Shown here piece by piece: positions 1-64,000 of a DNA stretch of 64,000 bases. Both the position numbers and the translations under genes were made by a program. Source of the stretch: Pseudooceanicola nitratireducens (GTDB lineage Bacteria > Pseudomonadota > Alphaproteobacteria > Rhodobacterales > Rhodobacteraceae); assembly GCF_900109195.1 (NCBI RefSeq), contig NZ_FNZG01000001.1:744001-808000 (forward strand), given 5' to 3'. Positions within the stretch are counted from its first letter, which is position 1, and each line of letters opens with the position of its first letter. The notes under the pieces were generated by a model. That model was not told the DNA's origin and did no database searches. It was given only the letters and a program-made list of their open reading frames with translations.

Positions 1-1
1 C

Positions 2-925
2 GCAGGCATCGGCATCCAGCTGGGCCATGCGGGGCGGCGCGCCTCGGCCCGGTCGATCCGGGATCGCGGCAAGGGCGAAAGCCTACCGCCCGAGGAAGGG
101 GCCTGGCAGACCTACGCCCCCTCGGCGCTGCCCTATAACGACCAATGGGCCACCCCCGCCGAGATGACCGAGGACGACATCATCCGCATCACCCGGGCCT
201 TTGCCCAGGCCACACGGCGGGCGGTGCGCGCGGGCTTCGACCTGGTGGAATGCCACGCCGCCCATGGCTATCTGCTGCATCAGTTCCTGTCGCCCCGCAC
301 CAACCGGCGCAATGACGCCTGGGGCGGTACGCTGGAGAACCGCATGCGCTTTCCCCTGGCGGTGGTGCAGGCGATGCGCGACGCGCTGCCCGCCGACCGG
401 GCCCTGGGCGTGCGCGTCAACAGCACCGACTGGCACCCTCAGGGCGCAACGCTGGACGACGCGGTCCCCTTCGTGCGCGCGCTGAAGGACCTGGGTGTGG
501 ATTACGTCACCCTGTCGGCCGGGAACCTGGTGCCCGACGCGGTGATCCCCAAGGCCACGCCGGGCCATCAGGTCGGCTTTGCCGAACGGATCCGGCAAGA
601 GACGGGGATGACCGTGGTGGCGGTCGGCATGATCTCGGACCCCGTGCAGGCCGATGCGGTGGTGCGCGAGGGGCGGGCCGACATGGTGGCGATCGGCCGG
701 GCAATGCTGGACAACCCCAGATGGGGCTGGCACGCGGCGGCGCGGCTGGGGCACGATGTGCCATATCCGCCGCAATACCTGCGCGCGCGGCCCAACAACT
801 GGACGGATTTTCAACGCATCCATCCCGGGGCACAGCCGGTTGTGTCCACGCAGCAGGCGGATCGCCCGTCAGGATCGACCTGGGATCGGCCCGAGACTGA
901 CAAGCCCGCCGCCCAGCCCAGCTGA
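2..925 (+). CDS. NADH:flavin oxidoreductase, old yellow enzyme family (5' end cut by window)
   Basis: The reading frame is open from the first bases and ends in TGA at 923-925, so the N-terminal part lies outside the window. The visible 307 codons begin with GIQLGHAGRRAS, the old-yellow-enzyme segment with the conserved His. Next come HAAHGYLLHQFLSPRTNRR and WGG, with the FMN/substrate-site His pair and the conserved Arg. Near the end is AVGMI...VREGRADMVAIGRAMLDNP, the phosphate-binding end of the TIM barrel. Such enzymes use NAD(P)H and FMN to reduce activated C=C bonds; the physiological substrate cannot be read from sequence. It converges on betA 51 bp away. A role in choline metabolism is not implied by its position alone. 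Confidence 0.9.
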   Translation, partial: AGIGIQLGHAGRRASARSIRDRGKGESLPPEEGAWQTYAPSALPYNDQWATPAEMTEDDIIRITRAFAQATRRAVRAGFDLVECHAAHGYLLHQFLSPRTNRRNDAWGGTLENRMRFPLAVVQAMRDALPADRALGVRVNSTDWHPQGATLDDAVPFVRALKDLGVDYVTLSAGNLVPDAVIPKATPGHQVGFAERIRQETGMTVVAVGMISDPVQADAVVREGRADMVAIGRAMLDNPRWGWHAAARLGHDVPYPPQYLRARPNNWTDFQRIHPGAQPVVSTQQADRPSGSTWDRPETDKPAAQPS

Positions 926-976
926 TCAAAGCGATCAGGCCCCGCGGAGGGAGGGACACCGCCGGACCTGGCCCCC

Positions 977-2647
977 TTACCGCTGAGCCGTCTGCCAGTC
1001 CGGATGCATCCAGGGCTGGGCATTCTCGCGGGGCAGGGGGCTGCGGCCCAGGATGTGATCGGCGGCCTTTTCGCCGGTCAGGATCGAGGGGCCGTTCAGG
1101 TTGCCATTGGTGATCTGCGGAAAGATCGAACTGTCCGCGACCCGCAGCCCGTCGACCCCGATCACCCGGCATTCCGGATCGACCACGGCCAGCGGATCGT
1201 CGGCCGCGCCCATGCGACAGGTGCCACAGGGGTGATAGGCGCTTTCGGCATGCTCGCGGATGAAGGCGTCCAGCTCATCATCGCTTTGCACCGCGGCACC
1301 CGGCTGGATTTCATGGCCGCGATAGGGGGCAAAGGCCTCTTGCGCGAAGATTTCCCGGGTCAGGCGGATACAGGTGCGGAAATCCAGCCAATCGTCCGGA
1401 TGGGACATGTAGTTGAAGACGATCTTCGGATCATCCGCCGGATCCGAGGATCGCAGCGTGACCGCCCCGCGCGACTTCGACCGCATCGGCCCCACATGGG
1501 CCTGGAAACCATGGCCCTCGGCCGCGGCCTGACCGTCATAACGCACGGCAATGGGCAGGAAATGGAACTGGATGTCGGGATACTCCACGCCCGCGCGCGA
1601 CCGGATGAAGGCGGTGCTTTCAAACTGGTTCGACGCCCCGACACCCGTGCGGGTGAACAGCCACTGCGCCCCGACTAGCGCCTTGCCGAAGAGGTTCCAG
1701 TACTTGAACAGCGACACCGGCTGGGTCGCGGCCTGCTGGATGTACAGCTCCAGGTGGTCCTGAAGGTTCTGGCCCACCCCGGCGCGATCCGCGACGACCG
1801 GGATCCCGTGCTCTTTCAGATGCGCAGCGGGGCCGATCCCCGACAGCATCAGCAGCTTGGGCGAGTTGATGGACGAGGCCGCCAGGATCACCTCTTGCCC
1901 TGCGCGCAGCACTTCGGTGCGGCCCTTCCGCTCGACCTCGACGCCCGTGGCGCGGCCGTCTTCCATCACCACCCGGCGGGCCAGACCGCGCACCAGCGTG
2001 ACCTTGCCCGTGGCGATGGCGGGTTTCAGGTAGGCCTTGTAGGCGGACCAGCGTTCGCCCTTGTGGATCGTCGCGTCGAAGGGGCCGAAGCCTTCCTGCT
2101 TTTCGCCGTTGTAGTCATCGGTGGTCTCGTACCCGGCCTGGGCTCCGGCCTCGACAAAGGCCTTGACCAGCGGATTGGTCCGCGTGCCGCGCGACACATG
2201 CAGCGGGCCGTCCTTGCCGCGCCAGTCCGGGTCGCCGCCGTGGCCGCCATGGTCCCAGGATTCCATCCGCTTGAAATAGGGAAGCACATCCGCATAGGCC
2301 CAGCCCTGCGCGCCCATCTCGGCCCAGGTGTCATAGTCGCGCGCATGGCCGCGCACATAGACCATCCCGTTGATCGAGGACGATCCGCCCAGAACCTTGC
2401 CACGCGGCGTCGCCAGCTGGCGATTGCCCAGGTGCGGTTCAGGTTCGCTGCGATAGCCCCAGTCATAGCGCTTCATGTTCATCGGATAGGACAGCGCGCC
2501 GGGCATCTGGATGAAGGGCCCCGCATCGGTGCCGCCGAATTCCACGACCACGACCGATTTGCCCGCCTCGGCCAGCCGATAGGCGATGGCGCATCCGGCC
2601 GAGCCTGCGCCGACGATGACGTAATCTGCCAAGGGAGTTTCTTGCAT
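977..2647 (-). CDS. betA: Choline dehydrogenase, GMC oxidoreductase
   Basis: This 556-residue flavoprotein matches the usual BetA length. It starts with the FAD dinucleotide-binding fold (GAGSAG, residues 13-18), has the GMC signature [18 protein letters not shown] near residue 85, and ends with the conserved HPCGTCRMG and NGNLNGPSI segments that hold the active-site His and Asn. The family oxidises choline to betaine aldehyde and often on to glycine betaine, passing electrons to the respiratory chain at the inner membrane. It is the last gene of betI-betB-betA, 12 bp after betB, and its product feeds betB. Identification is strong because of the operon; some GMC dehydrogenases accept other alcohols. 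Confidence 0.95.
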
Positions 2648-2659
2648 CAGCTGTCCCCC

Positions 2660-4132
2660 TTAGAACGCGGCTTCGGTCGGGTTCATGCCGACATAGACCG
2701 TCTTGATCTGGCTGTAGTGTTCGATCGCCGCCTTCGAATTCTCACGCCCCACGCCCGACAGTTTCGACCCGCCAAAGGGCGCTTCGACCGGGGTCAGGTT
2801 GTAGGCGTTGATATAGCAGGTGCCGGCCTCGAAGGCGGCGGCAACGCGATGCGCGCGGGTCAGATCGCTGGTGAAGACACCGGCGGCCAGGCCAAAATCG
2901 GTAGCGTTGGCGCGGGCGATGCCTTCTTCTTCGGTTGTAAACCGCAGGACCGACATGACGGGGCCAAAGATTTCCTCGCGCGCGATGGTCATCTCATCGG
3001 TGACATCGGCAAAGAGCGTCGGTTCGATGTAGAACCCCGCGCCCTCGATCACCTTGCCGCCCTTGACCAGACGGGCGCCTTCCTCGGTGCCCTTGGTGAT
3101 ATAGCCCTGCACGATCTGACGCTGCCGGTCGGACACCATGGGGCCGACGGTCGTGGCGTCCTTCATCGGGTCGCCGATCACGGCGTTTTCCATCCGCTCG
3201 GCCACGCGGGCGACGAAACGGTCGTACACAGCGTCCTGTACGAAGACGCGGGTGCCGTTGGAGCAGATCTGCCCGGTGGAATAGAAATTGCCGTTGATCG
3301 CGGCCGAGACCGCGCTTTCCAGGTCGGCATCGTCGAAGACCAGGATGGGGGATTTGCCGCCCAGCTCCATCGTCACATGGCGGATGCCCTCGGCGGCGGC
3401 GGCATAGACCTTGCGGCCCGTGGGCACCGACCCGGTCAGCGACACCTTGTCGACGCGCGGATCCGTCACCAGCGACGCGCCGACCTGCCCATAGCCCTGC
3501 ACGACGTTGAACAGCCCCTTGGGGGCACCTGCTTCGATCAGGATCTCGGCCAGTTTCAGCGCTGAAAGGGGCGTCATCTCGGACGGTTTGAAGACCATGG
3601 CATTGCCGCAGGCCAGCGCCGGCGCGGCCTTCCAGCTGGCGATCTGGATGGGATAGTTCCAGGCCCCGATGCCGACACAGACGCCAAGCGGCTCGCGTCG
3701 GGTATAGACGAAATCGCCGCCCGCCACGGGGATATGTTCGCCGGTCAGCGTACCCGCCAGACCGCCGAAATATTCCAGCGCATCCGCACCCGAGGCCGCA
3801 TCGGCCACCAACGTTTCCGACATCGGTTTGCCGGTGTCGTGGGTCTCGATCACCGACAGGTCATGGTTGCGTTCGCGCATCAGGTCGGCGGCGCGGCGCA
3901 GCACGCGGCCGCGTTCGGTGCCCGACAGTTGCGCCCAGGCCACCTGCGCATCCTTCGCGGCGGCCAGGGCGGCGTCGACGATGGCCGGGGTGGCGGCATG
4001 CAGCGTCGCGATGACCTCTCCGGTGTGGGGGTAGATCACATCGATCTTTTCGCCTGCGGTATCCTCGACATAGGCGCCATTGATGAAATGGCTGGCCGCA
4101 GGTTGAAAGGCGGGGTGGGAAGATTGGGTCAT
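2660..4132 (-). CDS. betB: Betaine aldehyde dehydrogenase
   Basis: A 490-residue NAD(P)-dependent aldehyde dehydrogenase. The ATG at 4132 was chosen over the in-frame start at 4222 because it gives the standard N-terminus ([14 protein letters not shown]) and overlaps the betI stop as ATGA. Visible motifs are [10 protein letters not shown] with the catalytic Glu and [16 protein letters not shown] with the catalytic Cys; the C-terminus has the usual [10 protein letters not shown]-like segment (here [20 protein letters not shown]). It oxidises betaine aldehyde to glycine betaine in the cytoplasm, the second step of osmoprotectant synthesis from choline. Translation is probably coupled to betI. 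Confidence 0.95.
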
Positions 4133-4833
4133 AAAAGCTCCTGCGGTCCTGCAAGTGGGGCGATCGGGTCTGGATCGGCGTCGGGGATGGGGTCGGCGGG
4201 GCTGGCCTGGGCCAGCTCGCATTCGGCGGCAATGGCGCGCAGCACGTGGCGCGCGCCTTCGGATCCGTCAATCTGCGAGCTGTCGCGGCGGCAGGCGTCA
4301 GAGGCAGGGCCATTGGCCTTCGCATCCAAGCCATAGCGCAGGTACAGCCCGTCGATCAGGCCGCCGATCCGCCGGGCCAGGTCCGGCGCGCGGTCCCCGA
4401 CCTTGGGGCGCAGCGCCGAGACAAGGTTGCTTTGCAGCCGCCGCTGGTACAGCGACAGCATGCGCCGCGCGGGGTCAGACCGCAGTGCGAGCGCGTAGAA
4501 GTTCACCCAGGCCGAGATCGCCTCGCGGCGGAAACTGGTCATGCCAAAGCTGGCGCGCACGATCGCCTGCAGCCGGTCATCGGCGGTGCGGGCCTGGCGC
4601 AGGGCCTGGCGGACATCTTCGCCGTAGTCAGTCAGGATCGCGCGCATGGCCGCCAGGAACAGCGTTTCCTTGTCGCGGAAATAGTGGAAGGCCAGCGCCG
4701 GAGAGACGCCGGCACTTTTGGCGATCTGGCTGGTGGTCACGTCCAGAGTTCCCGATGCGCCGATCTCGCGAATCGTGGCGGCGATCAGTTCGGCCCTGCG
4801 CTCTTCCTCTGTTTTCCGTGACTTACCCGCCAT
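4129..4833 (-). CDS. betI: TetR-family choline-responsive repressor
   Basis: A 234-residue TetR-type regulator. The helix-turn-helix is near residues 30-55 ([27 protein letters not shown]). In this family BetI represses bet genes and is relieved by choline or betaine aldehyde. It is the first gene of the betIBA operon and lies opposite choX; the 107-bp spacer holds a perfect 14-bp palindrome that is the likely operator. The last 40 or so residues are an Asp/Pro/Ala-rich tail beyond the ligand-binding domain (ends [16 protein letters not shown]), making it longer than the usual BetI of about 195-200 residues. The tail overlaps the start of betB by 4 bp. Confidence 0.92.
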
Positions 4834-4884
4834 TTAGACGCTCTCTGCTACAAGCTGTTGCTTTTCTCGAATATGTCATTACTA

Positions 4885-4898
4885 ATTGACGCGTCAAT
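4885..4898. promoter_or_regulatory. Perfect 14-bp palindrome, probable BetI operator
   Basis: ATTGACGCGTCAAT reads identically on both strands and lies in the 107-bp spacer between divergent betI and choX, 43 bp before the choX ATG. A weak promoter candidate for choX (TTGCTT at 4858, ACTAAT at 4881 with a 17-bp gap) would be partly covered by it. That it is the BetI site is inferred from symmetry and position. Confidence 0.75.
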
Positions 4899-4940
4899 CA
4901 ATAAGGCCGAATTTGATCCGGCCAATCGAAGGGAGCCCCC

Positions 4941-5861
4941 ATGAAGATTCTGCTGACAACCTCTGCCCTCGCACTTTGCGCAACCACGGCCATGGCCGAC
5001 TGTGGGAAGGTCACCTTCTCGGACGTGGGCTGGACCGACATCACCGCCACCACCGCGGCGACCACCACTGTGCTGGACGCCCTGGGCTATGACACCGAAG
5101 TGCGCGTGCTGTCCGTGCCCGTCACCTATATCTCGCTGGAAGAGGGCGACGTGGACGTCTTCCTGGGCAACTGGATGCCGACGATGGAAGCCGACATCGC
5201 GCCCTATCGCGAAAAGGGCACCGTCGACACCGTGCGGGCGAACCTCGAGGGCGCGAAATACACCCTCGCCACCAATGCCGCCGGCGCGGCCCTGGGCATC
5301 ACCAGCTTCGGCTCCATCGCGGCACATGCCGATGCGCTGGACGAAACCATCTACGGGATCGAACCGGGCAACGACGGCAACCGCCTGATCATGGACATGA
5401 TCGCCGACAACGCCTTTGACCTGAAAGACTTCGACGTCAAGGAAAGCTCGGAGCAGGGGATGCTGAGCCAGGTGGCTCGCCTGACCAAGAAGGAAGACCC
5501 GATCGTCTTCCTGGCCTGGGAACCGCACCCGATGAACGCCAACTTCGACCTGACCTACCTGGAAGGCGGCGATGACTGGTTCGGCCCCGATTTCGGTGGC
5601 GCGACCGTCTTCACCAACACCCGCGCTGGTTACGTCGCGGAATGCCCGAACGTCGGCAAGCTGCTGGAAAACCTGGAATTCTCGCTCGCCATGGAGAACG
5701 AGATCATGGGTGCCATCCTGAACGACGGTCAGGACGCAGGTGACGCGGCCAAGGCCTGGCTGACGGCCAACCCCGCCGTCCTGTCGGACTGGCTGGACGG
5801 TGTGACCACCGCCGACGGGGCCGAGGGCCTTGCGGCCGTGAAGGCCTCTCTCGGTTTGTAA
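4941..5861 (+). CDS. choX: Choline ABC transporter, periplasmic binding protein
   Basis: A 306-residue OpuAC/ProX-like binding protein. Residues 1-20 form a Sec signal peptide ending AMA before Asp-Cys. The mature part has the family pattern GWTDITATTAATTTVLDALGY, then VTYISLEEGDVDVFLGNW and a C-terminal KAWLTANPAVLSDWLDGV. Such proteins hold choline through an aromatic cage in the periplasm. A good Shine-Dalgarno (AAGGGAG) precedes the ATG. It heads choX-choW-choV and is followed by a strong hairpin that separates it from the membrane component. Confidence 0.93.
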   Translation: MKILLTTSALALCATTAMADCGKVTFSDVGWTDITATTAATTTVLDALGYDTEVRVLSVPVTYISLEEGDVDVFLGNWMPTMEADIAPYREKGTVDTVRANLEGAKYTLATNAAGAALGITSFGSIAAHADALDETIYGIEPGNDGNRLIMDMIADNAFDLKDFDVKESSEQGMLSQVARLTKKEDPIVFLAWEPHPMNANFDLTYLEGGDDWFGPDFGGATVFTNTRAGYVAECPNVGKLLENLEFSLAMENEIMGAILNDGQDAGDAAKAWLTANPAVLSDWLDGVTTADGAEGLAAVKASLGL

Positions 5862-5878
5862 GGGACCATCAGAACCGG

Positions 5879-5902
5879 CGGCCCCGCAGTTTTGCGGGGC
5901 CG
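5879..5902 (+). terminator. Strong intra-operon hairpin between choX and choW
   Basis: A perfect 10-bp stem (CGGCCCCGCA with TGCGGGGCCG, loop GTTT) sits 18 bp after the choX stop, followed by only three T. It is likely a partial terminator or 3'-end stabiliser that keeps binding-protein mRNA above permease mRNA; a full stop is unlikely because choW and choV depend on the same promoter region. Confidence 0.75.
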
Positions 5903-5940
5903 TTTGATATTGGGCAACGCACCACGGAAGGGATCAGGGA

Positions 5941-6773
<833 letters not shown>

Positions 6774-6777
<4 letters not shown>

Positions 6778-7796
6778 CCACCGCCGTCAAAATCGACAAT
6801 GTCTCCATCGTCTTCGGCAAAAGCCCCGATCAGGCGCTGCCCCTGATGGACAAGGGGCTGGACCGCGCCACGGTGCAGGAAAAATGCGGCCAGGTGCTGG
6901 GCGTACACGACTGCAACCTCGAGATCCAGGAAGGCGAGATCCTGGTGCTTATGGGCCTGTCGGGATCGGGCAAATCCACCCTTCTGCGCGGCATCAACGG
7001 GCTGAACCCCGTGGTGCGCGGCGCGGTGCATATCCGCGACAACGGCACGCTGATCAACGTGACAGATGCCAGTCCCGCAGACCTGCGCCGCATCCGCCGC
7101 GAACGCCTGGCGATGGTGTTCCAGCAGTTCGGCCTTCTGCCCTGGCGCACGGTGGCCGAAAACGTCGGCCTGGGGCTGGAGCTGGGCGGCATGCCCAAGA
7201 AGGACCGCCGCGCCAAGGTGTTGGAGCAGCTGGACCTTGTGGGCCTGGCCGACTGGGCCGACAACAAGGTAGGCGAGATTTCGGGCGGGATGCAGCAGCG
7301 CGTCGGCCTGGCCCGCGCCTTTGCCACCGATGCGCCGATCCTGCTGATGGACGAACCCTTTTCAGCGCTGGATCCGCTGATCCGAACCAAGCTGCAGGAC
7401 GAGTTGCTGGAGCTTCAGGCGCGTCTGAAACGCACGATCATCTTCGTGTCCCACGACCTGGATGAGGCCTTCAAGCTGGGCAACCGCATCGCCATCATGG
7501 AAGGCGGACGCATCGTGCAATGCGGCACCCCGAATGAAATCGCCAGCAACCCCGAGAACGACTATGTCGCGGAATTCGTGGCCCATTCCAACCCGCTGAC
7601 CTTCCTGCGCGCGCGCGACGTCATGCAGGCAGATGGCACCACGGGCGACATCGGGCAAGAGGTCGGGGCAGACACCCCCGTGCTGGACTTTGCCGCCGCC
7701 ATGTCGGCCGAGGGCAAGCCCGTCGCGGTCACCGAAAACGGGGCCCGGATCGGCACCGTCACGCCCGAGTCGCTTCTGGCCAGCCTTCTGCGCTAG
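6774..7796 (+). CDS. choV: Choline ABC transporter ATPase
   Basis: A 340-residue ABC ATPase of the ProV/OpuAA type. Walker A is GLSGSGKST (residues 61-69), the signature is SGGMQQRVG (170-178) and Walker B is ILLMDE (189-194), followed by the H-loop (VSHDLDEAF). The N-terminus has the extra 40 or so residues before the ATPase core that are typical of glycine-betaine/choline ATPases. The C-terminal 65 residues are a short remnant of the CBS-like region. It powers ChoXW; its start overlaps the choW stop (ATGA). Confidence 0.93.
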
Positions 7797-7865
7797 CCGC
7801 GCGGCTGTCACGGGCGCGCCTTTGTATGCGCGCCCTGACTCACGGCGACCCGCCTGTCGGACTAT

Positions 7866-7882
7866 GGAAACAGACTGTTTCC
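7866..7882. promoter_or_regulatory. 8-1-8 perfect inverted repeat
   Basis: GGAAACAG, one A, CTGTTTCC. It has no T-run, so it looks more like a protein-binding site than a terminator. It abuts the CtrA-type box at 7885. Confidence 0.5.
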
Positions 7883-7884
7883 TG

Positions 7885-7899
7885 TTAATCTTCCCTTAA
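7885..7899. promoter_or_regulatory. Putative CtrA-binding box (TTAA-N7-TTAA)
   Basis: TTAA at 7885-7888 and TTAA at 7896-7899 are separated by exactly seven bases, the full alphaproteobacterial CtrA consensus. It lies 222 bp before the capD-like ATG. TTAA is rare in this GC-rich window outside such a site. Confidence 0.55.
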
Positions 7900-8121
7900 G
7901 GAAAGCATCGCAGTATGGTGCTGATGCGTAGTCGCGTCAGTCCGCTGTGCCAGGGCCCTGGTGCCCCGGCCGGCGGGCCGCCAATGGCATGGTGAAACCA
8001 TCCGGGAACAGGCGGCATTCTGCCGGCAGGGAAGGGTGCCAGCATCGCTTGTTCCATTTCGGCGGTTTGGGTAAGACACTCGCGCAGGGCGTATTGGTCT
8101 TGTCGTACGGAAAGAATTGGA

Positions 8122-10101
8122 ATGACTGGATTTCTCGATCAGATCACGGGACTGCGCCGGAAGCAGAAGATCGCGATCCAGATGGCCGTGGATACGGTGC
8201 TGATCATCGCCTCTTTCGCCGTGGCCATGCTGGTGCGCCTTGAAAGCCTGGACTTCGCCGCCGACCCGATGGTCTGGGTGCCGCTGATCGCGGTGATTCC
8301 CGCCACCGTCTACACCCTGCATGTCACCGGGCTTTACCTGACCCTCGTTCGCTATATCACCGGCCGGGTTCTGGTCTACGTGACCAAGGGCGTGCTGGTC
8401 TCGGCCATCGTGCTTGGCGTCGTGTCACAGTTGCTGAATGCCGGGGTGCCGCGGTCCGTGCCCTTCATCTATGCCGCCTGCCTGCTGATCAGCGTCGGGG
8501 GCCTGCGCTTTGTCATCCGTCATTTCTTCCTGAAACCCAGCCGCAGCGCCCGCCAGCCGGTCATCATCTACGGGGCCGGTGAGGCCGGTGTGATGGTCGC
8601 CAATTCGATGAAAAGCGGTGCGCAATACGGGGCCGTGGCCTTCCTGGACGACAACCCTGACCTGCATGGGCTGACCAAGGCAGGGCTCAAGGTCAGCTCT
8701 CCGGACCGGGTGGCCGATCTGGTCGCAGCTACCGGCGCGCGGACCCTGCTGCTGGCACTGCCCAGCCTGACCCGTCGCCGCCGCCGCGAAATCGTCCAGA
8801 CCATGCAGGACCGGACCGCGCTTGAGATCAAGACGATCCCCGGCATGTCGGACCTGATCAGCGGCCGCGCCAAGATTTCCGAACTGCGCAACGTCACCCC
8901 CGAGGATCTGCTGGGCCGCGACCCTGTCGCGCCGATCGACCGGTTGATGCAGCGCAACATCACCGGCAAGGTCGTCATGGTCTCGGGCGCGGGCGGGTCC
9001 ATCGGCAGTGAGCTGTGCCGCCAGATCCTGTCCCTGTCGCCGGAACGGCTTGTGCTGTTCGAGATTTCGGAATTCGCGCTGTACCAGATCCAGATGGAGC
9101 TGTCGGAAGAAGCCGCCCGCATCCGCGCCGATGTGGACATCGTGCCGATCCTCGGATCCGTGCAGCATCCCCGCCGCCTGGAAGCTGCGATCAAGGCCTG
9201 GTCGGTTCAGACGATCTATCACGCCGCCGCCTACAAGCACGTCCCCCTGGTCGAGGAGAACGTGATCGAAGGCATCCGCAACAATGTCTTCGGCACCCTG
9301 GAAATCGCCACCGCGGCGCAGCGTCAGGGGGTAGAGAACTTCATCCTGATCTCGACCGACAAGGCCGTGCGCCCGACCAATGTCATGGGCGCGACCAAGC
9401 GTACTGCGGAACTGATCTGTCAGGCGCTGGCGGCGCAGGGCGGCACGACGACCTTTTCCATGGTGCGCTTTGGCAATGTGCTGGGGTCCTCCGGTTCGGT
9501 GATTCCGCGCTTCCGGTCCCAGATCGAGGCCGGCGGCCCGGTGACCGTGACGCACCGCGACGTGAACCGTTTCTTCATGACCATCCCCGAGGCGTCGCAG
9601 CTGGTGATTCAGGCTGGGGCCATGGCGCGGGGGGGGGATGTCTTCGTGCTGGACATGGGGCAGCCGGTGAAGATCATCGACCTGGCGATTTCCATGGTGA
9701 AGCTGCACGGGCTGCAGCCCTACGTGATTGACGCGGGCGATGCCTCGGGCGCGGAAGGCGACATTGCCATTGCCATCACTGGGTTGCGCAAGGGCGAAAA
9801 ACTGTACGAGGAACTGTTGATCGGCAATGATCCCGCGCCGACCCAGCATCCGCGCATCATGACCGCCTCGGAACGGTCGCTGCCCATGGGGCGGCTGATG
9901 CCGGTGCTGGACGACCTGCGCCGCGCCTGCGAACGCTTCGACCTGCCGCGCATCGGTGAGATCCTGCATGATCTTCCGCTGGATTTCTCGCCCTCGAATG
10001 CCGAGCTGTCCGACCTTCTCTGGACCCGTGCCGGCCAGCCCGTGATCGAGGCAGAGCCCACGGGCGGTCACCTGCGCATCGCACGCGAGGCGACGGCCTG
10101 A
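8122..10101 (+). CDS. Membrane-bound nucleotide-sugar 4,6-dehydratase (CapD/WbpM/PglF-like)
   Basis: A 659-residue protein. Residues 20-135 contain about four hydrophobic segments. The first Rossmann fold follows (GAGEAG, 151-156), then a second SDR fold with GAGGSIG at 289-295. The catalytic region STDKAVRPTNVMGATK spans 411-426: this is the Met-x-x-x-Lys variant of the SDR triad found in large UDP-GlcNAc 4,6-dehydratases rather than Tyr-x-x-x-Lys. Such enzymes make 4-keto-6-deoxy sugars for capsule, O-antigen or protein glycosylation at the inner membrane. It stands alone, followed by a strong terminator, and may be under CtrA control. The exact sugar cannot be read from sequence. Confidence 0.9.
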   Translation: MTGFLDQITGLRRKQKIAIQMAVDTVLIIASFAVAMLVRLESLDFAADPMVWVPLIAVIPATVYTLHVTGLYLTLVRYITGRVLVYVTKGVLVSAIVLGVVSQLLNAGVPRSVPFIYAACLLISVGGLRFVIRHFFLKPSRSARQPVIIYGAGEAGVMVANSMKSGAQYGAVAFLDDNPDLHGLTKAGLKVSSPDRVADLVAATGARTLLLALPSLTRRRRREIVQTMQDRTALEIKTIPGMSDLISGRAKISELRNVTPEDLLGRDPVAPIDRLMQRNITGKVVMVSGAGGSIGSELCRQILSLSPERLVLFEISEFALYQIQMELSEEAARIRADVDIVPILGSVQHPRRLEAAIKAWSVQTIYHAAAYKHVPLVEENVIEGIRNNVFGTLEIATAAQRQGVENFILISTDKAVRPTNVMGATKRTAELICQALAAQGGTTTFSMVRFGNVLGSSGSVIPRFRSQIEAGGPVTVTHRDVNRFFMTIPEASQLVIQAGAMARGGDVFVLDMGQPVKIIDLAISMVKLHGLQPYVIDAGDASGAEGDIAIAITGLRKGEKLYEELLIGNDPAPTQHPRIMTASERSLPMGRLMPVLDDLRRACERFDLPRIGEILHDLPLDFSPSNAELSDLLWTRAGQPVIEAEPTGGHLRIAREATA

Positions 10102-10139
10102 TCGCCCCAGGCAGGGAAACAGCCGAACACCGCATCAAG

Positions 10140-10171
10140 CCCGGTACGTCCCGACGTGCCGGGTTTTTCTT
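10140..10171 (+). terminator. Rho-independent terminator after the capD-like gene
   Basis: CCCGGTACGT pairs with ACGTGCCGGG (one G.U) around loop CCCG, followed by TTTTTCTTT. Confidence 0.88.
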
Positions 10172-10242
10172 TGGATCTGAGGGGGAGGGATTTGCCATCC
10201 GGGCCGATCTGGGCATCGGCGCAGGATACAGGGCCCTGAAAC

Positions 10243-10267
10243 GAAAAAGACCGTCCGAAGGCGGTCT
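10243..10267 (-). terminator. Terminator of the tRNA-Gly gene
   Basis: On the minus strand AGACCG pairs with CGGTCT around a CCTTCGGA loop, followed by TTTTTCG. It starts about 30 bp after the tRNA CCA end. Confidence 0.75.
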
Positions 10268-10298
10268 GTTTCCCATCCTCTTGGGTGAGAGGAAATTT

Positions 10299-10373
10299 TG
10301 GAGCGGGCGAGGCGATTCGAACGCCCGACCCTAACCTTGGCAAGGTTATGCTCTACCCCTGAGCTACGCCCGC
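10299..10373 (-). tRNA. tRNA-Gly (anticodon GCC)
   Basis: A 75-nt gene including encoded CCA. The acceptor stem GCGGGCG pairs with CGCCCGC; the D arm contains AGCTCAGGGGTAGAGC; the anticodon stem-loop is CCTTGCCAAGG with GCC in the loop; the T arm contains GTTCGAATC. It reads GGC/GGT glycine codons. It stands alone between the capD-like gene and a small lipoprotein gene, with its own terminator. Confidence 0.97.
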
Positions 10374-10594
10374 TTCCTTTTGGTAGGGCAGGATGTACAA
10401 AAGGGGCGGGCGGGGTGCAAGCGGTTTTTTCGGGCAAAGTGAAATTTTTTTGACTGCTGCCCTGGGCGATTTTCTTGATCGGAAAAAACCCCCGAAGTAT
10501 CAGAAGTTACAGCAAATTTTTTGACCTTACGGAATGCGCCCGACCCAGGGATGCGCCGTTTTTTGAAACAACACTATTCGCACGAGGTTCCGCC

Positions 10595-11017
10595 ATGAAT
10601 CCCCTTCGTCTTGCCCCGCTTCTCCTGTGTCTTGCCGGTGCGGCCTGCGTCCAAGATCGCGAAACCACGACCAAGTTCGAATTCCGTGGCGAAACCTACA
10701 CCGTGCGCGTCCTGCTTTCGGGGAGGCCCTGGAACGAGGAATACGACCAGATCGACCATTTCGTCTATTACCGGGGCGAGAGGGTCTTTTGCGACGGCAG
10801 CGGCGATGACTGCGCCGAAAAACTCGCCGCCGCCTATGAAGAGATCGACAAGCGCTGGCTGGCCGAGCAGCGGGCGAAGGCAGCCGCGAAAGCCGCGCGG
10901 GAAGACGGCGATGGCGCGACCCCGACCGGCACGGGGGGCGGGTCCGGTGGTGGCTCTGGCGGGGGATCCGGATCGGGTGGCAGCGTCAGCCCGGGCGGCG
11001 GCGGGTCCGAGGCTTGA
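10595..11017 (+). CDS. Small probable lipoprotein with Gly/Ser-rich tail
   Basis: A 140-residue protein of no recognised family. The ATG at 10595 is chosen over one 120 bp upstream because it opens directly into a signal peptide (PLRLAPLLLCLAGAAC). Cys18 could be lipidated, although Gly at -3 makes the lipobox imperfect. Residues 28-95 are a compact charged domain with two further Cys (FCDGSGDDC), then a Lys/Ala/Glu-rich helix and a tail of about 35 residues almost entirely Gly and Ser. It probably sits in the periplasm or outer membrane. The tail would be a flexible linker with nothing after it. Confidence 0.7.
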   Translation: MNPLRLAPLLLCLAGAACVQDRETTTKFEFRGETYTVRVLLSGRPWNEEYDQIDHFVYYRGERVFCDGSGDDCAEKLAAAYEEIDKRWLAEQRAKAAAKAAREDGDGATPTGTGGGSGGGSGGGSGSGGSVSPGGGGSEA

Positions 11018-11126
11018 ACCATGGCCCTAAGGGGTGCCGCGAACGTGCGATCCTGGGCGATCGCTTGTAGCTGGCGACGTCGAACTGTCCGCGTCTCCGA
11101 CGCGGGGCAGGGCTGGACCGACAAGA

Positions 11127-11156
11127 AAAAGGGCCGCCCCATGGGACGGCCCTTTT
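11127..11156. terminator. Bidirectional terminator between the lipoprotein gene and pyc
   Basis: AAAAGGGCCG pairs with CGGCCCTTTT, with further CC/GG pairs inside; A-runs on one side and T-runs on the other let it end transcription from both directions. It serves pyc (minus strand, 41 bp past the stop) and probably the plus-strand lipoprotein gene. Confidence 0.88.
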
Positions 11157-11196
11157 CCGATGTCTTGCCCTTTGGCCGAGGGGAGGGCCCAGGCCC

Positions 11197-14100
11197 TTAT
11201 TCGAACTCGATCAGCAGGTCCTTGGCGTCGATCTGCGCGCCTGCGCCGACATGGACGGCCTTGATGACGCCGTCGCGGTCGGCCGAGATGCCGGTTTCCA
11301 TCTTCATCGCCTCGATGGTCAGCAGCAGGTCGCCCTGTTTGACCTTCGATCCCGCCGCCACGGCAAGCGAGGCAACAACCCCCGGCATCGGCGCGGCCAC
11401 ATGGGCCGGGTTCGCCGGGTCGGCCTTGGGCGCGGCGGCCTTGGCTCCGGTCGCCTTGCGGTCGGGCACGCGGACCACGCGGGGCTGGCCGTTCAACTCA
11501 AAGAACACCCGCACCTCACCGTCGTCCTGGGTGGACCCCACGGTAACCAGGCGGATCTCCAGCGTCTTGCCGGGGTCGATCTCGGCGGTGATCTCTTCCT
11601 CGGGTTCCATGCCGTAGAAGAAGGTCAGCGTGGGCAGGGTGCGCACCGGGCCATAGGTTTCGTGGCGTGCGGCGTAATCGGTGAAGACCTTGGGATACAT
11701 CAGGTATCCGTTCAGATCCTCGTTGTCGATTTCGACCCCGCCGGCGGCCGCGCTGGCCTCCTGCCGCTTGGCCTCTAGATCGACGGGGGGCAGGTGCTTG
11801 CCCGGCCGTTCCAGGTTCGGCTTTTCGCCCTTCAGCGCCTTGGACACGATCGTGTCGGGGAAGCCGCCCGGAGGCTGACCAAGGTTGCCGCGCATCATGT
11901 CGATGACCGAATCCGGGAAGGAGACGTCCTTCTTCGGATCCTCGACATCCGCGCGGGTCAGGCCCTGTGACACCATCATCAGCGCCATGTCGCCCACAAC
12001 CTTCGACGACGGCGTGACCTTGACGATATCGCCGAACATCTGGTTCACGTCGGCATAGGCCTGTGCGACCTCGTGCCAGCGTTCTTCCAGCCCCATTGAC
12101 CGCGCCTGCGCCTTGAGGTTGGTGAACTGCCCGCCGGGCATTTCGTGCAGATAGACCTCGGAGGCGGGGGCCTGCATGCCGCTCTCGAACGCCGCGTATT
12201 GGCCGCGCACGGCCTCCCAGTAGTTGGACACCTCGCGCACGGCGGCGATGTCGATGCTACTGGCGCGATCGCCATGGTTGATGGCGGCCAGGATGGACCC
12301 GAAGGTCGGCTGCGAGGTATTGCCCGACAGCGCATCCATGGCCGCATCGACCACATCCACCCCGGCGGCCGAGGCCGTCAGGATCGTGGCGATCGCAGCA
12401 CCCGAGGTGTCATGGGTGTGGAAGTGGATCGGCAGGTCGACCGCATCCTTCAGCGCCGGGAACAGCACCTGCGCCACCGGCGCGGTCATGACACCGGCCA
12501 TGTCCTTGATCCCCAGCACATGGGCGCCGGCGGCTTCCATCTGCTTGGCCATGTCGACGTAATACTTGATGTCGTACTTGGCGCGGGCCGGGTCCAGCGC
12601 ATCGCCGGTGTAGCAGATCGTGCCTTCGCAGATCTTGCCGGACGCCTGCACCGCATCCATGGCGACGCGCATGTTTTCGACCCAGTTCAGACTGTCGAAG
12701 ACGCGGAAGACATCGACGCCGGTTTCCGCCGCCTGGCGCACGAATTCCTGCACCACGTTGTCGGGATAGTTGGTATAGCCCACGCCATTGGACGCCCGCA
12801 GAAGCATCTGCGTCAGGATGTTCGGCATGGCCGCCCGGATGTCGCGCAGACGCTGCCAGGGGCATTCCTGCAGGAACCGATAGGCCACGTCGAAGGTCGC
12901 GCCGCCCCAGCATTCCACCGAGAACAGCTGGCTCAGGTTCGAGGCATAGGTGGGCGCGATCTTGATCATGTCGATCGACCGCATCCGCGTCGCCAGAAGC
13001 GACTGGTGCCCGTCCCGCATGGTGGTGTCGGTGAACAGCAGTTCCTTCTGATCTTTCATCCACTTGGCGACGGCCTCGGGGCCTTCGGCGTCAAGCAGAT
13101 CGCGGGTGCCCTTGGGCGCGGCGCCCTTCAGCGGCGGGATGCGCGGGGGCTTCAGGTCGGGGTGCGGCAGGGGGCGTCCCTGGACCTCGGGGTGACCGTT
13201 CACGGTGATATCCGCGATATAGGTCAGTACCTTCGTGCCCCGGTCCCGGCGGGGTTTGAAATCGAACAGCTCGGGCGTCGTGTCGATGAACTTGGTCGTG
13301 TACTGGTTCGACAGGAAAGTCGGGTGTTTCAGCAGGTTGATGACGAAGTCGATGTTCGTGCTGACACCGCGGATGCGGAATTCGCGCAGGGCGCGGTCCA
13401 TGCGGCGGATGGCCAGTTCCGGCGTCGGGGCCTTGGCAGTCACCTTCACCAGAAGTGAATCGTAGTACCGCGTGATCACCCCGCCCGCATAGGCGGTGCC
13501 GCCGTCCAGACGGATGCCCATGCCGGTGGCGGACCGGTAGGCGCTGATGCGGCCGTAATCGGGGATGAAATTGTTGGTCGGGTCCTCGGTCGTGATCCGG
13601 GTCTGCAGGGCGTGGCCGGTCAGGCGCACGTCATATTGGCTGGCCTTGCCGGTGGCCTCGGCCAGGGTCTTGCCCTCGGCGATCTGGATCTGGGCCTGCA
13701 CGATGTCGATGCCGGTGACCTCTTCGGTCACGGTGTGTTCGACCTGCACGCGGGGGTTCACCTCGATGAAGTAGAACTTGCCCGTCTCCATATCCATCAG
13801 GAATTCAACCGTGCCCGCGCATTCGTAACTCACATGGGCGCAGATCTTGCGACCCAGTTCGCACAGTTCTTCGCGCTGCGCCTCGCTGAGGTAGGGCGCG
13901 GGGGCGCGTTCCACGACCTTCTGGTTGCGGCGCTGGACGGAACAATCACGTTCATAGAGGTGGTAGATATTGCCCATCTTGTCGCCGAGGATCTGAACCT
14001 CGACATGGCGGGCGCGGGTGATCATCTTTTCCAGATACCCCTCGCCATTGCCAAAGGCGGCCTCGGCCTCGCGCCGGCCTTCCAGCACCTTTTCCTTCAG

Positions 14101-14637
14101 TTCCTTGGAGTTGGTGACAGGCCGCATGCCGCGTCCGCCGCCACCCCAGGAGGCCTTGAGCATCAGGGGATAGCCGATCTCTTCGGCCTCTTTGGTGATG
14201 GCGTCGAAATCATCGCCCAGCACCTCGGTCGCGGGGATTACTGGCACGCCGGCGGCCATGGCGACCTTGCGGGCGCTGGCCTTGTCGCCCAGGGCGCGCA
14301 TGGTTTCGGCCTTGGGGCCGATGAAGGTGATGCCCGCCGCGTCGCAGGCATCAACGAAATCGGGGTTTTCCGACAGCAGGCCATAGCCCGGGTGGATCGC
14401 ATCGGCCCCGGACATCTTGGCGACGCGGATGATTTCCGGAATCGAGAGATAGGCGGCCACGGGGCCCAGCCCTTCGCCGATCTTGTAGGCCTCGTCTGCC
14501 TTGAAACGATGGAGGCCCAGCTTGTCCTCCTCGGCATAGACCGCGACGGTCTTTTTGCCCAATTCGTTGGCGGCGCGCATGATCCGAATGGCGATCTCGC
14601 CCCGGTTCGCGATCAGGATTTTCTGAAAATCCGGCAT
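11197..14637 (-). CDS. pyc: Pyruvate carboxylase, single-chain
   Basis: A 1146-residue biotin enzyme of standard length. The ATG at 14637 begins the canonical PDFQKILIANRGEIAIRIMRA. Domain order is biotin carboxylase (1-455, with ATP-grasp GGGGRGMR and the EVNPRVQVEHTVTEE segment), carboxyltransferase (about 535-810, with DTTMRDGHQSLLATRMRS), the PYC/OADA linker region, and a biotinyl domain with EAMKMETG, whose biotin-carrying Lys is residue 1112. It adds CO2 to pyruvate to make oxaloacetate, the main C3 refilling reaction of the TCA cycle. It is transcribed alone and ends at a bidirectional terminator. Its upstream region carries several TGCAAA-type repeats. Confidence 0.97.
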   Translation of the reverse strand: MPDFQKILIANRGEIAIRIMRAANELGKKTVAVYAEEDKLGLHRFKADEAYKIGEGLGPVAAYLSIPEIIRVAKMSGADAIHPGYGLLSENPDFVDACDAAGITFIGPKAETMRALGDKASARKVAMAAGVPVIPATEVLGDDFDAITKEAEEIGYPLMLKASWGGGGRGMRPVTNSKELKEKVLEGRREAEAAFGNGEGYLEKMITRARHVEVQILGDKMGNIYHLYERDCSVQRRNQKVVERAPAPYLSEAQREELCELGRKICAHVSYECAGTVEFLMDMETGKFYFIEVNPRVQVEHTVTEEVTGIDIVQAQIQIAEGKTLAEATGKASQYDVRLTGHALQTRITTEDPTNNFIPDYGRISAYRSATGMGIRLDGGTAYAGGVITRYYDSLLVKVTAKAPTPELAIRRMDRALREFRIRGVSTNIDFVINLLKHPTFLSNQYTTKFIDTTPELFDFKPRRDRGTKVLTYIADITVNGHPEVQGRPLPHPDLKPPRIPPLKGAAPKGTRDLLDAEGPEAVAKWMKDQKELLFTDTTMRDGHQSLLATRMRSIDMIKIAPTYASNLSQLFSVECWGGATFDVAYRFLQECPWQRLRDIRAAMPNILTQMLLRASNGVGYTNYPDNVVQEFVRQAAETGVDVFRVFDSLNWVENMRVAMDAVQASGKICEGTICYTGDALDPARAKYDIKYYVDMAKQMEAAGAHVLGIKDMAGVMTAPVAQVLFPALKDAVDLPIHFHTHDTSGAAIATILTASAAGVDVVDAAMDALSGNTSQPTFGSILAAINHGDRASSIDIAAVREVSNYWEAVRGQYAAFESGMQAPASEVYLHEMPGGQFTNLKAQARSMGLEERWHEVAQAYADVNQMFGDIVKVTPSSKVVGDMALMMVSQGLTRADVEDPKKDVSFPDSVIDMMRGNLGQPPGGFPDTIVSKALKGEKPNLERPGKHLPPVDLEAKRQEASAAAGGVEIDNEDLNGYLMYPKVFTDYAARHETYGPVRTLPTLTFFYGMEPEEEITAEIDPGKTLEIRLVTVGSTQDDGEVRVFFELNGQPRVVRVPDRKATGAKAAAPKADPANPAHVAAPMPGVVASLAVAAGSKVKQGDLLLTIEAMKMETGISADRDGVIKAVHVGAGAQIDAKDLLIEFE

Positions 14638-14703
14638 GGGTAGGCCCCCCTGTAAGAATTTCGGCGAGCAAACCGCACGCTGCGACGCAGCGCAAGGGGA
14701 AAG

Positions 14704-14750
14704 TTTGCTAATTGCAAATGTACGAAATTGCGGAATGCAAAACCTGCAAA
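14704..14750. promoter_or_regulatory. Cluster of TTTGC/GCAAA repeats upstream of pyc
   Basis: TTTGC (14704) and GCAAA (14714-14718) form an inverted pair with a 5-bp gap; TGCAAA recurs at 14736 and 14745. These half-sites resemble the TTTGCAAA elements bound by short-chain-acyl-CoA regulators (ScfR/PccR type) in related bacteria. The match is partial and the spacing differs from the canonical site. Confidence 0.35.
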
Positions 14751-14889
14751 TAGCGTCATGTTCTGGTTGCGCAAACGACATCGCAGGGCAAGGCGTGCGC
14801 GGCGTCCGGGCCATGGGCCCCCCCGCGCATGCGTGGGCGGGCGGTCGTTGCAACATTTGTCCGGCGCGAAGGGGCAGGGCAATGAAATC

Positions 14890-14918
14890 GGGCCACCCCG
14901 GCGGATGCGGGATGGCCC
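14890..14918 (-). terminator. Terminator of the tctCBA operon
   Basis: GGGCCA pairs with TGGCCC and CCC with GGG inside, separated by one mismatch. On the minus strand it is followed by GATTTCATT, a weak U-tract. It lies 26 bp after the tctA stop. Confidence 0.6.
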
Positions 14919-14943
14919 GGTGATGTCGTCCTGTGCAGGCGGA

Positions 14944-16482
14944 TCAGTCGCTGATCGCGCCTTCTTCGTCCCGGCGCTGGCGCATCTTGGCCTTCACGCG
15001 GGCCCCGAAGATCAGCGGCAGGATGAAGCCGATGATCGCCACCGCCCAGAGCCCAAGCGACAGCGGGCTGTCGATCAGGGTCCACCAGTCGCCATTGTCG
15101 ATGGTCACGGCGCGGCGCAGGTTGTTTTCCATCGCGTTGCCCAGAAGCGTGCCCAGGATGATCGGCACCAGCGGCACGTCCAGCTTGCGCAGGCCCCAGC
15201 CCATGACGCCAAAGCCGATCATGACCAGCAGGTCAAAGGTCGACCCCGAGATGCCGTAGATCCCCACGAAGGACACCATGGCAACGATCGGCATCAGGAT
15301 CCGCGACGGGATCATCAGCACGCGGGTGAACAGGCCCACCATCGGGATATTCATGGCCAGCAGCATGAAGTTGGCGATGAACAACGCCGCGATCAGGCCC
15401 CAGACCACATCGGGGTTCTGGGTGAACAGCAGCGGGCCGGGGGTGATGTTCAGCGCCAGCAGCACTGCCAGCAGAACCGCGGTCGTGCCCGATCCGGGAA
15501 CGCCAAGCGCCAGCATCGGCACCAGCGCACCACCGGCGGCGGCGTTGTTGCCGGCCTCGGGGGCGGCGACGCCACGCGGATCACCGGTGCCGAAGGTGCC
15601 TTCCTTGTCGACCAGGCGTTTCTCCATCGAGTAGGAGATGAACGACCCAAGCGAGGCACCCGCGCCGGGCAGAACGCCAGCGATGAAGCCCAGGAACGAG
15701 GTCCGCAGCATCGTCGGCGTGGTCTGCTTGATCATCGACATCGGCGGATAAAGCTTGCCGATCACCATCTTCTTGCCTTCCGCATCGGACCCGCCATGGC
15801 GGTTTTCCAGGAAGATGAAGACCTCGGACAGGGCAAACAGACCCACGATCGCCACAAGGAAATCCAGCCCGTCGTACAGGTGCACTTCGCCGAAGGTGAA
15901 GCGCGGCACGCCGGTCTGGGTGTCGACGCCGATGGTGGCCAGGCCCAGGCCAAGCGCCGCGGCAAAGGCCGATTTCGCCTGGTTGGTCGAGGACACGCCG
16001 CCAAGCGTCATGAAGGCCAGCGCAAACAGCGCAAAGTATTCCGCCGGACCGAACAGCAGCGCGATCTTCACCAGCTGCGGGGCCAGCAGGATCAGGCCCC
16101 AGGTGGCAAAGAAGGCCCCGACGAAGGACGCGATGCCCGACAGAGACAGCGCCTCACCGGCCAGACCCTTCTTGGCCATGGGATAGCCGTCGAGACAGGT
16201 CATCATCGCCGGCTCATCGCCCGGAATGTTCAGAAGGATCGATGAAATCCGCCCCCCGTACATCGCGCCGTAATAGACCGAGGTCAGAAGGATCAGCGAC
16301 GGTGTCGCGCCAAGGCCCATGGTGAAGGCCAGCGGGATCAGGATCGCCACGCCGTTCGACGGGCCAAGGCCGGGCAGGGCCCCCATGATCGTGCCCAGAA
16401 AACAGCCCAGAAGGGCCAGCAGAAGGTTCTGCCAGGTGATTGCGATGGCAAAGCCGTCGCCAAGGTTTGCAAGCGTTTCCAT
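14944..16482 (-). CDS. tctA: Tripartite tricarboxylate transporter, large membrane subunit
   Basis: A 512-residue inner-membrane protein of the TctA family. It begins METLANLGDGFAIAITWQN and has the conserved first motif GALPGLGPSNGVAILIPL (about residues 37-54) and a second related motif AGVLPGAGASLGSFISY (about residues 272-288). About a dozen hydrophobic segments are visible. With TctB it makes the ion-driven permease that receives substrate from TctC; citrate or another di/tricarboxylate is likely but the substrate is not readable. It is the last gene of tctC-tctB-tctA, 9 bp after tctB. Confidence 0.94.
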   Translation of the reverse strand: METLANLGDGFAIAITWQNLLLALLGCFLGTIMGALPGLGPSNGVAILIPLAFTMGLGATPSLILLTSVYYGAMYGGRISSILLNIPGDEPAMMTCLDGYPMAKKGLAGEALSLSGIASFVGAFFATWGLILLAPQLVKIALLFGPAEYFALFALAFMTLGGVSSTNQAKSAFAAALGLGLATIGVDTQTGVPRFTFGEVHLYDGLDFLVAIVGLFALSEVFIFLENRHGGSDAEGKKMVIGKLYPPMSMIKQTTPTMLRTSFLGFIAGVLPGAGASLGSFISYSMEKRLVDKEGTFGTGDPRGVAAPEAGNNAAAGGALVPMLALGVPGSGTTAVLLAVLLALNITPGPLLFTQNPDVVWGLIAALFIANFMLLAMNIPMVGLFTRVLMIPSRILMPIVAMVSFVGIYGISGSTFDLLVMIGFGVMGWGLRKLDVPLVPIILGTLLGNAMENNLRRAVTIDNGDWWTLIDSPLSLGLWAVAIIGFILPLIFGARVKAKMRQRRDEEGAISD

Positions 16483-16491
16483 GATGCCCCC

Positions 16492-16923
16492 TCAGAACCC
16501 GAACGGTCCGCGTGCCAGCGACAGGCCGAGGACAAGGTGGAAGATGACGTAGATGCCGACCGACGTGCCGACGCCGACGAAAACCGATTCAAGCGCCGAG
16601 GACCCCAGACGCCAGGCCAGGTAGGCGGCGGCAAAGGCGGTTGCGATGACAAAGCCCGCGACAGGCAGCATCTCGGCGTAAAGGATCATCACGACCACGG
16701 CCGCGGCGATCTCGGCCAGGCGGCCCAGGGTGGGCCATTGCGGTTCGGCATCGGGGCGCAGCACGATCGCCAGGCTCGACAGGCCCAGGATGGCGGCGAT
16801 GATCAGGGGGAAGGCTTTGGGGCCGACGGCATCCGACAGAAAGCTTTCCTCGATGGCCAGGGCCGCGAAGACATAGCCGATGGAAAGGAGAATGCCGAAG
16901 ACACCGAAGATACGATCGCTCAT
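16492..16923 (-). CDS. tctB: Tripartite tricarboxylate transporter, small membrane subunit
   Basis: A 143-residue protein with four predicted membrane segments, the size and topology of TctB. The conserved segment EESFLSDAVGPKAFPLIIAA follows the first helix. TctB is poorly conserved in general, so the call rests mainly on topology and its place between tctC and tctA. A Shine-Dalgarno-like AGGAG precedes the ATG. Confidence 0.85.
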   Translation of the reverse strand: MSDRIFGVFGILLSIGYVFAALAIEESFLSDAVGPKAFPLIIAAILGLSSLAIVLRPDAEPQWPTLGRLAEIAAAVVVMILYAEMLPVAGFVIATAFAAAYLAWRLGSSALESVFVGVGTSVGIYVIFHLVLGLSLARGPFGF

Positions 16924-16955
16924 GGCAGATCTCCTCTTGGTGGAAGTTCGAAAAC

Positions 16956-16979
16956 CCGGGGGCCTACGCGGGCCCCCGG
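16956..16979 (-). terminator. Strong intra-operon hairpin between tctC and tctB
   Basis: A perfect 9-bp stem (CCGGGGGCC with GGCCCCCGG, 6-nt loop) lies 21 bp after the tctC stop and has no clear U-tract. It parallels the hairpin after choX: both follow a binding-protein gene that precedes its membrane partners. Confidence 0.7.
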
Positions 16980-17000
16980 CAGGTGATCCGGAAAACCGGA

Positions 17001-17978
17001 TTACTTGATGATGCCGATTTCTTTGGAGATCGACTGAATCTGCGCGACCGAGTCCTCGACGAAGGACTGGAAGGCATCGCCCTGCAGATCAAGCGGGGCA
17101 AGGCCGTTGGCCGCCATCACCTCTTTCCACGCGTCGGTGGCGTAGAGGTCGGAAATTTTGGACACCCAGGAGTCATAGGCCTCGTCGGACATGCCGCCGG
17201 GGGCGTAGAACCCGCGCCAGTTGGCACCGATCGCATCGACACCCTGTTCCTTTGCGGTCGGGAAGTCGGCGAATTCGCCGTCCAGACGTTCCGGGGCCAG
17301 CACGGCAATGACCTTGATGTCACCGCTGTCGACGAAACCCTTGGCTTCAGAGATGTCGCCGGTGAAGCCTTGAACCGACCCTGCCAGCAACTGGGTCACG
17401 GCTTCGCCGCCGCCGTCAAAGGCGATGTACTTGACCTTGCGCACGTCCTCGATGCCATAGGCATTGGCCGCGATCAGAACCTTCAGGTGGTCCCAGCCGC
17501 CCACGGCAGAACCGCCCGCGATGGACACCGAGGTCGGGTCCGCCTTGATCTGGTCCAGCAGCTCAGGCAGCGTGTTGACCGCGCTGTCGGCCGCCACGGC
17601 GATCACGCCGTAATCCGCACCGATCGACGCCAGCCAGCGGACCTGGTCCATGGTGTTGCCGGGGTATGCGCCCTGTGCCAGGCGGGTCGCCGTCGCGGAC
17701 GAAGCCGCCACGATCAGGTTGTTGTCATCGCCGCGCTTGTTCACGACTTCGGCAAAGGCCACGCCACCGCCGCCACCGGCCAGGTTGACGACCTGCATGG
17801 TCTTGTCGATCAGACCGGCGTCCTGCAGCGACTTGCCGACCTGGCGGCAGGTAAAGTCCCATCCGCCGCCCGGGTTGGCCGGTGCGATGCATTCCGGGTT
17901 TTCTTGTGCAGCCGCCGAAAACGCGGACAGCGACAGGGCTACGGCAGCCAGTGCGCCGCGAGTAACAGAGAGTTTCAT
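17001..17978 (-). CDS. tctC: Tripartite tricarboxylate transporter, periplasmic binding protein
   Basis: A 325-residue protein. The ATG at 17978 opens a Sec signal peptide (KLSVTRGALAAVALSLSAFS, cleavage after AAA near residue 24). The mature protein has the TctC pattern: ECIAPANPGGGWDFTCRQVGK, GGGGGVAFAEVV and a C-terminal SDEAYDSWVSKI segment. TctC proteins bind tri- or dicarboxylates in the periplasm. It is the first gene of its operon and faces tctD across 252 bp, the usual arrangement for control by TctDE. Confidence 0.93.
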   Translation of the reverse strand: MKLSVTRGALAAVALSLSAFSAAAQENPECIAPANPGGGWDFTCRQVGKSLQDAGLIDKTMQVVNLAGGGGGVAFAEVVNKRGDDNNLIVAASSATATRLAQGAYPGNTMDQVRWLASIGADYGVIAVAADSAVNTLPELLDQIKADPTSVSIAGGSAVGGWDHLKVLIAANAYGIEDVRKVKYIAFDGGGEAVTQLLAGSVQGFTGDISEAKGFVDSGDIKVIAVLAPERLDGEFADFPTAKEQGVDAIGANWRGFYAPGGMSDEAYDSWVSKISDLYATDAWKEVMAANGLAPLDLQGDAFQSFVEDSVAQIQSISKEIGIIK

Positions 17979-18180
17979 AGGGTCCTCCTCAGGTCCTGGA
18001 CAGCGCACTCCCACGCGCTGTAATCGGTCCCGCGGGGCAGTAGAGAGGAGGTCGCGATGCGACCACTTCCCCGCGGGTTGCGAATATGTAACCGTTGTTC
18101 CTGTCACGAAGCTGTCATCGCGACAGGTTTTCGGGAACGCGAGGGAAAGGGCCGGCAAGGGGCACGGAATTGGGCCAGGG

Positions 18181-18212
18181 AACAGGCCAGAAAACAGGCC
18201 TTACAACAGGCC
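18181..18212. repeat. Three direct repeats AACAGGCC at 12-bp spacing
   Basis: AACAGGCC occurs at 18181, 18193 and 18205, exactly 12 bp apart, ending 19 bp before the tctD start. They may be phosphorylated-TctD binding sites that also block its own gene, or a chance minisatellite. Confidence 0.55.
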
Positions 18213-18230
18213 AGAGAACGGAAACGGAAA

Positions 18231-18902
18231 ATGCGCATTCTGATGGTCGAAGACGCCAGGGACCTGGCCGAGGGCGTGATCGCGCATCTGGCCCGGTCGG
18301 GCATCGTCTGCGATCTGGCCGTGACCATAGAAGAGGCGCGCGATTGCCGGGCCGTGCAGCGCTATGACGCGATCATCCTTGATATCAACCTGCCCGACGG
18401 CTCGGGGCTAAGCTTCCTGCGCGACATCCGCGCCGCCGTTGATCGCACGCCGGTGCTGATGCTGACCGCCCTGTCCGCCGTGGACGACCGGGTCGAGGCG
18501 CTGGACCAGGGGGCGGACGACTACCTGTCGAAACCCTTCGACCAGCGAGAGCTTGAAGCCCGGCTGCGCGCCCTTGTCCGGCGCGAGGCCGACCGCAAGG
18601 AAGAACAGATCACCCTTGGATCGCTGACCTACAGCCCCAAGGACCGCAGCGCCCGGCTGGGCGACCGCCAGCTGGATCTGACCCGGCGCGAGGCCGCGCT
18701 TCTGGACACGCTGATCCGCCATCGCGGGCAATATCTGTCGAAGGCGCGGCTGTATGATTCCCTCTATGGCTTCGACGACGCCGACGTGGGCGTGAACGCG
18801 ATCGAGCTGTATATCGCCCGGCTGCGCAAGAAATTCGCGGGATCCGACGTGGCGATCACCACGCAGCGCGGCGTGGGCTATCGCATCGGGCTGGAGGCAT
18901 GA
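18231..18902 (+). CDS. tctD: Two-component response regulator, OmpR/TctD type
   Basis: A 223-residue regulator. The ATG at 18231 gives the standard receiver start (RILMVEDARDLAEG); an upstream in-frame extension from 18057 is low-complexity and reads through the AACAGGCC repeats, so it is rejected. Asp51 (ILDINLPDGSG) is the phosphorylation site and Lys in DYLSKPFDQREL completes the acid pocket. Residues 130-220 are an OmpR-type winged helix (DLTRREAALLDTLIRHRG, then TQRGVGYRIGL). It probably activates the divergent tctCBA operon when its substrate is present. It overlaps tctE by 4 bp. Confidence 0.9.
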   Translation: MRILMVEDARDLAEGVIAHLARSGIVCDLAVTIEEARDCRAVQRYDAIILDINLPDGSGLSFLRDIRAAVDRTPVLMLTALSAVDDRVEALDQGADDYLSKPFDQRELEARLRALVRREADRKEEQITLGSLTYSPKDRSARLGDRQLDLTRREAALLDTLIRHRGQYLSKARLYDSLYGFDDADVGVNAIELYIARLRKKFAGSDVAITTQRGVGYRIGLEA

Positions 18903-20323
18903 GCACCGGGCCTGAACCGCACCCAAAGGCCCGCCCGGTGCGCAGCCTGGTGTCCCGTGTGCTGGGCACGGTCTTTGTCATCCTGCTGCTGGGCGGGGTG
19001 CTGGTCGCGGGCTCGACCTGGTGGAACGGCCAGCAGGCGGCCCGCCAGGCCTATGACCGGATCCTGGTTGGCGCGGCCAGCGACATCGCGGAATCGATCC
19101 GGGTGCAGCGCGGTGCGCCGCTGGTGGATCTTCCCGTTTCGGCCTTCCAGCTTCTGGCGCAGGCCCCCGAGGACCGGATCTATTACGCCGTCATCGGCCC
19201 CGGCGGGCAGCTGGTCACCGGTGTCGATCCCGATCACCGTATCACCGCGCCCGCCCGTGGCGGGGCCCCGGTGCGCTTCTTCGATGACATGCTGGACGGC
19301 GAACCGGCGCGTTTTGTCATCCTGACCCGGCGGTTTGTGGAGCGTGACTTCTCGGGGCCGGTGGACGTGGTCGTCGGCCAGACGCTGCGCGCCCGCAAGG
19401 CCATGACCCGCGATCTGGTCATCGACGCGCTGCTGCCGCTGGCGCTGGCGGGGATCGTCATGATCGGCATCGCCTTTCTGGTCATCCGCTCGGCCCTCGC
19501 GCCACTTGGTGCGCTGATCGAAGACCTGTCGCACCGCGACCCCTATGATCTGACGCCGATGCCGACCGAACGCCTGCCGCGCGAACTTCAGGTGATGCTG
19601 GGGGCGATGAACCGCTTCATGCAGCGGCTGGACACCCAGGTCGAGGCGATGCGCAACCTGATCTCGGACACCGCGCATCAGCTGCGCACCCCAGTGGCCG
19701 CAATCCGGGTGCATGCCGAAACCGCCATGTCCGACCCCGAGGAAGAGGCGCGGGGCAGGGCGCTGGACCGCCTTGCGCTGCGCACCCGGTCCCTTGGCAC
19801 CCTGCTGGATCAGCTTCTGTCGCGCGCGCTGGTGATCCACCGCACCGACAGCATGCCCCGCACCCTGGTCGACCTGCGTGAAATCGCGCTTGAGATCATG
19901 GAACGGGACGATTCCGCCGTGCTGGCCCCGGGGGCCGAGCTGCGGCTGGAGATCGGCGAAGATCCCGTTCTGGTCCGCGCCGACGCCTTTTCCCTGGCCG
20001 AGGCCGCGCGCAACCTTCTGGGCAACGCTCTTAGTCACGGTGAGGCCCCGATTGTCATCGGCGCGGCGGAAGAGGATGGGCAGGCTGTTCTATGGGTGCA
20101 GGACAGCGGGCCGGGCCCCGAGGACCAGGTGATCGCGCGGCTGGGCGCGCGGTTCAACCGCAACGCCGGCACGCGCGAACAAAGCACCGGGATCGGCCTT
20201 TCGATCGTGACTTCGGTCGCTGCGGCCTTCGACGGACGGGTCGAGATGACCCGCCGCCCGGATGGCTTCCGCGCTGCGCTGATCTTCCCCATGGTGCCCG
20301 ACACGATGAGAGAGGACGCCTGA
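18899..20323 (+). CDS. tctE: Two-component sensor histidine kinase, TctE type
   Basis: A 474-residue inner-membrane kinase. Transmembrane helices lie near residues 20-40 and 178-197 and enclose a periplasmic domain of about 135 residues with the TctE-like start (RQAYDRILVGAASDIAESIRV). A HAMP-like linker and the H-box SDTAHQLRTPVAA (phospho-His260) follow, then a GHKL ATPase domain with ARNLLGNALSHG (N box) and GIGLSIV (G box). It is thought to sense tricarboxylate and phosphorylate TctD. Its stop overlaps the start of the next gene by one base (TGATG), coupling a solute-binding protein to the kinase. Confidence 0.9.
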   Translation: MSTGPEPHPKARPVRSLVSRVLGTVFVILLLGGVLVAGSTWWNGQQAARQAYDRILVGAASDIAESIRVQRGAPLVDLPVSAFQLLAQAPEDRIYYAVIGPGGQLVTGVDPDHRITAPARGGAPVRFFDDMLDGEPARFVILTRRFVERDFSGPVDVVVGQTLRARKAMTRDLVIDALLPLALAGIVMIGIAFLVIRSALAPLGALIEDLSHRDPYDLTPMPTERLPRELQVMLGAMNRFMQRLDTQVEAMRNLISDTAHQLRTPVAAIRVHAETAMSDPEEEARGRALDRLALRTRSLGTLLDQLLSRALVIHRTDSMPRTLVDLREIALEIMERDDSAVLAPGAELRLEIGEDPVLVRADAFSLAEAARNLLGNALSHGEAPIVIGAAEEDGQAVLWVQDSGPGPEDQVIARLGARFNRNAGTREQSTGIGLSIVTSVAAAFDGRVEMTRRPDGFRAALIFPMVPDTMREDA

Positions 20324-21360
20324 TGCTCCGCCTGTTCCTTGTGGTCCTGGCCCTGCTGGGCCTGTCCCATGCCGGCGCCGCGCAAGAGATGACGGCCCGG
20401 TTCGGCTCCGGCGCTACGCCCTTCCTGGTCCGGTCGACCACCGATGTGGCGATCATCCGCCCGGTGATGGAGCGTTTTGCCGCGCTGAACCCCGAAATCG
20501 CGATCACCTATGAACAATGGGGGTCCAACGGGCTGTTCGATCAAAGCCGGGCCGAGTGTCGCGATGGCACGCCGGGTGCCGATGCGGTGCTGTCTTCGGC
20601 CGTGCAGCAGATGGTCTGGCTGGTGAACGCGGCCTGCGCGCAGCCCTACCGGTCGGCCGAGACCGCTGCGCTGCCCACGACGCGCCGGTGGCGGGACGAG
20701 CTTTGGGGTGTGACGATCGAGCCGGCGGTGATCGCCTACAACAAGCGGCTTCTACCGGTGGACGAGGTGCCGCGCAGCCGCTTTGCCCTGCTGGACGCGC
20801 TGCGCGAACGACCGCAGGTTTTTCACAACCGGATCGCCACCTATGACATCGCCGAATCCGGGCTGGGTTTCCTGTTTGCCTATAGCGACAGCCTTGAGGC
20901 GACGACCTTTGGCGGCCTTCTGGAAGGTTTCGCGCGGGTCGACGCGGTGGCCACCTGCTGCTCGGCCGAGATCATTTCGGGTGTGGCCAATGGGCGCTAT
21001 GTCATGGCCTACAACGTGCTGGGATCCTACGTGGCGAACGCGAATGAGCCGGACGTGGGCATGATCCTGCCCGAGGATTACACCCTGCTTCTGTCGCGCG
21101 GCTACATGATCCCCAAGGGGGCCGCCCGCGCCGATATCGCCGCCCGGCTGCTGGACTACCTGCTGGGGCCCGAGGCGCAGCGCCTGCTGGTGCAGGCTGG
21201 CCTGGTGACCGAGATGGACGATACCGAACCTGCCCTTGCGGTCAGCGCGCGGCGCTATATCGCGCTGTCGCCGACGCTGCTGGTGGCGCGGGATGCGAAC
21301 CGCCGGACGCTGCTGCTGCAGTTCTGGTCCGACACTTTCCGTCAGGCCGCTTTTCCTTGA
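20323..21360 (+). CDS. Periplasmic solute-binding protein coupled to the TctDE system
   Basis: A 345-residue secreted protein: signal peptide in residues 1-21 (LRLFLVVLALLGLSHAGAA), then a type-2 periplasmic-binding fold similar to iron(III)/thiamine-type binding proteins (VIRSTTD-like start, TYEQWGSNGLFDQ, WGVTIEPAVIAYNKRLLP, VMAYNVLGSYV, YTLLLSRGYMIPKGAARADIA). No ABC permease or ATPase gene follows, only a repeat-rich gap. Because its start is fused to the tctE stop, it may present ligand to the kinase rather than to a transporter. That role is inference; an orphan uptake protein is the alternative. Confidence 0.8.
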   Translation: MLRLFLVVLALLGLSHAGAAQEMTARFGSGATPFLVRSTTDVAIIRPVMERFAALNPEIAITYEQWGSNGLFDQSRAECRDGTPGADAVLSSAVQQMVWLVNAACAQPYRSAETAALPTTRRWRDELWGVTIEPAVIAYNKRLLPVDEVPRSRFALLDALRERPQVFHNRIATYDIAESGLGFLFAYSDSLEATTFGGLLEGFARVDAVATCCSAEIISGVANGRYVMAYNVLGSYVANANEPDVGMILPEDYTLLLSRGYMIPKGAARADIAARLLDYLLGPEAQRLLVQAGLVTEMDDTEPALAVSARRYIALSPTLLVARDANRRTLLLQFWSDTFRQAAFP

Positions 21361-21760
21361 CGTGCCACGGGATTGGCTGACCCTTTCCTCGGTCCTCGGT
21401 CCTCGGTCCTCGGTCCTCGGTCCTCGGTCCTCGGTCCTCGGTCCTCGGTCCTCGGTCCTCGGTCCTCGGTCCTCGGTCCTCGGTCCCAACCCAACCGTCT
21501 GGTGCCTAAGGCGCAGACCCCGACCGGCGCACAACCGGTCACAACCCGGTGGCCCCGCAAGCCAAGCCTTTAGTCCTCAGAATTCCTGAAGTTCGCCAGC
21601 CCGGACCAAGCCAATACCAGCCCCGAAGGCCTATCGTCTCCTCCATACAGGCCTCTGGCATTGGCCGTTCACAACCGGCCGGACCCATAGACCACACCCG
21701 AAGCCCTCAAAATTCCCGAAGATCGCCAGCCCAGAACAAGCCGCTAACAGCCCCATAGCC
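21361..21760. other. 400-bp non-coding region with simple-sequence and degenerate repeats
   Basis: No gene is supported. It contains a 14-copy heptamer tract (21386-21483) and two degenerate copies of a sequence at 130-bp offset (21541-21650 and 21671-21780). Open frames across the heptamer exist only because a 7-bp unit without stops repeats in every frame. Confidence 0.75.
21386..21483. repeat. Perfect tandem heptamer TCCTCGG x14
   Basis: Fourteen uninterrupted, identical copies of TCCTCGG (98 bp) start 26 bp after the stop of the solute-binding-protein gene. The flanks break at once (CCCTT before, TCCCAAC after). Confidence 0.98.
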
Positions 21761-21780
21761 CTACCGTCCCGTCCAGACCT
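21541..21780. repeat. Degenerate 130-bp direct repeat, second copy reaching into the lldD-type gene
   Basis: Aligning 21541-21650 with 21671-21780 without gaps gives 79 of 110 identical by hand count, best in the middle (CGCCAGCCC, CCTCA-AATTC and CAGCCCC shared). Copy two covers the stop codon and last codons of the minus-strand gene that ends at 21761. Confidence 0.7.
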
Positions 21781-22897
21781 GACCCCGGGCCTCCTCTGGC
21801 CGGGTGATGCCCATCTGGATCATGGCCGAGGTCATATCCTCGGTCAGGATATGCGTCAGGTGATCGGCCCCGCGCGCCCCGAAGGCGGCGACGCCCCACA
21901 GCCAGGGACGGCCCAGCATGATGAAATCCGCACCAAGCGCGATGGCCCGTACCACGTCGAGGCCGGAACGGACCTCTCCGTCGAACAGCACCGGGGTAGC
22001 GGGGCCAAGCGCTTCGCGCACCAGCGGCAGCGCCTCGGCCGAGCCGGGGCAGCCGTCGAATTGGCGGCCGCCGTGGTTCGACACCCAGATGGCGTCAAAG
22101 CCAAGATCCCGCAGCCAGACCGCATCCTCGGGCACCAGCACGCCCTTGGCGACGATCGGCCCATCCCACATGTCACGCAGCCGCTTCAGCAGATCGGGGT
22201 CCGGGGCGGCGTGCGGGGCCAGGCCAACGTGTCGCGCCGGTTCATGCGGAGAGGCGTATTTCGCCAGGCCGCGCACCGAAGGCACGCCGCTGCGCGCAAC
22301 CGCCAAGGACCAATGTGGCCGCAGCACCGACTGAAGGAACAGCCGCGGCGTGATCCGGGGCGGCGTGGTCAGCCCGCCGCGCCGCTGGCGTTCGCGCCGG
22401 GACGGGCCCGGCACATCGACGGTCAGCACAAGCGTATGGAACCCCGCGGCTTTCGCCCGCTGAACCAGGTCCGCGCAATGATCTTCGTCCCGCGGCGGAT
22501 ACAGTTGAAACCAGCCCTGATCGCCCACATGCGGGGCCAGATCCTCGACCGAGGCCGCGGCGACCGTGGACAACCCGAAGGGCAGGTTGGCCGCCACGCA
22601 ATGCTTGGCCAATGTCACCTCGGCCCCCGGCCAGAACAGCCCGGTCATGCCGACCGGCGACACGCCCCAGGGACGGTCATACCGACGCCCGAGCAGGGTC
22701 GTGCCAAGATCCGGGACAGTCCGCCCCTTCATCACGGCAGGCTTCAGGGCAACACGATCCAGCGCCTCACGCGATCGGCGGATGGCGATATCGTCCAGCG
22801 TCCCGCTGTCCAGGTATTCCCAGGCGAAATGTGGCAGACGGCGACGGGCGCGATCGCGCAGGTCAGCAAGAGTCGGGTAGGCGAGATCAAGATCCAT
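21761..22897 (-). CDS. FMN-dependent alpha-hydroxy-acid dehydrogenase (LldD/mandelate dehydrogenase family)
   Basis: A 378-residue TIM-barrel flavoprotein. It opens YPTLADLRDRARRRLPHFAWEYLDSG, the standard start of the family, followed by PVGMTGLFWPGAEV, FQLYPPRD, LTVDVPGPSRRERQRRGG and the active-site motif WVSNHGGRQFDG with the catalytic His and Arg, then DGEVRSGLDVVRAIALGADF for FMN phosphate binding. These enzymes oxidise L-lactate, glycolate or mandelate. Substrate specificity is not readable; L-lactate is the commonest. Its last codons lie in a degenerate direct repeat shared with the downstream gap. Confidence 0.92.
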   Translation of the reverse strand: MDLDLAYPTLADLRDRARRRLPHFAWEYLDSGTLDDIAIRRSREALDRVALKPAVMKGRTVPDLGTTLLGRRYDRPWGVSPVGMTGLFWPGAEVTLAKHCVAANLPFGLSTVAAASVEDLAPHVGDQGWFQLYPPRDEDHCADLVQRAKAAGFHTLVLTVDVPGPSRRERQRRGGLTTPPRITPRLFLQSVLRPHWSLAVARSGVPSVRGLAKYASPHEPARHVGLAPHAAPDPDLLKRLRDMWDGPIVAKGVLVPEDAVWLRDLGFDAIWVSNHGGRQFDGCPGSAEALPLVREALGPATPVLFDGEVRSGLDVVRAIALGADFIMLGRPWLWGVAAFGARGADHLTHILTEDMTSAMIQMGITRPEEARGQVWTGR

Positions 22898-23044
22898 GGT
22901 TGCGCGACCTTGTCGCGCGCCCTGCGGTTTGGCAAGGCACCCCGATGCAATTCCGGGGCCTTTGTCCGCAGTCCTTACATATCACAACCCTCCGTCGGCA
23001 AAACGAATCCGGCAATCACGCCGGCAATTGTGAAGAATTCTTGT

Positions 23045-23059
23045 GAACAAGTGGTGAAC
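23045..23059. promoter_or_regulatory. LexA (SOS) box GAAC-N7-GAAC
   Basis: GAAC at 23045-23048 and 23056-23059 with exactly seven bases between them match the alphaproteobacterial LexA consensus (GTTC-N7-GTTC read on the other strand). It is 41 bp before the helicase ATG. Confidence 0.7.
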
Positions 23060-23100
23060 ATGCCCTTCCGTTTCGCGCGCCATATGCGTATTCTGCGCCC

Positions 23101-25536
23101 ATGAGCAGCTTTGACGATCACGACGCCTTTGAAGGCGCTTCCCGGGCCTCCCTGTCTTCCCGCGCCATGGCCGCGCGGCCGATGCCCTATCTGGACGAGC
23201 TCAACTCCGCGCAACGCGAGGCGGTCGAGGCGCTGGATGGCCCGGTCCTGATGCTGGCGGGCGCGGGCACCGGCAAGACCAAGGCGCTGACCGCGCGGAT
23301 CGTGCACCTGCTGAACACCGGGCGCGCCCGGCCAAACGAAATCCTCTCGGTGACCTTTACCAACAAGGCCGCGAAGGAAATGAAGATCCGCGTCGGCAAG
23401 ATGCTGGGCGAGGCGGTCGAGGGCATGCCCTGGCTGGGCACCTTCCACGCCATCTGCGTCAAGCTGCTGCGTCGCCACGCCGAACTGGTGGATCTGAAAT
23501 CGAACTTCACGATCCTCGACACCGACGACCAGATCCGGCTGCTGAAACAGCTGATCGCGGCCAATGGCATCGACGAAAAGCGCTGGCCGGCAAGGCAGTT
23601 GGCGGGGATCATCGATCACTGGAAGAACCGCGCCTGGACGCCCGAAAACGTCCCCTCGGCCGAGGCCTCGGCCTATAACAACCGCGGGACCGAGCTGTAT
23701 GATCAATACCAGCGCCGCCTGCTGGAGCTGAACGCCACCGATTTCGGCGATCTGCTGCTGCATGTGGTGACGATCTTCCAGAAGAACCCGGACGTGCTGC
23801 AGCAATACCAGCGCTGGTTCAAATATATCCTCGTCGACGAATACCAGGATACCAACGTGGCCCAGTACCTCTGGCTGCGGCTGCTGGCGGGCGGGCACAA
23901 GAACATCTGCTGTGTCGGCGATGACGACCAGTCGATCTATGGCTGGCGCGGGGCCGAGGTGGGCAATATCCTGCGGTTCGAAAAGGATTTTCCCGGGGCC
24001 AAGGTGGTCCGGCTGGAACAGAACTACCGCTCGACCGAACATATCCTCGCGGCCGCCGGCGGCGTGATCCGTGGCAACGAAGGCCGCCTGGGCAAAGAGC
24101 TTTGGACCGAAGCCGAAGGCGGCGAAAAGGTCCGCCTGATCGGTCATTGGGATGGCGAGGAAGAGGCCCGCTGGATCGGCGAAGAGATCGAGGCGATGCA
24201 GCGCGGCACCCGTGGCATGCGGCCGATTTCGCTGGACGACATGGCGATCCTCGTGCGGGCCTCGCACCAGATGCGCGCCTTCGAGGACCGCTTCCTGACC
24301 ATCGGTCTGCCCTACCGCGTCATCGGCGGCCCGCGCTTCTACGAACGGCTCGAGATCCGCGATGCCATGGCCTATTTCCGGCTGGTGGTCTCGCCCACGG
24401 ATGACCTGGCCTTTGAACGCATCGTCAACACGCCGAAACGGGGCCTGGGCGACAAGGCACAGCAGAAGATCCAGGTCTGCGCCCGTCAGAACGGCGTGCC
24501 GCTGGTCGAAGGCGCGCGGATCCTTCTGGCCGAAGGCGGCATCACCGGGAAGGGCGCGGGCCAGCTGCGCGCCCTGGTCGACAACCTGGAACGTTGGGGC
24601 CGCATGACCCGCGTGCCCGTGATCAACGTGAATGACGACGCGGTTCTGGAAGACGACAGCACCGCGCAGGCCATCGAATACGCCCGCCCCGAGGTCAGCC
24701 ATATCGAACTGGCCGAGATGGTCCTGGAAGAATCCGGCTACATCGAGATGTGGCAAAACGACAAGACGCCCGAAGCCCCCGGCCGGCTCGAAAACCTTAA
24801 GGAACTGGTCAAAGCACTTGAGAACTTTGACAACCTTCAGGGTTTCCTGGAACACGTCAGCCTGATCATGGACAATGAAACCGACGACCATGGTGCGAAA
24901 GTGTCAATCATGACGCTGCACGCCGCCAAGGGGTTGGAGTTTCCCGCCGTCTTCCTGCCCGGCTGGGAAGACGGGCTGTTCCCCTCTCAGCGGTCGATGG
25001 ACGAAAGCGGCCTCAAGGGGCTCGAGGAAGAGCGCCGCCTGGCCTATGTCGGCATCACCCGCGCCGAGGAAATCTGCACGATCTCCTTTGCCAGCAACCG
25101 CCGCGTCTTTGGCCAGTGGCAGTCGCAGCTGCCCTCGCGCTTTGTCGACGAACTGCCCGAGGAACACATCGACGTGCTGACCCCTCCGGGCCTCTACGGC
25201 GGCGGCTACGGGGCCGCAGCCCCTGTGGGCGAGGTCCGATCCTCCATCGACCAGCGGGTGAGTGAGGCAAACGTCTATAACTCTCCCGGCTGGAAGCGCA
25301 TGCAGGCCCGTGCCAGCCAGCGCCCCGTCAGCCAGCCGCGCGAGACTCGCAACCAGGTGATCGATGCCCAGGCCATCAGCGCCTACACGATCGGCGACCG
25401 CGTGTTTCATCAGAAGTTCGGCTATGGCGAAGTCACCGGGATCGAGGGTGACAAGCTCGACATCGATTTCGAAAAGGCCGGCACCAAGAAGGTCGTCGCC
25501 AAGTTCGTCATGGCCAGCACCGACGTGCCCTTCTGA
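23101..25536 (+). CDS. uvrD: ATP-dependent DNA helicase, UvrD/PcrA (superfamily 1)
   Basis: An 811-residue helicase. Walker A is AGAGTGKT (residues 53-60), motif Ia TFTNKAAKEM, motif II VDEYQDTN, motif III GDDDQSIYGWRGA, motif IV LEQNYRST, motif V MTLHAAKGLEFPAVFLPGWE and motif VI EERRLAYVGITRA. The C-terminus is a small Tudor-like domain (YTIGDRVFHQKFGYGEVTGIEG) that in PcrA/UvrD contacts RNA polymerase. It unwinds 3'-5' in excision repair and clears recombination intermediates. An SOS box lies just upstream, so DNA damage probably raises its expression. UvrD and PcrA cannot be separated by name here. Confidence 0.95.
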   Translation: MSSFDDHDAFEGASRASLSSRAMAARPMPYLDELNSAQREAVEALDGPVLMLAGAGTGKTKALTARIVHLLNTGRARPNEILSVTFTNKAAKEMKIRVGKMLGEAVEGMPWLGTFHAICVKLLRRHAELVDLKSNFTILDTDDQIRLLKQLIAANGIDEKRWPARQLAGIIDHWKNRAWTPENVPSAEASAYNNRGTELYDQYQRRLLELNATDFGDLLLHVVTIFQKNPDVLQQYQRWFKYILVDEYQDTNVAQYLWLRLLAGGHKNICCVGDDDQSIYGWRGAEVGNILRFEKDFPGAKVVRLEQNYRSTEHILAAAGGVIRGNEGRLGKELWTEAEGGEKVRLIGHWDGEEEARWIGEEIEAMQRGTRGMRPISLDDMAILVRASHQMRAFEDRFLTIGLPYRVIGGPRFYERLEIRDAMAYFRLVVSPTDDLAFERIVNTPKRGLGDKAQQKIQVCARQNGVPLVEGARILLAEGGITGKGAGQLRALVDNLERWGRMTRVPVINVNDDAVLEDDSTAQAIEYARPEVSHIELAEMVLEESGYIEMWQNDKTPEAPGRLENLKELVKALENFDNLQGFLEHVSLIMDNETDDHGAKVSIMTLHAAKGLEFPAVFLPGWEDGLFPSQRSMDESGLKGLEEERRLAYVGITRAEEICTISFASNRRVFGQWQSQLPSRFVDELPEEHIDVLTPPGLYGGGYGAAAPVGEVRSSIDQRVSEANVYNSPGWKRMQARASQRPVSQPRETRNQVIDAQAISAYTIGDRVFHQKFGYGEVTGIEGDKLDIDFEKAGTKKVVAKFVMASTDVPF

Positions 25537-25569
25537 CGCGGCTCAGGCGCTCCGGCCCCTGATCATCCT

Positions 25570-25625
25570 CTTGCCCGAAATATCCCGGGGGAATTGAGCC
25601 TTCAGGCTCAAGGGGGCAGCGCCCC
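25570..25625 (+). repeat. Palindromic extragenic element after uvrD
   Basis: The segment CCCGAAATATCCCGGGGG is followed by TTGAGCCT/AGGCTCAA and GGGGC/GCCCC hairpins. From memory, closely similar sequences recur after genes in Rhodobacteraceae genomes. It could serve as the uvrD terminator or mRNA 3' end. Only one copy is in this window. Confidence 0.45.
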
Positions 25626-25704
25626 TGCGCGCGCACCACGGGCGTGCCCTGCGCAACCGCGCCAGGCCCGCCAAATCCACGCGCCGACCAAACCCAAGCT
25701 TTGG

Positions 25705-25749
25705 AAAGAAAAAACCGCGACGCCAGGGAGGAGGAGAGGCGCCGCGGTT
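25705..25749 (-). ncRNA. Cuckoo/CcsR-type hairpin 6 with terminator
   Basis: A 12-bp stem (25713-25724 with 25738-25749, one G.U only on the minus strand) presents CTCCTCCTCCC in the loop; on the minus strand it runs straight into TTTTTTCTTT, so this last hairpin also terminates the transcript. Confidence 0.85.
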
Positions 25750-25757
25750 CATTTCAC

Positions 25758-25786
25758 GATCACCCAGGGAGGAGGAGAGGGCGACC
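25758..25786 (-). ncRNA. Cuckoo/CcsR-type hairpin 5
   Basis: An 8-bp stem (25758-25765 with 25779-25786) with two G.U pairs that exist only in minus-strand RNA; loop carries CCTCCTCCC. Confidence 0.8.
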
Positions 25787-25802
25787 GATCTGGTTGTGAA
25801 GT

Positions 25803-25837
25803 CCGGCGACCCCAGGGAGGAGGAGAGGGGCCGCCGG
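25803..25837 (-). ncRNA. Cuckoo/CcsR-type hairpin 4
   Basis: An 11-bp stem (25803-25813 with 25827-25837), one G.U on the minus strand; loop carries CCTCCTCCC. Confidence 0.82.
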
Positions 25838-25846
25838 TCTTGCTAT

Positions 25847-25877
25847 CACCAACCCAGGGAGGAGGAGAGGGCTGGTG
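25847..25877 (-). ncRNA. Cuckoo/CcsR-type hairpin 3
   Basis: A 9-bp stem (25847-25855 with 25869-25877), one G.U on the minus strand; loop carries CCTCCTCCC. Between hairpins 3 and 2 a 6-bp stem at 25887-25908 lacks the motif. Confidence 0.82.
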
Positions 25878-25919
25878 CATTCTGTGCGGAGCGTCTTACC
25901 CGGCTCCGGGGATAGGCGC

Positions 25920-25950
25920 GGTGACATCAGGGAGGAGGAGAGATGTCACC
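25920..25950 (-). ncRNA. Cuckoo/CcsR-type hairpin 2
   Basis: A perfect 9-bp stem (GGTGACATC with GATGTCACC) encloses the CCTCCTCCC loop. Confidence 0.85.
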
Positions 25951-25961
25951 GCTTAGTTTCA

Positions 25962-25990
25962 GTCGACCCAGGGAGGAGGAGAGGGCCGCC
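25962..25990 (-). ncRNA. Cuckoo/CcsR-type hairpin 1
   Basis: Stem 25962-25969 with 25983-25990 (one mismatch, one G.U on the minus strand), loop with CCTCCTCCC, beginning 9 bp after the DUF1127 stop codon. This is the first hairpin transcribed if RNA continues from the DUF1127 gene. Confidence 0.8.
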
Positions 25991-25999
25991 TGATCCAAA

Positions 26000-26215
26000 T
26001 TACATCGTGCGGTACGCTTCTTCGCGTGCCAGCGACTTGATCATCGAACGGTGCAGACCCAGGTCGCGCAGTTCGCGGTCGTTCAGGGCCGAAAGCTCAT
26101 TGACGCACTTGCGATAGGCTTTGTTCTGTGCGTAGCGTTCGGTCAGACCGGCCACAATACGCTGGAAGATGCCACCGTGGGCGACTGCGTTGCGGGTTTC
26201 GGTCATCATAGTCAT
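26000..26215 (-). CDS. Small DUF1127 protein, CcaF1-like
   Basis: A 71-residue basic protein. Residues 35-65 (YRKCVNELSALNDRELRDLGLHRSMI) are the DUF1127 core with the LxxLxDRELxDLGLxR pattern. In Rhodobacter sphaeroides a 71-residue DUF1127 protein (CcaF1) is encoded just before a string of CCUCCUCCC-motif small RNAs (CcsR1-4), shares their transcript and acts as an RNA-binding helper; the same layout is seen here. The family is induced by oxidative and heat stress through RpoHI/RpoHII. An ATG three codons later (26206) is an alternative start. Confidence 0.9.
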   Translation of the reverse strand: MTMMTETRNAVAHGGIFQRIVAGLTERYAQNKAYRKCVNELSALNDRELRDLGLHRSMIKSLAREEAYRTM

Positions 26216-26523
26216 GTCTTCGTACCTTTTCGTCTTGCCTTGGGGCCGTATGCCCGTTCAGCGCTGTGTTGAGATGAAATTAGGATTTATGCTGCGCATG
26301 CACAACGCCCGATGCTGCAACGCGGCTATGCAAAATGTGCATAGTCAACTACGATGTGCAGGGCATTGAAAAATAATGAAATAATTCAGTTTCGCCCAAA
26401 AGTTCCTCAAAAGATTTGTTTTCGGGGCATGATTGACGTTACGTCCGCAAGCCCCTTTCCTTGGGTGGTCATCGCGCAGGCGACCCCTTATCTAGGGGCA
26501 GTAAGCAGGAAAACAGGTGGAAC
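26216..26523. other. 308-bp region between divergent DUF1127 and mrp genes
   Basis: It holds the promoters of both genes. It is AT-richer than its neighbours and contains a 7-5-7 inverted repeat (26326-26344). No RNA gene or convincing small frame was found. Confidence 0.6.
26326..26344. promoter_or_regulatory. 7-5-7 perfect inverted repeat upstream of the DUF1127 gene
   Basis: CTATGCA, five bases, TGCATAG, about 110 bp before the DUF1127 start. No T-run follows, so an operator is more likely than a terminator. The cognate regulator is unknown. Confidence 0.45.
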
Positions 26524-27591
26524 ATGGCGCTCACACGGGAATCGGTCATTGCTGCGCTGCAGCGAATTGAGCTGCCGGATGGCGGCACCCTTGTCTCTCG
26601 GGACATGCTGCGGGCCCTGACGGTCGAGGACGGCATGGTCCGCTTCGTCATCGAAGCCCCGTCGCCCGAGATTGCCCGCCAGATGACCGGCCTGCAAAAG
26701 ACGGCCGAGGCCGTGGTGCGCGATCTGCCCGGCGTGCGCGATGTCAGCATCGTGCTGACCGCCCATGACACCGCCGCGCAGAAGCCGCCCAGCTTGAAGG
26801 TCGGGGGCCACCACACGCCCCAGACCGGGCCGATGAAGCCTGCCGGGGTCAAGCGCATCATCGCCGTGGCCTCGGGTAAGGGTGGGGTGGGTAAATCCAC
26901 CGTCTCTTCGAACCTCGCCGTGGCGCTGTCGCGGGCGGGCAAGAAGGTCGGCCTGCTGGATGCTGATATATACGGTCCGTCCCAGCCGCGCATGATGGGG
27001 GCCAAGGGGCGCCCCGCTTCGCCCGATGGCAAGACGATCGAGCCGCTGCACGCCCATGGGGTCACGCTGATGTCGATCGGCTTCATGGTCGAGGAAGACA
27101 AGGCCGTGGTCTGGCGTGGGCCGATGCTCATGGGGGCGCTGCAGCAGATGCTGGGTCAGGTGAACTGGGGAGAGCTTGACGTGCTGATCGTCGACCTGCC
27201 GCCGGGCACGGGCGATGTGCAGCTGACCCTGTGTCAGCGCAGCGAGCTGTCGGGTGCTCTGGTCGTGTCGACGCCGCAGGACGTGGCGCTGATCGACGCC
27301 CGCAAGGCCATCGACATGTTCGGCACGCTGAAGACGCCCGTCCTGGGCCTAATCGAGAACATGTCGACCTTCACCTGCCCGAACTGCGGCCATGAAAGCC
27401 ATATCTTCGGGCATGGCGGCGTCGTGGACGAGGCGCAGAAGATGGGCGTGCCGCTGCTGGGGCAATTGCCGATCGATCTGGACACGCGACTGGCGGGCGA
27501 CGCCGGCACGCCGATCGCCGCCGGAGAAGGGCCGATGGCCCAGGCCTATGCGCAGCTGGCCCAGGGGCTGATCCGCGGCGGCATCGTCTGA
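26524..27591 (+). CDS. mrp: Iron-sulfur cluster carrier ATPase, Mrp/ApbC family
   Basis: A 355-residue P-loop protein. The ATG at 26524 follows AGGTGG and is preferred over an in-frame start 63 bp upstream. Residues 1-80 are an MIP18/DUF59-like domain, residues 110-350 the NBP35-type ATPase with GKGGVGKS (118-125), [15 protein letters not shown] and [13 protein letters not shown]. Cys285 and Cys288 (CPNCGH) bridge a 4Fe-4S cluster between subunits. It takes up and hands over Fe-S clusters in the cytoplasm. A strong terminator follows, so it is probably a single-gene unit. Confidence 0.94.
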
Positions 27592-27697
27592 CCTTTCAGG
27601 GCGCAGGCGGCGGGTCTTTTTTCCGGCCTACTATATAGACTCTGACGTCCCGACTTGCCGTGCCGCCCTGCGGGGCGTCTGGAGCGGGCGATTTTTT

Positions 27698-27726
27698 GGG
27701 GCGTTCCAAGAAGGGACGCCCCTTTT
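27698..27726 (+). terminator. Terminator after mrp
   Basis: GGGGCGTTCC pairs with GGGACGCCCC (one G.U) around AAGAA, followed by TTTTC; a TTTTTT run on the other side would also let it work on the minus strand. Confidence 0.88.
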
Positions 27727-27982
27727 CTTGTGACCTTCATGCACTGTTCTGGGGTGGGCGGGATTTCATGGTCCGCATGGGATGATTTGGGACGGCCGGC
27801 AAATCACCCCGCAAAACACCATGGGACAGGGGTGTCGTGGTCGCGATTCACCCCTCGATTCGAGGTCGAATTCAGGGCAAATCCCGTCCCATCCCAGCCC
27901 GCTGCCTGTTTTTTCGCAAGCTAAACGAAAAAAAATTCATCTACCTTGGATCGTATGGGACAGGTTGGGTGCGCGCAGTTTC

Positions 27983-27998
27983 ACACCATATATGGTGT
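27983..27998. promoter_or_regulatory. 16-bp perfect palindrome
   Basis: ACACCATATATGGTGT is identical on both strands and lies 13 bp after an MraZ-type pair, about 400 bp before mraZ. A dimeric regulator site is likely; which one is unknown. Confidence 0.5.
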
Positions 27999-28038
27999 CT
28001 CGGTTCCGTGATCGACCGAGATAGGCGTGTTTTTGCCG

Positions 28039-28059
28039 ATATCCACAGGCTGTGCATAA
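28039..28059. promoter_or_regulatory. Pair of inverted DnaA-box-like 9-mers
   Basis: ATATCCACA (one base from TTATCCACA) and, 3 bp on, TGTGCATAA (reverse of TTATGCACA, fitting TTATNCACA) face each other upstream of the dcw cluster. Confidence 0.4.
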
Positions 28060-28294
28060 CTTCCGGGGCGACCCGGATCCCAGTTCGTCCCAAGAATACA
28101 GGCAGATTTTCCTTGTTTCCCATAGATACCCATGGCATCCATAGATCATCAGATGAAACGGGAAACGGGGCGACAAAGACCCCATAAAAAATCCCTAGGC
28201 AGGACTCATACAGGCACCCGCTTTCATCAAACAAAGAGATCCGGCGCGCGAGCGAGCAGACATCCCCCCCAGGTGGCGCGCGCAGTCGGACATA

Positions 28295-28364
28295 CCCGGA
28301 AACGGGACGAGGGCGGCGGATAGGGCAGTGGCAGCAGCTCCTATCCGCCGTTTTCGTTTCCGGG
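28295..28364 (+). other. Two-tier hairpin in the mraZ leader
   Basis: An outer 10-bp stem (CCCGGAAACG with CGTTTCCGGG) encloses an internal loop and an inner 11-bp stem (CGGCGGATAGG with CCTATCCGCCG) with a 15-nt loop. TTTT lies between the inner and outer 3' arms, so the inner stem alone would be a terminator and the outer stem would sequester its T-run. It ends 36 bp before the mraZ start. Confidence 0.7.
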
Positions 28365-28400
28365 GTTCACGCAACAGATCGGGGGGGCGGGACGCAGGAA

Positions 28401-28928
28401 TTGGCTTACATCGAGCGGTTCCATGGCAGCGAAGACATGAAGGTGGACAGCAAGTACCGGCTGTCCGTCCCTGCAGACTTTCGCCGTGTCCTTGAAAGCC
28501 AGGATCCCGACTGGACCCCAGGAAAAGCCCCCCGCATGATGCTGTTGACCGGCCCCCGGCTGGACGGTTTCGTCGAAGGCTATTCGATTGATTCAATTGC
28601 TGAAATTCAGGACGCCCTGTCGAATTCCCCGAAGGCCGACCCGAAGTTCAAGGCGCTGCGCAACCACTACATCCACTCCGCCGTCTCGGTCACCGTCGAT
28701 GAAACCGGCCGGATCGTGGTGCCGCAGAAGGTCCGCGACAAGCTGGGCTTGGGCAAGGATGAATACGTCACCTTCCTGGGTGACTTGAAGACCTTCCAGC
28801 TGTGGAAGCGTGATGAGTACCAGGCCCGTTTCGCCGAAGAAGCGGACGAACTGGGCGAAGATTTCGATCCCGATGCCGCGATGGACGAGCTGCTGTTTGC
28901 CAACGCATCGCCCAAAGAGGTGGAGTAA
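28401..28928 (+). CDS. mraZ: Transcriptional regulator MraZ
   Basis: A 175-residue AbrB-like protein. The TTG start follows CAGGAA and gives AYIERFHGSEDMKVDSKYRLSVPADFR, matching the FxGxxxxxxDxKxRxxxPxxFR pattern of the first SpoVT/AbrB repeat; the second repeat is VTVDETGRIVVPQKVRDKLGL (about residues 94-114). MraZ binds its own promoter region and tunes the dcw operon. It is first in the cluster, 3 bp before rsmH, with a long leader containing MraZ-type repeats. Confidence 0.93.
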   Translation: MAYIERFHGSEDMKVDSKYRLSVPADFRRVLESQDPDWTPGKAPRMMLLTGPRLDGFVEGYSIDSIAEIQDALSNSPKADPKFKALRNHYIHSAVSVTVDETGRIVVPQKVRDKLGLGKDEYVTFLGDLKTFQLWKRDEYQARFAEEADELGEDFDPDAAMDELLFANASPKEVE

Positions 28929-28931
28929 CCC

Positions 28932-29927
28932 ATGGCGGCAAGCGCCCAGACCCCGGACGCGCCCCATATTCCGGTGCTTCTGCGCCCCCTTCTGGAAAAG
29001 GTCGCGCCGGTCGGCGGTGTCTGGCTGGACGGAACCTTCGGGGCAGGGGGCTATTCCAAGGGTCTGCTGGCCGCCGGTGCCGACAAGGTCATCGGCGTGG
29101 ATCGCGATCCGCTGGCGCTGCAGATGGCCGAATCCTGGAAAGACGACTTTGCAGGCAAGTTGGAAATCCGCCAGGGCAACTTTGCAAACCTTGACGAGAT
29201 CGCCGGAGAGCCGCTGGATGGCGTGGTCCTGGATCTAGGCGTCAGCTCGATGCAGCTGGACCTGGCCGAACGCGGCTTCAGCTTCATGAAGGACGGCCCG
29301 CTGGACATGCGGATGAGCCAGGACGGGCCAAGCGCCGCCGACCTGGTCAATGCCATGTCCGAAGGCGATCTGGCCGATGTGATCTTCCTTTATGGCGAAG
29401 AACGCGCCAGCCGCCGCATCGCCCGCGCCATCACCCGCGAACGCGCCCTGGCGCCGATCACCACCACGCTGCACCTGGCGAAGATCGTCGAAGGCTGCCT
29501 GCCGCGGTCAAAGCCTGGTCAGTCCCATCCCGCGACCCGCACCTTCCAGGCGCTGCGCATCGCGGTGAATGATGAATACGGTGCCCTGGCCGAAGGCCTG
29601 ATGGCCGCCGAACGCGCCCTGCGGCCCGGTGGCATGCTGGCCGTCGTGACCTTCCATTCGGTCGAGGACCGGATGGTCAAACGCTTCCTGCAACTCCGCT
29701 CGGGCGGGACGGGGCGGGCCAACCGCTATGCCCCCGAAGCCCCCGAGGACAAACCCCGGTTCGACGTCGTCACCCGCAAGGCCGTGGGCCCCGACGAAGA
29801 CGAGCTGGATCAGAATCCACGCGCCCGGTCCGCCCGGCTGCGCGTGGCGCGCCGGACAGAAGAGCCGGCCGAACCTATCGACCGCAAAGCATTGGGCATG
29901 CCAGTCTTTCAGGGGAAACTGCAATGA
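28932..29927 (+). CDS. rsmH: 16S rRNA m4C1402 methyltransferase
   Basis: A 331-residue SAM-dependent enzyme (MraW). Visible motifs are [11 protein letters not shown], the SAM-binding [39 protein letters not shown] and [15 protein letters not shown], all canonical for RsmH. It methylates N4 of C1402 in the 16S rRNA decoding site. GGTGGAG just upstream is the ribosome site. It overlaps ftsL by 4 bp (ATGA). Confidence 0.96.
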
Positions 29928-30322
29928 GAACGTTGCTTTACATCCTATCCTTTGCCGCCCTGTTCGGGCTTGGCTTCTGGGCATATCAGGAAAACTACCG
30001 CACCAAGCAGATCGTCAACGAAACAGAACGATTGCAGCAGGAAATCGCGAACGCCCGCGCCCGTCTGGGCGTGCTGCGGGCGGAATGGGCCTATCTCAAC
30101 CGTCCCGACCGGCTGCGCGAACTGGCCGAGCTGAACTTCTCTCCGCTGGCGCTTCTGCCCATGACCCCCGACCAGTTCGGCCGCACCGACCAGGTGGAAT
30201 ACCCGGTGCCCGCGCCCGAACCCGACCTGATCATCAACAACCCGGTCGAGGTCTCGACCTTGTCGATGGATGCAGCCCAGGGCACAGCCCTGCAGGGCGC
30301 AGAAGCGGAGGACCGGCCATGA
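29924..30322 (+). CDS. ftsL: Cell-division protein FtsL
   Basis: A 132-residue bitopic protein: a short cytoplasmic start, one membrane helix (residues 4-21, [17 protein letters not shown]), then a coiled-coil (about 25-55, [21 protein letters not shown]) and a leucine-rich end with [17 protein letters not shown]. This is the FtsL/DivIC pattern. It forms a complex with FtsB and FtsQ and activates FtsWI at the septum. The gene overlaps both neighbours (rsmH and ftsI) by 4 bp. The acidic tail after residue 85 is not a recognised domain. Confidence 0.9.
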
Positions 30323-32112
30323 GCGACGCCCCCCTTCGTATCCCGCTGCGCCCGCTGGCCCGTGTTCTTGACGCCCGCCAGAAGGGCGAGAACCCCGATG
30401 CGATCGAAAAGGAAAACCTCCGCCTGAGGCATGAGGAAATGCGCGACCGGGCCCGCACCAGGGCCGAGGGTCGCATTCTTGTTCTGGGGGCCATGTTCGC
30501 GCTGGCCTTCGCCACCATCGGCATCAAGATGTGGGTCGTCGCCGAAAGCGAACCGGCCGAGCCGCGGACCTCGATCGCCGGGGCCCAGATCGTCGCGCAG
30601 CGCGGCGACATCGTCGACCGCCACGGCCGGGTGTTGGCCACCAACCTGGATACTTATTCGCTGTACGCCCATCCGCATCAGATGGTCGAGCCGGTCAAGG
30701 CCGCGAAGGAATTGGCGCGCATCTTCCCCGACCTGGAAGAGGACCGTCTGACCAAGGATTTCACCGGCAAGCGCCGCTTTGTCTGGATCCGCCGAAAGAT
30801 TTCGCCGGAACAGCGCCAGGCTGTGCATGATCTGGGCGAACCCGGGCTGCTGTTTGGCCCCCGCGAAATGCGGCTTTACCCGAACGGCGCCATCGCCGCG
30901 CATATCCTGGGCGGCGCAAGTTATGGCGAAGAGGGCGTGCATGCGGCCGAGATCAAGGGCACCGCAGGGGTCGAACGCCAGTTCGACGACTACCTCACCG
31001 ATCCGGCCAACGGCGGCAAGCCGCTTGAGCTGTCGATCGACCTGACGGTGCAGGCAGCCTCGGAAAAGATCCTTTACGGCGGCATGAAGCTGATGAACGC
31101 CAAGGGCGCGACCTCGATCCTGATGGACGTGAAAACCGGAGAGATCATCTCGATGGTGTCGCTGCCGGACTTCGATCCGAACGACCGCCCCGCGCCGCCG
31201 ACCGAAGGCCACCCCGACGACAGCCCGCTGTTCAACCGCGCGGTGCAGGGGGTCTATGAACTTGGCTCGACCTTCAAGATCTTCACCGCCGCGCAGGCGG
31301 TCGATCTGGGGATCGCCAAGCAGGACACCATGGTCGACATCCGTGGCCCGATCAGATGGGGCCGCCATTCGATCCGGGATTTCCACTGGTACGGCAAGGA
31401 ATTGTCCGTCGCGGATATCATCATCAAGTCGTCCAACATCGGCACCGCCCGCCTGGCCGAACAGATCGGCATCGAACGCCAGAAGCAGTTCCTGGCCGAC
31501 CTGGGCCTGTTCGAACCCACCCCGGTCGAGCTGATCGAAGCCCCAAGCGGCGCGCCCCTGGTGCAAAAGCAATGGTCGGAACTGACGACCATGACGGTGT
31601 CCTTCGGGCACGGCATCTCGATCAGCCCGCTGCACATGGCGGCGGCCTATGCGACCATCGCCAACGACGGCCAGCGCGTGCAGCCGACGCTGCTGCGCCG
31701 CACGGAACCCGCCAATGGCCCGCAAGTCATGTCGAAACCCGCCGCCCGCGAAGCGCAGGACATGCTGCGCCAGGTGGTGACCAAGGGCACGGCCTCCTTC
31801 GCGCGGATCGACCATTACGACATCGCCGGCAAGACCGGCACCGCGGACAAGCCCAAGCCCACGGGCGGCTATTACAAGGACAAGGTGATCGCCACCTTTG
31901 CCTCGATGTTCCCGGCGCATGACCCGCGTTACGTGCTGGTGGTGACCCTGGACGAAGGGGTCGAGACCTCGGGCGACGAACCCCGCCGCACCGCCGGCTG
32001 GACGGCCGTTCCGGTTGCCGCCGAAATGATCACCCGCGTCGCGCCCCTGCTGGGTCTGCGGCCTGCGATTGCACAGAGCCCTCTCGCTGGTATAACGCTG
32101 ACATCGAACTAA
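30319..32112 (+). CDS. ftsI: Septal peptidoglycan transpeptidase, penicillin-binding protein 3
   Basis: A 597-residue class B PBP. The ATG at 30319 overlaps the ftsL stop. A membrane helix lies near residues 50-70, then the pedestal domain (AQRGDIVDRHGRVLATN) and the transpeptidase domain with SxxK at Ser317 (STFK), SxN at 371-373 (SSN) and KTG at 505-507 (KTGT). It cross-links septal peptidoglycan in the periplasm together with FtsW and is a beta-lactam target. A separate frame that begins upstream at 29728 is only an open extension through rsmH/ftsL. Confidence 0.96.
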   Translation: MSDAPLRIPLRPLARVLDARQKGENPDAIEKENLRLRHEEMRDRARTRAEGRILVLGAMFALAFATIGIKMWVVAESEPAEPRTSIAGAQIVAQRGDIVDRHGRVLATNLDTYSLYAHPHQMVEPVKAAKELARIFPDLEEDRLTKDFTGKRRFVWIRRKISPEQRQAVHDLGEPGLLFGPREMRLYPNGAIAAHILGGASYGEEGVHAAEIKGTAGVERQFDDYLTDPANGGKPLELSIDLTVQAASEKILYGGMKLMNAKGATSILMDVKTGEIISMVSLPDFDPNDRPAPPTEGHPDDSPLFNRAVQGVYELGSTFKIFTAAQAVDLGIAKQDTMVDIRGPIRWGRHSIRDFHWYGKELSVADIIIKSSNIGTARLAEQIGIERQKQFLADLGLFEPTPVELIEAPSGAPLVQKQWSELTTMTVSFGHGISISPLHMAAAYATIANDGQRVQPTLLRRTEPANGPQVMSKPAAREAQDMLRQVVTKGTASFARIDHYDIAGKTGTADKPKPTGGYYKDKVIATFASMFPAHDPRYVLVVTLDEGVETSGDEPRRTAGWTAVPVAAEMITRVAPLLGLRPAIAQSPLAGITLTSN

Positions 32113-32128
32113 GCCGGAAAGGCAGACG

Positions 32129-33619
32129 ATGGCGGCAGACAGCGGGCAGACCAGAACCTTGACGCAACTGGGCCTCTCGGCCTTGGGTGGACGGGACGCG
32201 CAGATCACGGGTATCGCCGTGGACAGCCGCGAGGTCCGGGACGGATTCCTTTTCGCCGCCATGCCCGGCACCCGGGTCCATGGCGGAGAGTTCATCCAAT
32301 ACGCCCTGCGGCAGGGGGCTGCGGCCATCCTGACCGATGCCGAAGGGGCCCGCATCGCCGAGGCCGCGCTGTCCGACAGCACCGCCGCCCTGGTCATCGC
32401 CGAAGATCCCCGCCAGGCCCTGGCCGGCACCGCCGCCCTTTGGTTCGGCACGCAGCCGCGCGTGATGGCCGCCGTGACCGGGACCAACGGCAAAACATCC
32501 GTGTCGACCTTCCTGCGCCAGATCTGGATGCTGCTGGGCCGCGAGGCCGTGAACCTGGGCACCACCGGGGTCGAGGGCTGCTATTCCGCGCCGCTGATGC
32601 ACACCACGCCCGAGCCGATCACCCTGCACCGCATGCTGGCTGAACTCTCGGACGCGGGCATCACCCATGCCGCGATGGAGGCCTCGTCCCACGGGCTGGC
32701 GCAACGGCGGCTGGACGGTGTGATGCTGAATGTCGGGGGCTTTACCAACCTGACCCAGGATCACCTGGATTATCACCATGATTTCGAGGAATATTTCCAC
32801 GCCAAGGCCGGGCTCTTCACCCGCGTCCTGCCGCCCGATGCGGCGGCGGTGATCAATATCGACGGTCTGCGCGGTCCCGACATGGCCGAAATAGCGGCCG
32901 ATCGCGGGCTGGACGTGCTGACCGTGGGTACCGGCGACGACGCCGAGCTGTGCATCCTGAACCGGCGTTTCGACGCCGATGGCCAGACCATCCGCTTTTC
33001 CTTTGATGGCGATGTGCATCAGGTGCACCTGAACCTGATCGGCGGCTTCCAGGCGGAAAACGTGCTGGTGGCGGCCGGCATGGCGATCCTTGCGGGCGAG
33101 GATGCGGATCAGGTCTTCAACGTTTTGCCTGCGCTCGACACCGTGCATGGCCGGATGGAGCTGGTGGCCCGTCGCACCAATGGCGCGGCTGTCTTTGTCG
33201 ACTACGCCCATACGCCCGACGCCGTGGCCACTGCGCTGAAGGCGCTGCGCCCGCATGTGATGGGTCGGCTGATCGCCGTGATCGGTGCCGGCGGCGACCG
33301 CGACCGCACGAAACGCCCCCTGATGGGCGAGGCCGCGACCGCTCATGCCGATGTGGTTTTCGTCACCGACGACAACCCGCGCAGCGAAGATCCCGCCGCC
33401 ATCCGCGCCGAGGTTCTGCTGGGCGCCCCCGACGCGACCGAAGTGGGCGACCGGGCCGAGGCGATCCTGCGCGCAGTCGATGCGCTAGGCCCCGGCGACG
33501 CGCTGCTGATTGCAGGAAAAGGACATGAGACCGGGCAGATTGTCGGGGATACCACCTATCCCTTTGACGATTCCGAACAAGCCAGCGTTGCGGTCTCGGC
33601 ATTGGATGGACAGCTGTAA
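32129..33619 (+). CDS. murE: UDP-MurNAc-tripeptide synthetase, meso-diaminopimelate adding
   Basis: A 496-residue Mur ligase. ATP-binding TGTNGKTS is at residues 117-124; MEASSHGL and the C-terminal DNPRSEDP are present. Asp-Asn-Pro-Arg (DNPR) is the motif that selects meso-diaminopimelate over lysine. It adds the third stem-peptide residue in the cytoplasm. Its stop overlaps the murF start by one base (TAATG). Confidence 0.96.
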   Translation: MAADSGQTRTLTQLGLSALGGRDAQITGIAVDSREVRDGFLFAAMPGTRVHGGEFIQYALRQGAAAILTDAEGARIAEAALSDSTAALVIAEDPRQALAGTAALWFGTQPRVMAAVTGTNGKTSVSTFLRQIWMLLGREAVNLGTTGVEGCYSAPLMHTTPEPITLHRMLAELSDAGITHAAMEASSHGLAQRRLDGVMLNVGGFTNLTQDHLDYHHDFEEYFHAKAGLFTRVLPPDAAAVINIDGLRGPDMAEIAADRGLDVLTVGTGDDAELCILNRRFDADGQTIRFSFDGDVHQVHLNLIGGFQAENVLVAAGMAILAGEDADQVFNVLPALDTVHGRMELVARRTNGAAVFVDYAHTPDAVATALKALRPHVMGRLIAVIGAGGDRDRTKRPLMGEAATAHADVVFVTDDNPRSEDPAAIRAEVLLGAPDATEVGDRAEAILRAVDALGPGDALLIAGKGHETGQIVGDTTYPFDDSEQASVAVSALDGQL

Positions 33620-35049
33620 TGACGCTTTGGACTGCTGAAGAAGCCGCCCGCGCCACCCTGGGCGAGGCCCGTGGCGACTGGTCCGTGACCGGCGTTTCGA
33701 TCGACACCCGCACGATCCGGCCCGGCGATCTGTTCGTCGCGCTGTCTGCCGCCCGCGATGGCCACGACTTCGTCGCCCAGGCGCTGGAAAAGGGGGCAGG
33801 GGCCGCGCTGGTGTCGCGGATCCCTGATGGCGTTCCTGCCGATGCGCCGCTGTTGATCGTGCCCGACGTTCTGCCGGGGCTCGAGGCGCTAGGCCGCGCC
33901 GCCCGCGCCCGTATCGACGGCAAGGTCGTGGCGGTGACGGGATCGGTCGGCAAGACCTCGACCAAGGAAATGCTGCGCACCGTTCTGGGCGGCCAGGCCC
34001 GCGTGCACGCGGCCGAGGCGTCCTACAACAACCACTGGGGCGTGCCGCTGACGCTGGCCCGCATGCCGCGCGACACCGAGATCGCGGTGATCGAGATCGG
34101 CATGAACCACCCCGGAGAGATCGCGCCGCTGTCGCGTCTGGCGCGCCCGCATGTGGCGATGATCACCACCGTGGGCACCGCGCATCTGGAAGCCTTCGAC
34201 AACATCGACGGCATTGCGCGCGAAAAGGCGTCGATCTTTGCCGGTCTCATGCCCGAAGGCTGGGCCGTGGTGAACGGCGACCTGCCGACCACCCCGATTC
34301 TGTCCGCAGCCGCGAAGGACGCCGGGGCGAAGATCCTGACCTTTGGTGAGGCCCCCGCGAACCACCATCGCCTGCTGAACGTCGAGATCGTCGATCAATC
34401 CACTGTGGCCGAGGCCCGGATCTGGCGCGCACCGGCGCTTTTCCGCCTGTCCGCCGCAGGCCGTCACTATGCGCTGAACGCGCTTGGCGTGCTGGCCGTG
34501 GTCCAGGCGCTTGGCCTTGACCGGGCGCTGGCCTGCACCGATCTGGCACAATGGGCCCCGCCGGCGGGGCGGGGGATGCGCGAACGCATCCTGCTGGACC
34601 GGGTGGACGACCATCTGGCGTTCGAACTGATCGACGACGCCTTCAATGCCAACCCCGTGTCCATGGCTGCCTCGCTCGAGGTGATCGCGGCCGCGAAACC
34701 GCAGAACAACCTTGGCCGCAAGGCGCAGGGTCGCCGCATCGCCATCCTGGGCGAGATGCTGGAACTGGGCCCCGACGAGATCGCTATGCATGCGGGCCTG
34801 GCTGATCTTCCCGCCATGGCGCGGATGGACGTGGTGCATTGCGTCGGTGATCGGATGCAGGCGCTGTACGAGGCGCTGCCGCCTGAAAAACGCGGCCGCT
34901 TTGCCGGCAAGGCCACGGATCTGGCCGACAAGGCCCTGCGCCTGGTCGATGCCGGCGATGTCGTGCTGGTCAAGGGATCAAAGGGGTCGCGCGTCTCTCT
35001 GGTTGTTGACGCGCTGCGGAAATTGGGCCATCCCGCGCCGGATGGCTAG
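33619..35049 (+). CDS. murF: UDP-MurNAc-tripeptide:D-Ala-D-Ala ligase
   Basis: A 476-residue Mur ligase with TGSVGKTSTKE at residues 107-117, EIGMNHPGEI and IDDAFNANPVSM, the last being the MurF signature. It adds D-alanyl-D-alanine, completing the UDP-MurNAc-pentapeptide. It follows murE directly and precedes mraY by 24 bp. Confidence 0.96.
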   Translation: MTLWTAEEAARATLGEARGDWSVTGVSIDTRTIRPGDLFVALSAARDGHDFVAQALEKGAGAALVSRIPDGVPADAPLLIVPDVLPGLEALGRAARARIDGKVVAVTGSVGKTSTKEMLRTVLGGQARVHAAEASYNNHWGVPLTLARMPRDTEIAVIEIGMNHPGEIAPLSRLARPHVAMITTVGTAHLEAFDNIDGIAREKASIFAGLMPEGWAVVNGDLPTTPILSAAAKDAGAKILTFGEAPANHHRLLNVEIVDQSTVAEARIWRAPALFRLSAAGRHYALNALGVLAVVQALGLDRALACTDLAQWAPPAGRGMRERILLDRVDDHLAFELIDDAFNANPVSMAASLEVIAAAKPQNNLGRKAQGRRIAILGEMLELGPDEIAMHAGLADLPAMARMDVVHCVGDRMQALYEALPPEKRGRFAGKATDLADKALRLVDAGDVVLVKGSKGSRVSLVVDALRKLGHPAPDG

Positions 35050-35073
35050 GGGCCCCGCACAGGAGAACGCGAG

Positions 35074-36156
35074 ATGTTGTATTGGTTAACTGCCCTGTCT
35101 GACGGTGGCGACCTGTTCAACCTGTTCCGCTATATCACTTTCCGTGCGGGCGGCGCCTTCATGACGGCGCTGATCTTTGGCTTCCTGTTCGGGCGTCCGC
35201 TGATCAACGTGCTGCGCCGCCGTCAGGGCAAGGGCCAGCCGATCCGCAATGACGGCCCCGAGGGGCATTTCGTCAAGGCCGGCACGCCGACCATGGGCGG
35301 GCTGCTGATCGTGGGCGCGCTGCTGACCTCGACCCTTCTGTGGGCGCGGCTGGACAATGGCTATGTCTGGATCGTTCTGTTTGTCACCATGGGCTTCGGC
35401 CTGATCGGCTTTGCAGACGACTACGCCAAGGTGTCCAAACAGAACACCAAGGGCGTGCCGGGGCGCGTGCGCATCCTGCTTGGCCTGGTGATTTCGCTGA
35501 TCGCCGCCTACTGGGCCTCGATCCTCCACCCGGAAGAGCTTCAGTTTCGCCTGGCCCTGCCGGTCTTCAAGGACGTGCTGCTGAATTTCGGCTATCTTTT
35601 CCTGCCCTTCGCCATGTTCGTCATCGTCGGCGCGGCCAATGCCGTGAACCTGACCGACGGCTTGGACGGTCTGGCGATCATGCCCTCGATGATTGCCGCC
35701 GGTGCGCTTGGCATCATCGCTTATACCGTGGGCCGCGTGGACTTTTCCGAATACCTTGACGTGCACTACGTGCCCGGCACCGGCGAAATCCTGATCTTCG
35801 TGGCTGGCCTGATCGGCGGCGGGCTGGGGTTCCTGTGGTACAACGCGCCGCCCGCGGCCGTCTTCATGGGCGACACCGGATCGCTGGCGCTTGGCGGGGC
35901 CATCGGGGCCATCGCCGTTGCCACCAAGCATGAAATCGTCCTCGGCATCGTTGGCGGCATCTTCGTGGTCGAGGCGCTCTCGGTCATCATCCAGGTGCTG
36001 TATTTCAAGCGCACCGGCAAGCGGGTCTTCCTGATGGCGCCGATCCATCACCACTATGAGAAGAAGGGCTGGGCCGAGCCGACGATCGTGATCCGCTTCT
36101 GGATCATTTCCCTGATCCTCGCCCTGATCGGCCTGGCGACGCTGAAACTGCGCTGA
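35074..36156 (+). CDS. mraY: Phospho-MurNAc-pentapeptide translocase
   Basis: A 360-residue protein with about ten membrane helices. Catalytic motifs are [14 protein letters not shown] (Asp pair), [13 protein letters not shown] and the HHHYEKKGW loop. It transfers phospho-MurNAc-pentapeptide to undecaprenyl phosphate, making lipid I at the inner membrane. In this cluster it is followed not by murD, as is usual, but by a secreted protease gene. Confidence 0.96.
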
Positions 36157-36269
36157 AACGGCACCACGGCGGCCGGAAAGCTTGCCCGAGAGTCCGGGAT
36201 GTGATTCAATTCCGCCCCAAGACTTAGTGAATTTCGAGCCGTAAAAGTCAGAAAATCGGAGGGACATCC

Positions 36270-37106
36270 GTGAAGAAAACTCATGTCACCATTGCCGTGG
36301 CCGCAACATGTGCGACCATCGGCCTGACCACACAGGCCCAGGCCGTCACGCTTCCAACCGCTGCGGCCGCATTCGATATCCAGCTTAGCGCCACGGGCCT
36401 CAGCGCCACGCAGTCGACGATCTTCGACAACGCGGTGACCTGGTGGGAAACGCTGATCGCCGGCTATATCTATGACATCTCGGGTGTCAGCGCCTTTAAC
36501 AACACGCTGAACATCACTGCCACGATCGAAGCGATCGACGGTGTGGGCGGCGTCCTGGGCTCGGCCGGGCCGGACGGATATTACTATCAGCCCGGGGCGG
36601 TCTCGCCCTTTGCCTATGCGACGGCGGGCTCGATGCGGTTCGACAGCGCCGACATTTCCAACATGGAAAGCAACGGGTCCCTGTTCGAGGTGATCGTGCA
36701 CGAGATCGCCCATGTCATCGGTATCGGCACCCTCTGGGACGTGGTCGGCGCCTATGATGAGGTCAACGCACCAGGGGAATACACCGGGGCCTGGGGGCTT
36801 CTGGGCTATCAGGCGGAATGCGACGCCGGGGCCACCTTTGTTCCGGTTGAACTGGATGGCGGGACCGGCACGGCCCATGGCCACTGGGACGAAACCTGGA
36901 GCTGTACGGACGGCAATCAGGCACTGATGACCGGCTACATCAATTCGCCCACCTTCCTGTCGATGGCGACCGTCGGGTCGCTGATCGACCTGGGCTATGC
37001 CATCAACGTCACTGCCGTCCCGCTGCCCGGTGGCGGCGCGCTGGCCCTTGGCGGCTTCGGCGTGATGGGGCTGATGGCGCGGCGTCGTCGCAAGGCCGCT
37101 GCCTAA
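36270..37106 (+). CDS. Secreted leishmanolysin-like (M8) zinc metalloprotease with VPLPA-type sorting tail
   Basis: A 278-residue protein starting at GTG after a strong GGAGGG site. Residues 1-26 are a Sec signal peptide (ending AQA). HEIAH at 144-148 is the zinc-binding HExxH followed by VIGIG; a distal His in AHGHWDETW (203-205) can be the third ligand, and LMTG (219-222) corresponds to the Met-turn region of leishmanolysins. The C-terminus is VPLPGGGALALGGFGVMGLMARRRR: a VPLP motif, a hydrophobic Gly-rich helix and an Arg cluster, the layout of VPLPA/PEP-CTERM exosortase substrates. It sits between mraY and murD. Substrate and role are unknown; it may act at the cell surface. Confidence 0.85.
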   Translation: MKKTHVTIAVAATCATIGLTTQAQAVTLPTAAAAFDIQLSATGLSATQSTIFDNAVTWWETLIAGYIYDISGVSAFNNTLNITATIEAIDGVGGVLGSAGPDGYYYQPGAVSPFAYATAGSMRFDSADISNMESNGSLFEVIVHEIAHVIGIGTLWDVVGAYDEVNAPGEYTGAWGLLGYQAECDAGATFVPVELDGGTGTAHGHWDETWSCTDGNQALMTGYINSPTFLSMATVGSLIDLGYAINVTAVPLPGGGALALGGFGVMGLMARRRRKAAA

Positions 37107-37190
37107 TCGCTTTTACGGGCTGAGAATTTTGGCTATCTGGGAAGGGCGTGGGCTGATCCGCGCCCTTTCATGTGTCAGCGAGGCAATCAC

Positions 37191-38606
37191 ATGATTCCAG
37201 TCAAAGGTGTCGAAGGCGCGCGGATCGGCGTGCTGGGGCTGGGCCGCTCGGGCCTGATCGCGGCGCGGGCGCTGCGCGCCGGCGGGGCGGTTCCGATCTG
37301 CTGGGATGACAACCCCGCCGCCCGCGAAAAGGCCGAGTCCGAGGGGTTCGAGACCGCCGACCTGTCGCGCGCCGATACCGTCGGATCCCTGGCGTCGCTG
37401 ATCGTCAGCCCCGGCATTCCGCATCTTTACCCCACGCCGAACCCGGTCGTGGCGCTGGCCCTGCAGCAGGGCGTGCCGGTGGACAACGACATCGGGCTGT
37501 TCTTCCGGTCGCTGGCGGACGTGGAATGGGGCGATTTCGACGTCGAACCCAAGGTGATCGCGGTCACCGGGTCGAACGGGAAATCCACCACCTCGGCGCT
37601 GATCCACCACATCCTGGAACACGTGGGCCGCGACAGCCAGCTGGCGGGTAATATCGGGCGCGGCGTTTTGGACATCGACCCGCCCGGCGACGGCGGCGTT
37701 GTGGTGCTGGAACTGTCCAGCTATCAGACCGACCTTGCCCGCGCGCTGACCCCGGATGTGGCTGTTTTCACGAACCTTTCGCCTGATCACCTGGACCGCC
37801 ACGGCGGCCCGGGCGGCTATTTCGCGGCCAAGCGCCGGCTGTTTGCAGAAGGCGGGCCGGACTGCGCCATCGTCGGTGTGGATGAACCGCAGGGGCAGTA
37901 CCTGGCCAATCAGCTGTCCGAAGGGCCGGCGGATGACCGGGTGATCCGCATCTCCTCGGGGCAGAAACTGGGCGGGCCGGGTTGGCTGGTCTATGCGCGC
38001 AAGGGCTTCCTGACGGAATGGCGCAAAGGCAAGCAGGTCGCGTCGATCGACCTGCGGGGCGTGCCGGGGCTGCCGGGCGCGCACAACCACCAGAACGCCT
38101 GCGCCGCCTATGCCGCCTGTCGGACGCTCGGCCTTGCCCCGCGCGTGATCGAGGCCGCCTTCCACAGCTTTGCCGGCCTGCCGCACCGCAGCCAGATCGT
38201 GGGCGAGGCGAACGGCGTGCGCTTCGTCAACGACAGCAAGGCCACCAACGTGGATGCCGCTGCCAAGGCCCTGTCGGCCTTCGAAAATATCCGTTGGATC
38301 TGTGGCGGTCTGGCGAAAGAGGGCGGCTTGGACGATCTGCTGCCGGCAGCTGAGGCGCATGTGCGCAAAGCCTATGTCATCGGGCGCGAGGCCGCCGGTT
38401 TCGCCATTGACCTGCGCGGGATCGAGGCCGAGGTCTGCACCGACATGGCCACCGCCGTCGCCCGCGCCATGGCAGACGCGGAAGAGGGCGACACCGTGCT
38501 TCTGGCCCCGGCGGCTGCGTCCTTTGATCAATACGACAACTTCGAACAACGCGGCGACGATTTCACCGCGCAGGTCACGCGGCTGATCGGCGGGGGGGCA
38601 GGGTGA
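37191..38606 (+). CDS. murD: UDP-MurNAc-L-Ala:D-Glu ligase
   Basis: A 471-residue Mur ligase. The ATG at 37191 follows GCGAGG and yields [20 protein letters not shown]; an in-frame ATG 21 bp upstream is less well placed. TGSNGKST is at 126-133, and [11 protein letters not shown] marks the C-terminal domain. It adds D-glutamate to UDP-MurNAc-L-alanine. Its end overlaps the next gene's GTG start by 4 bp, so that gene is probably co-translated. Confidence 0.96.
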
Positions 38607-39745
38607 TCGATCCGGCGCGGCAATCCCTGTCCGGTCTGCGACTGTGGCTTGCGGCCGAACCCGACCGCGCACGGCGGACCGAGATCCGCATCCTCATGGC
38701 GCGCACGATGCGCCATCGCGGCATGTTCAAGGCCGCGCGCGGCGTGTTGCGCGAAGCGATGAAGGAAACCCCGTCCGACCCCACGCTGCGCCGGTCCATG
38801 GGGTTGGAATTGTTCCGTGGCGGGCAGATCCGCGAAGGGATCGAATTGTACGATTCCGGCCGCTGGAAGCTGGAGTCCTTCCGCAAATACTACCGCGCTT
38901 ATCCTTTTCCGACATGGGGCGGTGAACCGCTTCAGGGGCGGCGGATCCTTCTGTGGGCGGAACAGGGGATCGGCGATCAGATCATGCAGCTGCGGGTCAT
39001 TCCCCAGCTTGTCGCCGCCGGGGCCGAGGTCACGCTTGAGGCCGATCCGCGCCTGAAGGCGCTTCTGGGGCCCATTGCCAGGCAGGTGAACTTCGTGCCG
39101 CAAATGGTTGAGCTTGATCGCTCTTTGGCGCGGGCCCGGTTCGATTTCCAAAGCTCTCTGCTGTCGGCCTGGGTCTATATGCCGGATCCGCTGGAATGCG
39201 GCGACTGCCTTTTTCCCGATCCGAAGTTAATCGAAAATTACCAGGCCGCCTGGCAGAAGCTGGGGCGCGGCATCGACGTGGGCCTGTCCTGGCGGTCCTC
39301 GGCCAAGGTAAATGGCGCAGAAAGGTCGATCCCGCTGGAAGAGCTTCGCCCGCTAACCCACGGTAAGACTGCGCGTTTCCACAATCTTCAATATGGGGAA
39401 CTGGACGTCACCGCAGCCTCGCGCGCCTTTGGTGCGCCGCTGTTAACCGACCCGGACAGCGACCCGTTAACCGATCTGACCAGGCAGGCGGCGCAGATTG
39501 CGGCGCTGGATCTGGTGATCACCATCGACAATGCGACGGCCCATCTGGCCGGGGCGCTTGGCAAGCCGGTCTGGATCCTGCTGCCCAAGGGCTCGGACTT
39601 TCGATGGGGCACGATGGTGCGCCCGAACGAACTGTATCCGCATCAGCGGCTGTTCCGGTCGGGCAACGCGGGGGATTGGTCCTCGGCGCTTTGGTCGCTG
39701 TTCGAGGCGTTCCAGCGCTTTCAGCCGGGCACCACGACGCCCTGA
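38603..39745 (+). CDS. TPR protein with glycosyltransferase-9-like domain
   Basis: A 380-residue protein starting at GTG overlapping the murD stop. Residues 25-90 look like two or three TPR-type helices ([30 protein letters not shown]). The C-terminal two thirds resembles the ADP-heptose/GT9 fold: [16 protein letters not shown] near residue 115 and [25 protein letters not shown] near 300-325, the usual nucleotide-sugar-side motif. Related TPR-GT proteins occur with surface-polysaccharide or flagellar genes. Whether it modifies an envelope glycan is not known; coupling to murD suggests co-expression with wall synthesis. Confidence 0.75.
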
Positions 39746-39749
39746 AGGC

Positions 39750-40928
39750 TCAGCCCCCGATGGCCCGCGCCGCCGCCATGGCCGAGGCCCAGGCCCACTG
39801 GAAATTATAACCGCCCAGCCAGCCCGTCACATCGACGCTTTCGCCAATGAAATAAAGGCCGGGGGCCGCTTTGGCCTCCATCGTCTGAGAGGACAGCCCG
39901 TCGGTGTCGACACCGCCAAGCGTGACCTCGGCGGTGCGATAGCCTTCGGTGCCGCCGGGTGTGACCTGCCAGCTGTGTAGCCGCGCGGCGACACCGTCCA
40001 GCACCTTGTCGGACATATCCGCCAGGTTGCCGGGCAGCCCAAGGTCCTCGGTCAGTGCATCGGCCAGACGGGCGGGCACCAGCGTCGACAGGGCGCGCGC
40101 CAGCCCGCGCCGCCCGGCCCGCGCACGTTCATCCCGAAGCGCCGCCATGGCGTCCCGCCCCGGCAGCAGGTCGATCGTCACCGGCTCCCCTTCGCGCCAG
40201 TAGGACGACAGCTGAAGAACCGTCGGGCCGGACAGCCCGCGATGCGTAAACAACAGCGCCTCGTCAAAGCTGGGGCCGGTCGCGGCCTGTCCCCGCACGG
40301 GCAGGGCAACGCCCGACAGCGGCGCGAACCGGCCTTCGGGGAAGGTGAAGGGCACAAGGGCAGGGCGTGTGTCGGTCACCGCCAGCCCGAACTGGCGCGC
40401 GATGTCATAGGCCAGCCCGGTCGCGCCCATCTTGGGGATCGACTTGCCGCCCGTCGCCACCACGACGCGCCCGGCCTGCACCTGAACGGCCGCGCCACCG
40501 CGATCCAGCGACACGGTATAGCCTGCGCCGCTGGCCTCAACACCCCTGACGGCAGTGCGCATCCAGATCTCGGCCCCCGCTGCCGCGACCATCCCGGTCA
40601 GCATGTCGACGATCTGCTGGGCGCTGTCGTCGCAGAACAGCTGGCCCAGGGTCTTTTCGTGCCAGGCGATGCCATGTTCGGACACCAGCGACACGAAATC
40701 CCAAGGCGTATAGCGCGCCAGCGCGGATTTGGCGAAATGCGGGTTCGAGGACAGGAAATTCTGCGGCTCGCAGCCGGTATTTGTGAAATTGCACCGCCCG
40801 CCGCCCGAGATGCGGATCTTTTCGCCGGGCTTCTTTGCATGGTCCACGACCAGCACCCGCCCGCCGCAATGCGCCGCGCACATCAGCCCGGCCGCACCGG
40901 CCCCAAGAATGATCGTATCCACCTGCAT
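39750..40928 (-). CDS. NAD(P)/FAD-dependent oxidoreductase, YhiN/HI0933 family
   Basis: A 392-residue flavoprotein on the strand opposite to the dcw genes. The ATG at 40928 is chosen because the protein then begins with the Rossmann motif DTIILGAGAAGLMCA; upstream codons form no recognisable extension. EKIRISGGGRCNFTN and VVATGGKSIPKMGATG are hallmarks of the HI0933 group. The enzyme's reaction is unknown. It converges on the TPR/GT gene with a 4-bp gap and its promoter lies back to back with that of ftsW. Confidence 0.9.
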   Translation of the reverse strand: MQVDTIILGAGAAGLMCAAHCGGRVLVVDHAKKPGEKIRISGGGRCNFTNTGCEPQNFLSSNPHFAKSALARYTPWDFVSLVSEHGIAWHEKTLGQLFCDDSAQQIVDMLTGMVAAAGAEIWMRTAVRGVEASGAGYTVSLDRGGAAVQVQAGRVVVATGGKSIPKMGATGLAYDIARQFGLAVTDTRPALVPFTFPEGRFAPLSGVALPVRGQAATGPSFDEALLFTHRGLSGPTVLQLSSYWREGEPVTIDLLPGRDAMAALRDERARAGRRGLARALSTLVPARLADALTEDLGLPGNLADMSDKVLDGVAARLHSWQVTPGGTEGYRTAEVTLGGVDTDGLSSQTMEAKAAPGLYFIGESVDVTGWLGGYNFQWAWASAMAAARAIGG

Positions 40929-41078
40929 GACCCGCACATGCCCCAATCTTGCGCGGGGGGCAATTCCGTCCGTGCCGGCCCTGCATGCATTGAGACTGGT
41001 CAGAGCCGCCAATTTTGGCTAAACTGAGGCATCAGATCCCGAAAAAACGGGACGGACAGAGGCAGAAGGCAGTGTCCA

Positions 41079-42245
41079 ATGACAGAAATGGTGTATGGCG
41101 CGCTCCCCGCAGCTGACGGAGAGCCGATCCTTCCCAAGTGGTGGCGAACCATCGACAGATGGTCGCTGACAACGATCCTTATCCTTTTCGGCATCGGCCT
41201 GTTGCTGGGCCTCGCGGCCTCTCCGCCGCTGGCGGAACGCAACGGCTATGCGCCCTTCCATTACGTGACGCGGCAGGCGGTCTTTGGCACGCTGGCCATG
41301 ATCGCGATGTTCGTGACCTCGGTCCTATCGCCGCAGGCGGTGCGGCGGCTGGCGGTCATGGGCTTTTTCGCCGCCTTTGCGGCGCTGGCGCTGCTGCCGG
41401 TCTTCGGCACCGACTTTGGCAAGGGCGCGACGCGCTGGTATTCGCTTGGCTTCGCCAGCTTCCAGCCGTCGGAGTTCCTCAAGCCGCTGTTCGTCATCGT
41501 ATCGGCCTGGCTGCTGGCGGCGGCGCAGGACCTGAACGGCCCTCCGGGGCGGCTGTGGTCCTTCCTGCTGATGGTGATCATCGTCGGTTTCCTCGCCGCG
41601 CAGCCCGATTTCGGCCAGGCCAGCCTGGTGCTGTTCAGCTGGGGCGTGATGTACTTCATCGCCGGCGCGCCGCTGCGGCTGTTGATGGGCATGGCCGGGG
41701 GCGTGATCGCCTTTGGTGTGCTGGCCTACAACAGTTCCGAACACTTTGCCCGGCGGATTGACGGCTTCCTGACGTCCGAGGTCGATCCGACCACCCAGAT
41801 CGGCTATGCCACCAACGCCATCCGCGAAGGCGGGCTGTTCGGTGTCGGCGTCGGCCAGGGCGAGGTGAAGATGTCGCTTCCCGATGCGCATACCGACTTC
41901 ATCATCGCCGTCGCGGCCGAGGAATACGGTCTGGCGCTCGTCGCGGTCATCATCCTGCTTTACGCCAGCTTCGTGCTGCGGTCCTTCCTGCGGCTGACCC
42001 GCGAACGCGACAATTTCGTGCGCCTTGCGGGCGTCGGCCTTGCGTCCTCGATCGGGGTGCAGGCGATGATCAACCTGGGCGTGGCGGTGCGGCTTTTGCC
42101 GGCCAAGGGCATGACCCTGCCGTTCATCTCTTACGGCGGGTCCTCGGTCATCGCCAGCGGCATCGCCGTCGGCATGTTGCTGGCCCTGACGCGCACCCGT
42201 CCCCAGGGTGAGCTGACCGAGCTTCTGGCAGGGAGAGGCCGATGA
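41079..42245 (+). CDS. ftsW: Septal peptidoglycan polymerase, SEDS family
   Basis: A 388-residue protein with about ten membrane helices. SEDS motifs are [19 protein letters not shown] (with the key PSE), [12 protein letters not shown] and [15 protein letters not shown] near the C-terminus. It polymerises lipid II at the septum together with FtsI. An apparent new promoter region lies between it and the opposite-strand flavoprotein gene. It overlaps murG by 4 bp. Confidence 0.95.
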
Positions 42246-43366
42246 ACATGCGCGCGCCGCTTCTGGTGATCGCGGCCGGTGGCACGGGCGGGCATATGTT
42301 CCCCGCCCAGGCCCTGGCCGAAACCATGCTGGCCCGCGGCTGGCGGGTGAAGCTGACCACCGACACCCGAGGTGCGCGCTATACCGGGGGCTTCCCCCCG
42401 GGCGTCGAGATCGAAACCATGTCCAGCGCGACCTTCGCGCGGGGCGGGGCGCTGGCCAAGGCGCTGGTTCCGCTGCGTATTGCGGGCGGGGTGCTGAAGG
42501 CGCTGTGGAAATTCACCACCGACCGCCCGGCGGTTGTCGTGGGCTTTGGCGGCTATCCGGCGATCCCGGCCATGGCCGCCGCGACCCTGCTGCGCCGTCC
42601 GCGGATGATCCACGAACAGAACGGCGTGCTGGGCCGCGTCAATCAGGTCTTTGCCAAGCGCGTCAATGCCGTGGCCTGTGGCACCTGGCCCACATCCCTG
42701 CCCGAAGGCGTGCAGGGCATCCACACCGGCAACCCGGTGCGCGGCGCGGTGCATGACCGGGCCGGCGCCGGCTATATCGCGCCCGGCGACTATCCGATGA
42801 GCCTGCTTGTCCTGGGCGGATCCCAGGGCGCGCGCATCTTGTCGGACATCGTGCCCCAGGCCGTTGCCGCGCTGCCGGAACATCTGCTGCGCCACATCCG
42901 CGTCGCCCATCAGGCCCGCGCCGAGGATCAGGAGCGTGTCGCGCTTTACTACGCCGATCACGGCATCGACGCCGAGGTCGAGCCCTTCTTTCACGATGTC
43001 CCCAACCGGCTGAGCGAGGCGCAGCTGGTCGTGTCCCGCGCCGGGGCCTCGACCGTGGCGGACCTGACGGTCATTGGCCGCCCCTCGATCCTTGTGCCGC
43101 TGGCGGCCGCGATCCGCGACGAACAGACCGCCAATGCGCGGGGTCTGGTGAACGCCGATGCGGCCATCCTGATGCCCGAAAGTCAGTTCACCGTGCAAAA
43201 CCTTGCCGAGCAGATCGAAGGGGTCTTGTCTAACCCCGCCGCGGCCGAGCATATGGCCCGCGCTGCCCTCTCCGTTGGACGCCCCCGCGCCGCCCGCGAC
43301 CTTGCCGACCTGGTCGAAAGCCTTGCCGGTGACGCCGGTCGGGGCATCCCGGATCGGGCGCAGTAA
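42242..43366 (+). CDS. murG: Lipid II synthase (UDP-GlcNAc transferase)
   Basis: A 374-residue GT28 enzyme. [10 protein letters not shown] at 13-22 is the donor-side G loop; [31 protein letters not shown] and [11 protein letters not shown] are the other MurG motifs. It transfers GlcNAc onto lipid I on the inner face of the membrane. It follows ftsW by overlap and precedes murC by 26 bp. Confidence 0.96.
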
Positions 43367-43392
43367 TTCGGACGAGATAGAAGGACACTCCT

Positions 43393-44790
43393 GTGAACTC
43401 AGCGACGAAACTGCCCGGTGACGTGGGTCCGATCCATTTTGTCGGCATTGGCGGCATCGGCATGTCCGGCATCGCCGAGGTGCTTCTGAACCACGGCTAC
43501 GTCGTGCAGGGCTCGGACCTGAAGCGGTCCAAGATCACCGACCGGCTGGAGAAGCTGGGCGCGCTGATCTTCGAAGGCCAGCGGGCCGAGAACCTGGAAA
43601 ACGCCGAGGTCGTGGTGATCTCATCCGCGATCAAGCCCGGCAACCCCGAGCTGGACGAGGCCCGCCGCCGCGGTCTTCCGGTCGTCCGCCGGGCCGAGAT
43701 GCTGGCCGAACTGATGCGCCTGAAGTCCAACATTGCCGTCGCGGGCACCCACGGCAAGACCACAACCACCACCATGGTCGCGACCCTGCTGGACGCCGGC
43801 AACCTGGATCCGACCGTGATCAACGGCGGCATCATCCACGCCTATGGGTCCAACGCGCGCGTTGGCCTGGGCGAATGGATGGTGGTCGAGGCTGATGAAA
43901 GCGACGGCACCTTCAACCGTCTGCCCGCCACCATTGCGATCGTCACCAATATCGATCCCGAACACATGGATCACTGGGGTGATTTCGACCGGCTGCGCCA
44001 GGGCTTCCTGGATTTCGTGTCGAACATCCCCTTCTACGGGCTGGCGGTCTGCTGCACCGACCACGCGGAGGTGCAGGCGCTGGTCGGCAAGATCACCGAC
44101 CGCCGCGTGACCACCTATGGGTTCAACACCCAGGCCGACATCCGCGCCGTGAACCTGACCTACAAGGCGGGCGTGGCGCATTTCGACATCCTGCTGCAAG
44201 CCGAGGGTGACAAGATCGAAGGCTGCACCCTGCCGATGCCGGGCGATCACAACGTCTCGAACGCGCTGTCGGGAGTCGCCGTGGCACGGCACCTGGGCAT
44301 GAAGAAGGATGAGATCCGCAGCGCCCTGGCCAATTTTGCCGGGGTGAACCGCCGCTTTACCAAGGTGGGCGAGGCCAATGGCGTCACCGTGATCGACGAT
44401 TACGGCCACCACCCGGTGGAAATCGCCGCCGTGCTGAAGGCCGCCCGCCAGGCGACCGAGGGCCGCGTCATCGCCGTGCACCAGCCGCACCGCTATTCCC
44501 GCCTGCATTCGCTGTTCGACGATTTCTGCGCCTGCTTCAACGAGGCCGACGTGGTCGCCATAGCCGAGGTCTATGCCGCCGGCGAACATCCGATCGAAGG
44601 CGCGTCGCGTGATGATCTGGTCGCGGGCCTTGTCCGCCATGGCCACCGCCACGCCCGCGCGATCAACACCGAAGACGACCTTGAGGCGCTGGTGCGCGAA
44701 CAGGCGCAGCCCGGTGACATGGTCGTCTGCCTTGGGGCCGGTACGATTTCCGCCTGGGCCAACAACCTGCCGAAACGTCTGGGGGGCTAG
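43393..44790 (+). CDS. murC: UDP-MurNAc:L-alanine ligase
   Basis: A 465-residue Mur ligase starting at [20 protein letters not shown] opens the protein, GTHGKTT (118-124) is the ATP site, and [11 protein letters not shown] and QPHRYSR are MurC signatures. It adds L-alanine, the first stem-peptide residue. Downstream the strand changes and a four-gene block separates it from murB. Confidence 0.96.
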
Positions 44791-44839
44791 GCCTTCCGGG
44801 CCCCGTTCAGGTTTTGCCCGGGTTACGTCCGGGCCCTGC

Positions 44840-45370
44840 TCAGGCCACTACGGCCTGGGCGATGCGCGACCCCAGATCAACCGCGCGATAACTGGGGCGC
44901 GGCGGGCGGGCGGTTGTGTCCACCTCTCTCTCGACCATCTTTTCGGTTTCAAGCTTCAGCAGCGATTGCGACAGCGCACGGTCGGTGATCGGCGTCAGCT
45001 TTTGCCGGATTTCACCAAAGAAACAGGGCTGCGCAGTGACCACCAGAACGGGCACGGTCCAGGACCGGCGCAGCAACGGGGCTTCGGGGCGGTTGCGCAC
45101 GGTGCCGATGATCCGGGCGGCAATGGGCGCGATCCTTTCGCCGTCCTGCGTCAGCCGGAATTCCGGGCGCAGCGGGTGGCCGTGGCCGGGGTTCCGCTCC
45201 AACAGGCCAAGCGACATCAGATGTGACAGGCTGGCGGCAAAGGCCGTGCGCCCCGCGCCGGTCGCCGCGATCAGCGGGGCCTGCCGACAGGGCGTGCCTT
45301 CGGCGATCCGGGCCAGGATGTCCAAGGACCAGGCCCGCGCGGTCACGTTGACAAGAAGAGTGATGTCCAT
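44840..45370 (-). CDS. Winged-helix regulator with two HxlR-like halves
   Basis: A 176-residue protein. The C-terminal half (about residues 95-165) has the HxlR pattern GEIRQKLTPITDRALSQSLLKLE followed by a Pro-Arg-Pro wing. The N-terminal half (about 13-80, LDILARIAEGTPCRQAPL with LMSLGLLERNP) looks like a second winged helix of the same type, so the protein may be a tandem that works as a monomer. It is divergent from the VOC gene across 48 bp of AT-rich DNA, which suggests it regulates that gene and itself. Start at 45370 is preferred to 45385. Confidence 0.75.
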   Translation of the reverse strand: MDITLLVNVTARAWSLDILARIAEGTPCRQAPLIAATGAGRTAFAASLSHLMSLGLLERNPGHGHPLRPEFRLTQDGERIAPIAARIIGTVRNRPEAPLLRRSWTVPVLVVTAQPCFFGEIRQKLTPITDRALSQSLLKLETEKMVEREVDTTARPPRPSYRAVDLGSRIAQAVVA

Positions 45371-45418
45371 AAAGTATAGTAACAATATTTATGATTCTAG
45401 AAAAGCGCCAGGAATCCC
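45371..45418. promoter_or_regulatory. AT-rich divergent promoter between the HxlR-like and VOC genes
   Basis: This 48-bp spacer is far more AT-rich than its surroundings (TATAGTAACAATATTTATG) and must hold both promoters and probably the regulator's site. No exact long palindrome was found. Confidence 0.5.
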
Positions 45419-45787
45419 ATGCCCACAGTGACTTTGACCAAAGATCTTACCCTTGCCCTATCCGTCCGCGACCGCCACGCCAGTGCGGATTGGTATGCCG
45501 AAAAGCTGGGGTTCACCCTGCTGCACCACATGGATGAGGCCGGGTGGAGCGAGATGCAGACCACGACCCCCAATGTGGTGCTGGGCCTTGGCGAACAGGC
45601 CGAACCCGCGCCCGGCAACCTGGTGCCGGTCTTTGGCGTGGCCGACATCGCCACCGCCCGCGCCGCGCTGGAGGCCGAGGGCGTGCGCTTTGACGGGCCC
45701 ACGGAAACCATCGAGGGGATGGTCAGCACGGCCACCTTCTATGATCCGGACAACAACGCGCTGATGCTGGCGCAGGATCTGACCTGA
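45419..45787 (+). CDS. VOC/glyoxalase-superfamily protein
   Basis: A 122-residue single-module pair of beta-alpha-beta-beta-beta units: LALSVRDRHASADWYAEKLGF and VFGVADIATARAALEAEGVRF, then TATFYDPDNNALMLAQD. The Glu/His metal ligands typical of the fold are only partly visible. Family members include lyases, dioxygenases and antibiotic-binding proteins; the function here is unknown. The divergent regulator suggests inducible expression, for example by a reactive small molecule. Confidence 0.8.
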   Translation: MPTVTLTKDLTLALSVRDRHASADWYAEKLGFTLLHHMDEAGWSEMQTTTPNVVLGLGEQAEPAPGNLVPVFGVADIATARAALEAEGVRFDGPTETIEGMVSTATFYDPDNNALMLAQDLT

Positions 45788-45887
45788 GTGTCAGGACGTC
45801 GCAGGGCCGTCTTGGCCTGATCTCGATCAAAACGGGCCGCCCTGCGGCGTGCTATGCCTGTGCCGTTCCCTGGCAAAAGGCGTGCCC

Positions 45888-47078
45888 ATGTCCGAACCCA
45901 CCCTGAAACGCCGCATCGGCCCGGGCCTTCTGACCGCCTACGGCGTCGGCGTCATGGTCGGCGCGGGGATCTACGTGCTTGTCGGGGCGGTGGCGGCGCA
46001 GGCCGGGGTGCATGCTCCGCTGGCCTTCCTTCTGGCAGGGCTGGTCGCCGCGCCGACCGCGCTGTCCTATGCCGAATTCTCGACCCGCCTGCCGCGCGCC
46101 GCCGGAGAGGCGCTGTATGTCGCCGAAGGGCTGAACATCCGGGCGCTGTCGCTGCTGGTCGGGCTGGCAATCGTGGTGGCGGGCACGATCTCGGCCGCGG
46201 CGGTACTGCGGGGCGGGGCGGGGTATCTGCAGCTGGTGATCGAGGTGCCGCCCGTCTGGGCCATCGTCGGGATAGGTGCTGCGCTGATCGCCGTGGCCGT
46301 CGTCGGCGTTCTGGAAAGCCTGGCGTTGGCGGCTGTTTTCACCCTGATCGAGGTCGCGGGCCTGGGGCTGGTGGTCTGGGCCGGGATGCAGGCCCCGCCC
46401 AGTCCCGACCTGACTACCACATGGCCCGATCTGTCGCTGATGCCCGGCATAGCGGCGGGGGCGGCGCTGGCCTTTTTCGCCTTCATCGGGTTCGAGGACA
46501 TCGTCAACATGGCAGAAGAGGTGCGCGATCCCGCCCGCACCCTGCCGCGCGCCATCCTGTATTCCCTGGCGATCACGGCGCTGCTGTATGGCGGGGTCAC
46601 CTATGTGGCCGTCCGCTCCGTACCGCTGGAGGCGCTGTCGACCAGCGAACGGCCCCTGGCGCTGGTCTGGCAGGCGGGGCAGGGCGGAGAGGCGCGGTTC
46701 CTGTCGGCCATCGCCGTGGTCGCGGCGCTGAACGGGGTGCTGGCGCAGGTGGTCATGGCGGCGCGGGTGCTGTTCGGCCTGGGCGACCGCCACGCCGCGA
46801 TGGCCCTGTTCCACCGCGCCCACCCACGCACCGGCACCCCGGTTCTGGCAACGCTGCTGGTCGGGGCCTGTGTCATCGCCGCCGCGCTGATGTTGCCGGT
46901 GGCGGTTCTGGCGGGGGTGACCTCATCCGTCCTTCTGGCCGTCTTCGGACTGGTGAACCTGGCGCTGATCCTGCTGAAGCGGCGGGACCCTGCGGCCCCC
47001 TTCCGGGTGCCCATGGCGGTGCCGGTGCTGGGGCTGCTTCTGTCCGTCGCCGCATTCGCGGCGACACTGTTGCCCTGA
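45888..47078 (+). CDS. Amino-acid permease, APC superfamily
   Basis: A 396-residue inner-membrane protein with about eleven or twelve hydrophobic helices. TLKRRIGPGLLTAYGVGVMVGAGIYVLVG is the usual APC start (helix 1 with the Gly-x-Gly break), and FFAFIGFEDIVNMAEEVRDPARTLPRAIL is the helix-6 consensus with the EEV-xxP-xR motif. Substrate unknown; amino acids or polyamines are usual. The ATG at 45888 is preferred to one at 45849. It lies inside the dcw cluster between murC and murB and is not an expected member. Confidence 0.88.
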   Translation: MSEPTLKRRIGPGLLTAYGVGVMVGAGIYVLVGAVAAQAGVHAPLAFLLAGLVAAPTALSYAEFSTRLPRAAGEALYVAEGLNIRALSLLVGLAIVVAGTISAAAVLRGGAGYLQLVIEVPPVWAIVGIGAALIAVAVVGVLESLALAAVFTLIEVAGLGLVVWAGMQAPPSPDLTTTWPDLSLMPGIAAGAALAFFAFIGFEDIVNMAEEVRDPARTLPRAILYSLAITALLYGGVTYVAVRSVPLEALSTSERPLALVWQAGQGGEARFLSAIAVVAALNGVLAQVVMAARVLFGLGDRHAAMALFHRAHPRTGTPVLATLLVGACVIAAALMLPVAVLAGVTSSVLLAVFGLVNLALILLKRRDPAAPFRVPMAVPVLGLLLSVAAFAATLLP

Positions 47079-47136
47079 AGACTCATCCTCTGGTTGCCGG
47101 GGGCTGGATCGGCAAAAATATGCTTGCCCCACAGAT

Positions 47137-47165
47137 CTTGATGGCGGACCATCGCCGATATCAAG
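47137..47165 (+). other. Hairpin next to the ribosome site of the small membrane-protein gene
   Basis: CTTGAT pairs with ATCAAG and GGCG with CGCC around GACCAT, with a GAT bulge; it ends 5 bp before the GAGGAGG ribosome site. A terminator for the permease transcript or a translation-control element are both possible. Confidence 0.45.
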
Positions 47166-47183
47166 GGATTGAGGAGGCTTGGG

Positions 47184-47495
47184 ATGTTCTTTGTCCAAAC
47201 CTACTACTTCTTCATCGTCTCGGGATTGGCCTTCCTGGCCGGCGCAAGCTATTGCTTTGCCGCCACCTCGGACGCGATCTGGCCCAAGGGGATCGTCCTG
47301 CCGCTGGTCGGCGCGGCCTTCCTGGCGCAGTCGATCTACATACCCATTCCCGGCACCGACGTCCTGCTGATCGAGGCGATCGCGCTGTGCACCATGACCG
47401 GTTCGGCGCTTGGCCTGTCCGGCCGCCTGTTGCGTCGCCGCATGCAGCGCCGCACCGCCCGCCGGATGCAATTCGCCGAGCCCCGGCTGGTCTGA
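47184..47495 (+). CDS. Small membrane protein of unknown function before murB
   Basis: A 103-residue protein. The ATG at 47184 follows a strong GAGGAGG and is preferred to a TTG at 47169. It has three hydrophobic stretches (FFIVSGLAFLAGASYCFAA, IVLPLVGAAFLAQSIYI and an IALCTMTGSALGLSG segment) and an Arg-rich C-terminus (RRRMQRRTARRMQ) likely in the cytoplasm. No family is recognised. It is 63 bp before murB on the same strand. Confidence 0.75.
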   Translation: MFFVQTYYFFIVSGLAFLAGASYCFAATSDAIWPKGIVLPLVGAAFLAQSIYIPIPGTDVLLIEAIALCTMTGSALGLSGRLLRRRMQRRTARRMQFAEPRLV

Positions 47496-47558
47496 GCGCC
47501 CGCCTTGCCGTCCCGCGCGCCGGTTGCTATCCGTCCCAGGACCCGCGCAGGAGAGACC

Positions 47559-48497
47559 ATGCCAACCCCCGACCAGATCGAGACCCAAGGCCGGCTAAGC
47601 GCCGACCGCCCCCTGTCTGACCTGACATGGCTGCGGGTCGGCGGCCCGGCGCAATGGTTTTTCCAGCCCGCCGATGCCGATGACCTGGCGCAGTTCCTGG
47701 CGCAACTGGACGCGGATATCCCCGTCTTTCCCATGGGGGTCGGGTCGAACCTGATCGTGCGCGACGGCGGGCTGCGCGGCGTGGTGATCCGGCTGGGGCG
47801 CGGCTTCAATTCCATTGAAACCGACGGCAATCGCGTCACCGCGGGGGCGGCGGCGCTGGACGCCCACGTGGCCCGGCGCGCGGCGGATGCGGGTATCGAC
47901 CTGACCTTCCTGCGCACCATCCCGGGTTCAATCGGCGGAGCCTTGCGCATGAACGCCGGCTGCTACGGCAGCTACACGGCGGATCATTTCGTCCAGGCCC
48001 GCGCCGTGACCCGCGACGGCCGGCAGGTCACGCTGACGGCCGAGGATCTGCAATTCGCCTATCGCCACTCGGACCTGCCCGAGGGGTGGGTGGTCACCGA
48101 AGTCACGCTGGAAGGGCCGGACGGCATCCCCGAAGACCTGCATGCCCGCATGGAAAGCCAGCTGGCCAAGCGCGACGAAACCCAACCCACGAAGGACCGC
48201 AGCGCCGGATCGACCTTCCGCAATCCGGCCGGGTTTTCCTCGACCGGGCGGGCGGATGACGTGCACGATCTGAAGGCCTGGAAGGTCATCGACGACGCGG
48301 GAATGCGCGGGGCCCGGCTGGGCGGCGCACAGATGAGCGAGAAGCATTCGAACTTCCTGCTGAACGCCGATCAGGCAACGGCGGCGGATCTGGAAAATCT
48401 GGGCGAGGAAGTGCGAAAAAGAGTTTTCCAAAACTCTGGAATAACGCTAGAATGGGAAATCATGCGCGTCGGTGAACACACCCCCAAAGAGGGTTAA
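47559..48497 (+). CDS. murB: UDP-N-acetylenolpyruvoylglucosamine reductase
   Basis: A 312-residue FAD enzyme. The ATG at 47559 follows GGAGAG. Motifs are [29 protein letters not shown] (FAD binding), [17 protein letters not shown] and [12 protein letters not shown], whose Ser is the catalytic proton donor. The final [18 protein letters not shown] is the standard C-terminus. It reduces enolpyruvyl-UDP-GlcNAc to UDP-MurNAc with NADPH, the last step before MurC. Confidence 0.96.
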
Positions 48498-48589
48498 GGC
48501 CGACGGCAGAGCAGAAATAAATTCAGACTACAGGACCATCCCGGTTCAAAAGTTAAAAAGGGCAGTAAGCCCGGAATCTGAGGCACACA

Positions 48590-49525
48590 GTGGGTTCGTC
48601 GAGCAGGGCAACCCCGAAAGTGGCGGTATTGTTGGGCGGTTCCTCTGCAGAACGCGAGGTGTCGTTGTCAACGGGGCGCGAATGCGCGGCCGCCTTGCGG
48701 GGCGAGGGGTATGATGTGATCGAGGTCGACGCCGGCCGCGATCTTGCCATGCGTCTTGCCGAGATTTCCCCCGATGTGGTTTTTAACGCGCTTCACGGTC
48801 GTTGGGGCGAAGACGGCTGTGTCCAGGGTCTGCTGGAATGGATGCGCCTTCCCTATACCCATTCTGGCGTGCTGGCCTCGGCCCTGGCGATGGACAAGGA
48901 AAAGTCCAAGGCCGCCTATCGCGCCGCCGGTCTTCCCGTCGCCGACAGCCGCCTGGCCTGCAAGGATGAAATTCGCGCCCGCCACGTGATGCCACCGCCC
49001 TATGTGGTGAAGCCCTATGACGAAGGGTCCTCGGTCGGGGTCTACCTGGTGCACGAGGCCGCGAACGGCCCGCCGCAGGTGGCCGATGACCTGCCCGAGG
49101 TGCTGATGGTCGAGGCCTTCATCCCCGGCCGCGAGTTGACTGTTTCCGTCATGGGCGTGGCCGAAGGCGATCCCGGCGCGCTGTGCGTGACCGAGATCCT
49201 GACCGACGGCTGGTACGACTATGATGCCAAGTACAAGCCCGGCGGGTCGCGCCACGTCTGCCCCGCCGTCCTGCCGGAAGAGATCACCGAGGCCTGCCTG
49301 GACTACGCGCTGCGCGCTCACAAGGCGCTTGGCTGTCGGGGCGTGTCGCGCACCGATTTCAGATGGGACGACAGCAAGGGGCTGGCCGGGCTGATCCTTC
49401 TGGAAACCAACACGCAGCCGGGGATGACGCCGACGTCACTGACGCCTGAACATGCCCAGGCCTGCGGCTATGACTTCGGCAAGCTCTGCCGCTGGATCGT
49501 GGAGGATGCCTCATGCAACCGCTGA
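48590..49525 (+). CDS. ddl: D-alanine:D-alanine ligase
   Basis: A 311-residue ATP-grasp enzyme starting at GTG 8 bp after [24 protein letters not shown] (11-29) is the N-terminal signature; [29 protein letters not shown] and [18 protein letters not shown] carry the D-Ala and Mg-ATP sites. It makes the dipeptide used by MurF. It overlaps ftsQ by 13 bp. Confidence 0.95.
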
Positions 49526-50562
49526 TCGCCACACGTCCGTCGCGCGGGACCCCGACCAAATCCGCCCGGCCCGAGCCCGCCAAGACCCCTGAACAGAGCG
49601 CGCAGGAAAAGCGCGCCAACCTGATCAGCCGGGCTGTCGCCAACGTGCAGGCCAACATGAACACGGGCAAGGGCGGGGCGAAACCCCAGCCCGATGGCGA
49701 ACGGGTCAAGGCCGATCCCGCGCCCTCGCGCGCCGCCTACCGGATGCAGCGGGTCATGCTGACCCCGGCCTACCGCCTGACCATCCGGGTGATCTTTCCC
49801 TTCCTGATCGCTCTGGTCGTCGCCACCGTCTATCTTTCCGACGAGGAGCGTCGCGACAACCTGCTGCTGACCTTCAACGACGTCCGCAACCAGATCGAGA
49901 CGCGGCCCGAATTCATGGTCAAGCTGATGGCGGTCGACGGGGCCTCGGACGAGACCGAGGCCGACATCCGCGAAGTGGCGCAGATCGATTTCCCGATCTC
50001 GACCTTTGATCTGGACCTGGATGCGCTGCGCGAAACCATTCAGGGCCTGCCGGCCGTGGGCCATGCCAGCGCCCGCATCCGCCAGCAGGGCGTGCTGGAA
50101 ATCGACGTGGTCGAACGCGATCCGGCGCTGCTGTGGCGCAGCCGCGACGGCATCCGCGTGCTGGACAAGACCGGCATCGAAATCGCCGAGTTGGACACCC
50201 GCGCCGCGCGCCCCGACCTGCCGGTTGTCGCCGGTTTCGGGGCCAACGACCGCACGGAAGAGGCGCTGCGCCTGATCCGCATCGCGTCCCCCTTTGCCGA
50301 CCGCCTGCGCGGGCTTGAACGGATAGGGAACCGCAGATGGGACGTGGTGCTGCATCCCGACATGCGGATCATGCTGCCGGACGAGCAGCCGGAACTTGCG
50401 CTGGAACGCGCGATCGCCCTGCACGAGGCGCAGGACGTTTTGAACCGGGATGTTGCGGCGCTGGACCTGCGCCTCGCCGCACGTCCGACCATTCGAATGA
50501 ATGCCCCGGCGCTGGAGCGCTGGCGGCAGATCAAGGACGTGTATCTGGGGGCCGGTAACTGA
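49513..50562 (+). CDS. ftsQ: Cell-division protein FtsQ
   Basis: A 349-residue bitopic protein: a basic Pro/Ala/Lys-rich cytoplasmic region (1-88), one membrane helix (about 90-108, [19 protein letters not shown]), a POTRA domain (about 135-205) and the FtsQ beta domain with [13 protein letters not shown] and [15 protein letters not shown]. FtsQ joins FtsB and FtsL at the septum. The gene starts inside the end of ddl and shares one base with the ftsA start (TGATG). Confidence 0.94.
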
Positions 50563-51896
50563 TGACGATGTTGTACGAAACGCAACGGGCAATGCGGAAC
50601 ATGCGCAAGGCTGCGCTTCAGCGGGGCGTGGTGGCCGTGCTGGACGTGGGCAGTTCGAAGATCGCCTGCCTGGTGCTGCGCATCGACCAGTCCGGCGTGC
50701 ACTACCAGGGCGACAGCGCCGGATCGCTGGCCGGTCAGGTCGGCTTCCGCGTCATTGGCGCGGCGACCACCCGGTCGCGCGGCGTGAACTTCGGTGAAAT
50801 CGACGCCATGCCCGAGGCCGAGCGCGCGATCCGCACCGCCGTGCAGGCCGCCCAGAAGATGGCAAACATCCGCGTCGATCACGTCATCGCCTGTTTCTCC
50901 GGGGCCGAGCCGAGGTCCTACGGTCTGGCCGGTCAGGTCGAGGTCGAAGGACAGGCGGTCACCGAACAGGACATCGCCCGCGTGCTGGCCGCCTGCGACG
51001 TGCCCGACTACGGGGCAGGGCGCGAGGTGCTGCATGCCCAGCCGGTGAACTTCGCGCTAGACCACCGCTCGGGGCTGTCGGATCCGCGCGGGCAGATCGG
51101 CCACACCCTGTCGACCGACCTGCACATGCTGACCGTCGATGCCACCGCGATCCAGAACCTGGCCTATTGCCTCAAGCGCTGTGATCTGGAACTGGCGGGC
51201 GTGGCGTCGTCTTCCTACGTCACCGGGATCTCTTCGCTGGTCGAGGACGAACAGGAACTGGGGGCCGCCGTCATCGACATGGGCGGCACGACCACCGGCA
51301 TCTCGATCTTCATGAAGAAACACATGATCTATGCGGACACCGTGCGCATGGGCGGCGATCACGTGACCAGCGACATTTCCATGGCGCTGCAGATCCCCGC
51401 CAGCCACGCTGAGCGGATCAAGACCTTCTACGGCGGCGTCGTCGCCACCGGCCGCGACGACCTAGAGCGGATCGAGCTGAAATGCGAGACCGGCGACTGG
51501 AACCACGACCGGCGCGAGGTTTCCGTGGCCGAGCTGATCGGCATCATGCGCCCCCGGGTCGAGGAGATCCTGGAAGAGGTCCGCTATCGCCTGGATGCCG
51601 CCGGGTTCGATCACCTGCCCAGCCAGCAGATCGTGCTGACGGGCGGGGCCAGCCAGATCCCCGGTCTGGATGGTCTGGCCTCGCGTATCCTGGGCCAGCG
51701 TGTCCGCTTGGGCCGCCCCCTGCGCGTTCATGGACTGCCGCAGGCCGCTACAGGGCCGGGTTTTGCGTCCTCGGTCGGCATGTGTCTGTTCGCGGCGCGT
51801 CCGCAGGACGAATGGTGGGACTTCGAGGTCCCCGTCGATCGCTATCCGACCAAAAGCCTTCGCCGCGCCGTGCGCTGGTTCAAGGACAACTGGTAA
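50562..51896 (+). CDS. ftsA: Cell-division actin-like protein FtsA
   Basis: A 444-residue actin-fold ATPase. GVVAVLDVGSSKIACLVLR (phosphate 1) opens the fold, and AAVIDMGGTTTGISIF and IVLTGGASQIPGL are the phosphate-2 and adenosine motifs. The C-terminal end (SLRRAVRWFKDNW) is the amphipathic membrane-binding helix. It anchors FtsZ filaments to the inner membrane. A terminator-like hairpin follows, and ftsZ has its own 500-bp leader. Confidence 0.95.
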   Translation: MTMLYETQRAMRNMRKAALQRGVVAVLDVGSSKIACLVLRIDQSGVHYQGDSAGSLAGQVGFRVIGAATTRSRGVNFGEIDAMPEAERAIRTAVQAAQKMANIRVDHVIACFSGAEPRSYGLAGQVEVEGQAVTEQDIARVLAACDVPDYGAGREVLHAQPVNFALDHRSGLSDPRGQIGHTLSTDLHMLTVDATAIQNLAYCLKRCDLELAGVASSSYVTGISSLVEDEQELGAAVIDMGGTTTGISIFMKKHMIYADTVRMGGDHVTSDISMALQIPASHAERIKTFYGGVVATGRDDLERIELKCETGDWNHDRREVSVAELIGIMRPRVEEILEEVRYRLDAAGFDHLPSQQIVLTGGASQIPGLDGLASRILGQRVRLGRPLRVHGLPQAATGPGFASSVGMCLFAARPQDEWWDFEVPVDRYPTKSLRRAVRWFKDNW

Positions 51897-51915
51897 CCCT
51901 TTCACATCCGCGTCA

Positions 51916-51939
51916 GGCCGTCCGCAGGGGCGGCCTTTT
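51916..51939 (+). terminator. Terminator after ftsA
   Basis: GGCCGTCC pairs with GGGCGGCC (one G.U) around GCAG, followed by TTTT. It would reduce or stop read-through from the upstream dcw genes into ftsZ. Confidence 0.78.
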
Positions 51940-52146
51940 GCGTTTTGGGGGCGTTCTGGGGCAGGGGGATCGGCGGCTTGGCGCCGAAATCGCGCCCCAG
52001 CCCCGCTCACGACCTTGTTTGCTTGGTGAAAAGCCACTTGCGCTGGTCAGGGCAGGCCAATTCATGCGAAACTGTGCAGACCATAAGGGCAAAGCCCCGA
52101 GTCGGCACGGGCAGTGACCGTCACAAAAGGATCAGGAGAATCGCGT

Positions 52147-52164
52147 CTGGGTGTAACCACCCAG
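52147..52164 (+). other. 7-bp hairpin in the ftsZ upstream region
   Basis: CTGGGTG and CACCCAG around TAAC. No T-run follows. It may be a regulator site or leader structure. Confidence 0.5.
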
Positions 52165-52182
52165 ATTTGCTGGAAGTTCGGA

Positions 52183-52213
52183 CTATTCTTGCTCGGTTCA
52201 TGGCTATTCTTGC
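52183..52213. repeat. Direct repeat CTATTCTTGC spaced by two helical turns
   Basis: Identical 10-mers start at 52183 and 52204, 21 bp apart, about 190-210 bp before ftsZ. Same-face spacing suggests a transcription-factor pair. Confidence 0.55.
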
Positions 52214-52269
52214 GGGTTGGCTACTTCAAGATCTGGGCGTAACGGCAATATTCCGCTGGATTTCTCTGC

Positions 52270-52293
52270 TTTCGCCCCAGATTTTGGGCGAAA
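52270..52293 (+). other. 8-bp perfect hairpin in the ftsZ leader
   Basis: TTTCGCCC pairs with GGGCGAAA around an 8-nt loop, about 100 bp before the ftsZ start. It is not followed by a T-run. Confidence 0.5.
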
Positions 52294-52395
52294 TCCTCCG
52301 ATTTAAGGGTGACCTCCCCCCAGACTCGGGTTATGGTGAGCAACGATAGGCATGAATAGACAGCGCCAGAGATGGCACGACAGGCGGACAAAACC

Positions 52396-54024
52396 ATGGC
52401 ATTGAACCTCTCGGTCCCCGGACAGGAAGAACTGAAACCGCGCATCACCGTGTTCGGTGTCGGGGGCGCGGGTGGCAACGCGGTCAACAACATGATCGAC
52501 AAGGCGCTGGATGGCGTCGATTTCGTCGTGGCCAACACGGACGCGCAGGCCCTGCAGCAAAGCCGGGCCGAGCACCGCATCCAGCTGGGCGTGAAAGTGA
52601 CCGAAGGTCTGGGTGCCGGGGCGAAAGCTTCGATCGGGGCCGCCGCCGCAGAGGAATCCATTGAACAGATCGTCGACCAGCTTGCCGGGTCGCACATGTG
52701 CTTCATCACCGCCGGCATGGGCGGTGGCACCGGCACCGGCGCTGCCCCGATCATCGCGCAGGCCGCGCGTGAACTGGGCGTGCTGACCGTCGGCGTCGTG
52801 ACCAAGCCCTTCCAGTTCGAGGGCGGCAAGCGCATGAAGCAGGCCGAAGACGGTGTCGAGGCCCTGCAGAAGATGGTCGACACGCTGATCATCATCCCGA
52901 ACCAGAACCTGTTCCGTCTGGCGAACGAAAAGACCACCTTCACCGAAGCCTTCTCGATGGCGGATGACGTCCTGTACCAGGGCGTGAAGGGTGTCACCGA
53001 CCTGATGGTCCGTCCCGGCCTGATTAACCTCGACTTCGCGGACGTCCGTGCCGTGATGGACGAGATGGGCAAAGCCATGATGGGCACCGGCGAAGCCGAA
53101 GGCGAAGATCGCGCCATCCAGGCCGCCGAGAAGGCCATCGCGAACCCGCTGCTGGACGAAATCAGCCTGCGCGGTGCCAAGGGCGTCCTGATCAACATCA
53201 CCGGGTCGGACGATCTGACCCTGTTCGAACTGGACGAGGCCGCCAACCGCATCCGCGAAGAGGTGGATCCGGACGCCAACATCATCGTCGGCTCCACGCT
53301 CGACACCTCGATGCAGGGCAAGATGCGCGTTTCGGTCGTGGCCACCGGTATCGACGTGGTCGAAATGGTTCAGGAAACCCCGTCGCCGCGCCGCCGTCAG
53401 CCCGAGCCGGTTGCAGAAAAGCCCGCTTTCGTGGCGCCGGCCCCGGTTGAGGCCGACATCGAAGTCGCAGCCGAACCCGCACCGGTCCAGACCCGCAGCT
53501 ATGCGCCGGTGGAAGAAGAGGACGACGCGAACGAGCCGTCGCTGTTCCACGACTTCCCCCCGGTCGAAAGCCAGGATGACGTGGTCGAAGAGATGACCGA
53601 CGACGGTCTGCCCGCACCGGCCTACCGCCCGCAGGTGGTGCAATCCGCACCCCAGCCCGCGCCGCAGCCCGTTCCCCAGCCGGCCCCTCAACAGGACCGC
53701 ATGGCCTCGGACGAATTCGTGGCTCCGCGCGCCCCGCGTGTCGGACAGCCCTCGGCTGAAACCCTGGCCCGCCTGCAGGCTGCCGTGACCAAGGGCCCCT
53801 CGGCCCGCGCGCCGCAGCCCCAGGCCGAACAGCACGAGGAAAAGTCGCGCTTCGGGATCAACTCTCTGATCGGTCGCATGACCGGCGATCAGAAGGCCGC
53901 CGCGGCGCATCAGGCGCAGCCCCAGCCCGCCATGCGGACCCAGGAAGCGCCCCGCAAGGCAGAATCGAACCCCGAGCAGGAACGCATCGAAATTCCCGCA
54001 TTCCTGCGTCGCCAGGCGAACTGA
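52396..54024 (+). CDS. ftsZ: Tubulin-like division GTPase FtsZ
   Basis: A 542-residue protein. The ATG at 52396 gives [20 protein letters not shown], the usual start in this group; an ATG 24 bp upstream lacks a ribosome site. GGGTGTG at 109-115 is the tubulin signature, NLDFAD at 211-216 the T7 loop. Residues 1-320 are the conserved GTPase and C-terminal domains; about 330-525 is a Pro/Gln/Ala-rich linker, long as in other alphaproteobacteria; EIPAFLRRQ at the end is the conserved peptide that binds FtsA. It forms the division ring. Confidence 0.97.
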
Positions 54025-54033
54025 TCGACGAAA

Positions 54034-54097
54034 CGACCCGAACGTCACTGACGTTCAGACGACCTCGACCCGAACGTCACCGACGTTCAGATTACCT
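54034..54097. repeat. Two 32-bp tandem units, each with a 7-3-7 inverted repeat
   Basis: Each unit contains GAACGTC, three bases, GACGTTC (54040-54056 and 54072-54088); ACCCGAACGTCAC and GACGTTCAGA are shared, and ACCTCG follows both. They lie just after ftsZ and before its terminator. Confidence 0.8.
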
Positions 54098-54102
54098 CGG
54101 AA

Positions 54103-54126
54103 CGGCTGCCCTTGGGTGGCCGTTTT
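54103..54126 (+). terminator. Terminator after ftsZ
   Basis: CGGCTGCCC pairs with GGGTGGCCG (two G.U), followed by TTTTCC. Confidence 0.78.
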
Positions 54127-54158
54127 CCGTTGTGGGGTAAGGGGGTAGGGTGCTGCAC

Positions 54159-54182
54159 GGCCATGTTGCAGGCCATGTTACA
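54159..54182. repeat. 12-bp direct duplication upstream of lpxC
   Basis: GGCCATGTTGCA is followed at once by GGCCATGTTACA. Confidence 0.6.
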
Positions 54183-54208
54183 TTCCGTTGCAAAGCGTGA
54201 ATTGAGCA

Positions 54209-54217
54209 TTATCCACA
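54209..54217. promoter_or_regulatory. Perfect DnaA box upstream of lpxC
   Basis: TTATCCACA matches the DnaA consensus exactly and lies 88 bp before the lpxC GTG. Confidence 0.5.
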
Positions 54218-54304
54218 CCCATCCTATCTATGGGCAACGGACGCGATCTGCGGGGGCAACCGCATCAAGAACGGATCGCACCTGTCCGGGAAAACGAGGA
54301 AGTC

Positions 54305-55228
54305 GTGCAAAAGACGCTGAAAGCTCCGGTCCTGTTCAAGGGTGTCGGGCTCCATTCCGGGGCCCCGGCCAATCTGACCGTGCGCCCGGCCGCGCCGAAC
54401 CATGGCATCCTCTTCCGCCGCACCGACATCCGCCTTGGCGACAGCGAGATCCCGGCCCAATGGGACCGCGTGAACCGCACGCCCCTGTGCACGATGCTGG
54501 AAAACGCCGCCGGCACCCGCGTGTCGACCATCGAACACCTGATGGCCGCACTGGCCGGCTGCGGCATCCACAACGCGCTGATCGAGATCGACGGCCCCGA
54601 GGTTCCGATCCTCGACGGCTCCTCTGCGCCTTTCGTGCGGGCCTTCCTGGAATGCGGGCTGCGGGCCCAGTCCGCGCCGATCCGCGCGCTGGAAATCCTG
54701 CGCCCGGTCGAGGTCCGCGCAGGCGACGCCGTGGCCCGGCTCGAACCCTCGCGCGTGATGGAAATCGCCTTTGCCATTGATTTCGAAGATCAGGCCATCG
54801 GCAGCCAGACCAAGCACCTGACCATGGAAAACGGCACCTTCGTGCGCGAACTTTGCGATTGCCGCACCTTCTGCCGCCAGGCGGATGTGGATGCGATGCA
54901 GGCGCAGGGCCTGGCCCTGGGCGGTGTGCCCGGCGAAAACGCCGTGGTCTTCGACGGCGACGCCGTGGTCAGCCCCGGCGGTCTGCGCCGCACCGATGAA
55001 CCCGTGCGCCACAAGATGCTGGACGCGCTTGGCGATCTGGCGCTGGCCGGCGGCCCGGTCCTGGGGCTCTATACCGGGACGCGGTCGGGCCATAACCTGA
55101 CCAACACGCTGCTCCGCGCGGTTTTTGGTGATCCGGCGAACTATCGCTTTGTCGATTGCACCGCCGCGCAGGCCGCACGCCTGCCCGGTGCCGGCGTGCA
55201 CCTGGACGAGATTCCGCAGGTCGCCTGA
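54305..55228 (+). CDS. lpxC: UDP-3-O-acyl-N-acetylglucosamine deacetylase
   Basis: A 307-residue zinc enzyme, the normal LpxC length when the GTG at 54305 is used (after GAGGAA); an ATG at 54230 would add 25 residues of unrelated sequence. QKTLKAPVLFKGVGLHSG opens the protein; zinc ligands are His78 (TIEHLMAAL), His236 and Asp240 (RHKMLDALGD), and His263 (GHNLTNTLLRA) is the acid-base residue. It performs the first committed step of lipid A synthesis. It follows ftsZ, an arrangement known from enteric bacteria too. Confidence 0.96.
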   Translation: MQKTLKAPVLFKGVGLHSGAPANLTVRPAAPNHGILFRRTDIRLGDSEIPAQWDRVNRTPLCTMLENAAGTRVSTIEHLMAALAGCGIHNALIEIDGPEVPILDGSSAPFVRAFLECGLRAQSAPIRALEILRPVEVRAGDAVARLEPSRVMEIAFAIDFEDQAIGSQTKHLTMENGTFVRELCDCRTFCRQADVDAMQAQGLALGGVPGENAVVFDGDAVVSPGGLRRTDEPVRHKMLDALGDLALAGGPVLGLYTGTRSGHNLTNTLLRAVFGDPANYRFVDCTAAQAARLPGAGVHLDEIPQVA

Positions 55229-55402
55229 GGCCTGCCGCACCACGAGGATCCGGCGCAGGCGATGTGCGAAATCCTCCTATGCGCAGGAAAGGGTTAAAGT
55301 CGATTTGCCCCCCCGATTTTCTGTGCTAGACCCTTGGGGACAAACGCGGGGTCGCAGGGCTGCCGCGGGATGTGAGTCATAAAAAGACGGAAGAGGCGGC
55401 AC

Positions 55403-56263
55403 GTGGGGGAGTTTCGATTGTCAGGCGGAAAAGCAAGCGCCGCAGCCCTTCTTCTGTGCGCTGTACTGGCCGGCTGTGGCGGCACATCGACCGACGGCAA
55501 GGGCATTGGCGGTGAACCGATCGAGGCCTTCACCGCGGAACAGATCTTTGGCCGCGCCGAATATGAGCTGAATCGCCGCAAGTTCGAACGCGCCGCCGAA
55601 TACTTCGGCGAAGTCGAACGGCTGTATCCCTATTCCGCCTGGGCCAAGCGCGCGCTGATCATGCAGGCCTTTGCCCATCACAAGGACAAGGACTACGAGA
55701 ATTCGCGCTCGGCCGCGCAGCGGTATATCGACTTCTACCCGACCGACGACGATGCCGCCTATGCCCAGTACCTGCTGGCGCTGTCCTACTATGATCAGAT
55801 CGACGAAGTGGGCCGCGATCAGGGGCTGACCTTCCAGGCGCTGCAATCGCTGCGCACGGTGATCGAACGCTATCCCGAAAGCGATTACGCGCGGTCCTCG
55901 ATCCTGAAATTCGACCTGGCCTTCGACCACCTGGCGGCGAAGGAAATGGAGATCGGGCGCTATTACCTCAAGCGCGATCACTTCAGCGCGGCGATCAATC
56001 GTTTCCGCGTCGTGGTCGAGGATTTCCAGACCACCACCCACACCCCCGAGGCGCTGCACCGCCTGGTCGAGGCCTATCTGTCGCTTGGCCTGACCGACGA
56101 GGCGCAGACCGCCGGGGCGATCCTGGGCTACAACTACCAGTCCACCGACTGGTACGAAGACAGCTATCGCCTGCTGACCAAGCAGGGGCTGGAAACCAAG
56201 GTGCGGGGCCGCAACTGGCTGTCGAACATCTACCGCCAGATGATTCAGGGCAAATGGCTGTGA
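55403..56263 (+). CDS. bamD: Outer-membrane assembly lipoprotein BamD
   Basis: A 286-residue lipoprotein starting at GTG. The lipobox LAGC follows a short hydrophobic segment (AAALLLCAVLAGC). TPR repeats follow: QIFGRAEYELNRRKFERAAEYFGEVERLYPYS, RSAAQRYIDFYPTDDDAAYAQYLLALSYYDQI, and the BamD-typical YLKRDHFSAAINRFRVVVEDF. It is part of the BAM complex that inserts beta-barrel proteins into the outer membrane. recN follows 38 bp downstream. Confidence 0.94.
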   Translation: MGEFRLSGGKASAAALLLCAVLAGCGGTSTDGKGIGGEPIEAFTAEQIFGRAEYELNRRKFERAAEYFGEVERLYPYSAWAKRALIMQAFAHHKDKDYENSRSAAQRYIDFYPTDDDAAYAQYLLALSYYDQIDEVGRDQGLTFQALQSLRTVIERYPESDYARSSILKFDLAFDHLAAKEMEIGRYYLKRDHFSAAINRFRVVVEDFQTTTHTPEALHRLVEAYLSLGLTDEAQTAGAILGYNYQSTDWYEDSYRLLTKQGLETKVRGRNWLSNIYRQMIQGKWL

Positions 56264-56301
56264 TCCGGCCCCTGCGGCGGGTCCGGTAACGGGATAGCAA
56301 G

Positions 56302-57948
56302 ATGCTGCGCGGGTTGGACATCCGGGACATGCTGATTATCGACCGGCTGGAGCTTGAGTTCCAGCCCGGTTTGAACGTGCTGACCGGCGAAACCGGGGCC
56401 GGCAAATCCATCCTGCTTGATTCCCTTGGCTTCGTTCTGGGCTGGCGCGGACGCGCCGATCTGGTGCGGCAGGGGGCCGATCAGGGCGAGGTCACGGCAT
56501 CCTTCGACCTGCCCGAAGGCCACGCCGCGCATCGCGTGCTGGAAGAGGCCGGGCTGCCCGGCGGGCCGGAGCTTCTGCTGCGGCGGGTCAACACTGCCGA
56601 TGGCCGCAAGACCGCCTGGATCAACGACCGCCGCGCCAGTGGCGAGGTGCTGCGCGCCCTATCCGAGACGCTGATCGAACTGCACGGCCAGCATGACGAC
56701 CGCGGGCTTTTGAACCCGCGCGGCCATCTGGCGCTGCTGGATGCCTATATGGCGCGCCCCGATCTGATCGCCGCCACCCGCGACGCCTGGCGCGCCCGCC
56801 GCGAAGCGCACCGCGCTTTGGATCAGGCCCGCGCCGCGCTGGAAGAGGTGAAGGCCGAAGAGGATTTCCTGCGTCACGCCGTGGGCGAGCTGGACAAGCT
56901 GGACCCCCAGCCCGGAGAGGACGAGGCCCTGGATGCCCGCCGCCGGCTGATGCAATCCGCCAGCAAGGTCCGCGAAGACATCACCCGCGCCGCCCAGGCG
57001 CTTGGCGGTGACGGGGCCGAAGGCCTGATGACCGATGCGCTGCGGCGGCTCGAGGATGCCTCGGACCACGCGGGCGACCGGCTGGAGGCCGCGCTGGCCG
57101 CCCTGTCGCGCGCCCTGACAGAACTGGGCGAGGCCTCGGACGGCGTGGAACGCGCGCTGGACGAACTGGATTTCGACCCGATGGAGCTGGAACAGACCGA
57201 AGAACGGCTGTTCGCCATCCGCGCCCTGTCGCGCAAGCATGGCATCGTTGCCGACGATCTGCCCGCCTTTGCGGAAACCCTGCGGGAACGTCTGGCACGG
57301 CTGGACGGCGGAGCCGACAACCTGGCCGCGTTGGAGAAATCCGCCAAGGCTGCCGCCGCCGCTTATGATGCCGCTGCGCAGGCCCTGTCCGACGCCCGGG
57401 CCGAGGCCGCGACGCGGCTGGACGCGGCCGTGATGACCGAACTCGCCCCCCTGAAGATGGAGCGCGCGGTGTTCCAGACCGCCCTGGCCGCCACCGAACC
57501 CGGCCCCGATGGCCGGGACGAGGCGACATTCACCGTGGCCACCAACCCCGGGGCCCCGGCGGGTCCGCTGAACAAGATCGCCTCGGGCGGAGAGCTATCG
57601 CGGTTTCTTCTGGCGCTGAAGGTCTGTCTGCGCGGTGAACGCGCCGATGCCACGATGATCTTCGACGAAATCGACCGGGGCGTGGGCGGGGCGACCGCCG
57701 ATGCGGTTGGTCGCCGTCTGGCGGGCCTTGCGGATGGTGGTCAGGTTCTTGTCGTCACCCATTCGCCCCAGGTCGCGGCCCTTGGCGCACATCACTGGCG
57801 CGTGGCGAAAAGGGTCGAGGACGGCATGACGCTGTCCACAGTCACCCCGCTGGCCGAGGATGAGCGCGTCGACGAAATCGCGCGTATGCTGTCGGGAGAT
57901 CGGATCACGCCCGAGGCACGGGCTGCAGCGCTTTCCCTGTTGGGTTGA
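56302..57948 (+). CDS. recN: DNA repair ATPase RecN
   Basis: A 548-residue SMC-like protein. GETGAGKS (29-36) is Walker A, ELHGQHDDRGLLNPRGHL is the RecN signature, long coiled-coil arms fill about 145-360, then NPGAPAGPLNKIASGGELSRFLLALK (signature) and MIFDEIDRGVGG (Walker B). It acts in double-strand-break repair. No GAAC-N7-GAAC box was seen directly upstream, unlike the uvrD gene. Confidence 0.95.
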   Translation: MLRGLDIRDMLIIDRLELEFQPGLNVLTGETGAGKSILLDSLGFVLGWRGRADLVRQGADQGEVTASFDLPEGHAAHRVLEEAGLPGGPELLLRRVNTADGRKTAWINDRRASGEVLRALSETLIELHGQHDDRGLLNPRGHLALLDAYMARPDLIAATRDAWRARREAHRALDQARAALEEVKAEEDFLRHAVGELDKLDPQPGEDEALDARRRLMQSASKVREDITRAAQALGGDGAEGLMTDALRRLEDASDHAGDRLEAALAALSRALTELGEASDGVERALDELDFDPMELEQTEERLFAIRALSRKHGIVADDLPAFAETLRERLARLDGGADNLAALEKSAKAAAAAYDAAAQALSDARAEAATRLDAAVMTELAPLKMERAVFQTALAATEPGPDGRDEATFTVATNPGAPAGPLNKIASGGELSRFLLALKVCLRGERADATMIFDEIDRGVGGATADAVGRRLAGLADGGQVLVVTHSPQVAALGAHHWRVAKRVEDGMTLSTVTPLAEDERVDEIARMLSGDRITPEARAAALSLLG

Positions 57949-57964
57949 CGCTAATATAGGCAGA

Positions 57965-57993
57965 CCCCGATCAACCATGCCGATTGACCGGGG
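57965..57993. terminator. Hairpin between convergent recN and the LuxR-type gene
   Basis: CCCCGATCAA pairs with TTGACCGGGG with a single A/C mismatch that becomes a G.U pair in minus-strand RNA. It has a TTTTT tract 12 bp beyond on the plus strand. Confidence 0.5.
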
Positions 57994-58090
57994 CTAACCA
58001 GACACTTTTTACTACAGTATCCGAATACGTGAAATTCGCGGGCGCGTCATACACCATATGGGTGATGCCTACTGTCTTGAGAAGGATAGC

Positions 58091-58106
58091 GCCTTGCTGG
58101 CAAGGC
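58091..58106 (-). terminator. Hairpin directly after the LuxR-type gene
   Basis: GCCTTG pairs with CAAGGC around a 4-nt loop, one base past the stop codon, and is followed by a weak pyrimidine stretch on the minus strand. Confidence 0.5.
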
Positions 58107-58107
58107 T

Positions 58108-60117
58108 TCACGCTTTCGTGAGGTGCATCAATTCTTCCAATTGACGCAACACCTCGAAGCAGTGCTGGAACAGCAGAAAGATACCCGCATTTTGCACCAT
58201 TATGATGCGAACCTGCGGAAAATCCACCCTGTATTCGCCGACCGTCTCGGGGGCGACGGCTTGATCATCGGAGCCGATCATCGCAACGACCTGGACGCTG
58301 TCGGCCATGGCGCGGAACTCCTGATGCCAATCAGTGACATGGAACACGCGGGTGTCCTCGATATAGGCGTCGCTTGCGTCGACGCCTTCGCCCATCAGGA
58401 TCTCGGTTCCGCATTCCAGCGCGTCGAAGATCCGTGGCGACCGGGTGGTCGCCACGTCCGAGGGGCTGCCGGAATAGATCAGCCGCACGAATTCGGCCTT
58501 GCCCAGCTGCCGCGCCATGGCAAAGCCCGCGCGCGAGGCAAAGGACAGGAACTGCGGCGCAAACCGCGCAGTGCCCAGCACGAACCGGTGCCAGCGTCCC
58601 ATGCGCTGGTATTGCGCATCCCGCAGGAAGGGAAGGGAGGCCCCGCAGCCCAGAACCCCCAGCACCCGGTCCGGCGCGATGGCGTGTAGCCGGGCGGCAA
58701 AGGGCATGTCTTCGTCCAGCACAAGGCAATGGGCGGCGGGAATGTCCAGCCGGTCCATCAGGGCGATCACATCCTCGGCCACGGCCTGGGCGCGGTCGAT
58801 GCCAAGCGGAAGCGGGGTGGACCCGCCATAGCCCGGCCGGATCGGCACGATCACCCGCAACCCGGTCTGCCCGGCGGTGAATTCCCCATCCGCAGGCCAG
58901 CGGCACATGCCGAAATTGGCGCAGAAATAGATCACGGGCCGGCCGTTCGGATCGCCGAACTCCAGGAAATCCACGCTGCGCCCGTCAGGGCGGTACAGGA
59001 CCTGGAAGGGTAGCTCGGGCAGTTCCAGCCCCGCGCGGGCGACCCGGCCGCTGATCATCGCAGCGGTGTCCAGCGGCGCATCTGGGGCCGAGATCGGCAC
59101 CGAGGTCAGCGCCAGGCGCATCAGGTCCGCCTGGCTGGAGGTTTCGGTCTTGGATAGAAGGGATTTCACCTGCGTCCGCACGGTGTTCAGCGACCGTCCG
59201 CGCAGGTCTGCGATCTCGGCCAGGCTGTGGTTCTTTGCCAGCGCCGTCAGCACCTCAAGCTCGGCCTGGGACAGGCCAAGCGTATCGCGCAGCCGGGCCA
59301 GGGCGTTGGCGGTCCAATGGGTTTCGGTCGTTGCCATCAGCACGAAGGGCGGGTGACGGTCGGGACGGCACAGATGCAGGCTGACCAGCACCGCCTGGCC
59401 GTCCTTTTCGGTCCGGGCACGGATCAGGCTGGGCAGGGGCGGTTCATCGGCGGCCCGGGTGCGGAACAGCTCGACCGCGGCGCGAGAGATCGCACGAAGA
59501 TCCTCGCGCTTCAGGTGCAGCCCGCTCAGCGCGACGCCGCGGGAGATGCCCAGCCGGTCATGGGCCGCGCGGCTGACCCCGGTGACGCGCATCTGCCGGT
59601 CCAGCGTCAGCGCCACGGTCATGCGATAGGGCATCAGGGCCAGGTCCTCGGCCCGCCGGTTCGACTGGCCGATGGCCTTCAGCAGCAGATCCTCGACCTG
59701 GCGGATGTGTCGCGGCAGCGACGACCGCGCCAGAAGTCCGCGCAAGCCCCCCTTGGCGGTCCCTTCGGGGCCATGCCATTGCGGCGCGATCATGCGTTCC
59801 CACAGATCCAGAAGTTCGGGCAGGGTGCTGGGATCCAGCGCGGGGCTGTAAAGCTTGTCCAGCACCTGCGACATCAGCGCGGCATCCTCGGGGCTTAGCC
59901 CGGGCTGGGCGTCGTCGGCGGTGCTGTCCGGCATCGTATCCGCGCTTACCGGATCGACGGATCGCACGGCAGAGGCATCCCGGCTGTCCGACGGCAGCGT
60001 GGTGCCCGCGCTGCCTTCGCTGGCCGACCTTGCAATGCGGCTGTCCGTCGCTTTCGACACCTGTGCCCCTGATACCGTACCCTGTCCTCGAACCGTCCCG
60101 CGGTCGGCGTTCAGCAT
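58108..60117 (-). CDS. LuxR-type regulator fused to a degenerate alpha/beta-hydrolase domain
   Basis: A 669-residue protein. Residues 1-60 are low-complexity; about 155-265 looks PAS-like; 282-335 is a LuxR helix-turn-helix (LSQAELEVLTALAKNHSLAEIADLRGRSLNTVRTQVKSLL is its span; core EIADLRGRSLNTVRTQVKS). Residues 372-665 read as an alpha/beta-hydrolase: GLRVIVPIRPGYGGSTP, then HCLVLDEDMPFA (463-474) where a working enzyme has Gly-x-Ser-x-Gly. At the C-terminus NAGIFLLFQHC replaces the usual Gly-His. The nucleophile, its glycine frame and the catalytic His thus look lost, suggesting a ligand sensor. The start is uncertain; ATG at residue 62 is an alternative. Confidence 0.82.
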   Translation of the reverse strand: MLNADRGTVRGQGTVSGAQVSKATDSRIARSASEGSAGTTLPSDSRDASAVRSVDPVSADTMPDSTADDAQPGLSPEDAALMSQVLDKLYSPALDPSTLPELLDLWERMIAPQWHGPEGTAKGGLRGLLARSSLPRHIRQVEDLLLKAIGQSNRRAEDLALMPYRMTVALTLDRQMRVTGVSRAAHDRLGISRGVALSGLHLKREDLRAISRAAVELFRTRAADEPPLPSLIRARTEKDGQAVLVSLHLCRPDRHPPFVLMATTETHWTANALARLRDTLGLSQAELEVLTALAKNHSLAEIADLRGRSLNTVRTQVKSLLSKTETSSQADLMRLALTSVPISAPDAPLDTAAMISGRVARAGLELPELPFQVLYRPDGRSVDFLEFGDPNGRPVIYFCANFGMCRWPADGEFTAGQTGLRVIVPIRPGYGGSTPLPLGIDRAQAVAEDVIALMDRLDIPAAHCLVLDEDMPFAARLHAIAPDRVLGVLGCGASLPFLRDAQYQRMGRWHRFVLGTARFAPQFLSFASRAGFAMARQLGKAEFVRLIYSGSPSDVATTRSPRIFDALECGTEILMGEGVDASDAYIEDTRVFHVTDWHQEFRAMADSVQVVAMIGSDDQAVAPETVGEYRVDFPQVRIIMVQNAGIFLLFQHCFEVLRQLEELMHLTKA

Positions 60118-60174
60118 GGGCCATTTCAGGGCCGCCGGTCAATCGGTCGCACCTGCAAAGGCAGGTTATTGTTG

Positions 60175-61551
60175 CTAATTGGCGTCAGGCACCATCTTGC
60201 CCGGGTTCATCAGGTTATGTGGGTCCAGACTGCGTTTGATGTCGCCCATCACGCCCCAGGCATCGCCATGTTCGCGCGCCATGAAGACCTTCTTGCCGGT
60301 GCCGATGCCATGTTCGCCCGTTGCCGTACCGCCCATGGAAAGGGCGCGGTCCACCAGCCGGTCGGCGGCGGCTTTCACGCGCGCCAGTTCTTCGGTGTCG
60401 TCGGGATCGAACAGCAGGATGGCGTGGAAGTTGCCGTCGCCCACATGGCCCAGGATCGGCCCGCGGATGCCCTGGGCGTCCAGGTCGGCCTGGGTGGCCT
60501 CGACCGCCTCGGCCAGGCGCGAGATCGGCACGCAGATGTCGGTGACCACGGCGCGGGTGCCGGGCCGCGTCTGCAGGATCGCCCAATAGGCGTGGTGGCG
60601 CAGCGTCCAAAGCGCCTTGCGCTCTTCCGCGCCGCTGGCCCATTGGAAGCCGTGCCCCTGGTGATCCGCGACGATCTCGCCAAAGCTTTCCGCATCCTCG
60701 GCGACCGAGGTCGGAGAGCCGTGGAATTCCAGAAGAAGATGCGGCGCCTCGGGCATGCCGGCCCCGGCGTATTCGTTGAAGACCTGCACGGTGGCCGCAT
60801 CGACGAATTCGACCCGCGCCATGGGAATGCCCATCTGGATCGCATCCGTGACCGCGCGCACCGCATCCCCGATGGTGTCAAAGGCGCAGACGGCCGAGGT
60901 CACGGCCTCGGGCTGGCCATGCAGCCGCAGGGTCAGTTCGGTGATCAGGCCAAGCGTGCCCTCGGCCCCGACGAACAGCCCGGTCAGATCATACCCGGCC
61001 GAGGATTTCCGCGCCCGCGTACCGGTGCGGATCACCCGGCCATCGGCCAGCACGACCTCGAGCCCCAGGACATTGTCGCGCATCGTGCCATAGCGCACCG
61101 CCGTCGTGCCGCTGGCCCGGGTCGATGCCATCCCCCCGATCGAGGCATTGGCCCCCGGATCGACCGGAAAGAACAGGCCCGTCGCGCGCAGCTCCTCGTT
61201 CAGGACCTCTCGGGTCAGGCCGGGCTGCACGCGAGCGTCCATGTCGCCCTGCGAGACCTCGAGAATGCGGTTCATGCGGCTGAAATCGACGCAGATCCCG
61301 CCCTGGAACGCCTGGGCCTGACCTTCCAGCGATGTGCCCGCACCCCAGCCGATGACCGGAACCGAATGCGCCGCGCAAATGGTCACAAGCGCCGAAACCT
61401 CTTGCGTATTTTCCGGATAGGCCACCGCATCGGGCAGGGTCAGGGGGAAATAGCTTTCCGATGCGCCATGGGTTTCCAGTTCGCTCTTGGACCTCGTGAT
61501 CCGATCGCCTAAGAGTTTGGAAAGCTCCGGCCAAGCCGCTTCTATCGTCAT
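60175..61551 (-). CDS. FAD-linked 2-hydroxyacid dehydrogenase, GlcD/D-lactate dehydrogenase type
   Basis: A 458-residue flavoenzyme. The ATG at 61551 is used because the frame upstream is the antisense of the chloride-channel gene. PVIGWGAGTSLEGQA (FAD-binding P-cresol-methylhydroxylase fold), DPGANASIGGMASTRASGT, GLFVGAEGTLGLITELTLRLHG and the C-terminal HVGDGNFHAILLFDP and GTATGEHGIGTGKK are the family hallmarks. It oxidises D-lactate, glycolate or a related acid. Substrate is not readable. It runs divergently from the clcA-like gene. Confidence 0.92.
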   Translation of the reverse strand: MTIEAAWPELSKLLGDRITRSKSELETHGASESYFPLTLPDAVAYPENTQEVSALVTICAAHSVPVIGWGAGTSLEGQAQAFQGGICVDFSRMNRILEVSQGDMDARVQPGLTREVLNEELRATGLFFPVDPGANASIGGMASTRASGTTAVRYGTMRDNVLGLEVVLADGRVIRTGTRARKSSAGYDLTGLFVGAEGTLGLITELTLRLHGQPEAVTSAVCAFDTIGDAVRAVTDAIQMGIPMARVEFVDAATVQVFNEYAGAGMPEAPHLLLEFHGSPTSVAEDAESFGEIVADHQGHGFQWASGAEERKALWTLRHHAYWAILQTRPGTRAVVTDICVPISRLAEAVEATQADLDAQGIRGPILGHVGDGNFHAILLFDPDDTEELARVKAAADRLVDRALSMGGTATGEHGIGTGKKVFMAREHGDAWGVMGDIKRSLDPHNLMNPGKMVPDAN

Positions 61552-61681
61552 GAGGGTATCCTGCCAGTCAGATTTGCGCCCTTGTAAGGTAGCTCGCAGT
61601 CCAGCGAAAGGGCAGGCCGGGCCCTGAACGCGCGCAATTGGCCCGGTGCCGCCGGGCCGTGACTTGAAGGACAATGACCGG

Positions 61682-63370
61682 ATGACGGGGCAGAGCCGAT
61701 CGCAGGTGGCCGAACTGGCCGATGGCATGATCGCCACCCTGCGCAACGGCTGGCAGGTGATCCGGACGCGCGGCCCCAACCAGGTGCAGTTCTGGCTGAT
61801 CGCCCTGGCCGTGGGGATCGTTGCCGGATCGGCCGCCGTGCTGTTCCGCAACGGGATCGCCGCGCTTCAGACGCTTCTTTATCGCACCGACGACGTGGCG
61901 CACCTGCACAGCTGGGCGGGATCCCTGCCGTGGTATTGGGTGCTGTGCATCCCCATTGCCGGCGGTCTGGTGGTGGGGCTGATCCTGCACGTCTTTACGC
62001 CCGACGGGCGGGTGCGATCGGTGGCGGACGTGATCCAGGGGGCCGCCCTGCACGAAGGCCGGGTCGAGGAACGCGCCGGCCTTGCCTCGGCCGCGGCGTC
62101 GCTGATCACCCTGGGCACCGGCGGGTCGTCGGGCCGCGAAGGGCCGGTGGTGCACCTGGCCGCCGTCATCTCGTCCCGGGTGCTGACCTGGCTCAAGGCC
62201 GACGGGGTCACCGGGCGCGACCTTCTGGGCTGTGCTGTGGCGGCGGCGGTCTCGGCCTCGTTCAACGCGCCGATCGCCGGGGCGCTTTTCGCGCTCGAGG
62301 TCGTGTTGCGGCACTTCGCCATCCATGCCTTTGCCCCGATCGTCATCGCGTCGGTTGCGGGCACGGTGATCAGCCGGCTGCAATTCGGCGATGTGACCGA
62401 GTTTTCGCTGCCGGCAGCGTCCTTCCTGCAATTCTACCAGGAGCTTCCGGCCTTCCTGATGCTGGGCGCGATCTGCGGTGTGGTGGCGGGCATGCTGATG
62501 CGCACGATCTTCGCGGCCGAGGACCTGGCGAACCACGTCCAGGCCCGCACCGGCATTCCGCGCTGGCTGCGCCCGGCACTGACCGGCGCGATGCTGGGGG
62601 CCATGGCGATCCTGTTCCCGCATATCATCGGGGTCGGCTATGAAACCACCTCGGCCGCGCTGACGGGCCAGCTGGGCCTGACGCAGGCGATCCTGTTTGC
62701 GGTCATCAAGACCATCGCCGTGGCGATCACCATCGGCGGGCGCATGGGGGGCGGAGTCTTTTCACCATCGCTGATGGTGGGAGCGCTGACGGGGCTGGCC
62801 TTTGGCATCATCGCGACGTCGGTCTTTCCCGATGTCTCTGGCTCGACCGCGCTTTATGCGCTGGCGGGGATGGGCGGCGTGGCGGCGGCGGTGCTGGGCG
62901 CACCGATCTCGACCACGCTGATCGTGTTTGAACTGACGGGCGACTGGGCGACAGGCCTTGCGGTGATGGTGACGGTTTCGATCTCGACCGCGATCGGCAC
63001 GCGGCTGGTGGACCGGTCCTTCTTCCTGACCCAGCTGGAGCGCCGCGATGTCCACCTGGCGGCGGGGCCGCAAGCCTATCTTCTGGCGCTGTTCCGCGTC
63101 GCGGACGTCATGCGCCCCATGGGAGGAGAGCGCAGCCCCTCGGAAGAGGCCTGCTGGGAGCTGATCGAGGCGGGCGATTACGTCGACGCGCAATCCACGC
63201 TGGAAGCCGCGCTGCCCGCCTTTGACCGCACCGGCGCGGTCTTCTTGCCGGTGGTGCAGATCACTCGTGCGGATGAGCCGCCCAAGCTTCTGGGCGCGAT
63301 CTATCACGTGGATGCGCTGCGCGCCTACAACCGGGCCCTGGCCGCCACGGCGGCCGAGGAACACAGCTGA
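61682..63370 (+). CDS. ClC-family chloride channel/transporter
   Basis: A 562-residue membrane protein. GTGGSSGREGPVV at 145-157 contains the GxxGREGP selectivity motif, and the later helix set has GGRMGGGVFSPSLMVGAL and LGAPISTTLIVFELTGDW. A short C-terminal region after residue 455 (FRVADVMRP) looks like part of a CBS-like domain. The ATG at 61682 is used. ClC proteins carry chloride, often as H+/Cl- exchangers. Confidence 0.93.
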   Translation: MTGQSRSQVAELADGMIATLRNGWQVIRTRGPNQVQFWLIALAVGIVAGSAAVLFRNGIAALQTLLYRTDDVAHLHSWAGSLPWYWVLCIPIAGGLVVGLILHVFTPDGRVRSVADVIQGAALHEGRVEERAGLASAAASLITLGTGGSSGREGPVVHLAAVISSRVLTWLKADGVTGRDLLGCAVAAAVSASFNAPIAGALFALEVVLRHFAIHAFAPIVIASVAGTVISRLQFGDVTEFSLPAASFLQFYQELPAFLMLGAICGVVAGMLMRTIFAAEDLANHVQARTGIPRWLRPALTGAMLGAMAILFPHIIGVGYETTSAALTGQLGLTQAILFAVIKTIAVAITIGGRMGGGVFSPSLMVGALTGLAFGIIATSVFPDVSGSTALYALAGMGGVAAAVLGAPISTTLIVFELTGDWATGLAVMVTVSISTAIGTRLVDRSFFLTQLERRDVHLAAGPQAYLLALFRVADVMRPMGGERSPSEEACWELIEAGDYVDAQSTLEAALPAFDRTGAVFLPVVQITRADEPPKLLGAIYHVDALRAYNRALAATAAEEHS

Positions 63371-63470
63371 TCATCTGATGGGTTGGGCGCTGGTCGCCAC
63401 CCTGGGGGCCGTCACCCGTTTTGATCGGCCCCCTGCTGATCGACCCCGTCTTGATCGCCCGAAGACGCGA

Positions 63471-63812
63471 TCAGACCCGTTCGACCGCCACGAAATCCGT
63501 AGCGTAAAAGGCGATGTGGCCGGCGATGCGTTCGGCCCCGTCGATGGGGTTTTCATAGGACCAGGCGGCGTTTTCCAACGTCGTGCTTTTCGTGACGATG
63601 GAAAAATACGTTGCGTCACCCTTCTTGGGGCAATGGGTCGTGTGGCCGGTCTGGTCCAGAAAAGCCATCGCGATATCGGCGCGGGGGAAGTAGATGACCA
63701 TCGGCAGGTCGCCTTCGCTCAGCTCCAGCGCGTCGCGGCTTTCGCCCAGAACGGCACCGCCGGCGCGGACAACCCAGGTGCCTTCGGCACGGTGAATGGT
63801 AATATCGGACAT
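63471..63812 (-). CDS. DUF427 protein
   Basis: A 113-residue protein. VIYFPRADIAMAFLDQTGHTTHCPKKGDATYFSI carries the DUF427 core (TxCPxKGxAxY). The ATG at 63812 is used; the upstream extension is unrelated. Function of the family is unknown. It lies 71 bp downstream of the partial peptidase gene on the same strand. Confidence 0.88.
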   Translation of the reverse strand: MSDITIHRAEGTWVVRAGGAVLGESRDALELSEGDLPMVIYFPRADIAMAFLDQTGHTTHCPKKGDATYFSIVTKSTTLENAAWSYENPIDGAERIAGHIAFYATDFVAVERV

Positions 63813-63883
63813 GAACGGCCCTCCCCAAGGCTTAGGATCTTGTGCCCGGTCAACATCACAGGATGGTGACAAGGGCCTATTAT

Positions 63884-64000
63884 TCAAAGTTTTTCCGTCG
63901 CGACGTTGAACCATGTCCCGCAGTCTTCCGGGATCAGAGGGCCGATTTTGTCGCGGCAGATGGCGTGATAGCTGTCGATCCAGTCGCGTTCCTCTTGGGT
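63884..64000 (-). CDS. Xaa-Pro aminopeptidase, C-terminal fragment (5' end outside window)
   Basis: The last 38 codons before a TGA (complement at 63884-63886) read TQEERDWIDSYHAICRDKIG, then PLIPEDCGTWFNVATEKL. The pattern xxExxWIDxYH...L.P......W...AT is the end of the pita-bread aminopeptidase P family (M24B). The catalytic metal ligands lie outside the window. Such enzymes remove an N-terminal residue preceding proline. Confidence 0.72.
   Translation of the reverse strand, partial: TQEERDWIDSYHAICRDKIGPLIPEDCGTWFNVATEKL

Follow-up and report, generated by a model that had tools for sequence, protein, structure and literature searches.

A CcsR-type cuckoo RNA array behind a DUF1127 gene in Pseudooceanicola nitratireducens and a conserved LsrB-like box in front of it

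The window analyzed here, a stretch of 64,000 nucleotides from Pseudooceanicola nitratireducens, contains a CcsR-type cuckoo RNA array situated behind a DUF1127 gene, and this locus is a small and unremarkable representative of a known kind. We are highly confident that it constitutes a DUF1127-CcsR operon with its RNAs. The new part, situated beyond the coordinates first annotated, is a conserved box before such arrays, which by its sequence appears equal to the LsrB site of the Sinorhizobium RNA NfeR1, and we see an even chance that the operon is activated by an LsrB-type LysR regulator at this box. The features of the locus, from upstream to downstream on the minus strand, are:

26318..26341, minus strand: conserved promoter box TGCACATTTTGCATAGCCGCGTTG of the LsrB/VtlR type, with the core TGCA-N6-GCAT at 26328-26341 and 0 mismatches to TGCA-N6-GCATAGCnGCnTTG
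26300..26305, minus strand: putative -35 element TTGTGC, suggested by the ATTGTGCA block that is conserved across an alignment of 23 upstream regions
26277..26282, minus strand: putative -10 element TAATTT after a 17-nt spacer, suggested by alignment and sequence; the transcript would start near 26270
26000..26215, minus strand: DUF1127 small protein, 71 aa, CcaF1-like (PF06568, 45.3 bits, cut-off 23.3)
25913..25996, minus strand: CcsR-like unit 1, hairpins 1 and 2, motifs at 25971-25979 and 25930-25938 (Rfam CcsR1, 45.6 bits, E 9.3e-10)
25887..25908, minus strand: motif-free spacer hairpin between units 1 and 2, 6-bp stem CGGAGC/GCTCCG
25798..25882, minus strand: CcsR-like unit 2, hairpins 3 and 4, motifs at 25857-25865 and 25815-25823 (Rfam CcsR1, 44.9 bits, E 1.5e-9)
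25709..25790, minus strand: CcsR-like unit 3, hairpins 5 and 6, motifs at 25767-25775 and 25726-25734 (Rfam CcsR1, 42.9 bits, E 5.8e-9)
25709..25750, minus strand: last hairpin, with a CCUCCUCCC loop, a 13-bp stem and then six T (U-tract), probably also an intrinsic terminator

A first-pass annotation of this DNA had described six exact motifs in hairpin loops, and all six copies of CCTCCTCCC are indeed found on the minus strand at 25726, 25767, 25815, 25857, 25930 and 25971, a number reached in none of 100 shuffles of the window (shuffle mean 0.92). Across the genome the motif occurs at 32 places as against 22 for the reversed control; hence it shows no excess outside clusters, and its clustering rather than its number is what is special. 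Each of the six motifs lies within an identical 13-nt loop, UCUCCUCCUCCCU, on stems that differ in sequence. The inverted repeats stand, but the 8-12 bp given for them proves slightly too narrow a range, the predicted stems being 6 (plus 4 beyond a mismatch), 11, 9, 11, 9 and 13 bp long, with motif-to-motif spacings of 41, 73, 42, 48 and 41 nt. Folding is strongly strand-biased: the minus-strand RNA of 25700-25999 has a z of -7.55, with none of 200 shuffles as good, whereas the plus-strand RNA has a z of -0.90, with 37 of 200 shuffles as good. This points to an RNA made from the minus strand, as had been proposed, and five of the six stems contain a G.U pair on that strand, again as described. 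The claim that the stems covary is likewise upheld, since nine stem pairs, scored in 679 distinct hairpin segments of 119 loci, form Watson-Crick pairs at 0.50-0.73 versus 0.28-0.64 with arms shuffled between hairpins. Over the same segments and pairs, the summed G.U and A.C values are 0.87 versus 0.36.

The assignment to the CcsR/cuckoo type is borne out by the CCUCCUCCC loops and by three matches to the Rfam CcsR1 model (RF02791), obtained, as was one to ar14 (RF02344), with lax thresholds. A covariance search of the region, proposed as a check, thus recovers the matches and not the gathering scores: all three units (42.9-45.6 bits, E 9e-10 to 6e-9) miss the CcsR1 gathering score of 65.3 bits, which is also unreached among the other CcsR1 matches listed. 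The ar14 match at 25710-25843 scores 56.1 bits, below the gathering score of 58.8 that is reached at places in arrays L015, L133, L136 and L156, and at gathering threshold Rfam returns only one tRNA from the whole window. The locus displays the hallmark of the cuckoo family, a conserved CCUCCUCCC loop on stems without sequence conservation, as well as that of the CIN1 locus, in which a short DUF1127 gene immediately precedes the RNAs on their own strand. The Pfam match, well above its cut-off, settles the identity of this gene as it had been named, and its product has the length reported for CcaF1 of Rhodobacter sphaeroides (71 aa). The role of DUF1127 proteins is described as disputed, with RNA binding reported for CcaF1 and protein contacts for others.

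The first motif is located just 20 nt behind the DUF1127 stop codon and the last hairpin has a U-tract end, both of which would suit an array acting only in cis, as a structured 3' UTR that stabilizes the DUF1127 mRNA and has no targets. We regard such a role as very improbable, in that the loop sequence is kept while the stems change, and that cuckoo loci with the box directly in front of them occur where no DUF1127 frame was found (L032, 88 nt; L074, 119 nt; L089, 126 nt). The T tract noticed at the end of the last hairpin is present as six T at 25714-25709, immediately following it, and a U-rich end is also seen in the genus arrays inspected. A simple scan returned no terminator, but as it allows loops of 3-8 nt only, the 13-nt loops are invisible to it and its null result is no evidence against one.

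The same annotation had regarded the locus as expanded, setting six hairpins against the four RNAs CcsR1-4 found behind ccaF1 in R. sphaeroides. However, a single CcsR1 model covers two hairpins, and it has three matches in the window. We take RS0680a to be CcsR1. A 2011 paper on Rhizobiales describes RS0680a with two stem loops, each bearing the motif; together with the model this gives three units here, to be set against CcsR1-4. Cuckoo RNAs are reported to have 2-4 hairpins per RNA (PMC4504443), and the six hairpins in a row seen here would give units of two hairpins each under CcsR-like cleavage. A hairpin without the motif does lie at 25887-25908 as described, and such hairpins are the usual spacer between two-hairpin units. 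Motif spacings across loci fall into two main peaks, ~37-51 and 61-85 nt. The gap holding this hairpin is only weakly stable against mononucleotide shuffles (z -0.5), and 197 distinct long gaps of 60-90 nt, compared in the same manner, have a mean z of -2.1, with 83% below -1, the stability in relatives often coming from a short GC-rich hairpin. The idea that the hairpin is peculiar to this window was accordingly rejected, as such hairpins recur in the long gaps of relatives. In L034 and L142 the spacers resemble decayed motif hairpins.

Copy number in relatives also contradicts an expansion. Exact motifs in 17 genomes of the genus number 5, 6, 6, 6, 6, 9, 10, 10, 10, 10, 12, 12, 12, 12, 12, 14 and 16, i.e. 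a range of 5-16 against 6 in the window; this count covers 17 of the 21 relatives, those with a DUF1127-linked array in the fetched locus, and leaves out G003, G014, G015 and G019, where the locus lay at a contig end or another place had been fetched. Runs of near-identical units do occur in other genomes, which would favor selection for more copies in this organism; with three units the window stands near the genus minimum, and its five spacings match those of L021, L023, L029 and L033 within 2 nt. Hence the notion of expansion was rejected on the counts in relatives and on the CcsR1 model being a two-hairpin unit, and we consider it hardly credible. At least one motif pair is present in 21 of 21 genus relatives, and none was found to keep the DUF1127 gene and lose the motif. 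The closest DUF1127 protein among named genomes, at 81% identity, comes from a genome labelled Primorskyibacter flagellatus.

A scan of named genomes, in which 80 of 109 DUF1127 loci were kept, gave the following numbers of exact motifs close behind the gene (motifs:loci): 0:5, 1:6, 2:2, 3:7, 4:19, 5:4, 6:7, 7:2, 8:3, 9:4, 10:5, 11:2, 12:7, 13:1, 14:4, 16:1 and 23:1. These counts end at gaps of more than 160 nt and are too low for some loci, L139, L151 and L160 holding 12, 10 and 11 motifs in all. At least one motif lies behind the DUF1127 gene in 75 of the 80 loci, an antisense motif in none. The five loci that lack a motif close behind the gene include none labelled Pseudooceanicola, and in one of them, L176, three motifs lie at other positions of the locus. 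An even motif number is seen in 46 of the 60 arrays with at least four motifs, relatives in this table not being independent of one another. At the family level a two-motif pattern was detected in 151 of 394 genomes, with 0 for the reversed control (this pattern only, variants aside); in 26 of the 30 family loci fetched, the first motif follows the end of a DUF1127 frame by 20-63 nt, and the motif counts of these 30 run from 2 to 26.

The loops were said to resemble the anti-Shine-Dalgarno sequence, a reading that we judge right, and all six being identical, they might jointly titrate ribosome binding sites as a global decoy, with the number of loops as the functional quantity. The breadth of copy number in the 17 genus genomes, and the 8, 10 and 14 motifs of three genomes labelled Salipiger bermudensis, would agree with this. 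Nevertheless, such a decoy appears unlikely, because NfeR1, with three loops, is reported to silence particular mRNAs with redundant motifs, and because 37 of the 80 named loci have as few as 3-6 motifs.

Several unusual loci were encountered along the way. The 26-motif array L077 (G202) has spacings that often repeat 42, 47 and 49-51 nt, corresponding to a unit of three hairpins rather than two, and L156, a Loktanella atrilutea record, has 23 motifs behind its DUF1127 gene. Besides its main array, the Pseudooceanicola relative G014 has five scattered two-motif places that resemble one another (C4, C7, C12:30061, C42, C46), copies that may be mobile. The organism's own genome holds a further cuckoo hairpin pair at G000:C13:9057-9105 (L012), on a 34-kb contig with no DUF1127 frame found nearby, and G002 and G009 contain the same or a near-identical orphan pair. 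The record L159, which bears the title Nocardioides marinus, contains a DUF1127 locus and four cuckoo motifs typical of Rhodobacterales, and the genome is probably mislabelled or contaminated.

Alignment of 23 upstream regions, from the genus and from other genera, revealed a common order of TGCA-N6-GCATAGCnGCnTTG, then ATTGTGCA, then a -10-like element; a simple scan for sigma-70 promoters returned none, and the -35- and -10-like elements, though conserved, point to no particular sigma factor. The box pattern was derived from this alignment, so that its loci provide no independent test of the pattern. We sought the best match 60-480 nt upstream in 116 of 133 loci, those with at least three motifs and 480 nt upstream, which dropped 17 loci, the 26-motif L077 among them, and retained some species twice. 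All 116 arrays have a match, with 0 (48 arrays), 1 (49), 2 (17) or 3 (2) mismatches in 16 positions, compared with 4-8 when the same stretches are read backwards. With at most two substitutions, the box lies within 600 nt upstream of 127 of the 137 loci with any motif, duplicates included, and the core TGCA-N6-GCAT is found upstream in 115 of 137 versus 3 of 137 downstream control stretches. Seven loci have neither box nor core: four two-motif places, one contig end, L077 and L188. In L012 the only core hit, 160 nt upstream, is probably due to chance; nearer the pair there are an ATTGTGC block and a near copy of the box whose spacing is 5 nt. Searching 22 genus genomes with at most one mismatch located the pattern at 35 places, spread over 21 genomes, as against 2 for the reversed control. 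Among 30 of these places that were fetched, cuckoo motifs follow in 21, a SorX-like RNA in 4 and something else in 5.

Presumably, atu1667 of Agrobacterium and its orthologs encode DUF1127 proteins. These genes, described as coding for small hypothetical proteins in Agrobacterium and Brucella, are reported to be activated by the LsrB/VtlR regulator, the box of which is given there as GCAT-N3-TG-N3-T. This form fits a part of the genus sequences, and the window box with one change (CG for TG). In Sinorhizobium meliloti the LsrB site TGCA-N6-GCAT is placed at -72 to -57 of NfeR1; the exact TGCA-N6-GCAT core of the window would be located at about -71 to -58 of the transcript start proposed above.

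A candidate for the regulator is encoded in the same genome at G000:C19:1108633-1109550 (-). The best solved relative of this LysR-type protein is 9HH1 (246 bits versus 107 for the next), reported as Agrobacterium LsrB, and in the reverse search LsrB retrieves from this genome the same protein at 41% identity and 245.8 bits, the next reaching 127.7; by sequence comparison it is thus the reciprocal best match of LsrB. With a threshold of E 1e-70, a single copy is found in 38 of 41 genomes of the family; among those that are complete, the figure is 36 of 36. A third genomic copy of the box, with one mismatch, lies 9 nt behind its reading frame and precedes an RNA matching SorX at 50.8 bits, above the gathering score of 46.6. 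This arrangement recurs in the family: a box with up to three mismatches lies within 600 nt behind the LsrB-like gene in 20 of 30 loci versus 1 of 212 background stretches; 15 of the loci have the exact core, and 22 of the 30 have a SorX-like tail. All ten of the 20 box-bearing loci that were run against Rfam match SorX or SorY (E <=0.01), SorX at gathering score in 6 of 10 and SorY in 0 of 10.

Certain observations disfavor orthology with LsrB: no LysR gene was seen by eye beside trxB (G000:C16:669365) among ORFs of at least 150 aa in 7.5 kb around it, the LsrB cysteines are absent at the aligned places, identity is only 41%, and the publication on 9HH1 describes LsrB as restricted to Rhizobiales. 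None of the best 25 of 55 NCBIfam families gave the protein a name above cut-offs. However, VtlR is called conserved in Alphaproteobacteria both by an abstract and by the title of a cited reference, so that an LsrB-type regulator outside Rhizobiales may not be news; our literature search found no paper treating both LsrB and CcsR.

The box might instead be the site of another regulator, or part of an RpoHI/RpoHII promoter, with the LsrB-like gene unrelated to it, and we take this as a real possibility, though short of an even one. RpoHI/RpoHII control is reported in R. sphaeroides for CcsR, SorX and SorY, and the RpoHI/RpoHII promoter of ccaF1-CcsR there counts against the LsrB-type reading of the operon; in addition, 10 of the 30 LsrB-like loci have no box within three mismatches behind the gene. 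Against this, the box, 24 nt long, precedes the -35-like element, matches the LsrB box in both sequence and distance, and adjoins the LsrB-like gene in a further copy here and in 20 of 30 family loci. Whether the LsrB-type regulator, as a conserved single copy in Rhodobacterales, drives a wider regulon of DUF1127-CcsR arrays, free-standing cuckoo RNAs and the SorX/SorY-like RNA is in our estimate evenly balanced.

Comparison with known systems, based on published work on cuckoo RNAs, CcsR and LsrB/VtlR (PMC10253847, PMC8625941, PMC3927594, PMC10746234, PMC4504443, PMC8307010, PMC11975290, PMC12501420, PMC7486931, PMC7866481), brings out both parallels and differences. The ccaF1/CcsR1-4 locus of R. 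sphaeroides, compared via its Rfam model and descriptions, likewise consists of a 71-aa DUF1127 gene, two-hairpin CCUCCUCCC RNAs and a terminator; it has four units, whereas three are present here, matching at 43-46 bits against the gathering score of 65.3, and the R. sphaeroides descriptions at hand do not mention the box. NfeR1/ar14 (RF02344) of S. meliloti shares the CCUCCUCCC motif and an LsrB-type box, whose distance from the transcript start is similar to that from the putative start here, yet it is described as a trans-acting, Hfq-independent RNA of three hairpins with its own promoter, and not as the tail of a DUF1127 transcript. The LsrB/VtlR regulon of Rhizobiales (AbcR1, VrsA, atu1667) resembles the present case in its LysR regulator, its box and its sRNA and small-protein targets, and differs from it in the points on trxB, cysteines and identity raised above. 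Finally, the counterpart of SorX/SorY (RF02784, RF02651) found here lies behind the LsrB-like gene and its box, whereas SorX of R. sphaeroides is reported to be released from the ompR-1 3' UTR by RNase E; the SorY gathering score of 111 was reached nowhere among the loci run against Rfam.

These parallels suggest a mechanism, which we infer for Pseudooceanicola nitratireducens in all its steps, regulator binding included. Transcription would most likely be activated by an LsrB-type LysR regulator at the conserved box, giving one stress-induced transcript that would start near 26270, encode the DUF1127 protein, carry three two-hairpin RNAs in its 3' part and end at the last hairpin, doubling as terminator. 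An RNase E-type nuclease would cut between units, and the loop UCUCCUCCUCCCU would pair with Shine-Dalgarno regions and so lower the translation of chosen mRNAs, while copy number would shift mainly by gain or loss of two-hairpin units. Co-transcription, RNase E cutting and silencing by loop pairing are proposed by analogy with the R. sphaeroides and Sinorhizobium papers, in which CcsR RNAs are made from the ccaF1 transcript by RNase E and NfeR1 silences via its anti-Shine-Dalgarno loops.

A search of the genome for candidate targets of the form GGGAGGAGG-N3-10-ATG found 8 sites (control 0), two of them inside cuckoo loci. Five of the other six precede an ORF of at least 35 codons, named by eye as an MFS-type transporter, an isovaleryl-CoA-dehydrogenase-like acyl-CoA dehydrogenase, a FAD-dependent oxygenase-like protein and two short doubtful ones. 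The start of the acyl-CoA dehydrogenase gene (G000:C19:856625) has a 9-nt perfect complement to the loop. The gene was found in 19 of 22 genus genomes, and at the 16 of 19 starts that were read (L311-L326, own included) the complement measures 6-11 nt, with at least 8 nt in 13 of 16, compared with at most 6 nt at LysR gene starts (28 read of 30 loci). Its mRNA is possibly a target, or the start is just a strong ribosome site; it is a lead only, as a strong Shine-Dalgarno sequence alone gives the same picture and the gene was picked for its match.

Thus, the locus adds a further instance of a stress-RNA operon that is already known, and the wrong impression of its expansion is corrected. With up to 26 motifs per locus, the family is useful for asking what purpose repeated, redundant target-pairing loops serve. 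If the proposed regulation is true, LsrB-type control of cuckoo RNAs would be older than the split of Rhizobiales and Rhodobacterales, and the copy number of the two-hairpin unit would be a freely varying output of an LsrB-type regulon. The box and the regulator would then link the cuckoo RNAs of both orders and offer a testable answer to the question of who switches them on.
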